Source: an uncultured Intestinimonas sp. (GTDB taxonomy: Bacteria; Bacillota; Clostridia; Oscillospirales; Oscillospiraceae). Taken from it: DNA of 41,646 bases. Of the stretch, positions 1-41,646 are shown in pieces. The stretch's first letter is position 1, and every line of letters starts with the position of its first letter. The translations under genes and the position numbers were made by a program. Below the pieces are notes generated by a model. It did no database searches and had not been told where the DNA came from. It saw nothing but the letters and a program-made list of their open reading frames with translations. The DNA lies in the NCBI RefSeq assembly GCF_944387725.1, contig NZ_CALXGA010000011.1:1-41646 (forward strand). The letters are read 5' to 3'.

Positions 1-1358
1 GGCTCCACCGTCTCGATGCCGTCGATCTCCCCGGCGGGGTTGGCGGGCTCCAGGGCCAGGTAGTAGTCCACCAGAATTTCTCCCTGGGCCACCTCTTCCC
101 CACGGATTTTGATGATGTACTGGTTGGTGCCCAGAGCCGCCCCGTCGTGGAGGCGGATGGACGGAATGACAAAGCCCATATCCTGGGCGTACTGCCGCCG
201 GAAGATGACGATGCGGCTGATGAGCTTGCCGCCGCTGGCCTCGTCCACCAGGGGGATGAGGCTATAGCCAAACTCCATCTCCACCGGCTCCACCGTCAGC
301 AGGGAGTAGACGTTGTTGATGTCCTTGTAGTAGTCGGCCTCGCTGGCCGCCTGGAGCTCCGGCGCCTCCTGGAGGGCCTCCGCCGCTTCAGCCTCGGCCA
401 GCTGCCGGGAGGCCGTCATCTGCCGGTTGATCCAGAAGCCGCCCGCCGTCAGGCCGGCGCCCACCAGCAGCAGGGGGAGGGTGGGCGTTCCGGGGATGAC
501 CCCCAGGATCAACAGAATGGCGCCGGTGGCCATGATGGCCCGGGGCTGGGCCTTGAACTGGGTTAGCACATCGGTGTTCAGACTGCCGTCGGACACCGAC
601 CGGGTGACGATCATGCCGGTGGCGGTGGAGATCATCAGGGCGGGGAGCTGGGATACCAGGCCATCGCCGATGGTGGCGATGGAGTAGGTGGTGAGCACCG
701 TCCCCAGGTCGCCGCCCCCCTGGACCATGCCGATGATGAGGCCGGCCACGAAGTTGATGACCGTGATGATGAGGGCCATCACCGCGTCGCCCTTGACGAT
801 CTTGGTGGCGCCGTCCATAGCGCCGTAGAAGTCGGCCTCCTTCTGAATCTTCTGCCGGCGAATCCGGGCCTCCTGCTCGTTGATGAGGCCGGAGCTCAGG
901 TCGGCGTCAATGGCCATCTGCTTGCCGGGCATGGCGTCCAGGGTGAACCGGGCCGCCACCTCGCTGACGCGCTCGGCGCCCTTGGTGATGACGATGAACT
1001 GCACCAGCACGATGATGAGAAAGATCAGCACGCCGATGACGATATTGCCCTGGGTGATGAGGTTGCCGAAGGCCGCGATCACCACGCCCGCATGGCCGCC
1101 TTCGGAGAGAATCAGCCGGGTGGAGGCGACGTTCAGGCCCAGCCGGAACAGGGTGGTGATAAGCAGCAGGGATGGGAAAATGGAGAACTCCAGGGCCTCG
1201 GTGATGTTCATGGTGATCATCAGGATCATCACAGACAGGGCGATGTTCAGGATGATCAGCACGTCCAGCATCCACGGGCGCAGGGGGATCACCAGGAACA
1301 GGACCATGACCACCACGATCAGCGATATTGCGTTGTTGAGCAGCTGTCTAACTCTCAT
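1..1358 (-). CDS. flhA: Flagellar export gate protein FlhA (3' part cut by window edge)
   Basis: FlhA is the large inner-membrane subunit of the flagellar type III export gate; its cytoplasmic ring receives substrates and chaperones and couples export to proton flow. About 452 codons are present, starting at ATG 1358 (MRVRQLLNNA) behind a GGGAGCG ribosome site; the rest of the usual roughly 690 residues lies left of the window. Visible parts are an N-terminal hydrophobic helix (SLIVVVMVLFLVIPL), further membrane helices, and the family signature RFTLDAMPGKQMAIDADLSS in the cytoplasmic loop, followed by more membrane segments. It starts 27 bp after the flhB stop and is the last gene of the flagellar operon seen here. 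Recognition is certain; only the C-terminal ring domain cannot be inspected. Confidence 0.96.
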   Translation of the reverse strand, partial: MRVRQLLNNAISLIVVVMVLFLVIPLRPWMLDVLIILNIALSVMILMITMNITEALEFSIFPSLLLITTLFRLGLNVASTRLILSEGGHAGVVIAAFGNLITQGNIVIGVLIFLIIVLVQFIVITKGAERVSEVAARFTLDAMPGKQMAIDADLSSGLINEQEARIRRQKIQKEADFYGAMDGATKIVKGDAVMALIITVINFVAGLIIGMVQGGGDLGTVLTTYSIATIGDGLVSQLPALMISTATGMIVTRSVSDGSLNTDVLTQFKAQPRAIMATGAILLILGVIPGTPTLPLLLVGAGLTAGGFWINRQMTASRQLAEAEAAEALQEAPELQAASEADYYKDINNVYSLLTVEPVEMEFGYSLIPLVDEASGGKLISRIVIFRRQYAQDMGFVIPSIRLHDGAALGTNQYIIKIRGEEVAQGEILVDYYLALEPANPAGEIDGIETVE

Positions 1359-1385
1359 AGGCGCTCCCTGGTTCCATGTTTTCAC

Positions 1386-2450
1386 TTATTTCAAGCTTTT
1401 GTCCATCTTGTAGAGGTACACCAGCACCTCGGCCACTGCGTTATAGAGCTCCTGGGGAATCTCCTGATTGAGCTCAGTGGAGGCGTAGAGGGCCCGGGCC
1501 AGAGGCACGTTCTCCACAATGGCAATCTTGCACTCCTCCGCCTTACGCACAATACGGGCGGCCACCTCGTCCACACCCTTGGCCAGGACCACCGGGGCCG
1601 GGTCCTTATCGGGCCGGTATCGGAGGGCCACCGCGAAGTGGGTGGGGTTTCGGATGACCACGTCGGCCTGGGGCACCTGCTGCATCATCCGGGACTGGGC
1701 CATCCGGCGCTGGGCCTGCTTGATCTTGCTCTTCACCTGGGGATCGCCCTCGGTCTGCTTGTACTCCTCCTTGATCTCCTGCTTGGACATGCGGATTTGC
1801 CGCTCATAATCCCACCACTGGTAGAAGGTGTCGGCCCCCGCCAGGACGATGTAGGCGATCCCGATTTGAATCAGGAGGGAAAAGCTCTCATCGAAGAGAT
1901 GTCCGCAGGCAGTAAGGAGGTCGGTATAGAGATACCGGGGGAAGAGTCCCAGCGCCCCCACCAGAAATTGATAGATCAGGTAGAGGAGGATGCCGATCTT
2001 CAGCAGGCCCTTCAGGGCCTCAATCACGCTCCGAAAGGAGAAGAGGCGCTGGATGCCCTGAAGAGGATTGATCCGGCTGAACTTGGGCCGGAGGGACTCC
2101 CCGGTGACCAGCATCTTCGTCTGGAAGAGGGTGGCGGCGATGCCGATGAGGACAGCCACCGCCATTAGGGGGCCTGCCGCCAGCAGAAAGGACATGAGGA
2201 AATCCAGAAAGAGCCCGTTCAGCTCCCCGGTGACGGCCCCTCCGGGCAAAGCCGTCGCCCGGGCCAGACAGGAGCGCAGAAACTGGTATATCTGCTCCGC
2301 CATGAAGGGGGCAGCCAGCCGCAGGGTGAAGAAGCTGCCCAGCAGCACCGCCACCGAAACCGCGTCGTTGCTGAAAAAGATGTTGCCCTTTTTCCGCTCG
2401 TCCCGCCTTCGCTTTGGGGTTGCTTTTTCTGTCTTCTGACTGTCGGCCAA
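1386..2450 (-). CDS. flhB: Flagellar export switch protein FlhB
   Basis: FlhB controls the change of export specificity from rod/hook subunits to filament subunits. The 354-residue product starts with a basic cytoplasmic segment (MADSQKTEKATPKRRRDERK), has four membrane spans (about residues 30-210), and a cytoplasmic domain with the NPTH autocleavage motif inside VVIRNPTHFAVALRY. Length and motif order match the family, with the NPTH site intact, so the specificity switch should work. The ATG is followed directly by the conserved 'KTEKATPKRRRD' start of the family. The gene lies between fliR and flhA, the usual order in Clostridia and Bacilli. Confidence 0.97.
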   Translation of the reverse strand: MADSQKTEKATPKRRRDERKKGNIFFSNDAVSVAVLLGSFFTLRLAAPFMAEQIYQFLRSCLARATALPGGAVTGELNGLFLDFLMSFLLAAGPLMAVAVLIGIAATLFQTKMLVTGESLRPKFSRINPLQGIQRLFSFRSVIEALKGLLKIGILLYLIYQFLVGALGLFPRYLYTDLLTACGHLFDESFSLLIQIGIAYIVLAGADTFYQWWDYERQIRMSKQEIKEEYKQTEGDPQVKSKIKQAQRRMAQSRMMQQVPQADVVIRNPTHFAVALRYRPDKDPAPVVLAKGVDEVAARIVRKAEECKIAIVENVPLARALYASTELNQEIPQELYNAVAEVLVYLYKMDKSLK

Positions 2451-2487
2451 GTCTCCTCACCTCCCGGCCGCAGGTTCTTCGGCCGGG

Positions 2488-3264
2488 CTATCCCGAGACG
2501 CTCAGGACGGTCAGGGCCTGGCGGAGCTGGAGGAGCATCTCCTGTTCCACCTCCAGCAGAAACTCGTTGATGGGGACGAGGAACAGAAAAAGCAGGACCA
2601 GTCCGATAATGACCTTCAATTCAATGTTGATGACAAAGGCGTTAATCTGCGGGATGGCCTTCATCAGAATACCCATGCCAATCTCTCCCAGCAGCTCGGC
2701 CGCCAGGATGGGCATGGCCAGCTTCACCGCCAGGACCATGCAGCTGCAGAAGATCTCCACCACATAGACGGCTGTGTCCTCTCCCAGAGCCGCCGTCCCG
2801 TAGGGCAGCACCTCGGCGGAGGTCAGCAGAATCCGCATCAGGGTGTAGTGGCCGTTCTCCAGGAAGAAGTTCAGCACAAAGAGGACGTTCAGCAGGGACC
2901 CGGTTATCGTCATGTTGATCTGGCTTCCGGCGTCATAGGTCTGGGCCATGCTCAGCCCCATCTGGGCGTCGATCACCTCGCCCCCCACATGGACGACGGC
3001 ATTGCTCAGATGCATCAAAAAGCCCAGCACAAAGCCCACCGCCAGCTCCAGCAGCATGATCACCGCCAGCTCCGCCAGGGTCCCCGGCGGCTGCACTGCG
3101 GCGCCCTCCCCCAGGCTGTAGACAAAGACCGACAGCACCAGGATGACCCCCGCCTTCACATAGCCGGGAATATTGCTGCGGCCCAGAATGGGATTGAACA
3201 GGACGAAGCCGCTCATCCGCATCAGTACCAACTCGAAGAAATAGAGTTCTGTCCAACCAACCAT
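2488..3264 (-). CDS. fliR: Flagellar export gate protein FliR
   Basis: FliR forms, with FliP and FliQ, the helical core of the flagellar protein export gate. The product is 258 residues, the usual size, and strongly hydrophobic with about six predicted membrane helices. The N-terminal stretch (FFELVLMRMSGFVLFNPILG) and the conserved GxxIDxQMGLSMAQ loop (GGEVIDAQMGLSMAQTYD) are typical. It starts 12 bp after the fliQ stop and ends 37 bp before flhB, so translation is probably coupled within the operon. Nothing unusual was seen. Confidence 0.95.
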   Translation of the reverse strand: MVGWTELYFFELVLMRMSGFVLFNPILGRSNIPGYVKAGVILVLSVFVYSLGEGAAVQPPGTLAELAVIMLLELAVGFVLGFLMHLSNAVVHVGGEVIDAQMGLSMAQTYDAGSQINMTITGSLLNVLFVLNFFLENGHYTLMRILLTSAEVLPYGTAALGEDTAVYVVEIFCSCMVLAVKLAMPILAAELLGEIGMGILMKAIPQINAFVINIELKVIIGLVLLFLFLVPINEFLLEVEQEMLLQLRQALTVLSVSG

Positions 3265-3276
3265 GACTGCCTGCCT

Positions 3277-3522
3277 CTACATCAGGGTAAACAGGTACCG
3301 GCTGAAATCCATCAAAGTTTCCATCATCCAGCCGCCACCCACCAGGAGGACCAGGACCACCACAATCAGCTTCAAAATGAACGAAAGGGACTGCTCATGA
3401 ATCTGTGTCACGGCCTGGAAGATGGCCACCACGATTCCCACCGCCATACTCAGCAGGAGCACCGGCGCGCTCAGCATCAGCGCCACGCCGACCCCCTGCC
3501 GCATAATATCCGCCGCATCCAT
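3277..3522 (-). CDS. fliQ: Flagellar export gate protein FliQ
   Basis: FliQ is the small two-helix subunit of the export gate core. The product is 81 residues with two membrane helices (about residues 14-40 and 50-72) and the family pattern VAIFQAVTQIHEQSLSFI between them. Its length, its position directly between fliP and fliR, and the short 14-bp and 12-bp spacings on each side support the call. The start codon is the first ATG with a purine-rich GAGGAGGATGAGAA stretch immediately upstream. Confidence 0.95.
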   Translation of the reverse strand: MDAADIMRQGVGVALMLSAPVLLLSMAVGIVVAIFQAVTQIHEQSLSFILKLIVVVLVLLVGGGWMMETLMDFSRYLFTLM

Positions 3523-3536
3523 TTCTCATCCTCCTC

Positions 3537-4199
3537 TCACTGAAAGCTCCGCACCAGAGTGGAAAAGAGAAGCTGCCAGCCATCCAGGGCGATGAAAAGA
3601 AGGATCTTGAAGGGCATGGAGATCATAGAGGGCGGGAGCATAATCATACCCATGGACATGAGGGTGGAGGCCACCACCACGTCAATCAGCAGGAACGGAA
3701 TGAATAGGTAAAAGCCAATGAGGAAAGCCCGCTGGAGCTCGCTGGTCATGAAGGCCGGCACCACTATGCGCAGAGGCAGGGCCTCAGCCTCGGCTGTGGT
3801 CGTCGGGGCGTCCACCCCCGCCAGGTCGCAGAAGAGCTCCAGGGCGCTGGGCTCCATGTTCCCAATCATGAAGTCCTTCAGGGGCACCTCAGCCCGGGCC
3901 AGGAACTCCTCCTGGGTGATTTCCTCCGCCACATAGGGCTCATAGGCCTCTGTCTGGATCTGGCTGATCACCGGCGACATGGTGAAGAGAGTCAAAAACA
4001 GGGCCATTCCAACCAGGACCATGTTGGGCGGGTTCTGCTGCAGGCCCAGAGCGGTGCGCAGAAAGGAAAAGGAGATGATGTACCGGGTGAAGGAGGTCAT
4101 CATCACCACCATGGAGGGCATGAGGGTGAGGATGGTGGTCAGAAACAGGATTTGCAGGGTCTGTACATTCTCCCCATTGACATTGATCAACGCGTCCAA
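3537..4199 (-). CDS. fliP: Flagellar export gate protein FliP (TTG start)
   Basis: FliP is the main helical subunit of the FliPQR export gate. I take the start at TTG 4199: an AAGGAGG site lies 9 nt upstream, and this puts the gene just after fliO instead of 91 bp inside it. The product is 220 residues. It has the conserved early block LFLTTILTLMPSMVVMMTSF, the RxxLGLQQxPPN-type block (RTALGLQQNPPNMVL), a periplasmic segment, and the C-terminal pair of helices ending in ALDGWQLL. No separate cleavable signal peptide is obvious, unlike enterobacterial FliP. A longer ATG start at 4304 is open but would overlap fliO, and its extra residues look like out-of-frame fliO sequence. Confidence 0.93.
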   Translation of the reverse strand: MDALINVNGENVQTLQILFLTTILTLMPSMVVMMTSFTRYIISFSFLRTALGLQQNPPNMVLVGMALFLTLFTMSPVISQIQTEAYEPYVAEEITQEEFLARAEVPLKDFMIGNMEPSALELFCDLAGVDAPTTTAEAEALPLRIVVPAFMTSELQRAFLIGFYLFIPFLLIDVVVASTLMSMGMIMLPPSMISMPFKILLFIALDGWQLLFSTLVRSFQ

Positions 4200-4213
4200 A
4201 CGGCCGGGCCTCC

Positions 4214-4573
4214 TTATCTCTTTCTCTGCCGGATGACGTTGCGAAGCGCCTCCTGGAAGCTCAGCTCCGGGGCCGGATGCGCCGCCGCATCCTCCGCGCG
4301 CCATTTGGCGGCCTCCTCCTCCGGCACCGTCCGCAGATAGGTCACGCTGCCCTGGGACGCCCCCAGCAGATAGACCCGCTCCCCCACCTGGACCAGGAGC
4401 AGCTTCTGCTCCCGGCCCACCGGGACCTGCTCCAAAATGGTGATGTGCCGCCCCCGCAGGCCCCGGGGCAGGCCCGTCCGGCCCACGACATACCGGGTGA
4501 AGAGGTAGGACAGAGCCAGCACCACGCAGATCGCCGCCAGGGCCCCCACCAGGGACAGCACAGTCTCCGGCAT
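4214..4573 (-). CDS. fliO: Flagellar biosynthetic protein FliO
   Basis: FliO is a small single-pass membrane protein that helps assemble the FliP ring. The 119-residue product has one N-terminal membrane helix (LVGALAAICVVLALSYLFTR) followed by a basic cytoplasmic domain with the RHITILEQVPVGREQKLLLV segment typical of FliO/FliZ. It lies between cheY and fliP, exactly where Bacillus has fliZ/fliO. The cytoplasmic tail ends in a basic run (RNVIRQRKR). The family is weakly conserved, so context and topology carry much of the call. Confidence 0.88.
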   Translation of the reverse strand: MPETVLSLVGALAAICVVLALSYLFTRYVVGRTGLPRGLRGRHITILEQVPVGREQKLLLVQVGERVYLLGASQGSVTYLRTVPEEEAAKWRAEDAAAHPAPELSFQEALRNVIRQRKR

Positions 4574-4585
4574 ACCGCTTCCCGG

Positions 4586-4951
4586 TTAGGGCGCGCCCAG
4601 AATGGAGGTTACCGTCTTCATCAGCCGGTCCTCCTTAAAGGGCTTGACAATAAAGTCCTTGATGCCCGCCTGGACCGCCTCCACCACCATGGCCTCCTGG
4701 CCCATGGCGGAGCACATAACGATGTTGGCGTTGCTGTCCTTGGCCCGAATGGCCTTCAGGGCCTCCAGACCGTCCATGTTGGGCATCGTAATATCCATCA
4801 GAACCAGGTCCGGGTGAATCTCGAAGTACTGCTCCACCGCGTCCTTGCCGTCCACTGCCTCGGTGACGTCGCTGTAGCCGTTTTTGGTGAGGGTGTCCCG
4901 GATCACCTTTCTCATAAACGCTGCGTCATCGACGACCAGAATCTTTGCCAT
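4586..4951 (-). CDS. cheY: Chemotaxis response regulator CheY
   Basis: Single receiver-domain protein of 121 residues that carries the phosphorylation signal from CheA to the flagellar switch. The acidic pocket (D8, D9 in VVDDAAFMRK), phosphoacceptor D53 (LMDITMP), S81 and K103 (KPF) are all present, with no output domain. I choose the ATG at 4951 because the AAAAGG site sits directly against an earlier in-frame ATG at 4960 and is correctly spaced for 4951; the resulting start MAKILVVDD also matches the family. It is encoded between fliY and fliO as in Bacillus and many Clostridia, so its target (FliM/FliY) and possible phosphatase (CheC-like FliY) are its neighbours. Confidence 0.95.
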   Translation of the reverse strand: MAKILVVDDAAFMRKVIRDTLTKNGYSDVTEAVDGKDAVEQYFEIHPDLVLMDITMPNMDGLEALKAIRAKDSNANIVMCSAMGQEAMVVEAVQAGIKDFIVKPFKEDRLMKTVTSILGAP

Positions 4952-5016
4952 GTCACTCATCCTTTTCTATCATCAGATTGATTGATTTCGGCCTCTGGGA
5001 GACCGTTGGAGGACTG

Positions 5017-6372
5017 TCATTTTGCCGGTGCAAGATCGGTTAGCTCGGGCCGCTTGAGCACTTCGGTAATCCGCACACCAAAGTTGTCGTCGATGACGAC
5101 CACATCTCCCCGGGCCACACAGAGGCCGTTGACAAAGAGGTCCACCTGGTCTCCGGCCAGCTTATCCAGCACCACCAGGGATCCCTTGGAGAAGGTGAGG
5201 ATATCCTCCACCTTGCGCCGGGTCCGCCCGATTTCCACCGAGACCTCCAGGGGCACCGACATGATGAGCTCCAGGTTCTGGGCCTGCTCCTCGCCGATCT
5301 TTTCGGCCACATCCAGGTGAGGGAGCTGCAGGGGCTTGGAGTTGACAACCCGGAGGTCCGGCGGCGCATAGCCCTGGGGCGGTACATAGCCCTGGGGCGG
5401 TGCATAGCCCTGGGGCGGCGCATAGCCCTGGGGCGGCGCATAGCCCTGGGGCGGCGCATAGCCCGGAGGCGTTCCATAGGCCGCCGGCTGCTGCTGGGGC
5501 GCTGGCTGGGCGGGGGCCGGCTGAGACGCCGCCTGGGCCGCCGTCCCGCCGCCCATGAGGCGTTCGATCTCCTCCTGGTCCAGCTTCCCGCCGCCGGAAT
5601 CCGCCGCGGGGGCGGGAGCCGCCTGGGGAGCGGTTCCACCGCCGCCCATGAGGCGTTCGATCTCCCCCTGGCTCAGCTTCCCGCCGCCGGAGCCGTCCGC
5701 CGCCGCAGGGGCCGGGACCTCCTCCTGGGTGGGCATCTGCACCGGGGCCTCTGGCTCCGGCTGGCCGTGGCCGCTCAGGTCCATGCCAAACCCGGCAATG
5801 AGCTCCCGGGCCAGGTCCACCGACATAACGTTGACAAATTCACTCTGGAGGACATCCTCAATCCCCAGCAGGAAGCGGACCACCACCAACATGCCATGGC
5901 TGTACTGGAAGTACTCCTTTTTGAAGGCGTCCAGGTCGTCCAGCGTAAAGGACTGGGGGGTGGAGATGTTTACAGGCCGGGCCAGGAAATCGCTCAGGGC
6001 GGTGGCGGCCGCCCCCATCATCTGGTTCATGACCTCGCAGACGGCGCTGATGGTGAGGTCGTTGAGCTCGAACTCCTCGTCTGGAATGGTAGTGCCCATG
6101 AGGATGTCCACAATGATCTTGACGTCGTTGCGCTTGAGGAGCATGATGTTGCTCCCCTCCAGGCCGGAGACGTACTTGATCTCGATGCCAATGGCGGGCT
6201 CCAGGTCCCCCAGGGTAAACTCGTCCACCGGAACCACCGACACGGTCGGTGTGGTGATGTCCACCCGGTGATCCAACATGTTTGAAACCGCAGTGGCGGA
6301 AGACCCCAGGCTGATGTTCATGATCTCGCCGATGGCGTCCAGCTCCATCGGACTAAATACGTTTTGGTTCAT
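5017..6372 (-). CDS. fliY: Flagellar switch/CheY-P phosphatase-like protein FliY with two linker peptides and a YxPPQG repeat
   Basis: FliY combines a CheC-like domain with a FliN-type SpoA domain and sits in the rotor C-ring. In this 451-residue protein the CheC-like part (about 1-195) has two phosphatase-type helices (ELDAIGEIMNISLGSSATAV and ISAVCEVMNQMMGAAATALS). The FliN-like part is about residues 365-445. The linker is unusual: it has two FliM-like peptides, LSQGEIERLM (233-242) and LDQEEIERLM (264-273), each framed by glycines, then five tandem YAPPQG-type hexapeptides (about 305-335). In Bacillus such a peptide stands at the N-terminus; here the protein starts directly with the CheC domain. 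It is encoded between fliM and cheY. Confidence 0.95.
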   Translation of the reverse strand: MNQNVFSPMELDAIGEIMNISLGSSATAVSNMLDHRVDITTPTVSVVPVDEFTLGDLEPAIGIEIKYVSGLEGSNIMLLKRNDVKIIVDILMGTTIPDEEFELNDLTISAVCEVMNQMMGAAATALSDFLARPVNISTPQSFTLDDLDAFKKEYFQYSHGMLVVVRFLLGIEDVLQSEFVNVMSVDLARELIAGFGMDLSGHGQPEPEAPVQMPTQEEVPAPAAADGSGGGKLSQGEIERLMGGGGTAPQAAPAPAADSGGGKLDQEEIERLMGGGTAAQAASQPAPAQPAPQQQPAAYGTPPGYAPPQGYAPPQGYAPPQGYAPPQGYVPPQGYAPPDLRVVNSKPLQLPHLDVAEKIGEEQAQNLELIMSVPLEVSVEIGRTRRKVEDILTFSKGSLVVLDKLAGDQVDLFVNGLCVARGDVVVIDDNFGVRITEVLKRPELTDLAPAK

Positions 6373-6396
6373 AGGTGTCTGATGTCCCCTCTCCCC

Positions 6397-7389
6397 TTAT
6401 TGGTAGGTCTCGCCAATTTTCACGGCCATATTGTTATTCTGGATGCCCATCTTGCCGCTGAACCACGGCTTGCCGCCGACATACAGGTAGACCGGCTCCT
6501 CAGTGGGATGGCCCAAATCAATGACATCTCCCACGTCCAGGAAATAGATATCCCGCAGCTGGAGCTCGGTGCGCCCCAGTTCGGCGGAGATCTCCAGCTC
6601 GGAGTCCCGCAGGATATCCAGGATTTCCTCGGAGTTGTCCTCCCCGGTCCCCCGGCCGGACTGGTTGGCTGCGGCAATCCGGGTGAAGATATTGGCCAGC
6701 ACCGTACCGGGCAGGCAGATGTTCATCTGCCCGGAGCTGTTGGAGAACTGGAAGTTGATGCCCACGATAACCACCGTCTCATCCAGACCGATGAGCTGCA
6801 CCAGGGTGGGGTTGGTCTCAATGCGGCGGTAGAAACAGGTCAGGTCGATATAGTTCTCCCAGCTCCCGCCCAGTACAGATACCATATCCTCCACCAGGCT
6901 CTCGTAGAGCCGCAGTTCCATGTCGGTAAAGGTATAACTGTCCGGCAGCTTGGCGTCCATGTCGCCCTCACCGCCCATCAGGCGGTCCATCATGCTCAGC
7001 ATCAGCGAGGTGGTATAGTGGATCAGTACCGGCGGCTCCTCCGGGTGGTCCTGCCCCTCCAGCTCCACCTCGGCAATGGTCAGCACGTCCCCTTCGGTGA
7101 GGGCGTTGGAGAACTCATAGTACCGCTGCTCCTCCACCGACTCCACCGTAACCTCGCAGGTGGTGTGCAGCATGCCGTTGATCCTGGAGTTGATGACCCG
7201 GGTATAGTTCTCAAAGACACTGCTGAGCATTTTCAGCCGGTCCTTGGTAAACTTTCTGGGGCTCTTGAAGTCATACTTTCGGTATTTCTTTTCCGCCTTC
7301 TTCACTGTGGAAGCCGATAGATCCATCTCGCCGCTGCGGGCCGCACTTAACAGGGCGTCGATTTGGCTCTGTGATAAGACTTCTGCCAT
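6397..7389 (-). CDS. fliM: Flagellar motor switch protein FliM
   Basis: FliM links the CheY signal to rotor direction. The 330-residue product has the N-terminal CheY-binding peptide (VLSQSQIDALLSAARSG), a middle CheC-like domain (about 45-230), and a C-terminal SpoA domain (about 250-325, including the ELGRTELQLRDI segment). Its length is usual. It lies 24 bp before fliY and 44 bp after motB, the place where many relatives have fliL between motB and fliM; no fliL is present here. The ATG is preceded by a GGGAGGGAAGAAA site. Confidence 0.97.
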   Translation of the reverse strand: MAEVLSQSQIDALLSAARSGEMDLSASTVKKAEKKYRKYDFKSPRKFTKDRLKMLSSVFENYTRVINSRINGMLHTTCEVTVESVEEQRYYEFSNALTEGDVLTIAEVELEGQDHPEEPPVLIHYTTSLMLSMMDRLMGGEGDMDAKLPDSYTFTDMELRLYESLVEDMVSVLGGSWENYIDLTCFYRRIETNPTLVQLIGLDETVVIVGINFQFSNSSGQMNICLPGTVLANIFTRIAAANQSGRGTGEDNSEEILDILRDSELEISAELGRTELQLRDIYFLDVGDVIDLGHPTEEPVYLYVGGKPWFSGKMGIQNNNMAVKIGETYQ

Positions 7390-7433
7390 TTTCTTCCCTC
7401 CCTGGCAGCGTTGGATTTCTGACGCTTCCGCGT

Positions 7434-8258
7434 CTACGTTTCCGGGGTCTGCGTAACAGCCGGAGGCTCTGTGGACTCCGTGGGCAGCGGGGTCTCCGCT
7501 GAGTCCACAGTGTCCCGCATGGTGTAGTACTGCTGGATGTCGTCTCCCAGCTCACTGTCCAGGTCGAGGCCGGAAATAATCAGCTCCACCCGGCGGTTGC
7601 GGGCCCGTCCCTCCGATGTGTCGTTGCTGGAGACGGGGCGCCACTGTCCATATCCCACACTGACCAGGCGCGCCGGGTCAATGATATTTTTCTCCTGTAA
7701 GTAGACCGTCACCACCGTGGCCCGGTTGGAGGCCAGGAAGCGGTCGCCGGTGGGGTTGTTGGGCCGGTTGGGATCGCCCTGGGCGGTGTGGCCCAGCACC
7801 CGGATTTCGTTGATGGAGTCCGCCGCCTCAGCGATGGAGAGGGAAATCTGGTCCAATACCTCTTGTCCGGAGTCCAAAAGCACCCAGCTGTCCGGACCGA
7901 AAAACACCGTCTCATCAAAGGAGATGAAGACATAGCCGTTGCCCCGGCCGATGCTGACCTGACCGGTCATATTGGCTGACTGGATATAGCTCTGCATGGA
8001 CTCGAAGAGCTGCTCGATCTCCTGGTCGATTGACTCCTGGGAGACCACCGAGCCGTCGGGCGGTACGTCCACCTCCGGGCCACTGGCCACAACGGCGTCC
8101 GGGTTCAGGGCCTGGACCAGGGCAATCCAGCGGTTTTGGTCCACACTGGACATAGCGTAGAGCATGACGAAGAAGCACAGCAGAAGGGTCACCATGTCGC
8201 CATAGGTGTCCATCCAGTTGGCGCCGCCGCCGCCGCTCTTTTTTCTTTTGACTGCCAT
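7434..8258 (-). CDS. motB: Flagellar stator protein MotB
   Basis: MotB anchors the proton-driven stator to peptidoglycan. The 274-residue protein starts with a basic segment (MAVKRKKSGGGG), then one membrane helix with the proton-binding aspartate in MDTYGDMVTLLLCFFVMLYA. A linker leads to an OmpA-like peptidoglycan-binding domain (about 120-245), with the RVLGHTAQGD and ASNRATVVTVYL blocks. A Thr/Pro/Glu-rich tail of about 25 residues (ending TEPPAVTQTPET) follows the domain and is not typical. It is 27 bp downstream of motA. Similar OmpA-stator proteins may use Na+; the ion cannot be decided from the sequence. Confidence 0.95.
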   Translation of the reverse strand: MAVKRKKSGGGGANWMDTYGDMVTLLLCFFVMLYAMSSVDQNRWIALVQALNPDAVVASGPEVDVPPDGSVVSQESIDQEIEQLFESMQSYIQSANMTGQVSIGRGNGYVFISFDETVFFGPDSWVLLDSGQEVLDQISLSIAEAADSINEIRVLGHTAQGDPNRPNNPTGDRFLASNRATVVTVYLQEKNIIDPARLVSVGYGQWRPVSSNDTSEGRARNRRVELIISGLDLDSELGDDIQQYYTMRDTVDSAETPLPTESTEPPAVTQTPET

Positions 8259-8285
8259 CGTTCCCGCCTCCTTGCCGCCGGGCCC

Positions 8286-9134
8286 TTACTTCTTCCGGCT
8301 GCGGCCCTTCCTGCCGCCGCCGGACCCGCCTTCCGTGCCGCCTCCCACAACGTCTCGCCGGTTCTGGTTGACGAAGGTCATCAGCCGTTCCCGGAGGAAC
8401 TTTGGATTCTCGCCGGACTGAATGGCCATGATGCCCTCCACAATGATCTGCCGGCAGAGGATTTCCTCCTCGTCCCGGGCGGTGAGGTTGGCCACAATGG
8501 GGTTGAAGATGACGTGGGCCATCATACAGCCATAGAAGGTCGTCACCAGAGCCACCGACATGTTCGGGCCCAGGGAGCTCAGGTCGGCGCTGTCCAGATC
8601 CTTGAGCATGTTGATGAGTCCAATGAGGGTGCCGATCATACCGAAGGCCGGGGCTGCGTTGGAGCCCCGTTCGTACATTGACATGACCTCCTGGTGTCGG
8701 GCCGAGGTCTGCTCAATGTCGTTTTCCAGGATGCCCCGGACCCGGTCTGGGTCGTTGGCGTCCACGATGAGCATGATGGCCTGGCGGAAGAAGGGGTCTG
8801 GCTGCTGGTTGGCTCTCTCCTCCAGGGCTAACAGGCCGTTTTTCCGGGCAATCTGGGCCAGCTCCACCAGCTGATCCACATAGGTGTCCGGCTCGAAAGC
8901 CTTGGACCGCAGCAGGATGGCAAAGTGCTTGGGAAAGGACTTTGCCAGCTTCGGATACGAGGCGATCACCACCGAGAGGGTGCCGAACACCGTGATCAGC
9001 ACGCTGGACAGGTCGACGAAGTTTAAGAGATTGGCCATGGTGACGGTAACGCCGCCCGCGCCGATGGTGACCACAATACCGAACATGGTAAAAAATGTAG
9101 CCAGGAGAACGCCCACTAAGTACATTACATTCAT
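8286..9134 (-). CDS. motA: Flagellar stator protein MotA
   Basis: MotA forms the ring of the stator that pushes on FliG. The 282-residue product has four membrane helices: two near the N-terminus (MNVMYLVGVLLATFFTMFGI and an adjacent one) and two in the second half (NAAPAFGMIGTLIGLINML and SVALVTTFYGCMMAHVIFNP), separated by the cytoplasmic torque loop. The two conserved prolines of the channel region are there (APAF and FNP). The C-terminus ends in a Gly/Arg/Lys-rich tail (GGSGGGRKGRSRKK) not usual in the family. Followed after 27 bp by motB. Confidence 0.96.
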   Translation of the reverse strand: MNVMYLVGVLLATFFTMFGIVVTIGAGGVTVTMANLLNFVDLSSVLITVFGTLSVVIASYPKLAKSFPKHFAILLRSKAFEPDTYVDQLVELAQIARKNGLLALEERANQQPDPFFRQAIMLIVDANDPDRVRGILENDIEQTSARHQEVMSMYERGSNAAPAFGMIGTLIGLINMLKDLDSADLSSLGPNMSVALVTTFYGCMMAHVIFNPIVANLTARDEEEILCRQIIVEGIMAIQSGENPKFLRERLMTFVNQNRRDVVGGGTEGGSGGGRKGRSRKK

Positions 9135-9190
9135 AACTGTTTTCCCCTTCTATCTCTCAATCCTCCGGCCCCATGGGGCCGCCGCAGGCC

Positions 9191-9409
9191 TCAGCCTCTC
9201 CGGTCGTTGACGGTGATTTCCCGGTGAATATCCTGGACCTTGGCGTTGTAGTCGGCGATCTTCTGGATGATCTGCTCCACTGTGTCCCGGACCAGGTAGT
9301 AGTCGTGATTCATCATCACGACCTTGCACTCTGGGATGAGCTCGATGCACTCGATTTGGTTGTGGTTGATGAGGAACCGCTCTCCGTTCATTTTTTGCAG
9401 AACAATCAT
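9191..9409 (-). CDS. flbD: FlbD-family flagellar protein
   Basis: Small 72-residue protein of the FlbD (SwrD-like) family, often found between flgE and motA in Firmicutes. In Bacillus the SwrD homologue raises flagellar torque. The sequence starts MIVLQKMNGERFLINHNQIE and contains the family core CIELIPECKVVMMNHDYYLV. No membrane helix is seen. The family and the position between flgE and motA agree; the exact role here is inferred from relatives. Confidence 0.9.
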   Translation of the reverse strand: MIVLQKMNGERFLINHNQIECIELIPECKVVMMNHDYYLVRDTVEQIIQKIADYNAKVQDIHREITVNDRRG

Positions 9410-9437
9410 GGTATGCTCCTCTCAGGCCGCCCCGCCG

Positions 9438-9462
9438 GGCCCCGGGGTTCTTCCCCGGGGCC
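9438..9462 (-). other. Intercistronic GC hairpin between flgE and flbD
   Basis: A perfect 10-bp inverted repeat (GGCCCCGGGG, loop of 5, CCCCGGGGCC) lies in the 77-bp gap between flgE and flbD. There is no following T-run in the direction of transcription, so it is more likely an mRNA-stability or processing hairpin protecting the 3' end of the flgE message than a terminator. Confidence 0.5.
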
Positions 9463-9486
9463 GCGGAGCTGCGGTCACGAAAAAAC

Positions 9487-10566
9487 TCAGCGCTTGAGGT
9501 TCACCAGCTCTTCCAGCATGGTGTCGGTCACGGTGATGATGCGGGTGTTGGCCTGGTAGCCCCGCTGGTAAATGATCATGTTGGCAAACTCGGTGGCCAG
9601 ATCGGTGCCCGACTGCTCCAGGAAGCCGGTCATCAGGGAGGTCTGGCTGCCGCCCAGCAGCTGGGTGCCCTCGGGGGCGTCATCAGGCGTCTGGTTGTTC
9701 AGGTTGCCGGTGACGGCGCTGTTGGGGGCGCTGATGCTGATGTCCCCCGCCGCGTCTCCGGCGGTGTAGTAGGGGCCCTCGGTGTGGGACAGGCCGTTGG
9801 GGTTCTCCACCTTGCCCAGGGCGATGTAGCCCACCACCACCGGGTCCTTGGTATCATCGTTGACGCAGGTGATGCGGCCGTTCTCGTCGATCTGGAGACT
9901 GGTGTAGTTGATGGTGTCGGGATCGGCGCCAACATCGCCCGCCTCGGGCTCCACATTTGCGTTGACGCCCGCAGCCCCCTGTCCGGGATAGACGGTGGCG
10001 CCCACTTCCGCATTTAGGCCGTTGCCTTCCACGGCGGCAAGGGGCAGGCGGATGGGCGCCAGGACGGTGCTCGTGGACACCCCTGTCGTCCCGGGATCTT
10101 CCGTGCCGGTGGTGGTGAGGAAGCCGTAGACCACATTGCCGCCGCCGTCCACCAGATAGCCGTCGGCGTCAAACTCGAAGTCGCCCACCCGGCTCAGGGA
10201 CAGGCTCTTGAAGTCCTCCTTGTTGGTAAAGTCCAGCGTCTTGGGCCCCACCAGGAAGAAGCCGTCGCCCTGGATGGCGCAGTCCAGGGGGAAGCCGGTG
10301 GACTCCAGGGCCTGGCTGGTCATGTCCAGGTCGATGGTGCCCACGCTGGTGCCGTAGCCGGTCTGCCGGGGGTTGGTGCCGCCCATGGTAACGGTGCCGG
10401 CCGAGCCGGCGGACTGAGTGGAGTAAATGCTCTCCCGGAAGGTGACGCGCCCGGCCTTGTAGCCGTAGGTGTTGACGTTGGCCACGTTGTTGCCCACCGT
10501 GTTCAGGGCCTCCATGTGGGCCTTCAGCCCGGAGATGCCCGCGCTCATTGCGCCTGTCAATGCCAT
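9487..10566 (-). CDS. flgE: Flagellar hook protein FlgE
   Basis: Hook protein of 359 residues. The N-terminal rod/hook D0 motif (SGISGLKAHMEALNTVGNNV followed by ANVNTYGYKA), the Dc segment with the IQGDGFFLVGP motif, and the C-terminal D0 helix (GTDLATEFANMIIYQRGYQA) are all clear. It is a short hook protein with a compact middle domain. Encoded downstream of the hook-cap gene flgD and a conserved flagellar-operon gene, as usual. The N-terminal IQGDGFF motif is shared with other FlgE/F/G proteins; context after flgD and FliK supports FlgE. Confidence 0.94.
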   Translation of the reverse strand: MALTGAMSAGISGLKAHMEALNTVGNNVANVNTYGYKAGRVTFRESIYSTQSAGSAGTVTMGGTNPRQTGYGTSVGTIDLDMTSQALESTGFPLDCAIQGDGFFLVGPKTLDFTNKEDFKSLSLSRVGDFEFDADGYLVDGGGNVVYGFLTTTGTEDPGTTGVSTSTVLAPIRLPLAAVEGNGLNAEVGATVYPGQGAAGVNANVEPEAGDVGADPDTINYTSLQIDENGRITCVNDDTKDPVVVGYIALGKVENPNGLSHTEGPYYTAGDAAGDISISAPNSAVTGNLNNQTPDDAPEGTQLLGGSQTSLMTGFLEQSGTDLATEFANMIIYQRGYQANTRIITVTDTMLEELVNLKR

Positions 10567-10666
10567 TTGAATCGCTCTCCTTTTCTAAGGGTCCGCGCCG
10601 GCGCCGCCGGAGGTCCGCCAGTCGGGCGGCCTCCAGGACATCCAAACTTGGTCCTGCCCTCTGTGT

Positions 10667-11056
10667 TCACAGGATCACGGCGCCGTCGATGTTGGTAAAG
10701 ATGTTCTCCCTCATCTCCTCCTGGGAGATGGCGGTAATCACCCGCCCGTTGGGGACGTTAATGATGAAGGCCAGGCTCCGGTCCAGGGCCAGGATGTTGG
10801 TGGCTCCCTTGGCCTGGGCCCGCTCCACCGAGTCGGTCAGCCGGTCCAGCAGTCCCGGGGTCACTTCCACCCCCCGCTCCTCCGCCCGCGCCATTGCGTG
10901 CTTGGAGAAAGCCACCTGCCGCCCCTCCGACCGCTCCAGCTCCTGCTGGAGGGCGGCGGCGAAGCCGGTGCGCCCGCCGTCCGTTCGGACCGCCTGTTCC
11001 CGTCCCCCACCGGTCCCCAGCTGGGGGCCCAGGGCAGAGGAAACATGGTCGATCAT
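10667..11056 (-). CDS. Conserved flagellar-operon protein (flagellar 'putative' family, between flgD and flgE)
   Basis: 129-residue protein of the small family found in Firmicutes flagellar operons between flgD and flgE (known by name only as a flagellar operon protein). The start at ATG 11056 (MIDHVSSALGPQ) is preceded by GGAGG at 8 nt; a longer open frame to 11209 is out-of-frame flgD sequence. Recognisable blocks are VAFSKHAMARAEERGVEV and the C-terminal ALDRSLAFIINVPNGRVITA followed by ISQEEMRENIFTNIDGAV. It is soluble and mostly helical in appearance. The biochemical role is not known; a link to hook assembly is inferred from place only. Confidence 0.88.
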   Translation of the reverse strand: MIDHVSSALGPQLGTGGGREQAVRTDGGRTGFAAALQQELERSEGRQVAFSKHAMARAEERGVEVTPGLLDRLTDSVERAQAKGATNILALDRSLAFIINVPNGRVITAISQEEMRENIFTNIDGAVIL

Positions 11057-11081
11057 GCTCCCGCCTCCTTGTGGATAAGTA

Positions 11082-11666
11082 TCAGCTCTGCTCTGTGGAC
11101 GGCGTCTCCGTCTCGGAGCCGGAACTGCCGCCCTCGCCCTCCGACGGCGTCTCAGGCACCGCAGGGAGCGTCCCCACCGCCATAATGTCGCTGAGGGCGT
11201 ACATCTCACCGCCCACGAAGATCACGGGGCTGCCCTGATAGGTGCCGGTGCCGGTGACCTCGCCCACCAGCTCCTGGAGGTTGCCCTGGTCATCGTACAC
11301 GCCGATGGTCACGGTCTTGCCCACCAGGGAGGCGGCATAGGTCAGGGTGTTGGCCTCCACCAGGCTGTCGATGCTGGTCTGTACCTTGGTCATCATCTCC
11401 ACCACCGACATCTGCACCAGCTGGTTGAGCATGTCAGAGGTGTCCGTGGCGTTGTCCATGGTCTGGTTCTGGAGCTGCTGCACCATGAGCTGGAGGTAGT
11501 CCTCGAAGTCCAGGCCGGTGTCCTCGCCGGGCTGGTTGATTTCAACGCCGTTGGCGTCCAGCCAGTCCAGCTGCTCCTGGGTGAGCCCTCTGGCGGCGCT
11601 CTGGCCGCTCAGGGTAGAGGAATAATAGCGGTTCTCCACCCCTTGGGGCATAAAATCACTTGCCAT
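11082..11666 (-). CDS. flgD: Hook-capping protein FlgD
   Basis: FlgD caps the growing hook and guides FlgE insertion. The 194-residue product has the N-terminal FlgD segment (DFEDYLQLMVQQLQNQ, then TSDMLNQLVQMSVVEMM). This is followed by a short domain with SLVGKTVTI and VGEVTGTGTYQGSPVIFVGG, the region that corresponds to the FlgD Tudor-like fold. It ends with an acidic Ser/Glu/Thr-rich tail. Shorter than enterobacterial FlgD, but usual for Clostridia. Follows fliK by 21 bp. Confidence 0.94.
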   Translation of the reverse strand: MASDFMPQGVENRYYSSTLSGQSAARGLTQEQLDWLDANGVEINQPGEDTGLDFEDYLQLMVQQLQNQTMDNATDTSDMLNQLVQMSVVEMMTKVQTSIDSLVEANTLTYAASLVGKTVTIGVYDDQGNLQELVGEVTGTGTYQGSPVIFVGGEMYALSDIMAVGTLPAVPETPSEGEGGSSGSETETPSTEQS

Positions 11667-11687
11667 AGGGTATGTATCTCCTTTCCG

Positions 11688-12911
11688 TCAGACCAGATCG
11701 GTCTGATAGAGGCCCAGCCGGAGCTGATGGAGGAAGTCCTCCGTCTCCTCCCGCCGGGGCTGCTGCTCCTGGTGGCGGGAGTGTCCGCGCTCCTGCTGCC
11801 CGTTCTGCTGGTCGGGCTGCTGCCAGGGCCGCTCAGACTCCCGGGCCTGGGGAACTTCCACCCGGACCTCCCCCTGGCCGCTGCTCTGGAGCAGCATACC
11901 CAGCGTGGAGGCGTGCTCCCGCAGGAGATGGGCGGTCTGCTCGTTCTCCGCCCGCAGCACCACCTGAAGCACCCCGGCATCGCTCCGGGTCAGCTCCACG
12001 GCCAGATTGCCCAGGTGCTCCGGGGAGAGCCGCAGCGCTACCTTCTGCTGTCCCTGCTCCAGGGCCCCCATGAGGGTCCGGCTCAGGTTGGCGTCAAACT
12101 GGTCGGAAGTGGTGTCCAGGGTGGGGGCGTTGCCCACCTTCACCGGCGCGGTCTCCACCTCCCGGAAGAGAGGCTGCCCGGCGCTGTTGTCCTGGACAGT
12201 CACGGCGTCTGGGGTATCCTGGGACTGCTTGCCGCTGGTCTGCACGTCGGGGGCCTCGGCCCGAACCTGGGTCTGCTCCTCCACCACGGGCTGGACCTCC
12301 TGCTGGGCCTGCGCCTGGGGCTGGACGCTCTGCGGCTGCTGGACGTTCTCCTGGGACTGGGGCTGGACCTGCTGGGTCTGGGTCTGCGTCTGAACCAGCT
12401 CCGGCTGAGCCTCCCGGAGGGGGACCGCCTGCTGTGCCGGGGCCTCCTGGGCCACCGGGGCGGCAGTTTCCACCCCCTGAGGCTGCTGCTCCACCGCCGG
12501 CAGGATCTCCGCCGTCAGGGCCAGGACCTCCGCCTGGGGCTCCGCCGCCTCCGGCTCCTGGATCACCACCGGGACCTGCACCGGGACGGCCGGCGCCGTC
12601 AGGGCCGCCGCCAGCTCCGCCAACACCCGGTCATTCTGACCGTCGGTGGAGGGAGCGGCCTCGGTCTGGCCTCCGTCCTCCACGGGCTTCTGGACGGGCG
12701 CCTCCTGGCTGGCGGTGCTGTCCGCGGGCTTCTGCTCCGGCCGCGTGGACTCGGCCTGGGTCTTCTTGTCCTCCAGCATGGTCTGGAACTGGCTCTTCTC
12801 CCCTGTGCCGCTGGTAGAATTGCCCACCTGAGGCAGGGAGTTCTGGCTGAACTGGACGGCCATCTGCGCCATCCGCAGCAGCAGCTCCGCATCGTTCGCG
12901 TTCACATTCAT
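11688..12911 (-). CDS. fliK: Hook-length control protein FliK
   Basis: Secreted molecular ruler that sets hook length and triggers the FlhB switch. The 407-residue product has a long low-complexity N-terminal/middle part very rich in Gln, Pro, Glu and Ala (for example QTQTQTQQVQPQSQ), typical of the extended ruler. A compact C-terminal domain (about 270-350) has the family pattern VALRLSPEHLGNLAVELTRS followed by LQVVLRAENEQTAHLLREH. A Gln-rich tail follows. Ruler length probably fits the short hook protein. Position between fliJ and flgD is standard. Confidence 0.93.
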   Translation of the reverse strand: MNVNANDAELLLRMAQMAVQFSQNSLPQVGNSTSGTGEKSQFQTMLEDKKTQAESTRPEQKPADSTASQEAPVQKPVEDGGQTEAAPSTDGQNDRVLAELAAALTAPAVPVQVPVVIQEPEAAEPQAEVLALTAEILPAVEQQPQGVETAAPVAQEAPAQQAVPLREAQPELVQTQTQTQQVQPQSQENVQQPQSVQPQAQAQQEVQPVVEEQTQVRAEAPDVQTSGKQSQDTPDAVTVQDNSAGQPLFREVETAPVKVGNAPTLDTTSDQFDANLSRTLMGALEQGQQKVALRLSPEHLGNLAVELTRSDAGVLQVVLRAENEQTAHLLREHASTLGMLLQSSGQGEVRVEVPQARESERPWQQPDQQNGQQERGHSRHQEQQPRREETEDFLHQLRLGLYQTDLV

Positions 12912-12947
12912 TCGTTCTCACCTCCTTTCAATGGGATTCTCTATCGT

Positions 12948-13400
12948 TCACGACAAATTGGACGCCATCACCCGGGTGGTGGACACCAGCTCGTCGATGA
13001 ACTGCTCCTCCTGCTTCTGGACCATCTTCTGGTAGTCCTCCAGCTTGTGGTCCCGGAGCTTCTCCAGGGAGGCCGTCTCCTGCCGGGCGGCCACCATCTT
13101 CAGGCGCTTCTCCTCGGCCTCGTCCTGGAGCTGGCGCAGCCGCTTCTCCTGGGCCTGGATCTCCTTTTCCAGCACCCGGAGACCCGACTCGTAGCCCATG
13201 GCGTCGGCGATGGTGATACCCTCCGCCGCCGCTTCCCGGAACTCCTGATTCAGGTCTCGGTAGCGCCCCTCGGTCTGCCGCAGGAGGGCCTCCTGCTCCC
13301 GGACCCGCTGGGCCGCGACGGCGTACTCGTTCTGGAGGCTCTCCAGAACCTGGAGCTTGTAGCGCAGCACCGTGTCCAGGCTGAATTGAAATTTCTTCAT
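12948..13400 (-). CDS. fliJ: Flagellar export chaperone FliJ
   Basis: FliJ is a coiled-coil protein that sits in the FliI ring and activates the export gate. The 150-residue product is almost wholly charged coiled coil (for example VLEKEIQAQEKRLRQLQDEA) and begins MKKFQFSLDTVLRYKLQVLE, the characteristic start of the family. It lies 19 bp after fliI and before fliK. Length agrees with the family. Confidence 0.94.
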   Translation of the reverse strand: MKKFQFSLDTVLRYKLQVLESLQNEYAVAAQRVREQEALLRQTEGRYRDLNQEFREAAAEGITIADAMGYESGLRVLEKEIQAQEKRLRQLQDEAEEKRLKMVAARQETASLEKLRDHKLEDYQKMVQKQEEQFIDELVSTTRVMASNLS

Positions 13401-13419
13401 CGCTGACCGCCTCTTTTTC

Positions 13420-14721
13420 TTACAGCAGCTTTCTCATGAGCTCCAGGTCCTGGTCGTAGGAAAAGGCCTCGTTGATGCCCTGCATAAGGAATTGGTTGAT
13501 GCCGTCGATTTTACTCAGGGCGTAATCCAGCCTGGGGTTGGTTCCGGCCTTATAGGCCCCGATGGAGACCAGATCGGAGTTCTTTTCATAGATGGCCAGC
13601 ACGTCCCGGATGCGGGCGGCCAAATCCCGGTGCTCCTGGGAGACAATATCCACCATCAGACGGGAGATGCTGGCGCTGATGTCGATGGCGGGAAAGTGAC
13701 TGCTGTTGGCCAGCCGCCGGGAGAGGACGATGTGGCCGTCCAGAATACCCCGGACGGTGTCGGCGATGGGCTCATTGGTGTCGTCGCCCTCCACCAGCAC
13801 GGTGTAGACCCCGGTGATGGAGCCTTTTTGGAAATTGCCGCTGCGCTCTAAGAGCTTGGGGAGCTCGGCATAGATGGAGGGGGTGTAGCCCCGGGCCACC
13901 GGGGGCTCCCCCACCGCCAGGCCAATCTCCCGCTGGGCCATGGCGAAGCGGGTCAGGGAGTCCATCATCAGCAGCACGTCCAGCCCCTGGTCCCGGAAGT
14001 ACTCGGCGATTCCCGTGGCCACCGAAGGACACTGTTTGCGCAGCATGGCCGGCTGGTCGGAGGTGGCCACCACCAGCACCGAGCGGCGCATTCCCTCGGG
14101 CCCCAGGTCTTTCTCCATAAATTCCAGCACCTCACGGCCACGCTCGCCCACCAGGGCGATGACGTTGATGTCGGCCTTGACGTTCTTGGCGATCATGCCC
14201 ATGAGGGTGCTCTTGCCCACGCCGGAGCCGGCAAAGATGCCGATACGCTGGCCCTTGCCGATGGTGAGCATACTGTCAATGGCCTTGACCCCGAACTCCA
14301 TCCGCTCCCGGATGGGGGGCCGGGCCATGGGGTTGATGTACTGGCTGCCCTCCACGCAGAAGGGGACGCCGCCATGGAAGGGCCCCTTTCCGTCGATAGG
14401 CTGGCCCAGGGCGTTGATGACCCGGCCCTTGAGGAAGGGCCCCATCATCAGGCTCAGCCGCCGCCCGGTGTTGCGGACGAAGTTGCCCGCAGAGATGCCG
14501 GACATGTTTGCGTAGGGCATGAGGAGGATGCGGTCGTCCTTGAAGCCCACCACCTGGGCCATGACCTGCCCGCCGGACTCGCCGCTGTAGATCTGGCAGA
14601 TGTCCCCCACCGCCGCCCGGCCGCCGGAGGCCTCAATGGACATGCCCACGATATTCTCGATCTTGCCGGTGTAGCTGATGGTCTCCGCCTGCTTCACCCG
14701 CTGGATCATCTCCTGAAACAC
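13420..14721 (-). CDS. fliI: Flagellar export ATPase FliI
   Basis: ATPase of the flagellar export apparatus, related to F1-beta. The 433-residue product has the Walker A motif AGSGVGKS (about 164-171), a Walker B/DSLTRFAMAQRE region (LLMMDSLTRFA), and the GYTPSIYAELPKLLERSG segment typical of flagellar/type III ATPases. N-terminal beta-barrel and C-terminal helical domain are complete. Directly downstream of fliH (its regulator) and upstream of fliJ (its central stalk). Confidence 0.97.
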   Translation of the reverse strand: MFQEMIQRVKQAETISYTGKIENIVGMSIEASGGRAAVGDICQIYSGESGGQVMAQVVGFKDDRILLMPYANMSGISAGNFVRNTGRRLSLMMGPFLKGRVINALGQPIDGKGPFHGGVPFCVEGSQYINPMARPPIRERMEFGVKAIDSMLTIGKGQRIGIFAGSGVGKSTLMGMIAKNVKADINVIALVGERGREVLEFMEKDLGPEGMRRSVLVVATSDQPAMLRKQCPSVATGIAEYFRDQGLDVLLMMDSLTRFAMAQREIGLAVGEPPVARGYTPSIYAELPKLLERSGNFQKGSITGVYTVLVEGDDTNEPIADTVRGILDGHIVLSRRLANSSHFPAIDISASISRLMVDIVSQEHRDLAARIRDVLAIYEKNSDLVSIGAYKAGTNPRLDYALSKIDGINQFLMQGINEAFSYDQDLELMRKLL

Positions 14722-14745
14722 GTCCCTCGCCTCCTCTCTCCGGGG

Positions 14746-15567
14746 TCAGCCCTCCCGCAGGAGGTCCCGAATATTTCCCAACTGGGTGGAGGCGCTGGCG
14801 TCGATGATCTCGTTCGGCATCTCGATGATGCACGCCCCCGCCTCCCCGTCCGACATGGGGATAATTTTAATGTGGTCGGAGAGCCCCGCCAGCGCGGTGG
14901 TGAGCTCCGGGGTAACCTGGGCCAGGTCCCTGGCCTCACAGCCCCCCACATAGATGTGGACCCACTCCCGGCGCTTGAGCTTCTCGGTGGCCGTCTGGAT
15001 CATCCGGGCCACCACCTCCCGACTGCTCTTGAGGCTGACGTGGATGATCTTTTCAGCGATGGCCAGGCTCAGGTCGCACAGCTCCACCTGGGTCTCGTCC
15101 ATCAGACTCTCCCGGGCGGCGCTGGCCTTTTCCAGGAAAACCCGGAACTCCTCTGCCTGATGGCGGAGGGCCTCCTCCTGTTTGGCGTTCCACTCGGCCC
15201 GGGCCTGGGTGAGCCCCTCGGCACAGCCCTGGCGGAAGCCGTCGGCCCGGGCCTCCTCCCGAACGGCCTCGGCCTCCTGCTTGGCCTGCTCCCGGGCCTC
15301 CTCCAGCAGCCGGTCCCGCTCCCGGCGGGCGTCGGCCAGAATCTCGTCGGCCTGAACCTGGGCAAAGGAGAGCATGGCCGCCGCGCTGTTCTGCCCGGCC
15401 TCCTGACCGGCGGACTCCGAAGCCTCCTCCCCGGCGGGGGCCTCCTCCGGTTCCGGGGGGGACTCCTCCTGGGGGGCGGGCTCCTCCTCCACCTGGAGGT
15501 CCTCCGCCTCGGGAAAGGTATATGCGGCAAAGGCGGGCTTCAGGAAGCTCTTGAAGATGTTAGGCAA
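14746..15567 (-). CDS. fliH: Flagellar assembly protein FliH
   Basis: FliH binds and restrains FliI and docks it to the C-ring. The 273-residue protein has an acidic Glu/Pro-rich N-terminal part, a long central Ala/Glu/Arg coiled coil (AREQAKQEAEAVREEARA), and a C-terminal globular domain with the LSLAIAEKIIHVSLKSSREV block and HIYVGGCEARDL. The gene overlaps the end of fliG by 8 bp, suggesting translational coupling. Length and domain order agree with Firmicutes FliH. Confidence 0.93.
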   Translation of the reverse strand: MPNIFKSFLKPAFAAYTFPEAEDLQVEEEPAPQEESPPEPEEAPAGEEASESAGQEAGQNSAAAMLSFAQVQADEILADARRERDRLLEEAREQAKQEAEAVREEARADGFRQGCAEGLTQARAEWNAKQEEALRHQAEEFRVFLEKASAARESLMDETQVELCDLSLAIAEKIIHVSLKSSREVVARMIQTATEKLKRREWVHIYVGGCEARDLAQVTPELTTALAGLSDHIKIIPMSDGEAGACIIEMPNEIIDASASTQLGNIRDLLREG

Positions 15568-16603
15568 TGATATCGTCCTTTCCGCCCTTGAGAATAATCA
15601 GCTCGTTGCGCTCCTCCAGGTCCCGGATGATGCCCACAATGCGCTGCTGGGCATCCTCCACATCCCGGATGCGGACGTTGGTGGTCACCTCCAGATCCTC
15701 CCGGATGCTTTGGGCCATACGGGTGGACATGTTGGAGAAGATCTTGTTGGCCACGTCGCTGTTGGCCCCCTTGAGGGCCAGCACCAGGTCTCTGGGGTCG
15801 CAGTCCCGGACAAAGCGCTGCACCGAGCGGTCGTCCATGGTGATGATGTCCTCGAAGACGAACATACGCTTGCGGATCTCGTCGGCCAGGTCCTCGTTGT
15901 AGGAGGAGAGGCGGTCGAAGATGTTCTTCTCGCTGGAGCGGTCCAGATTGTTCATGATGTCGGCCACATAGTCCACGCCGCCCACCTTGACGTTGTTGGT
16001 GGTCATCAGGCTGGAGAACTTCTTCTCCATCTCGGCCTCGATGATCTTCACCGCCGTGGGGGAGGCGCTCTCCATCTTGGCGATGTTCTCCACCACCTTG
16101 ACCTGCCGCTCCTCGTCCAGCTCCTCGATGACGGCGGCCGACTTTTCGGCGTCCACATAGGAGAGCACCAGGGCGATGGTCTGGGGACGTTCATGCTGGA
16201 GAGCCGCATACAGGGACTTCTCGTCCGCCTTGTTCAGGAAGGAGAACTCCCGGTTTTTCAGGGACTTGGTCACCTTTTCCAGAAGGCTGTCCGCTGTCTG
16301 CTGGCCGTAGGCCTTTTCCAGCACCGCCCGGGCGTACTCCAGTCCGCCCTCGGTGACGGCCTTGTTGGTCATGCACATCTGGTAGTACTCGGTGAGTACG
16401 TCCTCCGTCATGTCGGAGTCCAGATAGCCCAGCTTCGCCACCTCCAGGGTGAGCTGCTCCACGTCCTCGGGGGACATATACTGATAGAGCTGGGATGCCT
16501 TATCTGTCCCCAGGGAGATGATCACCGCCGCAGCCTTCTGCTGTCGGGTGAGCTTGGGGTGGGCGCGGCCAACCGCTTTTGTCTCCACTGCCGGTTCACT
16601 CAT
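15560..16603 (-). CDS. fliG: Flagellar motor switch protein FliG
   Basis: FliG transmits torque between stator and rotor and sits on the FliF ring. The 347-residue product has all three domains: N-terminal FliF-binding, middle with the EHPQ-type motif, and C-terminal torque helix (RSVQRFVRDCDPRDLVLALK). The linker motif MFVF is intact. The EHPQ motif reads ERPQ here (QHERPQTIALVLSY), with His replaced by Arg, a change at a position that contacts FliM. The start codon overlaps the stop of the preceding mini-gene as ATGA, and the first residues (MSEPAVETKAVGRAHPK) are repeated at the start of that mini-gene. Confidence 0.97.
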   Translation of the reverse strand: MSEPAVETKAVGRAHPKLTRQQKAAAVIISLGTDKASQLYQYMSPEDVEQLTLEVAKLGYLDSDMTEDVLTEYYQMCMTNKAVTEGGLEYARAVLEKAYGQQTADSLLEKVTKSLKNREFSFLNKADEKSLYAALQHERPQTIALVLSYVDAEKSAAVIEELDEERQVKVVENIAKMESASPTAVKIIEAEMEKKFSSLMTTNNVKVGGVDYVADIMNNLDRSSEKNIFDRLSSYNEDLADEIRKRMFVFEDIITMDDRSVQRFVRDCDPRDLVLALKGANSDVANKIFSNMSTRMAQSIREDLEVTTNVRIRDVEDAQQRIVGIIRDLEERNELIILKGGKDDIIA

Positions 16604-16770
16604 CCCGTCTCATCTCCTTCTCTCAGCCACATCTTCACCATCTGGGCGGCAGCCTCCGGGTTCTCTTCCGCAAGCTTACGGATCTCTTTCGGCCCCACCG
16701 CCTTTTGCTGGGCAGCGGGCTTGGGACGGGGGCGGCCAGCCTCTCTTGTCTCCACTGCCGGTTCACTCAT
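16600..16770 (-). CDS. 56-residue fliG/fliF chimeric mini-gene from a junction duplication
   Basis: Between fliF and fliG lies an intact 56-codon frame whose ATG overlaps the fliF stop (ATGA) and whose stop overlaps the fliG start (ATGA). Its N-terminus copies the start of FliG (MSEPAVETREAGRP against MSEPAVETKAVGRA), and its C-terminus copies the end of FliF (AEENPEAAAQMVKMWLREGD against AEENPEIAAQMVKAWLKEGD). So it arose by tandem duplication of about 167 bp across the junction. An AGGAGATGAGACGGG site precedes the start, inside fliF. The copies have diverged in many bases but the frame and both overlaps are kept, which suggests selection. Since the FliF tail is the part that binds FliG, the product could be a small FliG-binding peptide; this is inference. 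It could also be a neutral spacer that preserves coupling. Confidence 0.72.
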   Translation of the reverse strand: MSEPAVETREAGRPRPKPAAQQKAVGPKEIRKLAEENPEAAAQMVKMWLREGDETG

Positions 16771-18374
16771 CCCGTCTCATCTCCTTCTTTCAGCCAGGCC
16801 TTCACCATCTGGGCGGCAATTTCCGGGTTCTCCTCCGCAAACTTGCGGACCTCTTTCCGCAGCTCCATGCTCTTCTCGGTCTGCATGGTCATGATATCGG
16901 CGCCCTCCTCGGGAACGGCCACCTGGACCGGGGTGGCGGGCAGAGCCACAGCGATGTCTTCCTCCATAGCCTCCAGGGCCGCCTTCTGCCGCTTCCGCTT
17001 GTTCCGGCGGACCAGCAGGATGATCAGCAGCAGAATGAGGAACACGCCCAGGCCGGCCAGGGCGGCCGCCACCGTCCAGGGCAGGGTCTCCGGCGGCGCC
17101 GGCACGGGGAGATCGGTCTCCAGGTTGAAGGGCGCGATGAGGATGGAGATCTTGTCATTCTGGAGGTCCAGTCCAATCCCCGAGGCCCTGGCCACATGGG
17201 CGTACAGGTCGTTCATGTTGACCTGCCCTGCCGCCGACTGATTGATGGAGACCGCCACCATGACGTCCTCCACGGTCCCCGCCAGATGCTCCACCTGGCG
17301 GTTCTCGGTGTCCACCACGTAGTTGTCCTGGCCGGAGGAGGAAACCAGCGTCTCGGTGCCGTCGGCGTTGAGCTGGTTCTCCACATAAGTATTGATGTCG
17401 GCGTTGGCCTCGGTGCCCACCACACCGCCCACCGCCTGGCCGGCGCCCCGGATGATCTCCCGGTCATAGATGGTGCTGCCGATGATGCCCTCGCCGTCAT
17501 CCTCTTCGCCGCTGTAGTTGGTGGTGTCCGTGAAGGTGCGGTCCACGTTCACCACACTGCTGACGCTGACCCGGACGTTGCCCTCGCCAAAGAAGGGGGT
17601 CAGGGCCTGCATCACCTGGGTGCGAATCTTGTTGTTGGTCTGCTCCTCCAGGGCCATCTTCAGCTCGGAGACATCCTGGATGTTTGCGAAGCTGTCGGTG
17701 CTGGAGTAGTTGTTGCCATAAGTATCGTCAATGGAGACGTTGTCGATCTCCAGGCCCTGGACCGCGTTGCTCACCAGATTGCGGATGGCGGTCACCTGGC
17801 CGTCAGTGAGCGTCCGCCCCTCCTCCATAACCACCGTGACGGCGGCGGATGCCTCCACGATGTTGCTGCTGTCCAGGATGTAGGTGCGGTCCTCCCCCGG
17901 CGTAATCTGTACTGTGGCGTCCCGGACATAGGGGAAATACCGGATCACCGACGCGAGCCGCTCCTGGAGGTCCTGCAGGGCCAGATACGTCCGCTCCGAC
18001 TCGGTGGTGAGGCTGCCCACATTGTCAAAATAGGTAGAGGAATAGCCAAAGCCAGAAGACGGATAGCCTTGCAGCAGCAGCTCGCTCTTGAGCTGGGCTT
18101 CCTGTTCCTCTGGCACCAAAATGGTGTCCGACCCCTCAATGCGGTAGTTGGACACCCCATTGTCCGACAGATAGGAGACAATGGAGCTCAGGTCCGACTG
18201 ATTGAGCCCTGTGAACAGCGTCGCATAGGGCCGGTTCAGGCTGACGATCGCCACAAGTACGATGACCGCCAGCAGCGCAACGGCGCCAGCCCCGATTAAG
18301 ACCTTTGTCTTTTTCGCGGCCGCCTTCCACCACTGTCTTATCTTGTCTGTAAATCCTTTTAATTTCTCCCGCAC
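16767..18374 (-). CDS. fliF: Flagellar MS-ring protein FliF
   Basis: FliF forms the membrane MS ring, the base on which rod, switch and export gate assemble. The 535-residue product has two membrane helices (about residues 24-46, TKVLIGAGAVALLAVIVLVA, and about 415-440, AALAGLGVFLILLLIILLVR) around the large extracytoplasmic ring-building region. Its C-terminal cytoplasmic tail ends in the FliG-binding segment VRKFAEENPEIAAQMVKAWL. It stops in a 4-bp overlap with the mini-gene that repeats this tail. Encoded after fliE. Confidence 0.97.
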   Translation of the reverse strand: MREKLKGFTDKIRQWWKAAAKKTKVLIGAGAVALLAVIVLVAIVSLNRPYATLFTGLNQSDLSSIVSYLSDNGVSNYRIEGSDTILVPEEQEAQLKSELLLQGYPSSGFGYSSTYFDNVGSLTTESERTYLALQDLQERLASVIRYFPYVRDATVQITPGEDRTYILDSSNIVEASAAVTVVMEEGRTLTDGQVTAIRNLVSNAVQGLEIDNVSIDDTYGNNYSSTDSFANIQDVSELKMALEEQTNNKIRTQVMQALTPFFGEGNVRVSVSSVVNVDRTFTDTTNYSGEEDDGEGIIGSTIYDREIIRGAGQAVGGVVGTEANADINTYVENQLNADGTETLVSSSGQDNYVVDTENRQVEHLAGTVEDVMVAVSINQSAAGQVNMNDLYAHVARASGIGLDLQNDKISILIAPFNLETDLPVPAPPETLPWTVAAALAGLGVFLILLLIILLVRRNKRKRQKAALEAMEEDIAVALPATPVQVAVPEEGADIMTMQTEKSMELRKEVRKFAEENPEIAAQMVKAWLKEGDETG

Positions 18375-18403
18375 GGCCCCTTACTCCCGTCTCCTGTGTT
18401 CCA

Positions 18404-18712
18404 TCACAGGCTGATCCGCATAAGCTCGTTGTAAGCGTCCAGGGCTCTGCTTCTCATCTGGATCAGCAGCTCCAGGGACATGGTCCATTGGCTGGACACA
18501 AAGGTGACCTCCGCAGGATTGTCAATCTGCCCGGTGGCCAGGCGGTATTCCGCGTCGTTCTTTGCCGCCTCCGTCTCCCGGACGTTGTCAATGGCTGATT
18601 GGAAAACATCTGCGAACAGGGTAGGCTGGACCCGGTCTCCCGACCCCTGGGTTTCTCCGGCTGCCTCTGTGCTCCAAAGGGGCCGGATGGGTTCTATTGC
18701 GCGAAATTCCAT
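18404..18712 (-). CDS. fliE: Flagellar hook-basal body protein FliE
   Basis: FliE connects the MS ring to the proximal rod. The 102-residue product ends with the family signature (VTFVSSQWTMSLELLIQMRS then RALDAYNELMRISL) and has the FADVFQSAIDNVRETEAAKN block. N-terminal 30 residues are variable, as usual. It lies between flgC and fliF, the standard order. Confidence 0.95.
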   Translation of the reverse strand: MEFRAIEPIRPLWSTEAAGETQGSGDRVQPTLFADVFQSAIDNVRETEAAKNDAEYRLATGQIDNPAEVTFVSSQWTMSLELLIQMRSRALDAYNELMRISL

Positions 18713-18756
18713 CTCTCTTCTCCTCCTGACTCCTCAGCGCCCGCTGGGGCGGGCGG

Positions 18757-19206
18757 TCACTGTCCGATCTCCAGGCCCTTGTTGGCCACCTGCTTAAGCA
18801 CATTCAAGGCCGTTACATTGGCCGAGTAGGCCTGGGCGGCAGCCATGGCGTCGGTGATCTCCTTCATCATATCTACGTTGGGCATCTCCACATAGCCGTC
18901 GGCGTTGGCGTCGGGATGGGTGGGGTCGTAGACCAGCTTGAAGTCGGAGGGGTCCTCCGCAATCTGGACCACCCGGACGCCCCCCTCCTGCCCGGAGGAG
19001 ACGACGCCCCTGGCCCGGTCCAGGGCCGCCTGAAAGGGCGTCTGGGTCCCCTCGGCCTGGAAGACCACCAGCTTCCGGCGGTAGGCGCCGCCGCCCTCGG
19101 TGCGGGTGGTGGTTGCATTGGTGACGTTCTCCGAGATCACGTCCAGGCGGAGCTGCTGGGCCGTCAGGCCGGAGCCGATTACGTTGATGGAGCTCATAAA
19201 AGCCAT
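18757..19206 (-). CDS. flgC: Proximal rod protein FlgC
   Basis: Rod subunit of 149 residues. The N-terminal rod motif (INVIGSGLTAQQLRLDVISE followed by NVTNATT) and the C-terminal helix (MMKEITDAMAAAQAYSANVT) are both clear. The VEMPNVDMMKEI segment is typical of FlgC. 14 bp downstream of flgB. Confidence 0.95.
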   Translation of the reverse strand: MAFMSSINVIGSGLTAQQLRLDVISENVTNATTTRTEGGGAYRRKLVVFQAEGTQTPFQAALDRARGVVSSGQEGGVRVVQIAEDPSDFKLVYDPTHPDANADGYVEMPNVDMMKEITDAMAAAQAYSANVTALNVLKQVANKGLEIGQ

Positions 19207-19220
19207 ATCAGTGTTCCTCC

Positions 19221-19604
19221 TTATCCGCGGATGACCGCCCGGATGGTGGAGACGTCATTGGCAATGGCGTCAATCACATACTGGAGCTGATAGCCGGTCC
19301 GGGACAGTTCAATGGACTGCTCGGTGATGTTCACCCCGTTGTCATCCAGGCGGGTGCTCTCCTGGGCCTCTTGGATCACCACCGGAGTGTCCCGGATGGC
19401 CTCCCGGATGGCGGCGGTGGAGACGCCATCCTCCGCCGAGGTCAGAATGGCCGAGCGCAGGGCCTCCTCAAAGGTGGCGTACTTGGCCTTGTAGTTTGGG
19501 GTCTCCACGTTGGCGATGTTGTCCAGGATGCAGGCCTGCTTGCTCCAGAGGAATTCCATGGAGCGCTGCATCATCAGGAGGGAATTGCTGCTTAGGATAT
19601 CCAT
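19221..19604 (-). CDS. flgB: Proximal rod protein FlgB (first gene of the flagellar operon)
   Basis: Rod subunit of 127 residues with the N-terminal motif (FLWSKQACILDNIANVETPN then YKAKYATFEEAL) and a C-terminal helix (IELSRTGYQLQYVIDAIAND). It is the first gene of the flagellar operon. The start has only a modest ribosome site (AGGGTGATAGAG). Its upstream leader is exceptional: two tandem MITE copies start 47 bp upstream, and the nearest good promoter lies about 490 bp upstream. Confidence 0.95.
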   Translation of the reverse strand: MDILSSNSLLMMQRSMEFLWSKQACILDNIANVETPNYKAKYATFEEALRSAILTSAEDGVSTAAIREAIRDTPVVIQEAQESTRLDDNGVNITEQSIELSRTGYQLQYVIDAIANDVSTIRAVIRG

Positions 19605-19651
19605 TCTCTATCACCCTGCTTTCTGATTCACTGCGGATTCTCCCGGCCCTA

Positions 19652-19813
19652 GGGCTTGTTTGAAAATTGGCGATGTGTCCGGAAGCGAGGGATTTTGAGC
19701 CGCTGGCAAGCAATTTTTTCGCAGGAATCCTGGCGGATTGCAAGGAAAAATTGCGCCGTCCAGGGGGCAAAAGACCCGCTGATTGGACATGTTGCCATGT
19801 TTCAAACAAGCCC
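19652..19813 (+). mobile_element. MITE-like element copy 1 (162 bp, TA flanks)
   Basis: 162-bp non-coding element with terminal inverted repeats GGGCTTGTTTGAAA/TTTCAAACAAGCCC. TA lies on both sides (19650-19651 and 19814-19815), which fits TA target duplication as made by IS630/Tc1/mariner-type transposases. Inner inverted stretches (GCAATTTTT/AAAAATTGC around CAGGAATCCTGG) let it fold almost end to end. No transposase or own reading frame. It is joined head to tail with copy 2, sharing one TA. Confidence 0.85.
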
Positions 19814-19815
19814 TA

Positions 19816-19977
19816 GGGCTTGTTTGAAAATTGGCGATGTGTCCAGCAACGAGGGATTTTGAGCCGCTGGCAAGCAATTTTTTCGCAGGAATCCTGGCGG
19901 ATTGCAAGGAAAAATTGCGCCGTCCAGGGGGCAAAAGACCCGCTGATTGGGTATGTTGACATTTTTCAAACAAGCCC
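19816..19977 (+). mobile_element. MITE-like element copy 2 (162 bp, tandem with copy 1)
   Basis: Same orientation and nearly the same sequence as copy 1, with the same 162-bp length and termini, and TA at 19814-19815 and 19978-19979. Both copies share the inner block TTTTTTCGCAGG, while the copies at 21380 and 26040 have TTTTGACCCAGG instead, so two sub-groups exist. Tandem arrangement around one TA suggests insertion of one copy at the edge TA of the other, or duplication. Confidence 0.85.
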
Positions 19978-20093
19978 TAAGAACCGCCGCGTCTTTTTCG
20001 ACAAGATCGGCCGGCGCCGGACCCTGAAAAATATATGCCGCAGGCGGGGAACAAAAAAACAAACGGGACCGTCTAAGTACTTGCTCTTGTTGC

Positions 20094-20122
20094 ATTATAC
20101 CGAAAATTCTCTGCTAACGCAA
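20094..20122 (-). promoter_or_regulatory. Putative sigma-A promoter of the flagellar operon
   Basis: On the minus strand, -35 TTGCGT (20117-20122) and -10 TATAAT (20094-20099) are separated by 17 bp. Start of transcription would be near 20087, giving a leader of about 480 nt to flgB that runs through both MITE copies. No sigma-D (sigma-28) consensus was seen nearby. It is the best promoter match upstream of flgB. Confidence 0.6.
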
Positions 20123-20193
20123 GTGTTTCACAGGAAAAAATCTTGGAGCTTTTTTCACGCTTACTGACGCCTGCGGATTGTTGCGAATTCTCT

Positions 20194-20260
20194 ATTTTTT
20201 TTTTTTTTTTTTTGAACATTTTTTGAACGTTTCTTGAATAAACTTGATTTTATATATTTT
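20194..20260. other. Poly-T tract and 11-bp phased TTGAA repeats (likely curved DNA)
   Basis: A run of about 18 T is followed by TTGAACAT, TTGAACGT, TTGAATAA and TTGATTTT units spaced about 11 bp apart, with T-runs in phase with the helix turn. The surrounding 100 bp are very AT-rich in an otherwise GC-rich genome. Such phased tracts bend DNA and can act as upstream activating sequence; the flagellar promoter lies about 70 bp downstream on the minus strand. Confidence 0.5.
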
Positions 20261-20350
20261 TACGGGAAATAGGAAACGCCTTTTTTATTCTATATATTAG
20301 AAAAAACCCCAATATATTCTATGTTGATCCGGCGCTGCTCTGCGGGTCCA

Positions 20351-20388
20351 CGCAAAAAAACAAGGGGCCGCAGAAATTCTGCGGCCCC
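20351..20388 (-). terminator. Rho-independent terminator
   Basis: Perfect 12-bp stem GGGGCCGCAGAA/TTCTGCGGCCCC, followed on the minus strand by TTGTTTTTTTGCG. It stands 24 bp downstream of the short frame described at 20413-20496 and would end its transcript. Confidence 0.85.
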
Positions 20389-20412
20389 TCCGCTTTGAGG
20401 CTTGCCGGCGGC

Positions 20413-20496
20413 TCAGCCGATGGCGATGGTGGACTGCTTGGGCAGCTCCTTGGGCGGGCCGCTCCGGGACCCTCTCCCTTGGCACAGGCTTTTCAT
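20413..20496 (-). pseudogene. Collapsed remnant of a CIRCE-controlled heat-shock gene
   Basis: A 27-codon frame (MKSLCQGRGSRSGPPKELPK then QSTIAIG) is all that stands between a CIRCE operator with promoter and a strong terminator. The tail PKELPKQSTIAIG, with an I-x-I motif after a Pro/Lys stretch, looks like the C-terminus of an Hsp20-type small heat-shock protein, and the start would be joined to it by an internal deletion. No ribosome site precedes the ATG. The identity of the lost gene is inference; the fact that regulatory parts are kept and the body is missing is seen directly. Confidence 0.5.
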
Positions 20497-20507
20497 AGCA
20501 CGGCGGA

Positions 20508-20534
20508 TTAGCACTGTCAATCATCGAGTGCCAA
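20508..20534 (-). promoter_or_regulatory. CIRCE operator (HrcA binding site)
   Basis: The 27-bp site TTAGCACTG-N9-GAGTGCCAA matches the CIRCE consensus TTAGCACTC-N9-GAGTGCTAA in 16 of 18 arm positions with exact 9-bp spacer. HrcA represses chaperone genes from such sites in Firmicutes. It lies just downstream of a minus-strand promoter, where it would overlap the transcription start. Confidence 0.85.
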
Positions 20535-20536
20535 TG

Positions 20537-20565
20537 TTTACAAAAGAACCACAGCTTATTCACAA
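20537..20565 (-). promoter_or_regulatory. Putative promoter in front of the CIRCE site
   Basis: Minus-strand -35 TTGTGA (20560-20565) and -10 TGTAAA (20537-20542), 17-bp spacer. The CIRCE element begins 2 bp after the -10, the usual arrangement for HrcA-repressed promoters. Confidence 0.55.
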
Positions 20566-20633
20566 AATATCTGATTTCGCCGGTTCCGATGGAGGCCGGC
20601 CGCCGGCTGCCGCAGGAGATGGAAGAAGCTTCC

Positions 20634-20662
20634 TTGCGGCTTTGGCCTTCCTATGCTAGAAT
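20634..20662 (+). promoter_or_regulatory. Promoter of the unrecognised gene at 20700
   Basis: -35 TTGCGG (20634-20639), 17-bp spacer, extended -10 TGC-TAGAAT (20657-20662). Transcription would begin near 20669, inside the longest possible reading frame of the downstream gene, which argues for the GTG start at 20700. Confidence 0.6.
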
Positions 20663-20699
20663 ATCGAAAAAACTTCCTTTTGACTTGGAGTGGTTTACT

Positions 20700-21380
20700 G
20701 TGTTCGGAAAAAATGTGCCCCAGCCCCTGAGCGGACCTCTTCCCCCGCTGGGACTGCTGGACTTCGATTCCACCATGAAATTCCGGGAGACGGCCCTGGA
20801 ACAGTTCCGGTCCCACGGCCAGGGCGCCTCGGTGGTGCTGGACTGGATGATCCGCACCCTGCTCAACAGCCTTATGGCGGACAGCGCCGCCCGGATTTTC
20901 CTGCCCAAGACGGAGACCGGCCCCTTTGTGCTGGACGACCTGCTGCCCCTCTCCGCAGTGGAGCCCACAGGCCAGGCCAAGCTGCCGCTGAACCGGACCT
21001 ACCTGGTGGCTCCGGCCTGGAACAACCGGGAGACCGCCGAGGCCCTGCGCCGGGCCTCTGAGCTCCCCATGGAGGCGCTTGGAGGCGGGGCGCCGGTGGG
21101 GGTCTATCTCCGGGAGCTCAATCTGGCCATTGTGGACGCCGCCCCCCACGAGAGCCTCTGCTGCCGCTTCCTGGGCCGGGGGGCCGTGGTCTTGGACGCC
21201 TATTCCCTCCGGGACCTGGCGCCGGTCATCCGCACCGATGGGACCGACTGGTTTGTCACTGAGGCCGGCGGGGACGAGACCTACTGCCCGGTCCTGGAGC
21301 CCCGGATGGCCGCCCTCTACCGCCTGGCCCTGGAGCGGTACTGTCCCGACCTGCTCTCCACCCAGCGGGAGAAGCGCTAG
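20700..21380 (+). CDS. Unrecognised protein, 226 residues
   Basis: I do not recognise this family. The frame is open from 20589, but a promoter with extended -10 lies inside that extension, and TTGGAG stands 9 nt before GTG 20700, so I place the start there. The product appears soluble, without signal peptide or membrane helix, and mixes helical blocks (FRETALEQFRSHGQGASVVL) with strands (KLPLNRTYLVAPAWNNRETA; GAPVGVYLRELNLAIVDAAP). The codon pattern fits the host. Its stop codon TAG is formed from the TA target and first G of a MITE copy; the uninterrupted site would also read TAG, so the protein is not shortened. Plus-strand single gene facing away from the flagellar operon. Confidence 0.7.
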   Translation: MFGKNVPQPLSGPLPPLGLLDFDSTMKFRETALEQFRSHGQGASVVLDWMIRTLLNSLMADSAARIFLPKTETGPFVLDDLLPLSAVEPTGQAKLPLNRTYLVAPAWNNRETAEALRRASELPMEALGGGAPVGVYLRELNLAIVDAAPHESLCCRFLGRGAVVLDAYSLRDLAPVIRTDGTDWFVTEAGGDETYCPVLEPRMAALYRLALERYCPDLLSTQREKR

Positions 21381-21541
21381 GGCTTGTTTGAAACATGGCA
21401 GCATGCCCAACCGGCGGGTCTTTTGCCCCCTGGACGGCGCAAGTTTTCCTTGCAATCCGCCAGGATTCCTGGGTCAAAATTGCTTGCCGGCGGCCCAGAA
21501 TCCATCGCCGCTGGACACATCGCCAATTTTCAAACAAGCCC
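21380..21541 (-). mobile_element. MITE-like element copy 3, inverted, in a stop codon
   Basis: Same 162-bp family, opposite orientation to the other copies, flanked by TA at 21378-21379 and 21542-21543. The left TA is part of the TAG stop codon of the gene at 20700. Inner block reads TTTTGACCCAGG in element orientation, as in copy 4. Confidence 0.85.
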
Positions 21542-21710
21542 TAGCTCCCATCACCCCGGCACAAACTTCCTCATAAGAAATGTCGTGGGGATTGGAATGG
21601 GTCCCGGCATACTGCGAATTTGCCCGGAAAACTCCGGCCCCAGCCTGTCATAGCAGGCAAGGCCCCCGGTTCGGACAATGCGCCCGATGCGGTGCAAAGG
21701 GGCTGGGAGG

Positions 21711-23261
21711 CTACCGGGCCGCCCGGCGGCGGAGATGGAAGAGCTCCCCCACCCAAACCCCCTGGGCGGAGAGGGCGGCCAGATAGAGGACCGAGCCCAG
21801 GACCAGGCAGGCGGCGGCGCTCCACGGCCCGGAGAGGCCCCGGTCCCGGAGGACGCGGAAGAGGAGGTTGACGTTGAGGCCCATCAGCAGGGCGGCCAGG
21901 CCCGGGGCGGTGAGCCAGCGGAAGAGCTCCGGCCGGAGCCCCACGGCCCGGTAGAGCCCCACAGCGCCCAGCACCACCCCCAGCAGGGCGCTGGCCAGGG
22001 CGGCCAGCACATAGCCCCGGAGCCCCACCCCGGGCAGGCCCACAGTGAAGAAGACGATGACCAGCTCCACCGCTCCGCAGAGCAGGGCGTTTCGGGCGGC
22101 GGCGGGCTGCCGCCCCACCCCGTTGAGGGAGCAGGAGAGGACCGACTGGTAGCAGGAGAGGACCACCCCCGCGGAGAGCGGGGTCAGAAAGTCCCCCACC
22201 GTGGGCTCCTGGAAGAGGGCCGCCCCCAGGGTGGGGCCCAGCACCACCAGAAAGGCCATGGCGGGGAGCATCAGCACCGAGGCGCCCAGCATGGCCTTGG
22301 AGATGCGGCGGCGGGCCTCGGCCTTTCGGCCCAGGGCGGTGGATTCGGCCAGCTTGGGCACCAGCACCAGTCCCAGGGCGGCGATGAAGGCGGTGGGCAG
22401 GTTGAGCATAGGGATGGACATGCCGAACATCACCCCGAAGGCCGAGACGGCGGCGGAGACCTCCATGCCCCCGGCCACCAGCTTCTGGGGGATTAGAATG
22501 GCGCACACCGAGCCCATCAGGTTCCCCAGCAGGGCGGTGGCGGCGATGGGCAGGGCGATGCGGGCGATGCGCCGGTCCAGCTCTCTGGGGGGAATGCCTG
22601 GGCCGCGTGGGCCGGAGAGACCCCGGCGGTACCGCCGGTGGAGGAGGGCGAGGGTGCAGGCGGAGAAGACCTCGCAGAGGACCATGCCGGTGACGATGAG
22701 GCCCACGGTGCGCTCCGGGTTCTGGGGGAGGAAGGCCAGCAGCAGGCCCAGCACGGCGCAGGTCCGCACCACCTGCTCCAGCAGCTCGGTAAAGGCCGGG
22801 GGGCGGATCATGCCGGCGCCGTAGAAGGCGTGTTTGTGGAGGTTTTCCACCCCTGTCAGGAGGATACAGGGCAGCAGCAGCAGGAGTCCAAGCTGGGTTC
22901 GGGCATCTCCCAGCAGATAGACCGAGATGGGGTCGGAGAGGAGGACCACTGCCAGGGCCGGGAGGGCCAGCAGGGCGGCCAGCAGCACCAGGCACCGGCG
23001 CAGGACCTGCCCGGCGGCGGTGAAATTCCCCAGGGCCCGGTACTCCGAGGTGAGGCTGGACACCGCCGCCGTCAGCCCCACGGCGGTGACCGAGAGCAGG
23101 ACGGAGTAGACAGGCATCACCAGCTGGTAGAGCCCCATGATCTCCGAGCCCGCCAGCCGGGAGAGGAAAATGCGGTAGACAAAGCCCAGCGCCTGGTTGA
23201 GAAGCCCTGTGGCCGTGAGCAGCAGCGCGCCGTAGAGCATGGATGTTCGGTCAACCTTCAA
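21711..23261 (-). CDS. spoVB: SpoVB/MurJ-like polysaccharide or lipid-linked precursor flippase
   Basis: Integral membrane protein of 516 residues of the MOP (multidrug/oligosaccharidyl-lipid/polysaccharide) exporter superfamily, with about 14 membrane helices. The N-terminus (LLLTATGLLNQALGFVYRIF then LSRLAGSEIMGLYQLVMPVY) is typical of stage V sporulation protein B and its paralogues, which take part in spore cortex or cell-wall precursor transport. The start is TTG 23261 after a G-rich site; an ATG at 23240 is also possible. Stands alone on the minus strand. Whether it serves sporulation or vegetative wall synthesis cannot be told. Confidence 0.85.
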   Translation of the reverse strand: MKVDRTSMLYGALLLTATGLLNQALGFVYRIFLSRLAGSEIMGLYQLVMPVYSVLLSVTAVGLTAAVSSLTSEYRALGNFTAAGQVLRRCLVLLAALLALPALAVVLLSDPISVYLLGDARTQLGLLLLLPCILLTGVENLHKHAFYGAGMIRPPAFTELLEQVVRTCAVLGLLLAFLPQNPERTVGLIVTGMVLCEVFSACTLALLHRRYRRGLSGPRGPGIPPRELDRRIARIALPIAATALLGNLMGSVCAILIPQKLVAGGMEVSAAVSAFGVMFGMSIPMLNLPTAFIAALGLVLVPKLAESTALGRKAEARRRISKAMLGASVLMLPAMAFLVVLGPTLGAALFQEPTVGDFLTPLSAGVVLSCYQSVLSCSLNGVGRQPAAARNALLCGAVELVIVFFTVGLPGVGLRGYVLAALASALLGVVLGAVGLYRAVGLRPELFRWLTAPGLAALLMGLNVNLLFRVLRDRGLSGPWSAAACLVLGSVLYLAALSAQGVWVGELFHLRRRAAR

Positions 23262-23404
23262 AAGAGCGCCCCCCTTCGGTGCAGTATATTCGCCGGGGGA
23301 GGAGAACTTGCCTGAAGGGTCCGCCGGGCGGAGAAACCGGGCTCTGGAACGTCAAGCAGTGCGGCGAGGCCAGAAGGGCCTCTGCGGCGCTCCGGCCGCG
23401 CCGG

Positions 23405-24010
23405 TCACTCCTCGGAGAGGGAGGAGAGGTATCCCTCCAGGGTGGAGAAGGGGACGGCCTCCTGGTCCGGGGTAAAGAGCATGATGAGGATGAGGTAGTC
23501 GCCGTCCTTCCGGGCGTACTGCCGCTGATAGGGGGCGGCCTCGCCCTCCATGGTCAGGGGGAGGGCCAGATAGCGCCGGCCCGCCAGCTCCAGATGGAGG
23601 ACCTCGCCGGTGGTGTAGGCGGCCCCCTCCCGCTCGGCGCCGGCCTGGAGGCCGTTCAGATAGGTATCGGCGTTGGCGCCGGTCTCCTGGACCAGGGCCA
23701 GAATACCCGCCCCGGTCTCCGGGTCGGTGGCCGAGAGGTCATAGTGGTAGACAGAGGCCGGGTCCTGGCCGTCGCCGCCCAGCTGAAGGTCCAGGGCCCG
23801 GTCGGCGTCGGCGCCCATCTGCTCCAGCGCGGCCTCGCCGGCGGCCTCCCAGCCCTCGGGAAGGGTGAAGCGCAGGCCCAGGAAGGCGCTGTAATAGGTG
23901 TCCTCCCGCCAGTATCCGGGGGAGTAAAAGGGTTCTTCCGCCTGGCAGCCGGACAGCAGGCCGGCAGAGACGGCCAGGACCAGGGCGGCGGCGATGGTGC
24001 GCAGCTTCAT
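23405..24010 (-). CDS. Predicted lipoprotein, unknown function
   Basis: 201-residue protein with a lipoprotein signal (MKLRTIAAALVLAVSAGLLS then GC, lipobox LLSGC). I choose ATG 24010 because AGGAGG precedes it and the signal peptide begins there; the open frame reaches 24091. The mature part has the segment AFLGLRFTLPEGWEAAGEAA, a pattern seen in surface lipoproteins that carry a PsbP-like or stress-response fold, and ends SLSEE. No enzyme motif seen. A dedicated promoter with extended -10 stands upstream. Confidence 0.82.
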   Translation of the reverse strand: MKLRTIAAALVLAVSAGLLSGCQAEEPFYSPGYWREDTYYSAFLGLRFTLPEGWEAAGEAALEQMGADADRALDLQLGGDGQDPASVYHYDLSATDPETGAGILALVQETGANADTYLNGLQAGAEREGAAYTTGEVLHLELAGRRYLALPLTMEGEAAPYQRQYARKDGDYLILIMLFTPDQEAVPFSTLEGYLSSLSEE

Positions 24011-24049
24011 AATTGTGTTGAGCCTCCTGTGTTCAGACATTCTCGTTGT

Positions 24050-24078
24050 ATCATACCACAAAAAACGGCGGGTGAAAA
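24050..24078 (-). promoter_or_regulatory. Promoter of the lipoprotein gene
   Basis: Minus-strand -35 TTTTCA (24073-24078), 17-bp spacer, extended -10 TGG-TATGAT (-10 at 24050-24055). Leader of about 35 nt to the ATG at 24010. Confidence 0.6.
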
Positions 24079-24103
24079 CAAAAATCCACATATAAAGAAA
24101 ACA

Positions 24104-24127
24104 AGCTGAGCCCGCAGGCTCAGCTTC
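24104..24127 (-). terminator. Terminator downstream of the small membrane-protein gene
   Basis: 10-bp stem AAGCTGAGCC/GGCTCAGCTT with a 4-nt loop, followed on the minus strand by GTTTTCTTTA. It would end transcripts coming from the gene at 24361-24744. Confidence 0.65.
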
Positions 24128-24212
24128 AGGTTGTCAAACAGGGTGTAAATTGGGCAGACACGCACCGGGGGATCGTGTGAAAGGGGGGCGGGGAGCCCCC
24201 TTTCCCGCGCAG

Positions 24213-24340
24213 TCGGAGACTTTTTCGATGGAATCGAAAAAGTTCGTCCGCCCGCCGGAAAAGGCCGAAGGACTTTTCCGGCGGGCGGATGCACTGAGTA
24301 TGCAAACTCAGCTTGTCAAAGGCTTGCCGGATAAACCGGC
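24213..24340. repeat. Cluster of perfect inverted repeats
   Basis: In the gene-free stretch 24128-24360 several hairpins follow each other: ACTTTTTCGAT/ATCGAAAAAGT with a 3-nt loop (24220-24244); a 17-bp perfect stem TCCGCCCGCCGGAAAAG/CTTTTCCGGCGGGCGGA (about 24247-24290); CTGAGT/ACTCAG; and GCCGG/CCGGC. The sequence CTCAGCTT..TTGTCAAA appears both here and at the terminator 24104-24140. It looks like a REP-type or decayed insertion element. No gene is supported in this interval. Confidence 0.6.
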
Positions 24341-24360
24341 GTGGGCCGGGAGTGCGAAGC

Positions 24361-24744
24361 TCAGCGTGGGAGCCGCTCCTGGTTTTGGGGGACGGGCTGC
24401 TCCGCAGCAATGGGCGGTGTGGGGAAGCCGTCCCGGGGCCGGGCCAGGAGCTCGGCCTTACTCTGGAGGACGCAGGCCACATAGCGGCAGGCCACCACCG
24501 CGCCCCAGAGGAAGAAGGCGGTAAAAACCTCGTCATCCATCTCGTCCATGAGGAAGATCAGGGCGGTGCCAAGGCCCCCGGCCATGGTCAGCCGCAGGCC
24601 CGCCAGCAGGAGACCCAGGGACGTGAGGATGGCGGCGATGAAAAGGAGCAGGGAGAGCAGCTTCACCGCCCCTCCCGCAATGGATAGGTTCGAGGCGGCG
24701 GGGTGCTCCGCGTACAGCCGGAACCACTTTTGCTCATGCTTCAT
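24361..24744 (-). CDS. Small membrane protein, unknown function
   Basis: 127-residue protein starting MKHEQKWFRLYAEHP behind a GGAGG site. Two hydrophobic helices (about residues 27-52, LLSLLLFIAAILTSLGLLLA, and about 70-92, VFTAFFLWGAVVACRYVACV) are followed by a soluble Pro-rich tail. No family recognised. It lies 56 bp downstream of the PepSY/amine-oxidase-like gene at 24801, with no clear terminator between them, so it may be the last gene of that unit. Confidence 0.75.
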   Translation of the reverse strand: MKHEQKWFRLYAEHPAASNLSIAGGAVKLLSLLLFIAAILTSLGLLLAGLRLTMAGGLGTALIFLMDEMDDEVFTAFFLWGAVVACRYVACVLQSKAELLARPRDGFPTPPIAAEQPVPQNQERLPR

Positions 24745-24800
24745 AAAAAACCTCCGTGATGGAAAAGCGGGGGCCCCGGCCGGAGGCCGGGGCCGGATAC

Positions 24801-26000
24801 TCAGTCGTAGATGGAATCCATGTCGCGGGAGATCACCGCGCCGGTGTAGGCGTCGATCTCGAAGTCATACTCCATGGTGCCGTAGATGATCTCCACCTCG
24901 TACTCCATGCGGCCGTCGTCCCAATCCAGGCGGGCGTAGCGGACGTTGGCGTCGGTGGCTCCGGAGACATAGGACAGAGCGATGCTTCTGGCCCGGGCCT
25001 CGCCGATGTAGGAGCCGGTGTTGGTGCTGGGCTGGGTGTAGCTGTAGTACTCGGCGTCGGCGTCGAAGCTGAGGATGGCCCCGGTGTAGGCGTCGATCTC
25101 GTAGTCGTACTCCTTGTAGTCGCTGGTGTAGAACTCCACGTCATAGACCTGGCGGCCGTCGTCCCAGTCCAGGTGGCTGCGGACAAAGCTGACCTGGCCG
25201 GCGCTCAGGCTGGCGTGGGCCAGGGCCGCGTTCTTGGCCTGCTCAGAGCTGATCATGCCGTTGGAGGTCGTCGTCTGGGTGGGCGGAGTGGTCTGGACGG
25301 GCTGCTGCGGCTGGACAGGCGGAGTGATCTGGACGGGCTGCTGCGGCTGGACAGGCGGAGTGGTCTGGACGGGCTGCTGGGTGGTGGCGCCGGTGTTGTT
25401 AAAGCTGTCGGCGTCGGTGACCAGCAGGCCGCTGCTCTGGGAGGCACCGGTGCTGCCGCTGCCCAGGATCACGGTGTTGGTGGCCTGGTTCCAGCTGACG
25501 GACTTACCCATAAGGTTGCCGATGGCCCGGATGGGCAGGTAGACGGAACCGTTGTAGATCATGGGATAGACGACGCTGCCGTTGACATCGGTGAAGGTCT
25601 GCCGGACGCCGTCCACCAGGATCGTGACGTCGGAGCGGATGTCGCCGGTGATGTTCTGGGTCGCCGTCCAGGTGTCGGGCGTACCGGAGACCGTCCCCGT
25701 GGTGCGGGTGCCGGAGAGGCTCACCGTCAGGGTGGCCTGGTCCCAGTTGACGTTCTTGCCCATGATCTCGCCGATGGCCCGGATGGGCAGATAGGTGGTG
25801 CCGTTGTAGGTAATGGGGTGGACCTCGGCGCCGGAGACGTTGTAGAAGGTCCGGGCGGCGCCGTCCACCACGATGGAGACGTTGGGGGAGAGCTGCGCGG
25901 TGACCCCCACAGCGCCGGCGGACAGGGTGAAGGTCCCGACAGTCAGGGCGGTGCAGAGGGCCAGGGCTCCCGCACGCTTGGTGAGTTTGTTCCAATTCAT
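24801..26000 (-). CDS. Secreted protein with two copper-amine-oxidase-N-like repeats and two PepSY domains
   Basis: 399 residues with an N-terminal signal peptide (about 1-29). Two copper amine oxidase N-terminal ('stalk')-type repeats follow: each has a NVSIVVDGAARTFYNV-type strand and the YLPIRAIGEIMGK/YLPIRAIGNLMGK motif, then VNWDQAT/VSWNQAT. A Pro/Gln/Thr linker with QPVQTTPPVQPQ repeats leads to two PepSY domains, each with the HLDWDDGRQVYDVEFYTSD/RLDWDDGRMEYEVEIIYG pattern and EIDAYTGAI/EIDAYTGAV. No catalytic oxidase domain exists; stalk repeats commonly act as wall-linked surface modules, and PepSY domains often inhibit or modulate proteases. ATG 26000 has a TAGGAGG site. Downstream of the PepSY lipoprotein and the two-component genes. 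Confidence 0.85.
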   Translation of the reverse strand: MNWNKLTKRAGALALCTALTVGTFTLSAGAVGVTAQLSPNVSIVVDGAARTFYNVSGAEVHPITYNGTTYLPIRAIGEIMGKNVNWDQATLTVSLSGTRTTGTVSGTPDTWTATQNITGDIRSDVTILVDGVRQTFTDVNGSVVYPMIYNGSVYLPIRAIGNLMGKSVSWNQATNTVILGSGSTGASQSSGLLVTDADSFNNTGATTQQPVQTTPPVQPQQPVQITPPVQPQQPVQTTPPTQTTTSNGMISSEQAKNAALAHASLSAGQVSFVRSHLDWDDGRQVYDVEFYTSDYKEYDYEIDAYTGAILSFDADAEYYSYTQPSTNTGSYIGEARARSIALSYVSGATDANVRYARLDWDDGRMEYEVEIIYGTMEYDFEIDAYTGAVISRDMDSIYD

Positions 26001-26039
26001 AACAATTCCTCCTAAATGAAATAAAATGTTGGCTCCTCA

Positions 26040-26201
26040 GGGCTTGTTTGAAAATTGGCGATGTGTCCAGCAGCGAGGGATTTTGGGCCGCTGGCAAGCA
26101 ATTTTGACCCAGGAATCCTGGCGGATTTCAAGGAAAAATTGCGCCGTCCAGGGGGCAAAAGACCCGCCGGTTGGGCATGTTGACATGTTTCAAACAAGCC
26201 C
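26040..26201 (+). mobile_element. MITE-like element copy 4, in a stop codon
   Basis: 162-bp copy in the same orientation as copies 1 and 2 but of the copy-3 sub-group (TTTTGACCCAGG). Right flank TA (26202-26203) is part of the TAG stop codon of the PepSY lipoprotein gene; left flank reads CA, probably a mutated TA. It separates two genes that look like one transcription unit. Confidence 0.83.
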
Positions 26202-27169
26202 TAGTCGTAGATGGATTCGACTTCCCAGCCCCGGATGGCTCCGCTGTAGCCGTCGATGGTGAACTCATACTCCATACCGGAGTAGTAGATGGTGCCCTCA
26301 TACTCCAGACGGCCGTCATCCATGTCCACCTCGAACTCCCAGATGTCGCTGGCGCCGGCGCCGGGCACCTCCGCCAGGGCGATCTGCATCGCCTGATCGG
26401 CGGTGATGGCGGTGGAACCGGCGGCGGGGGGAACGTAGCCCTCCGCGTCGAAATCATAGGAAAGGATTTCCCCGGTGGAAGCGTCGATCTCGTAGTCGTA
26501 CTCGGTAAAGCCGGCGGTGTAGAACTCCACCTCGTAGCACTGCCGCCCGCGTTCATAGTCCAGCCGGCTGCGCACAAAGGTGACCTGGCTGGCGGTGAGC
26601 CCCGCGTGGGCCAGGGCGATCTCCTGGGCCTGCTCCCCGGTGATGCCGGCGGGCGCGGGCTGGGCCGGTACGGCCGGCGTGGGGGCGGCCGTGCCGGCGG
26701 CGGGCGTGGGCTGGGCCGGTACGGCCGGCGTGGGGGCGGCCGTGCCGGCGGCGGGCGTGGCCTGCGCCTGTACGTCCGGCGTGGCGGCGGCTGTGCCGGC
26801 GGCGGGCGTGGCCTGCGCCTGTACGTCCGGCGTGGCGGCGGCTGTGCCGCCCGGCAGGTCCGAAACCGCTGTCATAGCGGAGGCCGCGCCGCCTTCGATG
26901 ATGACGCCTGTGACGGCGTCAATGTCGTAGGCGTAGTTCTGACCGTTGGCGGTGAAGTCCACCGCATAGTAGTCCATACCGTTCTGCTGGTCCAGACCCG
27001 CTGTGGAGAAGGCTGCGGCGGACTCACTCACACCGGCGGCCTCCAGGGCGATGGCCTTGGCGGCGTCGATGCCAATGTACTCCGCCTGGCTGCTCTGCTG
27101 GCCGCAGCCGGCTGCCGAGAGGGCGATCAGGGCCGCCGCACACAGGGGCGGGACGGATCTCAGCTTCAA
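26201..27169 (-). CDS. PepSY-domain lipoprotein (three PepSY domains, 17-residue repeat)
   Basis: 322-residue lipoprotein. TTG 27169 is chosen because AAAGGAGG stands 9 nt upstream and the signal MKLRSVPPLCAAALIALSAA then GC (lipobox SAAGC) begins there. One PepSY-like domain follows the signal (YIGIDAAKAIALEAAGVSES), then four 17-residue Ala/Thr/Pro repeats (AGTAAATPDVQAQATPA twice, AGTAAPTPAVPAQPTPA-type twice), then two PepSY domains (YEVEFYTAGFTEYDYEIDAS; IWEFEVDMDDGRLEYEGTIY). The last residues, EVESIYD, match the end of the neighbour at 24801 (DMDSIYD), so the two are paralogues. The stop codon comes from a MITE insertion. Encoded 65 bp downstream of a sensor kinase. Confidence 0.86.
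   Translation of the reverse strand: MKLRSVPPLCAAALIALSAAGCGQQSSQAEYIGIDAAKAIALEAAGVSESAAAFSTAGLDQQNGMDYYAVDFTANGQNYAYDIDAVTGVIIEGGAASAMTAVSDLPGGTAAATPDVQAQATPAAGTAAATPDVQAQATPAAGTAAPTPAVPAQPTPAAGTAAPTPAVPAQPAPAGITGEQAQEIALAHAGLTASQVTFVRSRLDYERGRQCYEVEFYTAGFTEYDYEIDASTGEILSYDFDAEGYVPPAAGSTAITADQAMQIALAEVPGAGASDIWEFEVDMDDGRLEYEGTIYYSGMEYEFTIDGYSGAIRGWEVESIYD
26650..26855 (-). repeat. Four 51-bp tandem repeats inside the PepSY lipoprotein gene
   Basis: Two near-identical copies of one 51-bp version followed by two of a second version code for the Ala/Thr/Pro linker of the PepSY lipoprotein. The in-frame unit of 17 codons means copy number can change without breaking the gene, so linker length may vary between strains. 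Confidence 0.8.
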
Positions 27170-27234
27170 CCGTGTGTACCTCCTTTCCTCTTGCTGGCCA
27201 TATCTTACCATCCAAACATGAAATCAACATGAAA

Positions 27235-28608
27235 TTAAAGGGCGAGCTGAAAAATTTTTTCCGGCTCCTCCAGGGGCAGGTGGAGGGTGAAGGTGCTGCC
27301 CAGTCCGGGGATGCTCTCCAGGCTCATGGAGCCGCCGTGGGCCTGGGCGATTTTCCGCACCATGGACAGGCCCAGGCCGGCGCCGTTCCCGGCGCTGCGG
27401 GAGGGGTCCACCTGGTAGAACCGCTGCCAGACCTTCTCCTGCTGCTCCGGGGGGATGCCGATGCCGTCGTCCTTGACCTCCAGGCGGAGCTCTCCCTCCT
27501 CCCGGCCCAGGGAGACCCACACATGGCCCCCGGGCTTTCCGTATTTAAAGGCGTTTTCCACCAGGTTCTGGATCAGGCGGGCCAGGAGGGCGGGGTCCGC
27601 CCGGGCGGTAAGGCCCTCCTCCAGATCCAGGCTCAGGCGCTCCTGGGGCCAGGGCCCCTCGGCACAGACCGTGTAGACCAGGCTGGACAGGTCCACCTGC
27701 TCCCAGTGGACGGCGTCAGTCCCCTGATCCAGCCGGGTAATGCTCAGAAGCTGACCGATGAGGAGGGACATCTTGCCGGCCTGCCGGTGGATCATATCCA
27801 GGGTCTCCCGGTACTCCTCCGGGGACTCCCCATACCGCAGGGCGTACTCACAGGCGCTCTTGACGACCGAGACCGGCGTGCGCAGCTCGTGGGAGGCGTC
27901 GGCGGTAAATTGGGCCTCTGCCTCAAAGGACTGCTCCAGATGGGCAAACATCTGGTTGAAGGTCAGGGCCAGGCGGGAGAACTCGTTGTGTCCCGGCGGG
28001 ACAGCCACCCGGGCCGAGAGGTCGGAGGCCTCGTTGATGGCGGCGGCGGTGGCTGTGATCTGGTCCAGGGGGCGGAAGGCCTGCCGGGCGATCCAGTACC
28101 CGCCCAGCCCCGCCAGGAGGATGAAGAGGGGCAGCGCAATCATCGCCAGGTAGAGCAGGTTGGTCAGGATCTGGGGGTTCTCCGGCGCCTCCAGGATGCC
28201 CCGGAGCCACACCCCGCTGTCCCAGCCCAGGGGGACCCAGAAGTCCAGGACGTAGTAGCGGTCGTCCTCCACCGACACCGGGCGGGTCAGGCCGTTCTGG
28301 AAGGGCTCCGCCGCCGCCGAGAAGGAGACCGGCACCTGCCCCGCCAGGAGGGCCTCGCTCTGGCTGTAGACCAGGGAGTAGACCCCGTCGTTGTAGAAGT
28401 GGAAGTCCTCCCCCAGCTGGAGGCTGCCGTCCGCCATGCTGATCTGGCTGAGGTTGCCCCGGAGCGTCTGGGAGAGCTGCTCCATGGAGGTCTGGGTGGA
28501 GACGGTGCCGCTGATGAGCAGGAGAAAGCCCAGCAGCAGCCCGGCCATCAGGGTCATCAGCAGGAGATACCAGATGGTGATGCTGACCTTGACGCTCAAA
28601 TGCTTCAC
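27235..28608 (-). CDS. Sensor histidine kinase
   Basis: 457-residue membrane kinase: two membrane helices (about 11-33 and 151-174) enclosing an extracytoplasmic sensor of about 115 residues, a HAMP segment (about 175-230), HisKA with phosphoacceptor H240 (ASHELRTPVSVVKSA), and HATPase with N box NLVENAFKYG, G1 DDGIGIPPEQQ and G2 GAGLGLSMV. All catalytic parts are intact. It overlaps the response regulator gene by 4 bp and precedes the PepSY lipoprotein, which suggests that the envelope-located PepSY proteins are its targets or sensor partners. The signal is unknown. Confidence 0.93.
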   Translation of the reverse strand: MKHLSVKVSITIWYLLLMTLMAGLLLGFLLLISGTVSTQTSMEQLSQTLRGNLSQISMADGSLQLGEDFHFYNDGVYSLVYSQSEALLAGQVPVSFSAAAEPFQNGLTRPVSVEDDRYYVLDFWVPLGWDSGVWLRGILEAPENPQILTNLLYLAMIALPLFILLAGLGGYWIARQAFRPLDQITATAAAINEASDLSARVAVPPGHNEFSRLALTFNQMFAHLEQSFEAEAQFTADASHELRTPVSVVKSACEYALRYGESPEEYRETLDMIHRQAGKMSLLIGQLLSITRLDQGTDAVHWEQVDLSSLVYTVCAEGPWPQERLSLDLEEGLTARADPALLARLIQNLVENAFKYGKPGGHVWVSLGREEGELRLEVKDDGIGIPPEQQEKVWQRFYQVDPSRSAGNGAGLGLSMVRKIAQAHGGSMSLESIPGLGSTFTLHLPLEEPEKIFQLAL

Positions 28609-29297
28609 GGGTCCCCTCCCTCGTCCCTGGGGGCCCGGATGACCCAGCCCTGGCCCCGTATGGTGTGGATGAGCTTCTGGTCCCGGCCGTCGTCGATCTT
28701 CTTCCGCAGCCGGCTCATGTAGCCGTCCACATTGTTGGAGTTGCCGGAGTACTCATAGTTCCAGATCTGGTCCTCGATCTGCTCCCGGGAGAGGACCTTC
28801 TCCCGGTTGCGGAGGAGGTATTCCAGGATGGAGAATTCCTTGGGCAGCAGGGGGATCTCCTCCCCGCCCCGGGTGACCCGCCGCCGCTCCACATCCATGG
28901 TCAGGTCGCCGATGGCGAGCAGATTGGTGTGCAGGCCCACATGCTTCCGGGTCATGGCCCGGATGCGGGCCAGCAGCTCGTCAAAGTCAAAGGGCTTGAT
29001 GAGGTAGTCGTCCGCTCCCAGATCCAGACCCTTCACCCGGTCGGCCACACTGTCCCGGGCCGTGAGGAAGAGAACCGGCGTGTTGAGTCCCTGCGCCCGC
29101 ATCTCCCGGACCAGGGTGTACCCGTCCTTTTTGGGCATCATCACGTCCAGAATCACCGCGTCGTACGCCGCCCCCATCAGGTGGAGGGCGGCGTCCTCCC
29201 CGTCCAGACAGCCGTCCACCGTGTAGCCGGCCTTGGTCAGCACCTTTCGGAGCAGGAGATTCAGGTCCTGCTCATCCTCTACCACTAACACGCGCAT
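28605..29297 (-). CDS. OmpR-family response regulator
   Basis: 230 residues: receiver domain with acidic pair in VVEDEQ, phosphoacceptor D51 (VILDVMMPK), T79 and K101 (LIKPF), then a winged-helix DNA-binding domain (about 130-225; LPKEFSILEYLLRNREKVLS, and VDGYMSRLRKKID in the recognition helix region). ATG 29297 opens the unit of response regulator, kinase, PepSY lipoprotein and PepSY/stalk protein. Its stop overlaps the kinase start. Confidence 0.95.
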   Translation of the reverse strand: MRVLVVEDEQDLNLLLRKVLTKAGYTVDGCLDGEDAALHLMGAAYDAVILDVMMPKKDGYTLVREMRAQGLNTPVLFLTARDSVADRVKGLDLGADDYLIKPFDFDELLARIRAMTRKHVGLHTNLLAIGDLTMDVERRRVTRGGEEIPLLPKEFSILEYLLRNREKVLSREQIEDQIWNYEYSGNSNNVDGYMSRLRKKIDDGRDQKLIHTIRGQGWVIRAPRDEGGDP

Positions 29298-29358
29298 GTG
29301 GAGCGCCCTCCCTTGATGGCTGCCGGGCGCCGCCGCCCCGCAGGCCGCTGTTGCCTAT

Positions 29359-29388
29359 ATTATAGCACAGCTTCCTCCGTTCTGCCAG
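29359..29388 (-). promoter_or_regulatory. Promoter of the two-component/PepSY unit
   Basis: Minus-strand extended -10 TGC-TATAAT (-10 at 29359-29364) with a weak -35 CTGGCA (29383-29388), spacer 18 bp. Leader of about 55 nt to the response regulator start. Confidence 0.6.
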
Positions 29389-29476
29389 AGGGGGGCGGGG
29401 AAAAAGCGCGGAAATCCTTCTGCCCCCGGGCGCCGCAAAAGCCGGGCCGGCGGGCCGTCCGGCTGGCAGATAGCCA

Positions 29477-29505
29477 TTGCGAAAACCCGGAAAGTCGGTT
29501 ATACT
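29477..29505 (+). promoter_or_regulatory. Promoter of hprK
   Basis: -35 TTGCGA (29477-29482), 17-bp spacer, -10 TATACT (29500-29505). Start of transcription near 29512, giving a 70-nt leader to hprK. Confidence 0.65.
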
Positions 29506-29581
29506 AGACCTACAGGGCGGGCCGGGGCCGCAGGGCCCCAAGGCTCCGCCGAGTTCAAAAGAGACAGAAGGAGGGATGGCG

Positions 29582-30529
29582 GTGGAGGGCCGGTATTCCA
29601 TGAAGCTGGGCAAGCTCATCAAGGACTTTGACCTGGAGGTGCTCCGCAGCGTGGCCCACTATGAGGATGTGCTGGTTCAGCGGGAGGACGTAAACCGCCC
29701 CGGACTACAGCTTGTGGGCTTCTTCGACTACTTTGACGCCAAGCGGCTTCAGGTGCTGGGCAAGGTGGAGAACACCTATCTGACCAAGGTGGAGCCGGAG
29801 GACCGGCGGCGGATTTTTGACGATCTGCTGGCCTATGAGATCCCCGCGCTCATCATCACACGGGGGCTGGAGCCCTTCCCGGAGCTCATGGAGATGGCGG
29901 ACAGGCACGACCGCACCATCCTCCGCACCCAGGAGACCACCACGGCCTTCATGGGGGCCCTCATCGCCGGACTGCGCAATGAGCTGGCCCCCCGCATCAC
30001 CCGCCACGGGGTGCTGGTGGAGGTCTACGGCGAGGGGGTGCTCCTGCTGGGGGAGTCCGGCGTGGGCAAGAGCGAGACGGCCATTGAGCTGGTAAAGCGG
30101 GGCCACCGCCTGGTGGCCGACGACGCCGTGGAGATCAAGCGGGTGGGCGTCAGCCGCCTGGTGGGCTCCGCGCCGGAGCTCATCCGCCATTACATCGAGC
30201 TGCGGGGCATCGGCGTGGTGGACGTGCAGCAGCTCTTCGGCATGTCCGCTGTCCGGGAGGACCAGGACATCGACCTGGTGGTAAGCCTGGAGCAGTGGAA
30301 CGACGAGGCCATGTACGACCGCCTGGGCCTGGAGGAGCTCTACACCGTTATTCTCGATGTGAAGGTGCCCTCCCTCACCGTACCGGTAAAGCCGGGCCGG
30401 AACCTGGCCATCATTGTGGAGGTGGCGGCCATGAACAACCGCCACAAGAAGATGGGCTACAACGCGGCCCAGGCCTTCACCCAGCAGATCAATGAGCACT
30501 TTGAGCAGGCCCTCAGCGGCCAGCCCTGA
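29582..30529 (+). CDS. hprK: HPr kinase/phosphorylase
   Basis: HprK phosphorylates and dephosphorylates HPr on serine and so controls carbon catabolite repression in Firmicutes. The product is 315 residues from GTG 29582 (GGAGG 7 nt upstream); ATG 29600 is the other choice and gives 309. N-terminal domain about 1-130; kinase domain with the catalytic RHG histidine region (ITRHGVLVEVYG), Walker A GESGVGKS (about 157-164), the ADDAVEIKR acid pair, and the HprK signature ELRGIGVVDVQQLFG. First gene of a plus-strand unit with two nucleoside hydrolases, an unusual partnership, as hprK is often followed by lgt. Confidence 0.95.
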   Translation: MEGRYSMKLGKLIKDFDLEVLRSVAHYEDVLVQREDVNRPGLQLVGFFDYFDAKRLQVLGKVENTYLTKVEPEDRRRIFDDLLAYEIPALIITRGLEPFPELMEMADRHDRTILRTQETTTAFMGALIAGLRNELAPRITRHGVLVEVYGEGVLLLGESGVGKSETAIELVKRGHRLVADDAVEIKRVGVSRLVGSAPELIRHYIELRGIGVVDVQQLFGMSAVREDQDIDLVVSLEQWNDEAMYDRLGLEELYTVILDVKVPSLTVPVKPGRNLAIIVEVAAMNNRHKKMGYNAAQAFTQQINEHFEQALSGQP

Positions 30530-30548
30530 AGGCGGGAGGCGCACGGAG

Positions 30549-31493
30549 ATGAACAAACCGATCCCCGTTTTCCTGGACGGCGACCCGGGCCACGACGACG
30601 CCATGGCCTGGATGCTGGCCCAGGCCTCTCCCCTGCTGGATATCCGGGGGGTCTCCTCGGTCTGCGGCAACCAGACCATCGAGAAGACCACCTGGAACGC
30701 CCGCCAGGTCATGACCCTTCTGGGTATCCGGGCCCCCCTGGCCCAGGGCCGGCAGGGCCCCCTGGCGGCCGGGCCCATGCCCGCCCCCGGCATCCACGGG
30801 GAGTCCGGTCTGGACGGCCCCGCCCTGCCGGAACCGGCGGTGGAGACGGTGGACCTGCCCGCCTGTGAGCTCATGGCCAGGGTTCTGGCGGAGAGCCCGG
30901 AGCCGGTGACCCTGGTTCCCACCGGCCCCCTCACCAATGTGGCCGCCCTGCTGCTGGCCCACCCGGAGCTCAAGTCCCGCATTGCCGGCATCTCCCTGAT
31001 GGGAGGCGGCGTCACCCGGGGCAACTGGACCCCGGCGGCGGAGTTCAACATCTTGGTAGACCCGGAGGCCGCCGGCCTGGTCTTCCGCTCCGGGGTGCCC
31101 ATCACCATGGCGGGGCTGGACGTCACGGAGCAGGCCCTGGTCCTTCCGGAGGACTTTGCCCGCATCCGGGCCCTGGGGAATCCCGTGGCCGAGGTGGTGG
31201 CCGGCTGGCTGGAGTTCTTCTACGGCTTCCACCGCAGCATCGGCTACGCCGGGGCCCCGGTCCACGACGCGGTGGCGGTGGCCGCCCTCATCGCCCCGGA
31301 GCTCTTCCAGATGGAGGAGATGTATGTGGCGGTGGAGACGGCGGGGGACTACTGCCGGGGGACCACCGTCGGGGATCGCTACCACCTGACGGGCCGCGCC
31401 CCCAACGCCCGGGTCCTCCTGGGCCTGGACCGGGCGGGCTTTGTCCAGCTTTTGACGGACGCCGTGGCGTCCTACGGGGAGGGAACGGCATGA
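30549..31493 (+). CDS. Nucleoside hydrolase 1
   Basis: Inosine-uridine nucleoside hydrolase family (IUNH) enzyme, which splits ribonucleosides into base and ribose. The 314-residue product from ATG 30549 (GGAGG 9 nt upstream) has the calcium/ribose site FLDGDPGHDDAMAW near the N-terminus, the VPTGPLTNVAALL block, the PAAEFNILVDPEAA block, and the C-terminal HDAVAVAAL aspartate. All residues expected for ribose and Ca2+ binding are present. Base specificity cannot be told. 19 bp after hprK and 4-bp overlap with the next gene. Confidence 0.92.
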   Translation: MNKPIPVFLDGDPGHDDAMAWMLAQASPLLDIRGVSSVCGNQTIEKTTWNARQVMTLLGIRAPLAQGRQGPLAAGPMPAPGIHGESGLDGPALPEPAVETVDLPACELMARVLAESPEPVTLVPTGPLTNVAALLLAHPELKSRIAGISLMGGGVTRGNWTPAAEFNILVDPEAAGLVFRSGVPITMAGLDVTEQALVLPEDFARIRALGNPVAEVVAGWLEFFYGFHRSIGYAGAPVHDAVAVAALIAPELFQMEEMYVAVETAGDYCRGTTVGDRYHLTGRAPNARVLLGLDRAGFVQLLTDAVASYGEGTA

Positions 31494-32428
31494 GCACGGA
31501 AAAGCGCCCGGTGATTCTGGACTGCGACCCGGGCATTGACGACGCGGTGGCCATCCTCCTGGCCGCCCGGGCCCCGGAGCTGGACCTCCGGGCGGTAACG
31601 GCGGTGGCGGGCAACGTGGATCTGGAGCACACCAGCCGCAACGCCCGGCGGGTCCTGACGCTGGCGGGGGTGGAGGCGCCGGTCTGCGCCGGGGCGGCTG
31701 GCCCCCTCTTCGGCCCGACGGTTACCGCCGGCGAGGTCCACGGCGCGGACGGCCTGCTGGGTCTCCCGGTGCCGGAGCCCGCCTTTCCCCTGTCGCCGGA
31801 GCCGGCCTGGGACGCCCTGTACCGGGAGGCCCGGGCCTGGGACGGCGCCCTGGAGGTGGTGGCCACCGGGCCTCTCACCAACCTGGGAGTGGCCCTGGCC
31901 AAATACGCCGATCTGCCCCGGTACCTCCGGCGGATTGTGCTTATGGGAGGCGCCACCGCCTTCGGCAATACCACCCCGGCGGCGGAGTTTAACATCTATG
32001 CCGACCCGGAGGCCGCCGGGATGGTGTTCCGCTCCGGCATCCCGGTAGTGATGTGCGGGCTGGATGTCACCCACAGGGCCTACCTGACCCATGCCGACAT
32101 CGATCGGGTGGAGGCCCTGGGCACGCCCCAGGCCCGCTTTGCGGCGGACACCATGCGTTGCGGGGTGGCGCAGCACGAGCGGTTCCTGGTCCCCGGGGCC
32201 CCCATGCACGATCCCTGCGCCATGCTGTACGCCCTGGAGCCGGCGCTCTTCACCACCCTGCGCTGCTGGGTGGGGGTGGAGTGCCATGGAACTATCACCC
32301 GGGGCCGGACCGTCACCGACGCCTATAGCGACGCCAAACGGGAGCCCAACACCGAGCTGGTCACTGATGTGGACCGGGAACCGTTCGTAGACGCCCTGAC
32401 CGCCCGGCTGGCGGTCTATAGCGGTTAA
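31490..32428 (+). CDS. Nucleoside hydrolase 2
   Basis: Second IUNH enzyme, 312 residues, start codon overlapping the previous stop (ATGA). Motifs: ILDCDPGIDDAVAILLAARA, VVATGPLTNLGVALAKYADL, TPAAEFNIYADPEAAGMVF, and MHDPCAMLYAL. It is clearly a diverged paralogue of its neighbour; the pair may cover purine and pyrimidine nucleosides. In the last motif the usual HDAxA reads HDPCA, a common variant in CU-type hydrolases. Confidence 0.92.
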   Translation: MSTEKRPVILDCDPGIDDAVAILLAARAPELDLRAVTAVAGNVDLEHTSRNARRVLTLAGVEAPVCAGAAGPLFGPTVTAGEVHGADGLLGLPVPEPAFPLSPEPAWDALYREARAWDGALEVVATGPLTNLGVALAKYADLPRYLRRIVLMGGATAFGNTTPAAEFNIYADPEAAGMVFRSGIPVVMCGLDVTHRAYLTHADIDRVEALGTPQARFAADTMRCGVAQHERFLVPGAPMHDPCAMLYALEPALFTTLRCWVGVECHGTITRGRTVTDAYSDAKREPNTELVTDVDREPFVDALTARLAVYSG

Positions 32429-32429
32429 A

Positions 32430-32468
32430 ACCCGGGCCGGCAGTCCTTCCGGGGCCGCCGGCCCGGGT
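32430..32468 (+). terminator. Hairpin after the nucleoside hydrolase genes
   Basis: 12-bp perfect stem ACCCGGGCCGGC/GCCGGCCCGGGT directly after the stop codon. No T-run follows, so it may be a weak terminator or an mRNA-protecting hairpin. Confidence 0.5.
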
Positions 32469-32511
32469 CCCAGGGCGGCAGAAAGAAATTTGAAAAAAAC
32501 GAAAAAAAGAC

Positions 32512-32540
32512 TTGCATTTTCTGTGTGGCCATGGTAAGAT
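32512..32540 (+). promoter_or_regulatory. tRNA promoter
   Basis: -35 TTGCAT (32512-32517), 17-bp spacer, -10 TAAGAT (32535-32540), 30 bp before the tRNA 5' end. Confidence 0.7.
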
Positions 32541-32570
32541 GTATGAGCCGTCTGAAACGGCCGGCCATTT

Positions 32571-32647
32571 CCGGGTGTGGCGAAGTTTGGTATCGCGCTT
32601 GAATGGGGTTCAAGAGGCCGCTGGTTCGAATCCAGTCACTCGGACCA
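32571..32647 (+). tRNA. tRNA-Pro (anticodon GGG)
   Basis: 77 nt including encoded CCA. Acceptor CCGGGTG/CACTCGG, D arm GCG/CGC, anticodon arm CTTGA-ATGGGGT-TCAAG with anticodon GGG, T arm GCTGG-TTCGAAT-CCAGT, discriminator A. Its last 23 nt (32625-32647) are the integration site of the mobile element and are repeated at 41570-41592. Confidence 0.95.
32625..32647 (+). other. Left attachment site (attL core) in tRNA-Pro
   Basis: 23 bp identical to 41570-41592. It covers the T loop, the 3' acceptor strand and CCA of the tRNA; sequences diverge directly outside on both sides. Confidence 0.92.
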
Positions 32648-32650
32648 TGA

Positions 32651-32684
32651 AAGTCCTGTAACCGCAAGGGTTACAGGACTTTTT
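32651..32684 (+). terminator. Terminator supplied to the tRNA by the element
   Basis: 13-bp stem AAGTCCTGTAACC/GGTTACAGGACTT followed by TTTCT, starting 4 bp after the tRNA. It lies inside the element; the original chromosomal terminator now lies beyond attR at 41625. Confidence 0.85.
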
Positions 32685-32693
32685 CTATGTCCA

Positions 32694-32713
32694 GTACCCT
32701 TATTTTACCCTTA
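32694..32713. repeat. Left copy of end-associated repeat GTACCCTTATTTTACCCTTA
   Basis: A 20-bp sequence made of two ACCCTTA units lies 47 bp inside attL and covers the int stop codon. A 21-bp match (one extra T) lies at 41432-41452 near attR. Repeats near both ends in direct orientation fit integrase arm-type binding sites. Confidence 0.6.
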
Positions 32714-33931
32714 TTGGCCCACAACGCCCTCAATGTACTGCTCCATCCGCTGGGCGCTCTCCCGGCGCATCTGGTCCGTCACATGGCCGTACACATCAAG
32801 GGTAAAGGAAGCGGTGGCGTGACCCAAATTCCCCTGCACCGTCTTGATATCATCACCGCTCTTGATTGCGGCCACCGCATAGCTGTGACGCAAATCGTGA
32901 AAGCGGACGGTGGGAAGCCCCATATCAGTCACAACGCGCTTGAAGTTGTGGTAGACGGTATGGGTCATCAAATGACTGCCCAGCTCATTGGTGAACACTA
33001 GACCCGTGTCCTCCCATGCGGGCCCCGCATGTAGCCTCCACTCAGCCTGCTTGCCACGCTGCCGCTTGAGCCAGTGCATCACAATAGGGGCCGGGGCGAT
33101 TTTCCGCCATCTGCTGTTTTTGACGGAAATGAATTGATAACGGTATTTTTTGCCTCCGTTTTTGGCCCTGTCCTTGTCCTGGACCATGACCTTTTGGAAC
33201 TGCCGCCGGACCAACACGGTCCCCCGCTCAAAATCCACATCCTCCCATTTGAGCCCCAGCACCTCTCCCTGACGCATACCCGTAAACAAGGTGACCAGGA
33301 AAAGAAACTCATGGGGGTGCCCCTTGACCGTTTCGATGAACTGGTGAATGGCATCATCATCCAGCGGGTGCAGCTCCTTGCGCTCGACTCTGGGCAGGAC
33401 ACAGGCGTCCGACGGGTTGAACCGCAGGTAGGAAATAGCCACTGCCTGTTGGAGTGCCTTGTGGAGCACACCATGGACGATTTTCACAGACTTCGGCGAT
33501 AGGCCGCTCTTGGTCAAGCCGTTGTAAAAGTGCTGAATCATATGGGTACTCAACGCTTCCAGCTTGATAGGGCCAAGCTGGGGCCGGATATGGTTCTTGA
33601 TTTGACACTGATAGGATTCTACCGTTCTGGGCTTCACGCTGCCCAGATATTCCTCCATCCAAATATCCAGCCAATCTCCGACGGTGAGCATGGATGGGGC
33701 CTTGTAGGTCCCTTGGTCTACCTCCACGGCGATTTCCCGCATCTTCTGGGCGACTTCCTTCTGGGTCTTTCCGGTGATGGTCCGCTGGACCTGCTTGCCG
33801 GTAATGGGGTCAATGTCCACCGTGACCCGGCCCTCCCAATAGGTATAGGGCTTCCCGTTTCGCGTGACTTCTCTCTTACGGATGGAGCCGCTGCCATTGG
33901 CGGCGCGGCCCGTCTTATTCTTATGTGGCAT
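32711..33931 (-). CDS. int: Tyrosine recombinase (integrase)
   Basis: Site-specific integrase that would insert and excise the element at tRNA-Pro. The start at ATG 33931 has AAAGGAGG 10 nt upstream; the open frame goes on to 34021. Of 406 residues, about 25-75 form an AP2-like arm-binding part (YWEGRVTVDI), 80-175 the SAM-like core-binding domain, and 185-400 the catalytic domain with R220 (TGMRQGEVLGLKW), H345-x-x-R348 (FHDLRHSYA), H371 (LGHATASFTLDVYGH) and Y381. All catalytic residues are intact. It reads towards the tRNA, stop 63 bp from attL, last gene of the element's minus-strand operon. Confidence 0.95.
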   Translation of the reverse strand: MPHKNKTGRAANGSGSIRKREVTRNGKPYTYWEGRVTVDIDPITGKQVQRTITGKTQKEVAQKMREIAVEVDQGTYKAPSMLTVGDWLDIWMEEYLGSVKPRTVESYQCQIKNHIRPQLGPIKLEALSTHMIQHFYNGLTKSGLSPKSVKIVHGVLHKALQQAVAISYLRFNPSDACVLPRVERKELHPLDDDAIHQFIETVKGHPHEFLFLVTLFTGMRQGEVLGLKWEDVDFERGTVLVRRQFQKVMVQDKDRAKNGGKKYRYQFISVKNSRWRKIAPAPIVMHWLKRQRGKQAEWRLHAGPAWEDTGLVFTNELGSHLMTHTVYHNFKRVVTDMGLPTVRFHDLRHSYAVAAIKSGDDIKTVQGNLGHATASFTLDVYGHVTDQMRRESAQRMEQYIEGVVGQ

Positions 33932-33954
33932 GAATTTTTTACCTCCTTTGTCCG

Positions 33955-33969
33955 CCACATAAGCGCACA
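33955..33969. repeat. 15-bp sequence in the int leader, inverted copy near attR
   Basis: CCACATAAGCGCACA stands just upstream of the int ribosome site; its exact reverse complement TGTGCGCTTATGTGG is at 41409-41423, 147 bp inside attR. A possible integrase/excisionase binding site that links int expression to the state of the ends. Confidence 0.55.
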
Positions 33970-34028
33970 CCTGTATTGTAACGCTCATGCGGCGGACGGT
34001 CAATATCTCCTGCGATTGCATAGGGCCA

Positions 34029-34208
34029 TCAAGCGGCCAAATACTCCATAAGGGCCGCCTTTGGCACCCGGTACTGGTGTCCTACGCGGACACTGTGAAT
34101 GATACCAGCCCTCACGAGATTATAAGTGGTATCCCGGCCCAGGTTCAGGGCCTGAGCAACCTGGGGAACGGTGAGGACAAGAGGGATCTGCTCAAAATTC
34201 TTAATCAT
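34029..34208 (-). CDS. xis: Excisionase-type small DNA-binding protein
   Basis: 59-residue protein with a helix-turn-helix of the MerR-like/excisionase type: LTVPQVAQALNLGRDTTYNL followed by VRAGIIHSVRVGHQYRVPKA. Such proteins bend DNA at attachment sites and direct excision. ATG 34208 overlaps the stop of the FtsK-like gene by 8 bp. Too short to have been scored by length alone, but the motif and the place before int are convincing. It might also regulate the operon. Confidence 0.88.
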   Translation of the reverse strand: MIKNFEQIPLVLTVPQVAQALNLGRDTTYNLVRAGIIHSVRVGHQYRVPKAALMEYLAA

Positions 34209-35541
34209 AGTCGAGCCTCCATTCGTCGAAGTAGTACGCCTGCGTGACAACATAGTTGTCCGCGCCCTGGCTGACCACAAAGCACCCCTGCTTCCCGCGA
34301 GGGATGAGGTCAGCGGCGGCGGTAGAATCCAGGACGATTTTGCTGAGCACCTCGTTTGCCATCCCGCAGGCAGAGAAGGACACATTTGCTTTGATTTGGG
34401 GCGGCAAAGTATTTGAATCGGGTCTCTGGGTACTCAGGAGGAGATGGAGGCCCGAGGCCCGGCCACGCCTGGCAATCGAGGTGATGTACTGCTCCGCCTG
34501 CTCAATCATGGCCTTATGGGCTTTACCTGCCCCGGTTTTGTCAAACAGCTCCGCTGCCTCGTCGATCGCCAGGACGATGTGGTCGAAACGGTGGGCCTTG
34601 GGCCTTGCGTTGTACTCGTCTATATCCTGGTAGTGCCTTTCGGCCAGCACCTTTTCCCGGTGGGCCATCTCTTCGGAGAGCTCTTCCAGCACAGGGAGCA
34701 AATCCTCGATGCTGGTGATGACACGGCACTTTTTGGCCCAGCGGCTAAAGCCCACGCCTCCCTTGAGGTCTACGATGATGGGGACCGCCCCCCAGGTGAT
34801 GCACTGGTACAGGAGGCAGCGCAAGGCGACCGACTTGCCGCTTCCTGTCATGCCCGCAAGAACCCCATGCCCTTGACGCAGGTCCCAGGTGACCTGCCGA
34901 CCGGCACAGTCCACCCCCAGGGCCAGGACAAAAGGCTTCAAATCCATCATACAGTCTGGGGTCCACAGTATCTTGGTGGGCAGAGTGGAGGCAGGGGGCG
35001 CAGTGGTCAGTTTGATGCGCTGGTTATCCTGCCCATTCTCGACCTCCAGGATGGTCAGATTCAGGGCCGACTGGAGCTCGTCCACACGGTCACGCCAGTC
35101 GGAGGGCGGGAGACCACAGGTTTCGTATTCTTGGACCTTGATTCTGGGATTATCGGGGTCCTGCGTGATGGACAGCAGCTCCGGGACCTCGCCGTTCTCA
35201 TTGGCAAACCCGATACGCGCCAGACTTTCTTCCACGCGCTGGGCTGACAGCGGCCCTCCCCAGGCCCAAAAGAGGGCCAGAGTGAGGGCCGCTGCCAGCG
35301 TCACAGCAGCCAGGGCGGTCACGATGCAATAGAGCTGTCCCAGGGGACCGCCCATCTTTACGCCGTCAATCAGGCCGGTGCAGGCCCAGAACATGCACAG
35401 AAGGGTCAGCATCGCAACCAAAACAGGCCCATTCCCTCCGCCTGGCGCGACCTTACGGGCTCCGCGCTTCATACGCCTCACGATGCGGCGACGCTCTACC
35501 TTCTGGGGCAGCTTCCCGCCCGACTTTTTATCTGTAAGCAT
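34201..35541 (-). CDS. FtsK/SpoIIIE-like DNA translocase of the element
   Basis: 446 residues. Two N-terminal membrane helices (about 39-58 and 70-94) after a basic start, then a cytoplasmic domain with Walker A GMTGSGKS (230-237), Walker B IVLAIDE (322-328), the SIARRGRASGLHLLLSTQRP motif and FSACGMANEVLSKIVL. This fits the coupling/translocase proteins of Tn916-like elements (TcpA) and AICE TraSA proteins, which pump DNA during transfer. No gamma domain for chromosome-directed FtsK is seen. It lies between rep and xis. Direct dsDNA transfer or coupling of a Rep-bound strand are both possible. Confidence 0.9.
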   Translation of the reverse strand: MLTDKKSGGKLPQKVERRRIVRRMKRGARKVAPGGGNGPVLVAMLTLLCMFWACTGLIDGVKMGGPLGQLYCIVTALAAVTLAAALTLALFWAWGGPLSAQRVEESLARIGFANENGEVPELLSITQDPDNPRIKVQEYETCGLPPSDWRDRVDELQSALNLTILEVENGQDNQRIKLTTAPPASTLPTKILWTPDCMMDLKPFVLALGVDCAGRQVTWDLRQGHGVLAGMTGSGKSVALRCLLYQCITWGAVPIIVDLKGGVGFSRWAKKCRVITSIEDLLPVLEELSEEMAHREKVLAERHYQDIDEYNARPKAHRFDHIVLAIDEAAELFDKTGAGKAHKAMIEQAEQYITSIARRGRASGLHLLLSTQRPDSNTLPPQIKANVSFSACGMANEVLSKIVLDSTAAADLIPRGKQGCFVVSQGADNYVVTQAYYFDEWRLDYD

Positions 35542-35563
35542 GATAAACCATCCTTTCTAATAT

Positions 35564-36364
35564 CTAAATTTTGGGGAATTCCTCCGAGAGCACCCGGAGG
35601 CCGTTATAAATCTCACCTTCGTGTTGTATATGAGCTTTCAACTTTTCCTCGTCCCGAAACTCGTCGTAGTTCTCCGGGTCATGGGGGTAAGTGTTAGGAC
35701 CTTTGACCAGGTCCCGGCTGTGCAGATACCACTTTCCAAAAATCTTGCCGCCGTTGCCCTTGGTGATGTACTTGGCGACATAGTTGGCGGTGCGCTCATA
35801 GTTCTCGTCGAGTGGGATGCAAGTGGAGAAACCGTATTTCCAATCGAGCATGTTAAAGACTGGTCGGCCCTCCTTGTCGGTCCTGCGGTGGCCCAGCTTG
35901 TCCCTGGCCCGCTCAACGCGCACCTTGCCCAAATGGCAAAGGCCGTGCAGGTGGATGGCGGGCCGGTCCTCTCCGGCCTTCTTTTTGTGGTACTCCGGCA
36001 CAAGCAGATAAGAAAATTCCTTCCGATGGACCGCGTTGCCCAGGAAAGTCCGCAGCTTCTGATAGACGGCTTTCGGATCATAGCGGTCAAGGAGGTCGGG
36101 GTCGATGGTCCAGGTCAGAAAAGTGTCAAAAGTGTCCATATTACAGAGGGCGAGGTCTCTCACCTTGGACTTTGCCCGCTGCTGGCTCATTTTGATGGAC
36201 CGCTCCTGGTCCTTGGCGTGACCCGGTCGAGAGACCGCATAGGAGCGCGGCTTGGACGCGCCTGGAATCATGGGAAAAATCGCCCCCGTTGCCACCTGCT
36301 TTACCAGGGATTTAGGGTACTCCTTAATCCTACAATTCGTGTAAACAGTTGGTTGGTCTGGCAT
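35564..36364 (-). CDS. rep: HUH-type rolling-circle replication initiator (possible relaxase)
   Basis: 266 residues from ATG 36364 (GAGGAG 8 nt upstream). Three motifs of HUH endonucleases: motif 1 TFDTFLTWTIDP (about 78-89), motif 2 PAIHLHGLCHL with H138 and H140, and motif 3 NYVAKYITK with Y195 and Y199. It would nick one strand at an origin and start rolling-circle replication of the excised circle; in Tn916-type elements a related protein also acts as relaxase. No helicase domain. The two histidines and tyrosines are present, so it looks active. Followed by the FtsK-like gene after 22 bp. Confidence 0.88.
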   Translation of the reverse strand: MPDQPTVYTNCRIKEYPKSLVKQVATGAIFPMIPGASKPRSYAVSRPGHAKDQERSIKMSQQRAKSKVRDLALCNMDTFDTFLTWTIDPDLLDRYDPKAVYQKLRTFLGNAVHRKEFSYLLVPEYHKKKAGEDRPAIHLHGLCHLGKVRVERARDKLGHRRTDKEGRPVFNMLDWKYGFSTCIPLDENYERTANYVAKYITKGNGGKIFGKWYLHSRDLVKGPNTYPHDPENYDEFRDEEKLKAHIQHEGEIYNGLRVLSEEFPKI

Positions 36365-36430
36365 TTCGATTGCTCCTCTTTTTCCTTTCAGATTGCCTCG
36401 GGGTGAAATCAATCTGTTGATTCATCAAGT

Positions 36431-36479
36431 AAGAACGGCCTCCCACGCCCCCCTTACGGGGAGCGTGGGCCGTTCTTTT
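36431..36479. other. Long imperfect hairpin between the small gene and rep (candidate origin/nic site)
   Basis: AAGAACGG and CCGTTCTT enclose an inner stem CCCACGC/GCGTGGG and a loop around CCCCTTACGGGG. On the plus strand it ends in TTTTTT, which is terminator-like, but no plus-strand gene leads into it. On the minus strand it is an intercistronic hairpin just before rep, a common place for a double-strand origin. Confidence 0.5.
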
Positions 36480-36489
36480 TTGCGGGGTC

Positions 36490-36741
36490 TTACGACTGGA
36501 AGAGGATGGCGTCCGGCTTGCCGAAACGATTGTACTGGACGGTCACCTCAGAGCCGACCTTGAACTTACCAGCGTCCAGGCCGCACTTGGCGAGCTTGGC
36601 ATCGGTCATGTAGATGTGCTCGGCCACCATGCCCTGGGCCTCCGGCCCAGTGGCGGGGTAGGTCAGGTAGAGGTTGTAGCCGGTGATGGTTACGCCCTCG
36701 CGGGTAGTGAAATCGTTGCGCTTAAAACCAATCAGTTTCAT
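36490..36741 (-). CDS. Small protein, possibly an OB-fold ssDNA-binding protein
   Basis: 83 residues from ATG 36741 (AAAGGA 11 nt upstream); the open frame further upstream is promoter and leader. Not firmly recognised. The pattern MKLIGFKRNDFTTREGVTIT then a short strand-rich region, AEHIYMTDAKLAKCGLDAGK and FKVGSEVTVQYNRFGKPDAI suggests an all-beta protein, and position as first gene before an HUH Rep fits an ssDNA-binding role like filamentous-phage gene V or a small conserved ICE protein. Function is inference. Confidence 0.7.
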   Translation of the reverse strand: MKLIGFKRNDFTTREGVTITGYNLYLTYPATGPEAQGMVAEHIYMTDAKLAKCGLDAGKFKVGSEVTVQYNRFGKPDAILFQS

Positions 36742-36859
36742 TTGTGAATCGTTCCTTTCTTGTGCATATCGCACGGTCCAAATGGTGGATAGGTACACCC
36801 TGCCAGAGCGGGCAGGACGCGATGGGGACTTGACGCAGCCCCACCTCCGCGTTGCTGGA

Positions 36860-36888
36860 ATACAAAGTAAGCGATATTCAGTTGTCAA
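36860..36888 (-). promoter_or_regulatory. Promoter of the element's replication/transfer operon
   Basis: Minus-strand -35 TTGACA (36883-36888), 17-bp spacer, -10 TTGTAT (36860-36865). A leader of about 110 nt with a CCTGCCC...GGGCAGG-type hairpin precedes the small gene at 36741. It stands back to back with the plus-strand promoter at 36915. Confidence 0.65.
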
Positions 36889-36914
36889 GGTGCACGGGAA
36901 GCTGGGAAGCCCCA

Positions 36915-36943
36915 TTGACAGGCAATACGAGTAGTGATAGAAT
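36915..36943 (+). promoter_or_regulatory. Divergent consensus promoter with a 10-bp inverted repeat
   Basis: -35 TTGACA (36915-36920), 17-bp spacer, -10 TAGAAT (36938-36943). TGACAGGCAA (36916-36925) and its exact inverse TTGCCTGTCA (36958-36967) flank the start of transcription, so a repressor or Rep could bind both. The two promoters are only 26 bp apart, suggesting shared control. Confidence 0.7.
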
Positions 36944-36949
36944 AAATTG

Positions 36950-37198
36950 GGTTATTTTTGCCTGTCACTATACTTATATGCCTTGGCTCGACAGGTTATG
37001 CAGTTTTTCCCGTCAATTCGAGAAATTTTCTGGAAGCATTTCCTCCGGCTTCCGCTTATATCATATGTTTTCGCCACATTTTGATGAGCACACCCAAATA
37101 CCGGCCTATTTCCACCCCGAAAAGTCGAAATAGCACCCCCGCCCCGCCCTATCAAGGCCGAAAAAAATCCCTGGTTCCGAAGAGCCAGGGATTTTTTT
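36950..37198 (+). ncRNA. Candidate non-coding RNA 1 of the element (about 250 nt)
   Basis: Between the consensus promoter at 36915 and a strong terminator (stem CCCTGGTTC/GAGCCAGGG, loop CGAA, flanked by A7 and T7, 37161-37198) there is no plausible reading frame with a ribosome site. The unit is thus a free-standing transcript of about 250 nt. The region is AT-rich compared with the host. It runs away from rep, so it is not antisense to it; a regulatory or origin-linked role is possible. The terminator is symmetrical and may also act on the other strand. Confidence 0.55.
37161..37198 (+). terminator. Bidirectional-looking terminator
   Basis: AAAAAAATCCCTGGTTC, loop CGAA, GAGCCAGGGATTTTTTT. 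Ends the candidate RNA from 36950 and isolates the protease gene from the promoter at 36915. Confidence 0.85.
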
Positions 37199-37318
37199 GC
37201 GCGAGTGGCCCCTTTGGGGCCAGCCTTGACAGGTCGGGGCGGGGGCGCGTCGGTGGCGACACAAGCTCGCGAGCGAGCTGTGCTACCACATCTTTCTTAC
37301 TATGGGAGGGCCTACGAA

Positions 37319-37963
37319 ATGAAACAGACCACAAAAATGAGCCGTGCCGTCAATTTGCTGGAGCGCATATTTAATTCCCTGAACACCGACTTTTTCGGTG
37401 GGGAGCTGCCGGTCCCCATTATCACAGTCCAGAGCAAGCCGGGAACCTATGGACACTGTTCCGTGGCGAAGGTCTGGCAGAGGCCGGACGGCGGCGCGTA
37501 TGAACTGAACATTGCCGCCGAGGTCTTAAACTACCCAATCGAGGAGACTTTAGACACCATACTCCACGAGATGGTGCATCTCTTTTGCCGCCAGCACGGA
37601 ATCCAGGAAGTGAGCCGGGGCGGTACATATCACAATAAGCGGTTCAAGGAGGAGGCCGAGCGGCGGGGCCTGGAGTGCTACCGGACGGAGAAGTACAGCT
37701 GGAACACCCGGCCCAGCGACCGGCTTGTGGAATACGCCCTGGAAAAGGGGTGGAGTGAAATCAAGATCGGGCGGAGCACCCTGCCCCCGATGATTCGGAT
37801 CGGGGCCGGAGGCACCGCCCAGCCGGGAGCTGCCACCCCGGGCGGCAAGCGGCCCAGCTCCACCCGAAAGCTCATTTGTCCCCAGTGCGGGCAGAGCGTC
37901 CGGGCCACCAAGAAGGTCCATATCATCTGCGGGGATTGCATAGTCCCCATGGTGGAGGTGTAG
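37319..37963 (+). CDS. SprT-like zinc metalloprotease
   Basis: 214 residues from ATG 37319 (GGGAGGG 8 nt upstream). The SprT-like domain (about 12-125) has the HExxH motif in ILHEMVHLFCRQHG (83-87) and a third ligand in TYHNKRFKEEAERRG (H106). A C-terminal zinc ribbon, C187-x2-C190 and C204-x2-C207 (CPQCGQSVRATKKVHIICGD), follows a basic/Pro linker. Proteins of the SprT/Spartan type cleave DNA-protein crosslinks in eukaryotes; the bacterial homologues are little studied. In this element it might remove the covalently attached Rep, an idea from context only. No promoter was clear just upstream; a GC-rich inverted repeat AGCTCGCGAGCGAGCT precedes the ribosome site. Confidence 0.87.
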   Translation: MKQTTKMSRAVNLLERIFNSLNTDFFGGELPVPIITVQSKPGTYGHCSVAKVWQRPDGGAYELNIAAEVLNYPIEETLDTILHEMVHLFCRQHGIQEVSRGGTYHNKRFKEEAERRGLECYRTEKYSWNTRPSDRLVEYALEKGWSEIKIGRSTLPPMIRIGAGGTAQPGAATPGGKRPSSTRKLICPQCGQSVRATKKVHIICGDCIVPMVEV

Positions 37964-37967
37964 GGGC

Positions 37968-38026
37968 AAAAAAATGAGGTGCACTTTTCAAAACCTGGAA
38001 CAGGCAATTTTGAAAAGTGCACCTCA
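37968..38026 (-). terminator. Strong terminator of candidate RNA 2
   Basis: 19-bp perfect stem with 14-nt loop, followed by TTTTTTT on the minus strand. On the plus strand it may also stop transcripts of the protease gene. Confidence 0.85.
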
Positions 38027-38204
38027 GAAAAATTCTCAGCAAATTTTGACTTTTCTCTTTGAATGGCCCTTGCTTTTCCTATGCGGAACGGCTAAAATAG
38101 GGCTTGGAAACATATAAGCGGCAGTTCGTGGGGTGCTGGGAACACCCCACGAACCTGTGCGAGTCCTCGGCACTCGACACAACAGTCTTATAAGACTGCA
38201 CCAC
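37968..38204 (-). ncRNA. Candidate structured non-coding RNA 2 of the element (about 237 nt)
   Basis: A near-consensus promoter (TTGAAA-17-TATAAT, 38211-38239, minus) is followed by a transcript with three successive hairpins: CAGTCTTATAAGACTG; TGTG-CGAGT/ACTCG-CACA; and GTTCGTGGGGTG/CACCCCACGAAC (12 bp). It ends in a 19-bp perfect stem TGAGGTGCACTTTTCAAAA (38008-38026 with 37975-37993) plus T7 (37968-37974). Only a 25-codon frame without ribosome site is inside. It converges on the protease gene with 4 bp between. No known family was recognised. It could alternatively be the OFF-state product of an invertible promoter (see 38106-38325). Confidence 0.6.
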
Positions 38205-38325
38205 GGGGCTATTATACCTATTTCGCCGCGCTTTTTCAAGGCGGGAGAGGGAAATAGCTTTGTGCTACGCGTGATTTTATCAGGCGGTGTTGAGTACATA
38301 ACTCGGCACCGCCTTATATGTTTCC
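38106..38325. repeat. 220-bp segment bounded by 13-bp inverted repeats, with internal promoter
   Basis: GGAAACATATAAG (38106-38118) and CTTATATGTTTCC (38313-38325) are perfect inverted repeats. Each is joined on its inner side to a hairpin (GTTCGTGGGGTG... at 38124-38155 and AGGCGGTG...CACCGCCT at 38282-38314). The segment holds a strong promoter now directed away from the surface-protein gene at 38411. This geometry is that of an invertible promoter switch. The repeats are short for such a switch, so it is a hypothesis. Confidence 0.5.
38211..38239 (-). promoter_or_regulatory. Strong promoter inside the 220-bp segment
   Basis: Minus-strand -35 TTGAAA (38234-38239), 17-bp spacer, -10 TATAAT (38211-38216). 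One of the best sigma-A matches in the window. Transcription start near 38204. Confidence 0.75.
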
Positions 38326-38410
38326 GGCGGACACCCTGGGCGGGGCGTTGGCCCCGTCCGGGGGAGGTCGTCCGCTGGAAAACGATTTATTTCAAAAAGG
38401 GGAGGAAAAT

Positions 38411-41134
38411 ATGAAAAAGCGGATATTATCTTTTGCATTGTCCTTGACTCTGTGTTTAGGGCTGACTACCCCAGCATTCGCGGTAGACACTGGAACAAGT
38501 TTTCTTGAAAGTGGTAGTGACTCTATTGATAAGTTGAGCAAAGAAGAGATTGTCCAACTGCTAGAGGAAAATCCGCTGACCCTGCCTGACAATGTATTTG
38601 ACCAAGTTCCATCTTGCTCTGCTCCTTATTCAACAGGTAAAGTAAAGACTTCCGCCCTCCAGACAGCCACTGACCGGCTGAATGCTCTACGTCAAATTGC
38701 TGGTCTCCCGAATGTCCAACTAGACCTGACCCTTTGTGAGCAAGCCCAGTATGGAGCAGTCATCATCGCCGCTCAGGGGGCGTTGAATCACAACCCCAGT
38801 AAACCGTCAGGCATGGATAACGACTTCTACGAAAGGGCCTACGATGCCACATCTAGTAGTAACCTCTACGCAGGTCAGACCCTAACTACGGCAGTAGATG
38901 GGTTTATGGACGACAGCGACACCAGTAACATCGACCGCCTAGGACACCGCCGCTGGCAACTGAATCCTGGGCTCGGGAAAATCGGCTTCGGATATGCGGA
39001 AAGCGATACCCGCTATCGTACTTATGTGACAGAAAAAGTATTTGACAAGAGCGGAGATTGCGAGGATTATAAATTTATTTCCTGGCCTGCTTCTGGTAAT
39101 TTTCCCTCTAATCTGTTCGACGGGGATATTGCGTGGAGTGTGAGTCTGAACACCAGCGAGTACAGGACACCCCGGCAGTCTGACTTGACGGTTACCTTGG
39201 TCCGGGAGAGCGACGGAAAAACATGGACCTTCCGGGGAAGCGGCTACGGGGCCTCTGATAATGGAGCATACTTCCATATAGATACTGCCAACTATGGTAT
39301 TCCCAACTGCATTATTTTCCGCCCGGAGGGTATCACCTCCTATGAGGGCGTGTATACCGTTACCATCGACGGGCTGAAATCTGCCAACGGTAACCCCGTG
39401 GACTTTTCCTATCAGGTGGACTTCTTTAATCCTGATGACATCGGTGTTGAGCCGGAGAAGCCCCAAGAGACCACACAGCCTGAGGAGCCAGACAAACCCC
39501 AGAGACCCGGTCAGGAGGAATGGCCCATAGAAGGCGGAGACCTGACGGTAGTCGCTTCCGGCAATAGCACGGTAGCGAGGGACTATGTGGTCCTAGCCGA
39601 TGGACGGCTGGTCAACTGGAAAGATGGGACCTTGTTTGACACGGGTTATCAGGCGGTTTCTTTTGCAGAAAACCGATATATGGGTCTGAAAGCAGACGGC
39701 ACGCTTTGGGTTTGGGGCGAGTGGTATTCTCTATCTGACAATACGCTTGAAGAGCCAGTAGAAGTGCTGTCTAGTGTAAAGCAAATCAGCGGATACCTTG
39801 CCCTAAAAGAAGATGGCTCTGTTTGGTCTCCTGAACCGTTGAAGGGTATGGAGCAACGGCAGGACGGTATTTTCTATCAGGTGATAGCCAATGGTATCGC
39901 ACAGATTTCCAGCTATCGGGAGGATGCCGGTACTGCTGTTGCAGAGGACGGAACTCTTTACAGTTGGGGCAGTAACTGGGATGACGCATATCTTGGCAGA
40001 GAGACGGATTCAAATACCGGGAATCCTCCGGCTTCTATTTTGAACCAGGTCAGCTATGTCAATGGGCATTTTGCAATTCGGGAGGACGGTTCGCTGTGGT
40101 CCTGGGGTTCTAACACATTTGGGACCGTTGGGAACGGAAGCGGCAGTATAGCAGCTACTCCCGTAAAAGTGATGGACCGTGTGGTAGGAGCCTGGGCAGA
40201 CGAGGACAATTTGGCTGCGGTTCGCACAGCGGATGGAACACTATGGACCTGGGGCGTGAACAACGCAGGGGAACTGGGTTATGCCGACTTTGACAATCGT
40301 CAGACCTATGGCTTGGGATCGGTGGCCGGCCCTGGAACACCCTACCAGTCAACGCCCAAAGCGGTACAGATGGATAATGTAATCCAGGTGACTGCCGGCG
40401 GAATGGATATTACTCTGGCGTTGAAATCAGATGGTACCTTGTGGGCTTCCGGCAAAGGATATGGTCCCGCTTTTATCAAGGTTATGGATGGAGTTAAAAC
40501 CCCAGGCCAGGAACAGCAACCCACCGAGCAGGAGAAGCCTCAGCAGCCAGAAAAGCCCAATGAAACCACAGAGGCTGTGTTTACTGATGTGCCCGCCAAT
40601 CACTGGGCTCATGACTATGTAGAAAAAGCCGCGGCAGAGGGATGGGTCAATGGCGTTGGCAACAATCGCTTTGCCCCCGACAAGGAAATCAGTTACGCGG
40701 AGTTCTCGACTATGCTGATACGCGCCTATTATGCGGACGAATTGAATACCTACACTGGCTCCAGCGACCCTTGGTTTATGCCCTATTGCACTGTCGCGCA
40801 TAACCTTAGTCTCTACGATGGGACCAATATGGGACAGTCCGCCTTTGACGCAATCGCAGAAATTTCCTGCAACCGCTATGAGATGGCCCAGCTCCTATAC
40901 AATATTCTCAACGACCAGGACGCCATGCCCGAGTATGATGCTGCGAGCGTTCAGGCCAAAATCGGCGATTGGAGTAGCATCACCGGGAAATACAAGGACG
41001 CTGTGACTGGTGTCTTTGCTGCTGGCCTCATCGGCGGTGTGGACGCCAACGGCACCTTTAACGGTGACGGCGTCATGACCCGTGCCCAAGCCGCTACCGT
41101 CATGTGTCGGCTGGCTGAGTTGATTGGGGATTAA
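38411..41134 (+). CDS. Secreted CAP-domain / RCC1-like repeat / SLH surface protein (cargo)
   Basis: 907 residues from ATG 38411 (GGGGAGG site). Signal peptide about 1-24 (LSLTLCLGLTTPAFA). CAP (SCP/PR1) domain about 82-220 with ALNHNP and the LGHRRWQLNPGLGKIGFGYA signature. A beta-rich domain about 225-340 and a Pro/Glu linker follow. RCC1-like repeats about 395-695 show TLWVWGE, TLYSWGSN, SLWSWGSN and TLWTWGVNNAGELGYAD. A second Pro/Gln linker leads to three SLH modules about 722-905 (FTDVPANHWAHDYVEKAAAE; YKDAVTGVFAAGLIGG). It should sit on the cell surface, bound to secondary wall polymer by the SLH modules. Base composition is clearly less GC-rich than the chromosome. A weak promoter TTGAGT-18-TTATAT (38290-38319) may serve it. 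No catalytic role can be named. Confidence 0.88.
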   Translation: MKKRILSFALSLTLCLGLTTPAFAVDTGTSFLESGSDSIDKLSKEEIVQLLEENPLTLPDNVFDQVPSCSAPYSTGKVKTSALQTATDRLNALRQIAGLPNVQLDLTLCEQAQYGAVIIAAQGALNHNPSKPSGMDNDFYERAYDATSSSNLYAGQTLTTAVDGFMDDSDTSNIDRLGHRRWQLNPGLGKIGFGYAESDTRYRTYVTEKVFDKSGDCEDYKFISWPASGNFPSNLFDGDIAWSVSLNTSEYRTPRQSDLTVTLVRESDGKTWTFRGSGYGASDNGAYFHIDTANYGIPNCIIFRPEGITSYEGVYTVTIDGLKSANGNPVDFSYQVDFFNPDDIGVEPEKPQETTQPEEPDKPQRPGQEEWPIEGGDLTVVASGNSTVARDYVVLADGRLVNWKDGTLFDTGYQAVSFAENRYMGLKADGTLWVWGEWYSLSDNTLEEPVEVLSSVKQISGYLALKEDGSVWSPEPLKGMEQRQDGIFYQVIANGIAQISSYREDAGTAVAEDGTLYSWGSNWDDAYLGRETDSNTGNPPASILNQVSYVNGHFAIREDGSLWSWGSNTFGTVGNGSGSIAATPVKVMDRVVGAWADEDNLAAVRTADGTLWTWGVNNAGELGYADFDNRQTYGLGSVAGPGTPYQSTPKAVQMDNVIQVTAGGMDITLALKSDGTLWASGKGYGPAFIKVMDGVKTPGQEQQPTEQEKPQQPEKPNETTEAVFTDVPANHWAHDYVEKAAAEGWVNGVGNNRFAPDKEISYAEFSTMLIRAYYADELNTYTGSSDPWFMPYCTVAHNLSLYDGTNMGQSAFDAIAEISCNRYEMAQLLYNILNDQDAMPEYDAASVQAKIGDWSSITGKYKDAVTGVFAAGLIGGVDANGTFNGDGVMTRAQAATVMCRLAELIGD

Positions 41135-41166
41135 CGCACCCCGCCGAATAGAATATACAAGCACAA

Positions 41167-41202
41167 ATGGGGCTGACCGGAAATGGTCAGCCCCATTCTT
41201 TT
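41167..41202 (+). terminator. Terminator of the surface-protein gene
   Basis: 12-bp perfect stem ATGGGGCTGACC/GGTCAGCCCCAT, 6-nt loop, followed by TCTTTTCG. It starts 33 bp after the stop codon. Confidence 0.85.
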
Positions 41203-41369
41203 CGTACTTGTTCATCCTATTTTTGTTCATGAAAGTGTACTTCAAGAGGAATGAGGCCACCCTGTCTTTTTTACGGTGGAAAAGGCGGGAAGGGCATTTT
41301 TGCTGGATAGGACGGCCGCTTGTGCCACCCGCTCCGAGCCCCTTGGCACGACACCCAGATTGAAAGAAC

Positions 41370-41405
41370 GAGGGGCGGCCCCGCGCTATGCGGTGGCCGC
41401 CCCTC
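41370..41405. other. GC-rich hairpin near the right end
   Basis: 11-bp stem GAGGGGCGGCC/GGCCGCCCCTC around CCGCGCTATGCGGT, followed by TCTTGTG. In 41203-41569 I see no gene; the stretch holds this hairpin, the two end-associated repeats and the attR core. Confidence 0.6.
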
Positions 41406-41408
41406 TCT

Positions 41409-41423
41409 TGTGCGCTTATGTGG
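41409..41423. repeat. Right copy of the 15-bp inverted repeat
   Basis: TGTGCGCTTATGTGG, exact reverse complement of 33955-33969 in the int leader. Confidence 0.55.
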
Positions 41424-41431
41424 TCGAACTT

Positions 41432-41452
41432 GTACCCTTATTTTTACCCTTA
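41432..41452. repeat. Right copy of end-associated repeat
   Basis: GTACCCTTA-TTTTT-ACCCTTA, matching 32694-32713 with one extra T. Candidate integrase arm-type site. Confidence 0.6.
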
Positions 41453-41569
41453 AACGGTCAGTTTTGGTCAGGAAAAGGCAGTATCATCCAGGATTGTCCA
41501 AGCCCGCAATCCCTTGGAAACAGGACATTCCGGGAAAAGCCAGGGCTGGACAGACTGCTCTTTTCGCAA

Positions 41570-41592
41570 TTCGAATCCAGTCACTCGGACCA
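41570..41592 (+). other. Right attachment site (attR core)
   Basis: Perfect 23-bp copy of the tRNA-Pro 3' end, CCA included. It is followed by ACTAAGG, which should be the original sequence downstream of the tRNA before integration. Confidence 0.92.
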
Positions 41593-41624
41593 ACTAAGGT
41601 TGCTGAAAAAGATGCAACCCCTGA

Positions 41625-41646
41625 AACCCTTGCTGCGGCAAGGGTT
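41625..41646 (+). terminator. Displaced original terminator of tRNA-Pro (cut by window edge)
   Basis: 9-bp stem AACCCTTGC/GCAAGGGTT with a 4-nt loop, reaching the last base. A T-run should follow outside the window. In an unoccupied chromosome it would lie about 33 bp after the tRNA. Confidence 0.6.

Follow-up and report, generated by a model that had tools for sequence, protein, structure and literature searches.

A putative integrative and mobilizable element with a rolling-circle-type Rep and a TcpA-type coupling protein in tRNA-Pro of an uncultured Intestinimonas sp.

Results

The window, i.e. the whole stretch of 41,646 nucleotides that was analysed, carries an element of ~8.9 kb between two 23-bp repeats in tRNA-Pro(ggg). 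This is probably an integrative and mobilizable element (IME) that would form a circle with Int and Xis, start rolling-circle replication with Rep and connect to a resident mating channel by its own TcpA-type coupling protein, while a copy at tRNA-Val would have arisen by segment exchange. As expected for an IME, an integrase, direct-repeat boundaries and an empty site, an initiator-related putative relaxase and TcpA were found, and no mating-pore genes. The features are:

32571–32647, plus strand: tRNA-Pro (ggg), the insertion target, whose 3' end the element restores (Rfam tRNA, 59.4 bits)
32625–32647, plus strand: left 23-bp attachment repeat on the tRNA side, the 3' end of tRNA-Pro(ggg)
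32648–32688, plus strand: hairpin with a T-run immediately past tRNA-Pro (arms 32650–32663 and 32669–32682), probably an element-supplied terminator
32696–32713, plus strand: left arm-type site pair, ACCCTTA-N4-ACCCTTA, putatively protein-bound
32711–33931, minus strand: tyrosine integrase, 406 aa, PF00589 (arm part 33683–33931; core-binding and catalytic part 32711–33682)
34029–34208, minus strand: excisionase (Xis), TIGR01764, HTH_17 (start about 34208, by eye)
34201–35541, minus strand: TcpA-type coupling protein, 446 aa, FtsK/SpoIIIE family PF01580, with a hydrophobic N-terminal part (by eye) and an ATPase part
35564–36364, minus strand: Rep, G2P-like endonuclease, 266 aa, PF23343, with H138-x-H140 and Y195-xx-K-Y199 (start about 36364, by eye)
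36404–36431, minus strand: putative nick site or double-strand origin, TACTTGATG...CAACAGATTG...TCA
36432–36477, minus strand: hairpin, predicted to be strong, that adjoins the nick motif on its 5' side
36490–36741, minus strand: 83-aa protein with a predicted OB-like fold, upstream of and adjoining rep, left unnamed in the original prediction
37133–37248, no strand assigned: inverted repeats in the non-coding space that separates the rep operon from the SprT gene (arms of 26 bp, 88%; inner arms of 17 bp)
37319–37963, plus strand: SprT-like metalloprotease, PF10263, with an HEMVH motif and, at the C-terminus, CxxC pairs (both by eye), a recurrent companion gene
38108–38210, minus strand: small-RNA candidate with three hairpins (−10 at 38211–38216, −35 at 38234–38239; ends approximate)
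38411–41134, plus strand: surface protein with CAP, RCC1-like and SLH parts, cargo (start by eye)
41434–41452, plus strand: right arm-type site pair, ACCCTTA-N5-ACCCTTA, putative binding sites
41570–41592, plus strand: right 23-bp attachment repeat

The gene identities given in the original prediction (PF00589, TIGR01764, PF01580, PF23343, PF10263 and CAP+RCC1+SLH) were confirmed. The starts of Int, Rep and Xis were revised by reading the sequence; that of the integrase was corrected to about 33931, where a ribosome-binding site lies in front and upstream of which G287, a congener, has a stop codon.

Boundaries and empty site

The direct repeats at 32625–32647 and 41570–41592 are identical to each other, as had been predicted, and behave like attachment sites. 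At E ≤ 0.001, a 301-base query spanning the left end matched the own genome only twice, at the two repeat places. In G287, tRNA-Pro is directly joined to the right flank of the window (98.7% over 77 bp, 41570–41646), i.e. the site is empty. The presence of such a site had been chosen beforehand as the test of the prediction that a compact int-xis-FtsK-Rep mobile element occupies tRNA-Pro, and ends, gene families and empty site all agree with it. The flank match has a local score of 91; in a control with 200 shuffles, in which the right flank was compared with that of one other congener, the maximum was 22, and among the tRNA-Pro flanks of congeners besides G287 only that of G206 exceeded the shuffles (28 vs 22). 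The contig stops 54 bp beyond the right repeat, inside a hairpin that, judged by eye, is probably the original tRNA terminator.

The ACCCTTA 7-mer occurs in five copies, which is not unusual alone, five being reached in 10 of 100 shuffles. The 19-base pattern of the paired sites, which fits the right end only since the left spacing is one base shorter, occurred in none of 100 shuffles. It is the pairing and placement in the sequence, not the 7-mer count, that speak for arm-type sites. Repeats, paired sites and empty site are consistent with Int and Xis excising the element as a circle.

Rep and its candidate origin

Rep matches PF23343 with E 5.9e-11, and its HxH and tyrosine positions are invariant in an alignment of 19 Reps. 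A fold search against solved structures gave no match with E under 0.001, HUH proteins appearing only within noise. Scans of collections with the single Rep protein yielded no confirmed relative; relatives were recovered by an alignment-based scan. Searched in a relaxed form, the pattern of which was shaped on the same sequences later counted, the hairpin followed by the TACTTGAT motif precedes rep in 21 of 45 rep loci and matches nowhere else in these loci; the count becomes 22 with L211, which fits the strict form only. The strict form was found in 11 of the 45 loci and in none of 900 shuffles, and the origin motif was also matched in 3 of 154 other loci. The 45 loci are the window, 28 of the 29 first-set alignment relatives (L206 left out), 8 of a second set and 8 others, and include near-duplicates (L214/L215, L223/L224). 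Most loci without the motif have more distant Reps; L047 and L216, two relatives that do have a coupling-protein gene, are also without it. From this distribution, the hairpin and TACTTGAT motif are likely to be the nick site of this Rep type, and the site at 36404–36431 may double as oriT. For Rep_1-like proteins, CTTGATA is described as the conserved nick site in a passage of PMC10378824.

The adjoining 83-aa protein is, according to its predicted structure, a probable OB-fold protein. Its top fold matches are mostly OB folds of SSB, RPA and PriB, with a best E of only 0.081; a profile search against solved chains gave no credible match, the best (E 0.078) being an unrelated protein.

Coupling protein and transfer

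By sequence, the FtsK-like protein resembles TcpA-type coupling proteins far more than it does FtsK. The best of the 10 solved-chain sequences listed is 6o1w, a 'DNA translocase coupling protein' (E 6e-51); for FtsK the E is 4e-14, and the ten include no TraB. The best plasmid match (33.6% over 78%) is on an Enterocloster bolteae plasmid, where it occupies the TcpA position and adjoins genes annotated as TcpD family, TcpE family and ATP-binding protein. Coupling-type and VirB4-type models match weakly, below their cut-offs, and the top NCBIfam score, EccCa, is likewise below cut-off; phage FtsK-like proteins match too (phrog_1358, E 4e-46). The coupling-protein gene is immediately preceded by an initiator gene at 20 of the 23 places, and all 20 places with an initiator have the rep-first order.

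Family-model searches of the seven element proteins found neither mating-pore families, which an ICE would hold within the element, nor the Zot/pI ATPase and coat proteins of the Inoviridae; the original statement that type IV secretion genes are lacking agrees with the former. The own genome holds a VirB4-like, conjugation-type fragment, the matches being below the curated cut-off; no such matches were found in G287 (79% complete), G234 or G257.

We propose that rolling-circle replication starts when Rep nicks a single strand at the hairpin/TACTTGAT origin, and that the small OB-like protein assists in it. Plasmid Reps that act as relaxases via the coupling protein ConQ are described in parts of PMC5714925. 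Here, the element's own TcpA-type protein would deliver the Rep-bound strand to the mating channel that a resident conjugative element provides; once in the new host, the circle would re-form and integrate at tRNA-Pro. Of the routes originally suggested, Rep as relaxase and hitching on another system are thereby retained as the best mechanism, with transfer itself a postulated step.

Actinomycete AICEs of the pSAM2 type have an int-xis-rep-translocase outline and insert in tRNA genes. The element resembles them in both respects, and a likeness to AICEs, together with transfer by the FtsK-like protein alone, had been put forward in the original prediction. Here the protein would move double-stranded DNA between cells, like Streptomyces TraB, and Rep would only replicate the circle. 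The plasmid TraB model does match the protein, but at 34 bits against a cut-off of 800; its closest relatives are TcpA-type, the neighbours of its best plasmid match are Tcp genes, and the host is no actinomycete. Classification as an AICE was therefore rejected, and TraB-like transfer appears very improbable. An integrated filamentous phage or satellite, with Rep and the OB-like protein as inovirus genes and phage-like exit of the DNA, is scarcely more credible. Relatives of Rep occur in 24 phage records, only bajarodino and Dulem viruses, and the one examined is filed as Inoviridae; a viral contig combines the OB-like gene, Rep and the same origin motif with a Zot-family ATPase, and bajarodino virus 76 has both Rep and SprT. 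Against this, the seven genes include no Zot or coat family and the ATPase is TcpA-like, for which reasons the phage reading was rejected. The replicon may nevertheless share ancestry with inoviruses while the element is no phage.

A copy at tRNA-Val with a chimeric integrase

G287 has nearly the same element body at tRNA-Val. The identity with the window is 99.4% over 37801–41581 and 96.2% over 33658–35058, while aligned host flanks are mostly 82–91% alike; to judge from this difference, the element has moved recently between the two species. The 54-bp right flank is also nearly identical, so flank identity between them is uneven. The G287 assembly is a draft of about 210 contigs. The element ends lie on two of these, which are connected by no more than sequence identity and a tRNA-Val repeat present on both, and the middle part (window 35059–37800, including rep) was not found in the assembly.

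The integrases of the window and G287 are 95.2% identical in the arm domain and 51.8% in the rest. A third species, G300, has a remnant at tRNA-Val in which the last 85 integrase residues are identical to those of G287 (85/85) and the arm part agrees at 58 of 75. The alike arm domain, the diverged remainder and the C-terminus shared with the remnant point to the G287 integrase being a natural chimera. No report of natural arm/core integrase chimeras was found in one open-access literature collection. At tRNA-Val, G287 and G300 have a different hairpin in the place of the terminator (by eye).

A tRNA-Val element may have supplied, by exchange, a segment comprising attachment core, left end and the core-binding and catalytic integrase part, with arm domain and arm sites being retained, and the G287 copy would be at tRNA-Val because of this swap. 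On balance we favour a general form of this model. In it, the attachment core, the tRNA-terminator hairpin, the left end and the core-binding and catalytic integrase part would form a single contiguous cassette of the excised circle, and swapping this cassette, with a crossover at the arm-domain boundary, would change the tRNA target but leave arm sites, Xis control and body in place. One such event would have had the window type and the donor type, seen in the G300 remnant, as parents and G287 as the recombinant. That the chimera is a metagenome assembly artefact, two strains having been joined inside int, is conceivable in so fragmented a draft but improbable. Independently of the left end, the contig with the right end also has a window-like right arm attached to the tRNA-Val core, so an artefact would need two matching errors, and the integrase identity shifts gradually, with 80, 90 and 95% in successive 60-column blocks. 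The own-genome draft showed no counterpart of the tRNA-Val(gac) site of G287, only a 77% tRNA match, and an empty tRNA-Val site was not found in 7 congeners with the exact 23 bp, whose tRNA-Val flanks scored 16 to 24 against the sequence past the right repeat of G287 (shuffled maximum 25).

SprT-like protease and cargo region

For 12 of the 16 nearest SprT loci (≥53% identity, window included), the surrounding stretch also contains a gene for an initiator or a coupling protein; in two of the 12, only weak coupling-protein matches indicate this. In 11 of the 12 the SprT gene is divergent, and three initiator families are represented; none of the 8 SprT loci with 50% or less identity holds such a gene. 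Chance cargo was therefore rejected for SprT, which the original prediction had counted, together with the CAP/RCC1-like/SLH protein, as unusual cargo. SprT might be a dedicated helper that digests Rep left covalently on nicked DNA, or cleaves a regulator and so switches the element on. This recurrence and the SprT of the inovirus bajarodino virus 76, which has a related Rep, favour the idea, but we consider it rather doubtful: SprT relatives are also present in large phages, and 19 of 23 coupling-protein places lack SprT within the 3.8 to 20 kb read. A search against solved structures gave no relative of SprT at E ≤ 1, and no paper linking SprT with rolling circle was found in one open-access literature collection.

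The small-RNA candidate is divergent from the surface-protein gene, covaries strongly, occurs in 31 of 120 family genomes and has no Rfam match. Reading the conserved stretch ahead of the cargo gene as a sense-strand leader RNA was set aside because A.C mismatches dominate (38, versus 3 G.U) and the promoter-like sequence lies on the opposite strand.

Discussion

IMEs with a rolling-circle-initiator relaxase and TcpA were described in streptococci in 2017 (PMC5357655) and include PHA00330 class 3 (PMC5357655, PMC5704250). In the parts of these sources that concern them, streptococcal IMEs share with the present element a tyrosine integrase, site-specific insertion with tRNA genes among the targets, an initiator-related relaxase, the FtsK-related TcpA and the lack of a mating pore. 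Common to both are also the replacement of integration modules and tcpA genes, and several initiator families beside one coupling-protein type. The present elements differ from those accounts in their Oscillospiraceae hosts and in having rep upstream of the coupling-protein gene (20 of 20 places with an initiator), while in streptococci tcpA is placed upstream of the relaxase gene (PMC5357655, in part). They differ further in the OB-like gene upstream of rep, the origin motif common to inovirus-like contigs, SprT and the surface-protein cargo.

The ICEBs1/Tn916/ICESt3 superfamily (NicK/MobT, ConQ/TcpA, HelP/OrfL/OrfM), as portrayed in sections of the literature, likewise has an initiator-related relaxase, a TcpA-class coupling protein and a small OB-fold protein, and autonomous replication of the ICEBs1 circle is described there (PMC5714925, PMC12614216). 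Unlike these, the element has no mating-pore genes and its Rep is from another family; with HelP/OrfL/OrfM the OB-like protein has at most the fold class in common. With inoviruses it shares the related Rep and, in IMG/VR contig L233, also the OB-like gene and origin motif, as well as SprT in bajarodino virus 76; it differs by TcpA in place of a Zot-type ATPase and by Int and Xis.

The element would extend the class of IMEs with TcpA and a rolling-circle initiator to gut Oscillospiraceae, with the gene order reversed, and its origin motif is a candidate nick site for this Rep type. It also offers a putative natural case in which domain exchange has retargeted an integrase and both parental types are available. 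Finally, the recurrence of SprT beside three rolling-circle initiator families suggests that such proteases may be connected with covalent Rep-DNA intermediates.

Element ends and the empty site

The original prediction had placed the element between 23-bp repeats within a tRNA-Pro gene, and this held on both counts: the two repeats are identical to each other, and the 3' end of tRNA-Pro(ggg) forms the left repeat. The contig (C11 of a 2.18-Mb draft genome) has a G+C content of 54.7% within the element vs 63.6% in its flank. The encoded proteins are an integrase, an excisionase, an FtsK/SpoIIIE-type ATPase (the coupling protein), a G2P-like Rep, a SprT-like protein and a CAP/RCC1/SLH surface protein; family scans of the element proteins assigned no family to an 83-aa protein encoded upstream of rep. 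Features used below are the following.

32625-41592: integrative element in tRNA-Pro(ggg)
37319-37963 (+): SprT-like gene
37975-38026: perfect 19-bp inverted repeat with a 14-nt loop, just behind the SprT-like gene and also present in the congener G287
38108-38216 (-): three-hairpin small-RNA candidate, lying 5' of the surface-protein gene and divergent from it
38411-41134 (+): surface-protein gene

In G287 the DNA left of tRNA-Pro is 86.6-90.7% alike to the window, and the tRNA gene is joined directly to DNA that matches the right flank of the window at 98.7% (77 bp); the locus is therefore an empty site. Second copies of the tRNA-Pro(ggg) 3' end (46-48 bp) were seen in the congeners G301 (C1) and G250 (C155), and an interrupted integrase adjoins this tRNA in G150 (C20). 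This tRNA gene has thus received further insertions, or keeps remnants of them, and looks like a hotspot.

The same body at tRNA-Val and a mosaic integrase

G287 carries the body of the element elsewhere. Its contigs C110 and C102 are 96.2% and 99.4% identical to window 33658-35058 and 37801-41581, respectively, vs 82-88% for the longer aligned stretches of host DNA further left, so the element probably moved between the two species more recently than they split. No counterpart of window 35059-37800 was found in the G287 assembly. The left end of this copy joins tRNA-Val(gac), and its right end is formed by the matching 23 bp of tRNA-Val.

Along int, DNA identity between window and G287 climbs from ~50-60% to at least 95% near window 33650-33830. 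At the protein level, identity is 95.2% over the N-terminal arm part (83 aa) and 51.8% over the remainder; for this remainder, five other relatives outscore G287 when compared with the window, and the complete integrase most like the G287 core part (58.5%) also belongs to a tRNA-Val(gac). A third species, G300, has an integrase remnant at tRNA-Val(gac), whose left end and C-terminal part are 89.5% identical to G287 over 455 bp, vs 71.4% over 231 bp to the window. Over its final 85 residues it does not differ from G287 (57/83 to the window), and its arm part shares 58/75 residues with G287 and 61/76 with the window. The G287 integrase as assembled thus looks mosaic, its arm part being most like that of the window and its C-terminal part most like that of G300. 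Arm-type sites were kept: four of the five ACCCTTA copies in the window form two direct pairs, one at each end, and the same pairs are present in G287. The exchanged parts (attachment core, left end, core-binding and catalytic domains) adjoin one another in the circular form and may have been transferred together in a single event. Excerpts of PMC5357655 and PMC8138268 show that entire integration modules can be replaced.

Rep, origin motif and related replicons

The HxH, YxxKY and TxT positions are invariant across 19 Reps. A strong hairpin lies between the 83-aa gene and rep, followed by TACTTGAT...CAACA.AT...TCA. Upstream of rep, 21 of the 45 loci examined have the relaxed form of this origin motif; elsewhere these loci contain no match (1.19 Mb, counting both strands), and 154 other loci contain three in 2.24 Mb. 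The strict form occurs in 11/45 rep loci vs 0/900 shuffles. There is a likeness to the phiX174 origin and to the YVAKY motif of that phage. According to an excerpt of PMC10378824, Rep_1-like proteins have CTTGATA as their conserved nick site.

For the 83-aa protein, structure prediction gives beta-beta-beta-alpha-beta-beta with good confidence (mean pLDDT 90); its best fold matches are the OB folds of SSB, RPA and PriB, each individually weak. In ICEBs1 and ICESt3, relaxases are known to have OB-fold partners (PMC12614216, in part). The viral contig L233 carries the OB-like gene, Rep and origin motif with a Zot-family ATPase, so this type of replicon is common to the element and filamentous-phage-like DNA.

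Several Rep relatives sit in elements of ~3 to 3.6 kb bounded by tRNA repeats (G089, 48 bp; G273, 69 bp; G187, 84/48 bp; L226, 55 bp; L228, 123 bp). Loci L031, L032, L048, L226 and L228, all of ~3 to 3.6 kb and bounded by tRNA repeats of 48-123 bp, hold rep, int and little else; they are minimal integrating replicons. A larger relative in G230 (6.7 kb, 45-bp repeats, tRNA-Arg) comprises the OB-like gene, Rep, coupling protein, Xis and Int. The same order, which is that of the window, was found in an Oscillospiraceae draft (L207) with a divergent SprT gene; the surface-protein gene was not found on the stretch examined.

The coupling protein and its initiator partners

Among solved chains the coupling protein is closest, at E 6e-51, to 6o1w and other entries named 'DNA translocase coupling protein', which are TcpA of pCW3; FtsK follows at 4e-14. 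Its top plasmid match is an FtsK/SpoIIIE protein of Enterocloster bolteae pCbo51, with neighbours annotated as conjugal transfer protein, TcpD family, TcpE family and ATP-binding protein.

All 23 places listed for this protein at E <= 1e-30 in 300 same-family genomes were examined, two of them with an in-frame stop. An initiator gene lies directly upstream on the same strand in 20 (3 G2P-like, 15 Viral_Rep/CRESS-like, two of these weak at 44 and 49 bits, and 2 Rep_trans). The other three places showed no initiator, one of them stopping at a contig edge. Pfam gave PF02407 in three and PF02486 in two of five of these initiators. One coupling-protein family therefore adjoins three initiator families, with rep preceding tcpA in every case, whereas in streptococcal elements, as excerpted from PMC5357655, tcpA lies upstream of the relaxase gene. 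Loci with a CRESS-like Rep directly upstream of the TcpA-type gene, often with int, include L133, L142, L135, L144 and L146 of same-family genomes; three such Reps were scanned, with PF02407 in 3/3 and helicase PF00910 above its cut-off in 1/3.

The SprT-like gene

Among the best 24 of 37 SprT matches, 16 have at least 53% identity (window included). In 12 of these, the same stretch also carries a gene for an initiator or a coupling protein within ~5 kb, two of them by weak matches only (46-47 bits); of the remaining four, three are no more than 1.6 kb from the end of their contig. At 50% identity or less, no such gene was found on the same stretch (0/8). In 11 of the 12 linked loci, SprT and the rep operon are divergent. 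A related Rep and SprT also occur in the inovirus bajarodino virus 76 (PQ006119.1), where the SprT-like gene is oriented opposite to most of the virus's genes. As a hypothesis only, SprT might digest Rep-DNA adducts.

A small-RNA candidate

The hairpins at 38108-38216 are a candidate for a new small RNA. Model R1, built from two sequences, has matches in 31 of 120 genomes of the family, with as many as 8 copies per genome. Rfam gave no match, either for the window stretch at E up to 0.1 or, at gathering scores, for four relatives. In 27 loci aligned to the model, and thus fitted to its structure, 21/24 pairs show changes on both sides and 92.9% of cells are paired, vs 71.6% when shuffled. The RNA is probably encoded on the minus strand, since A.C exceed G.U mismatches (38 vs 3) and the other strand carries a loose -10 pattern in 26/27 loci (21 as TATAAT) and a -35 with at least 4/6 letters in 25/27, both as raw counts. 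By eye, 20/27 neighbouring genes have a signal-peptide-like start.

Candidate helper and proposed transfer route

Contig C74 of the same genome (L261) carries a VirB4-like gene, its match below the curated cut-off, with conjugation-type neighbours by eye (membrane proteins, an NlpC/P60-like protein). The ATPase frame has an apparent intein at the ATP-binding loop, also by eye. This conjugation-type fragment is a candidate helper. Most likely, Int and Xis would excise the element, Rep would nick at the origin, rolling-circle replication would follow, and the TcpA-type protein would deliver the Rep-bound strand to a resident mating channel, after which the element would reintegrate.
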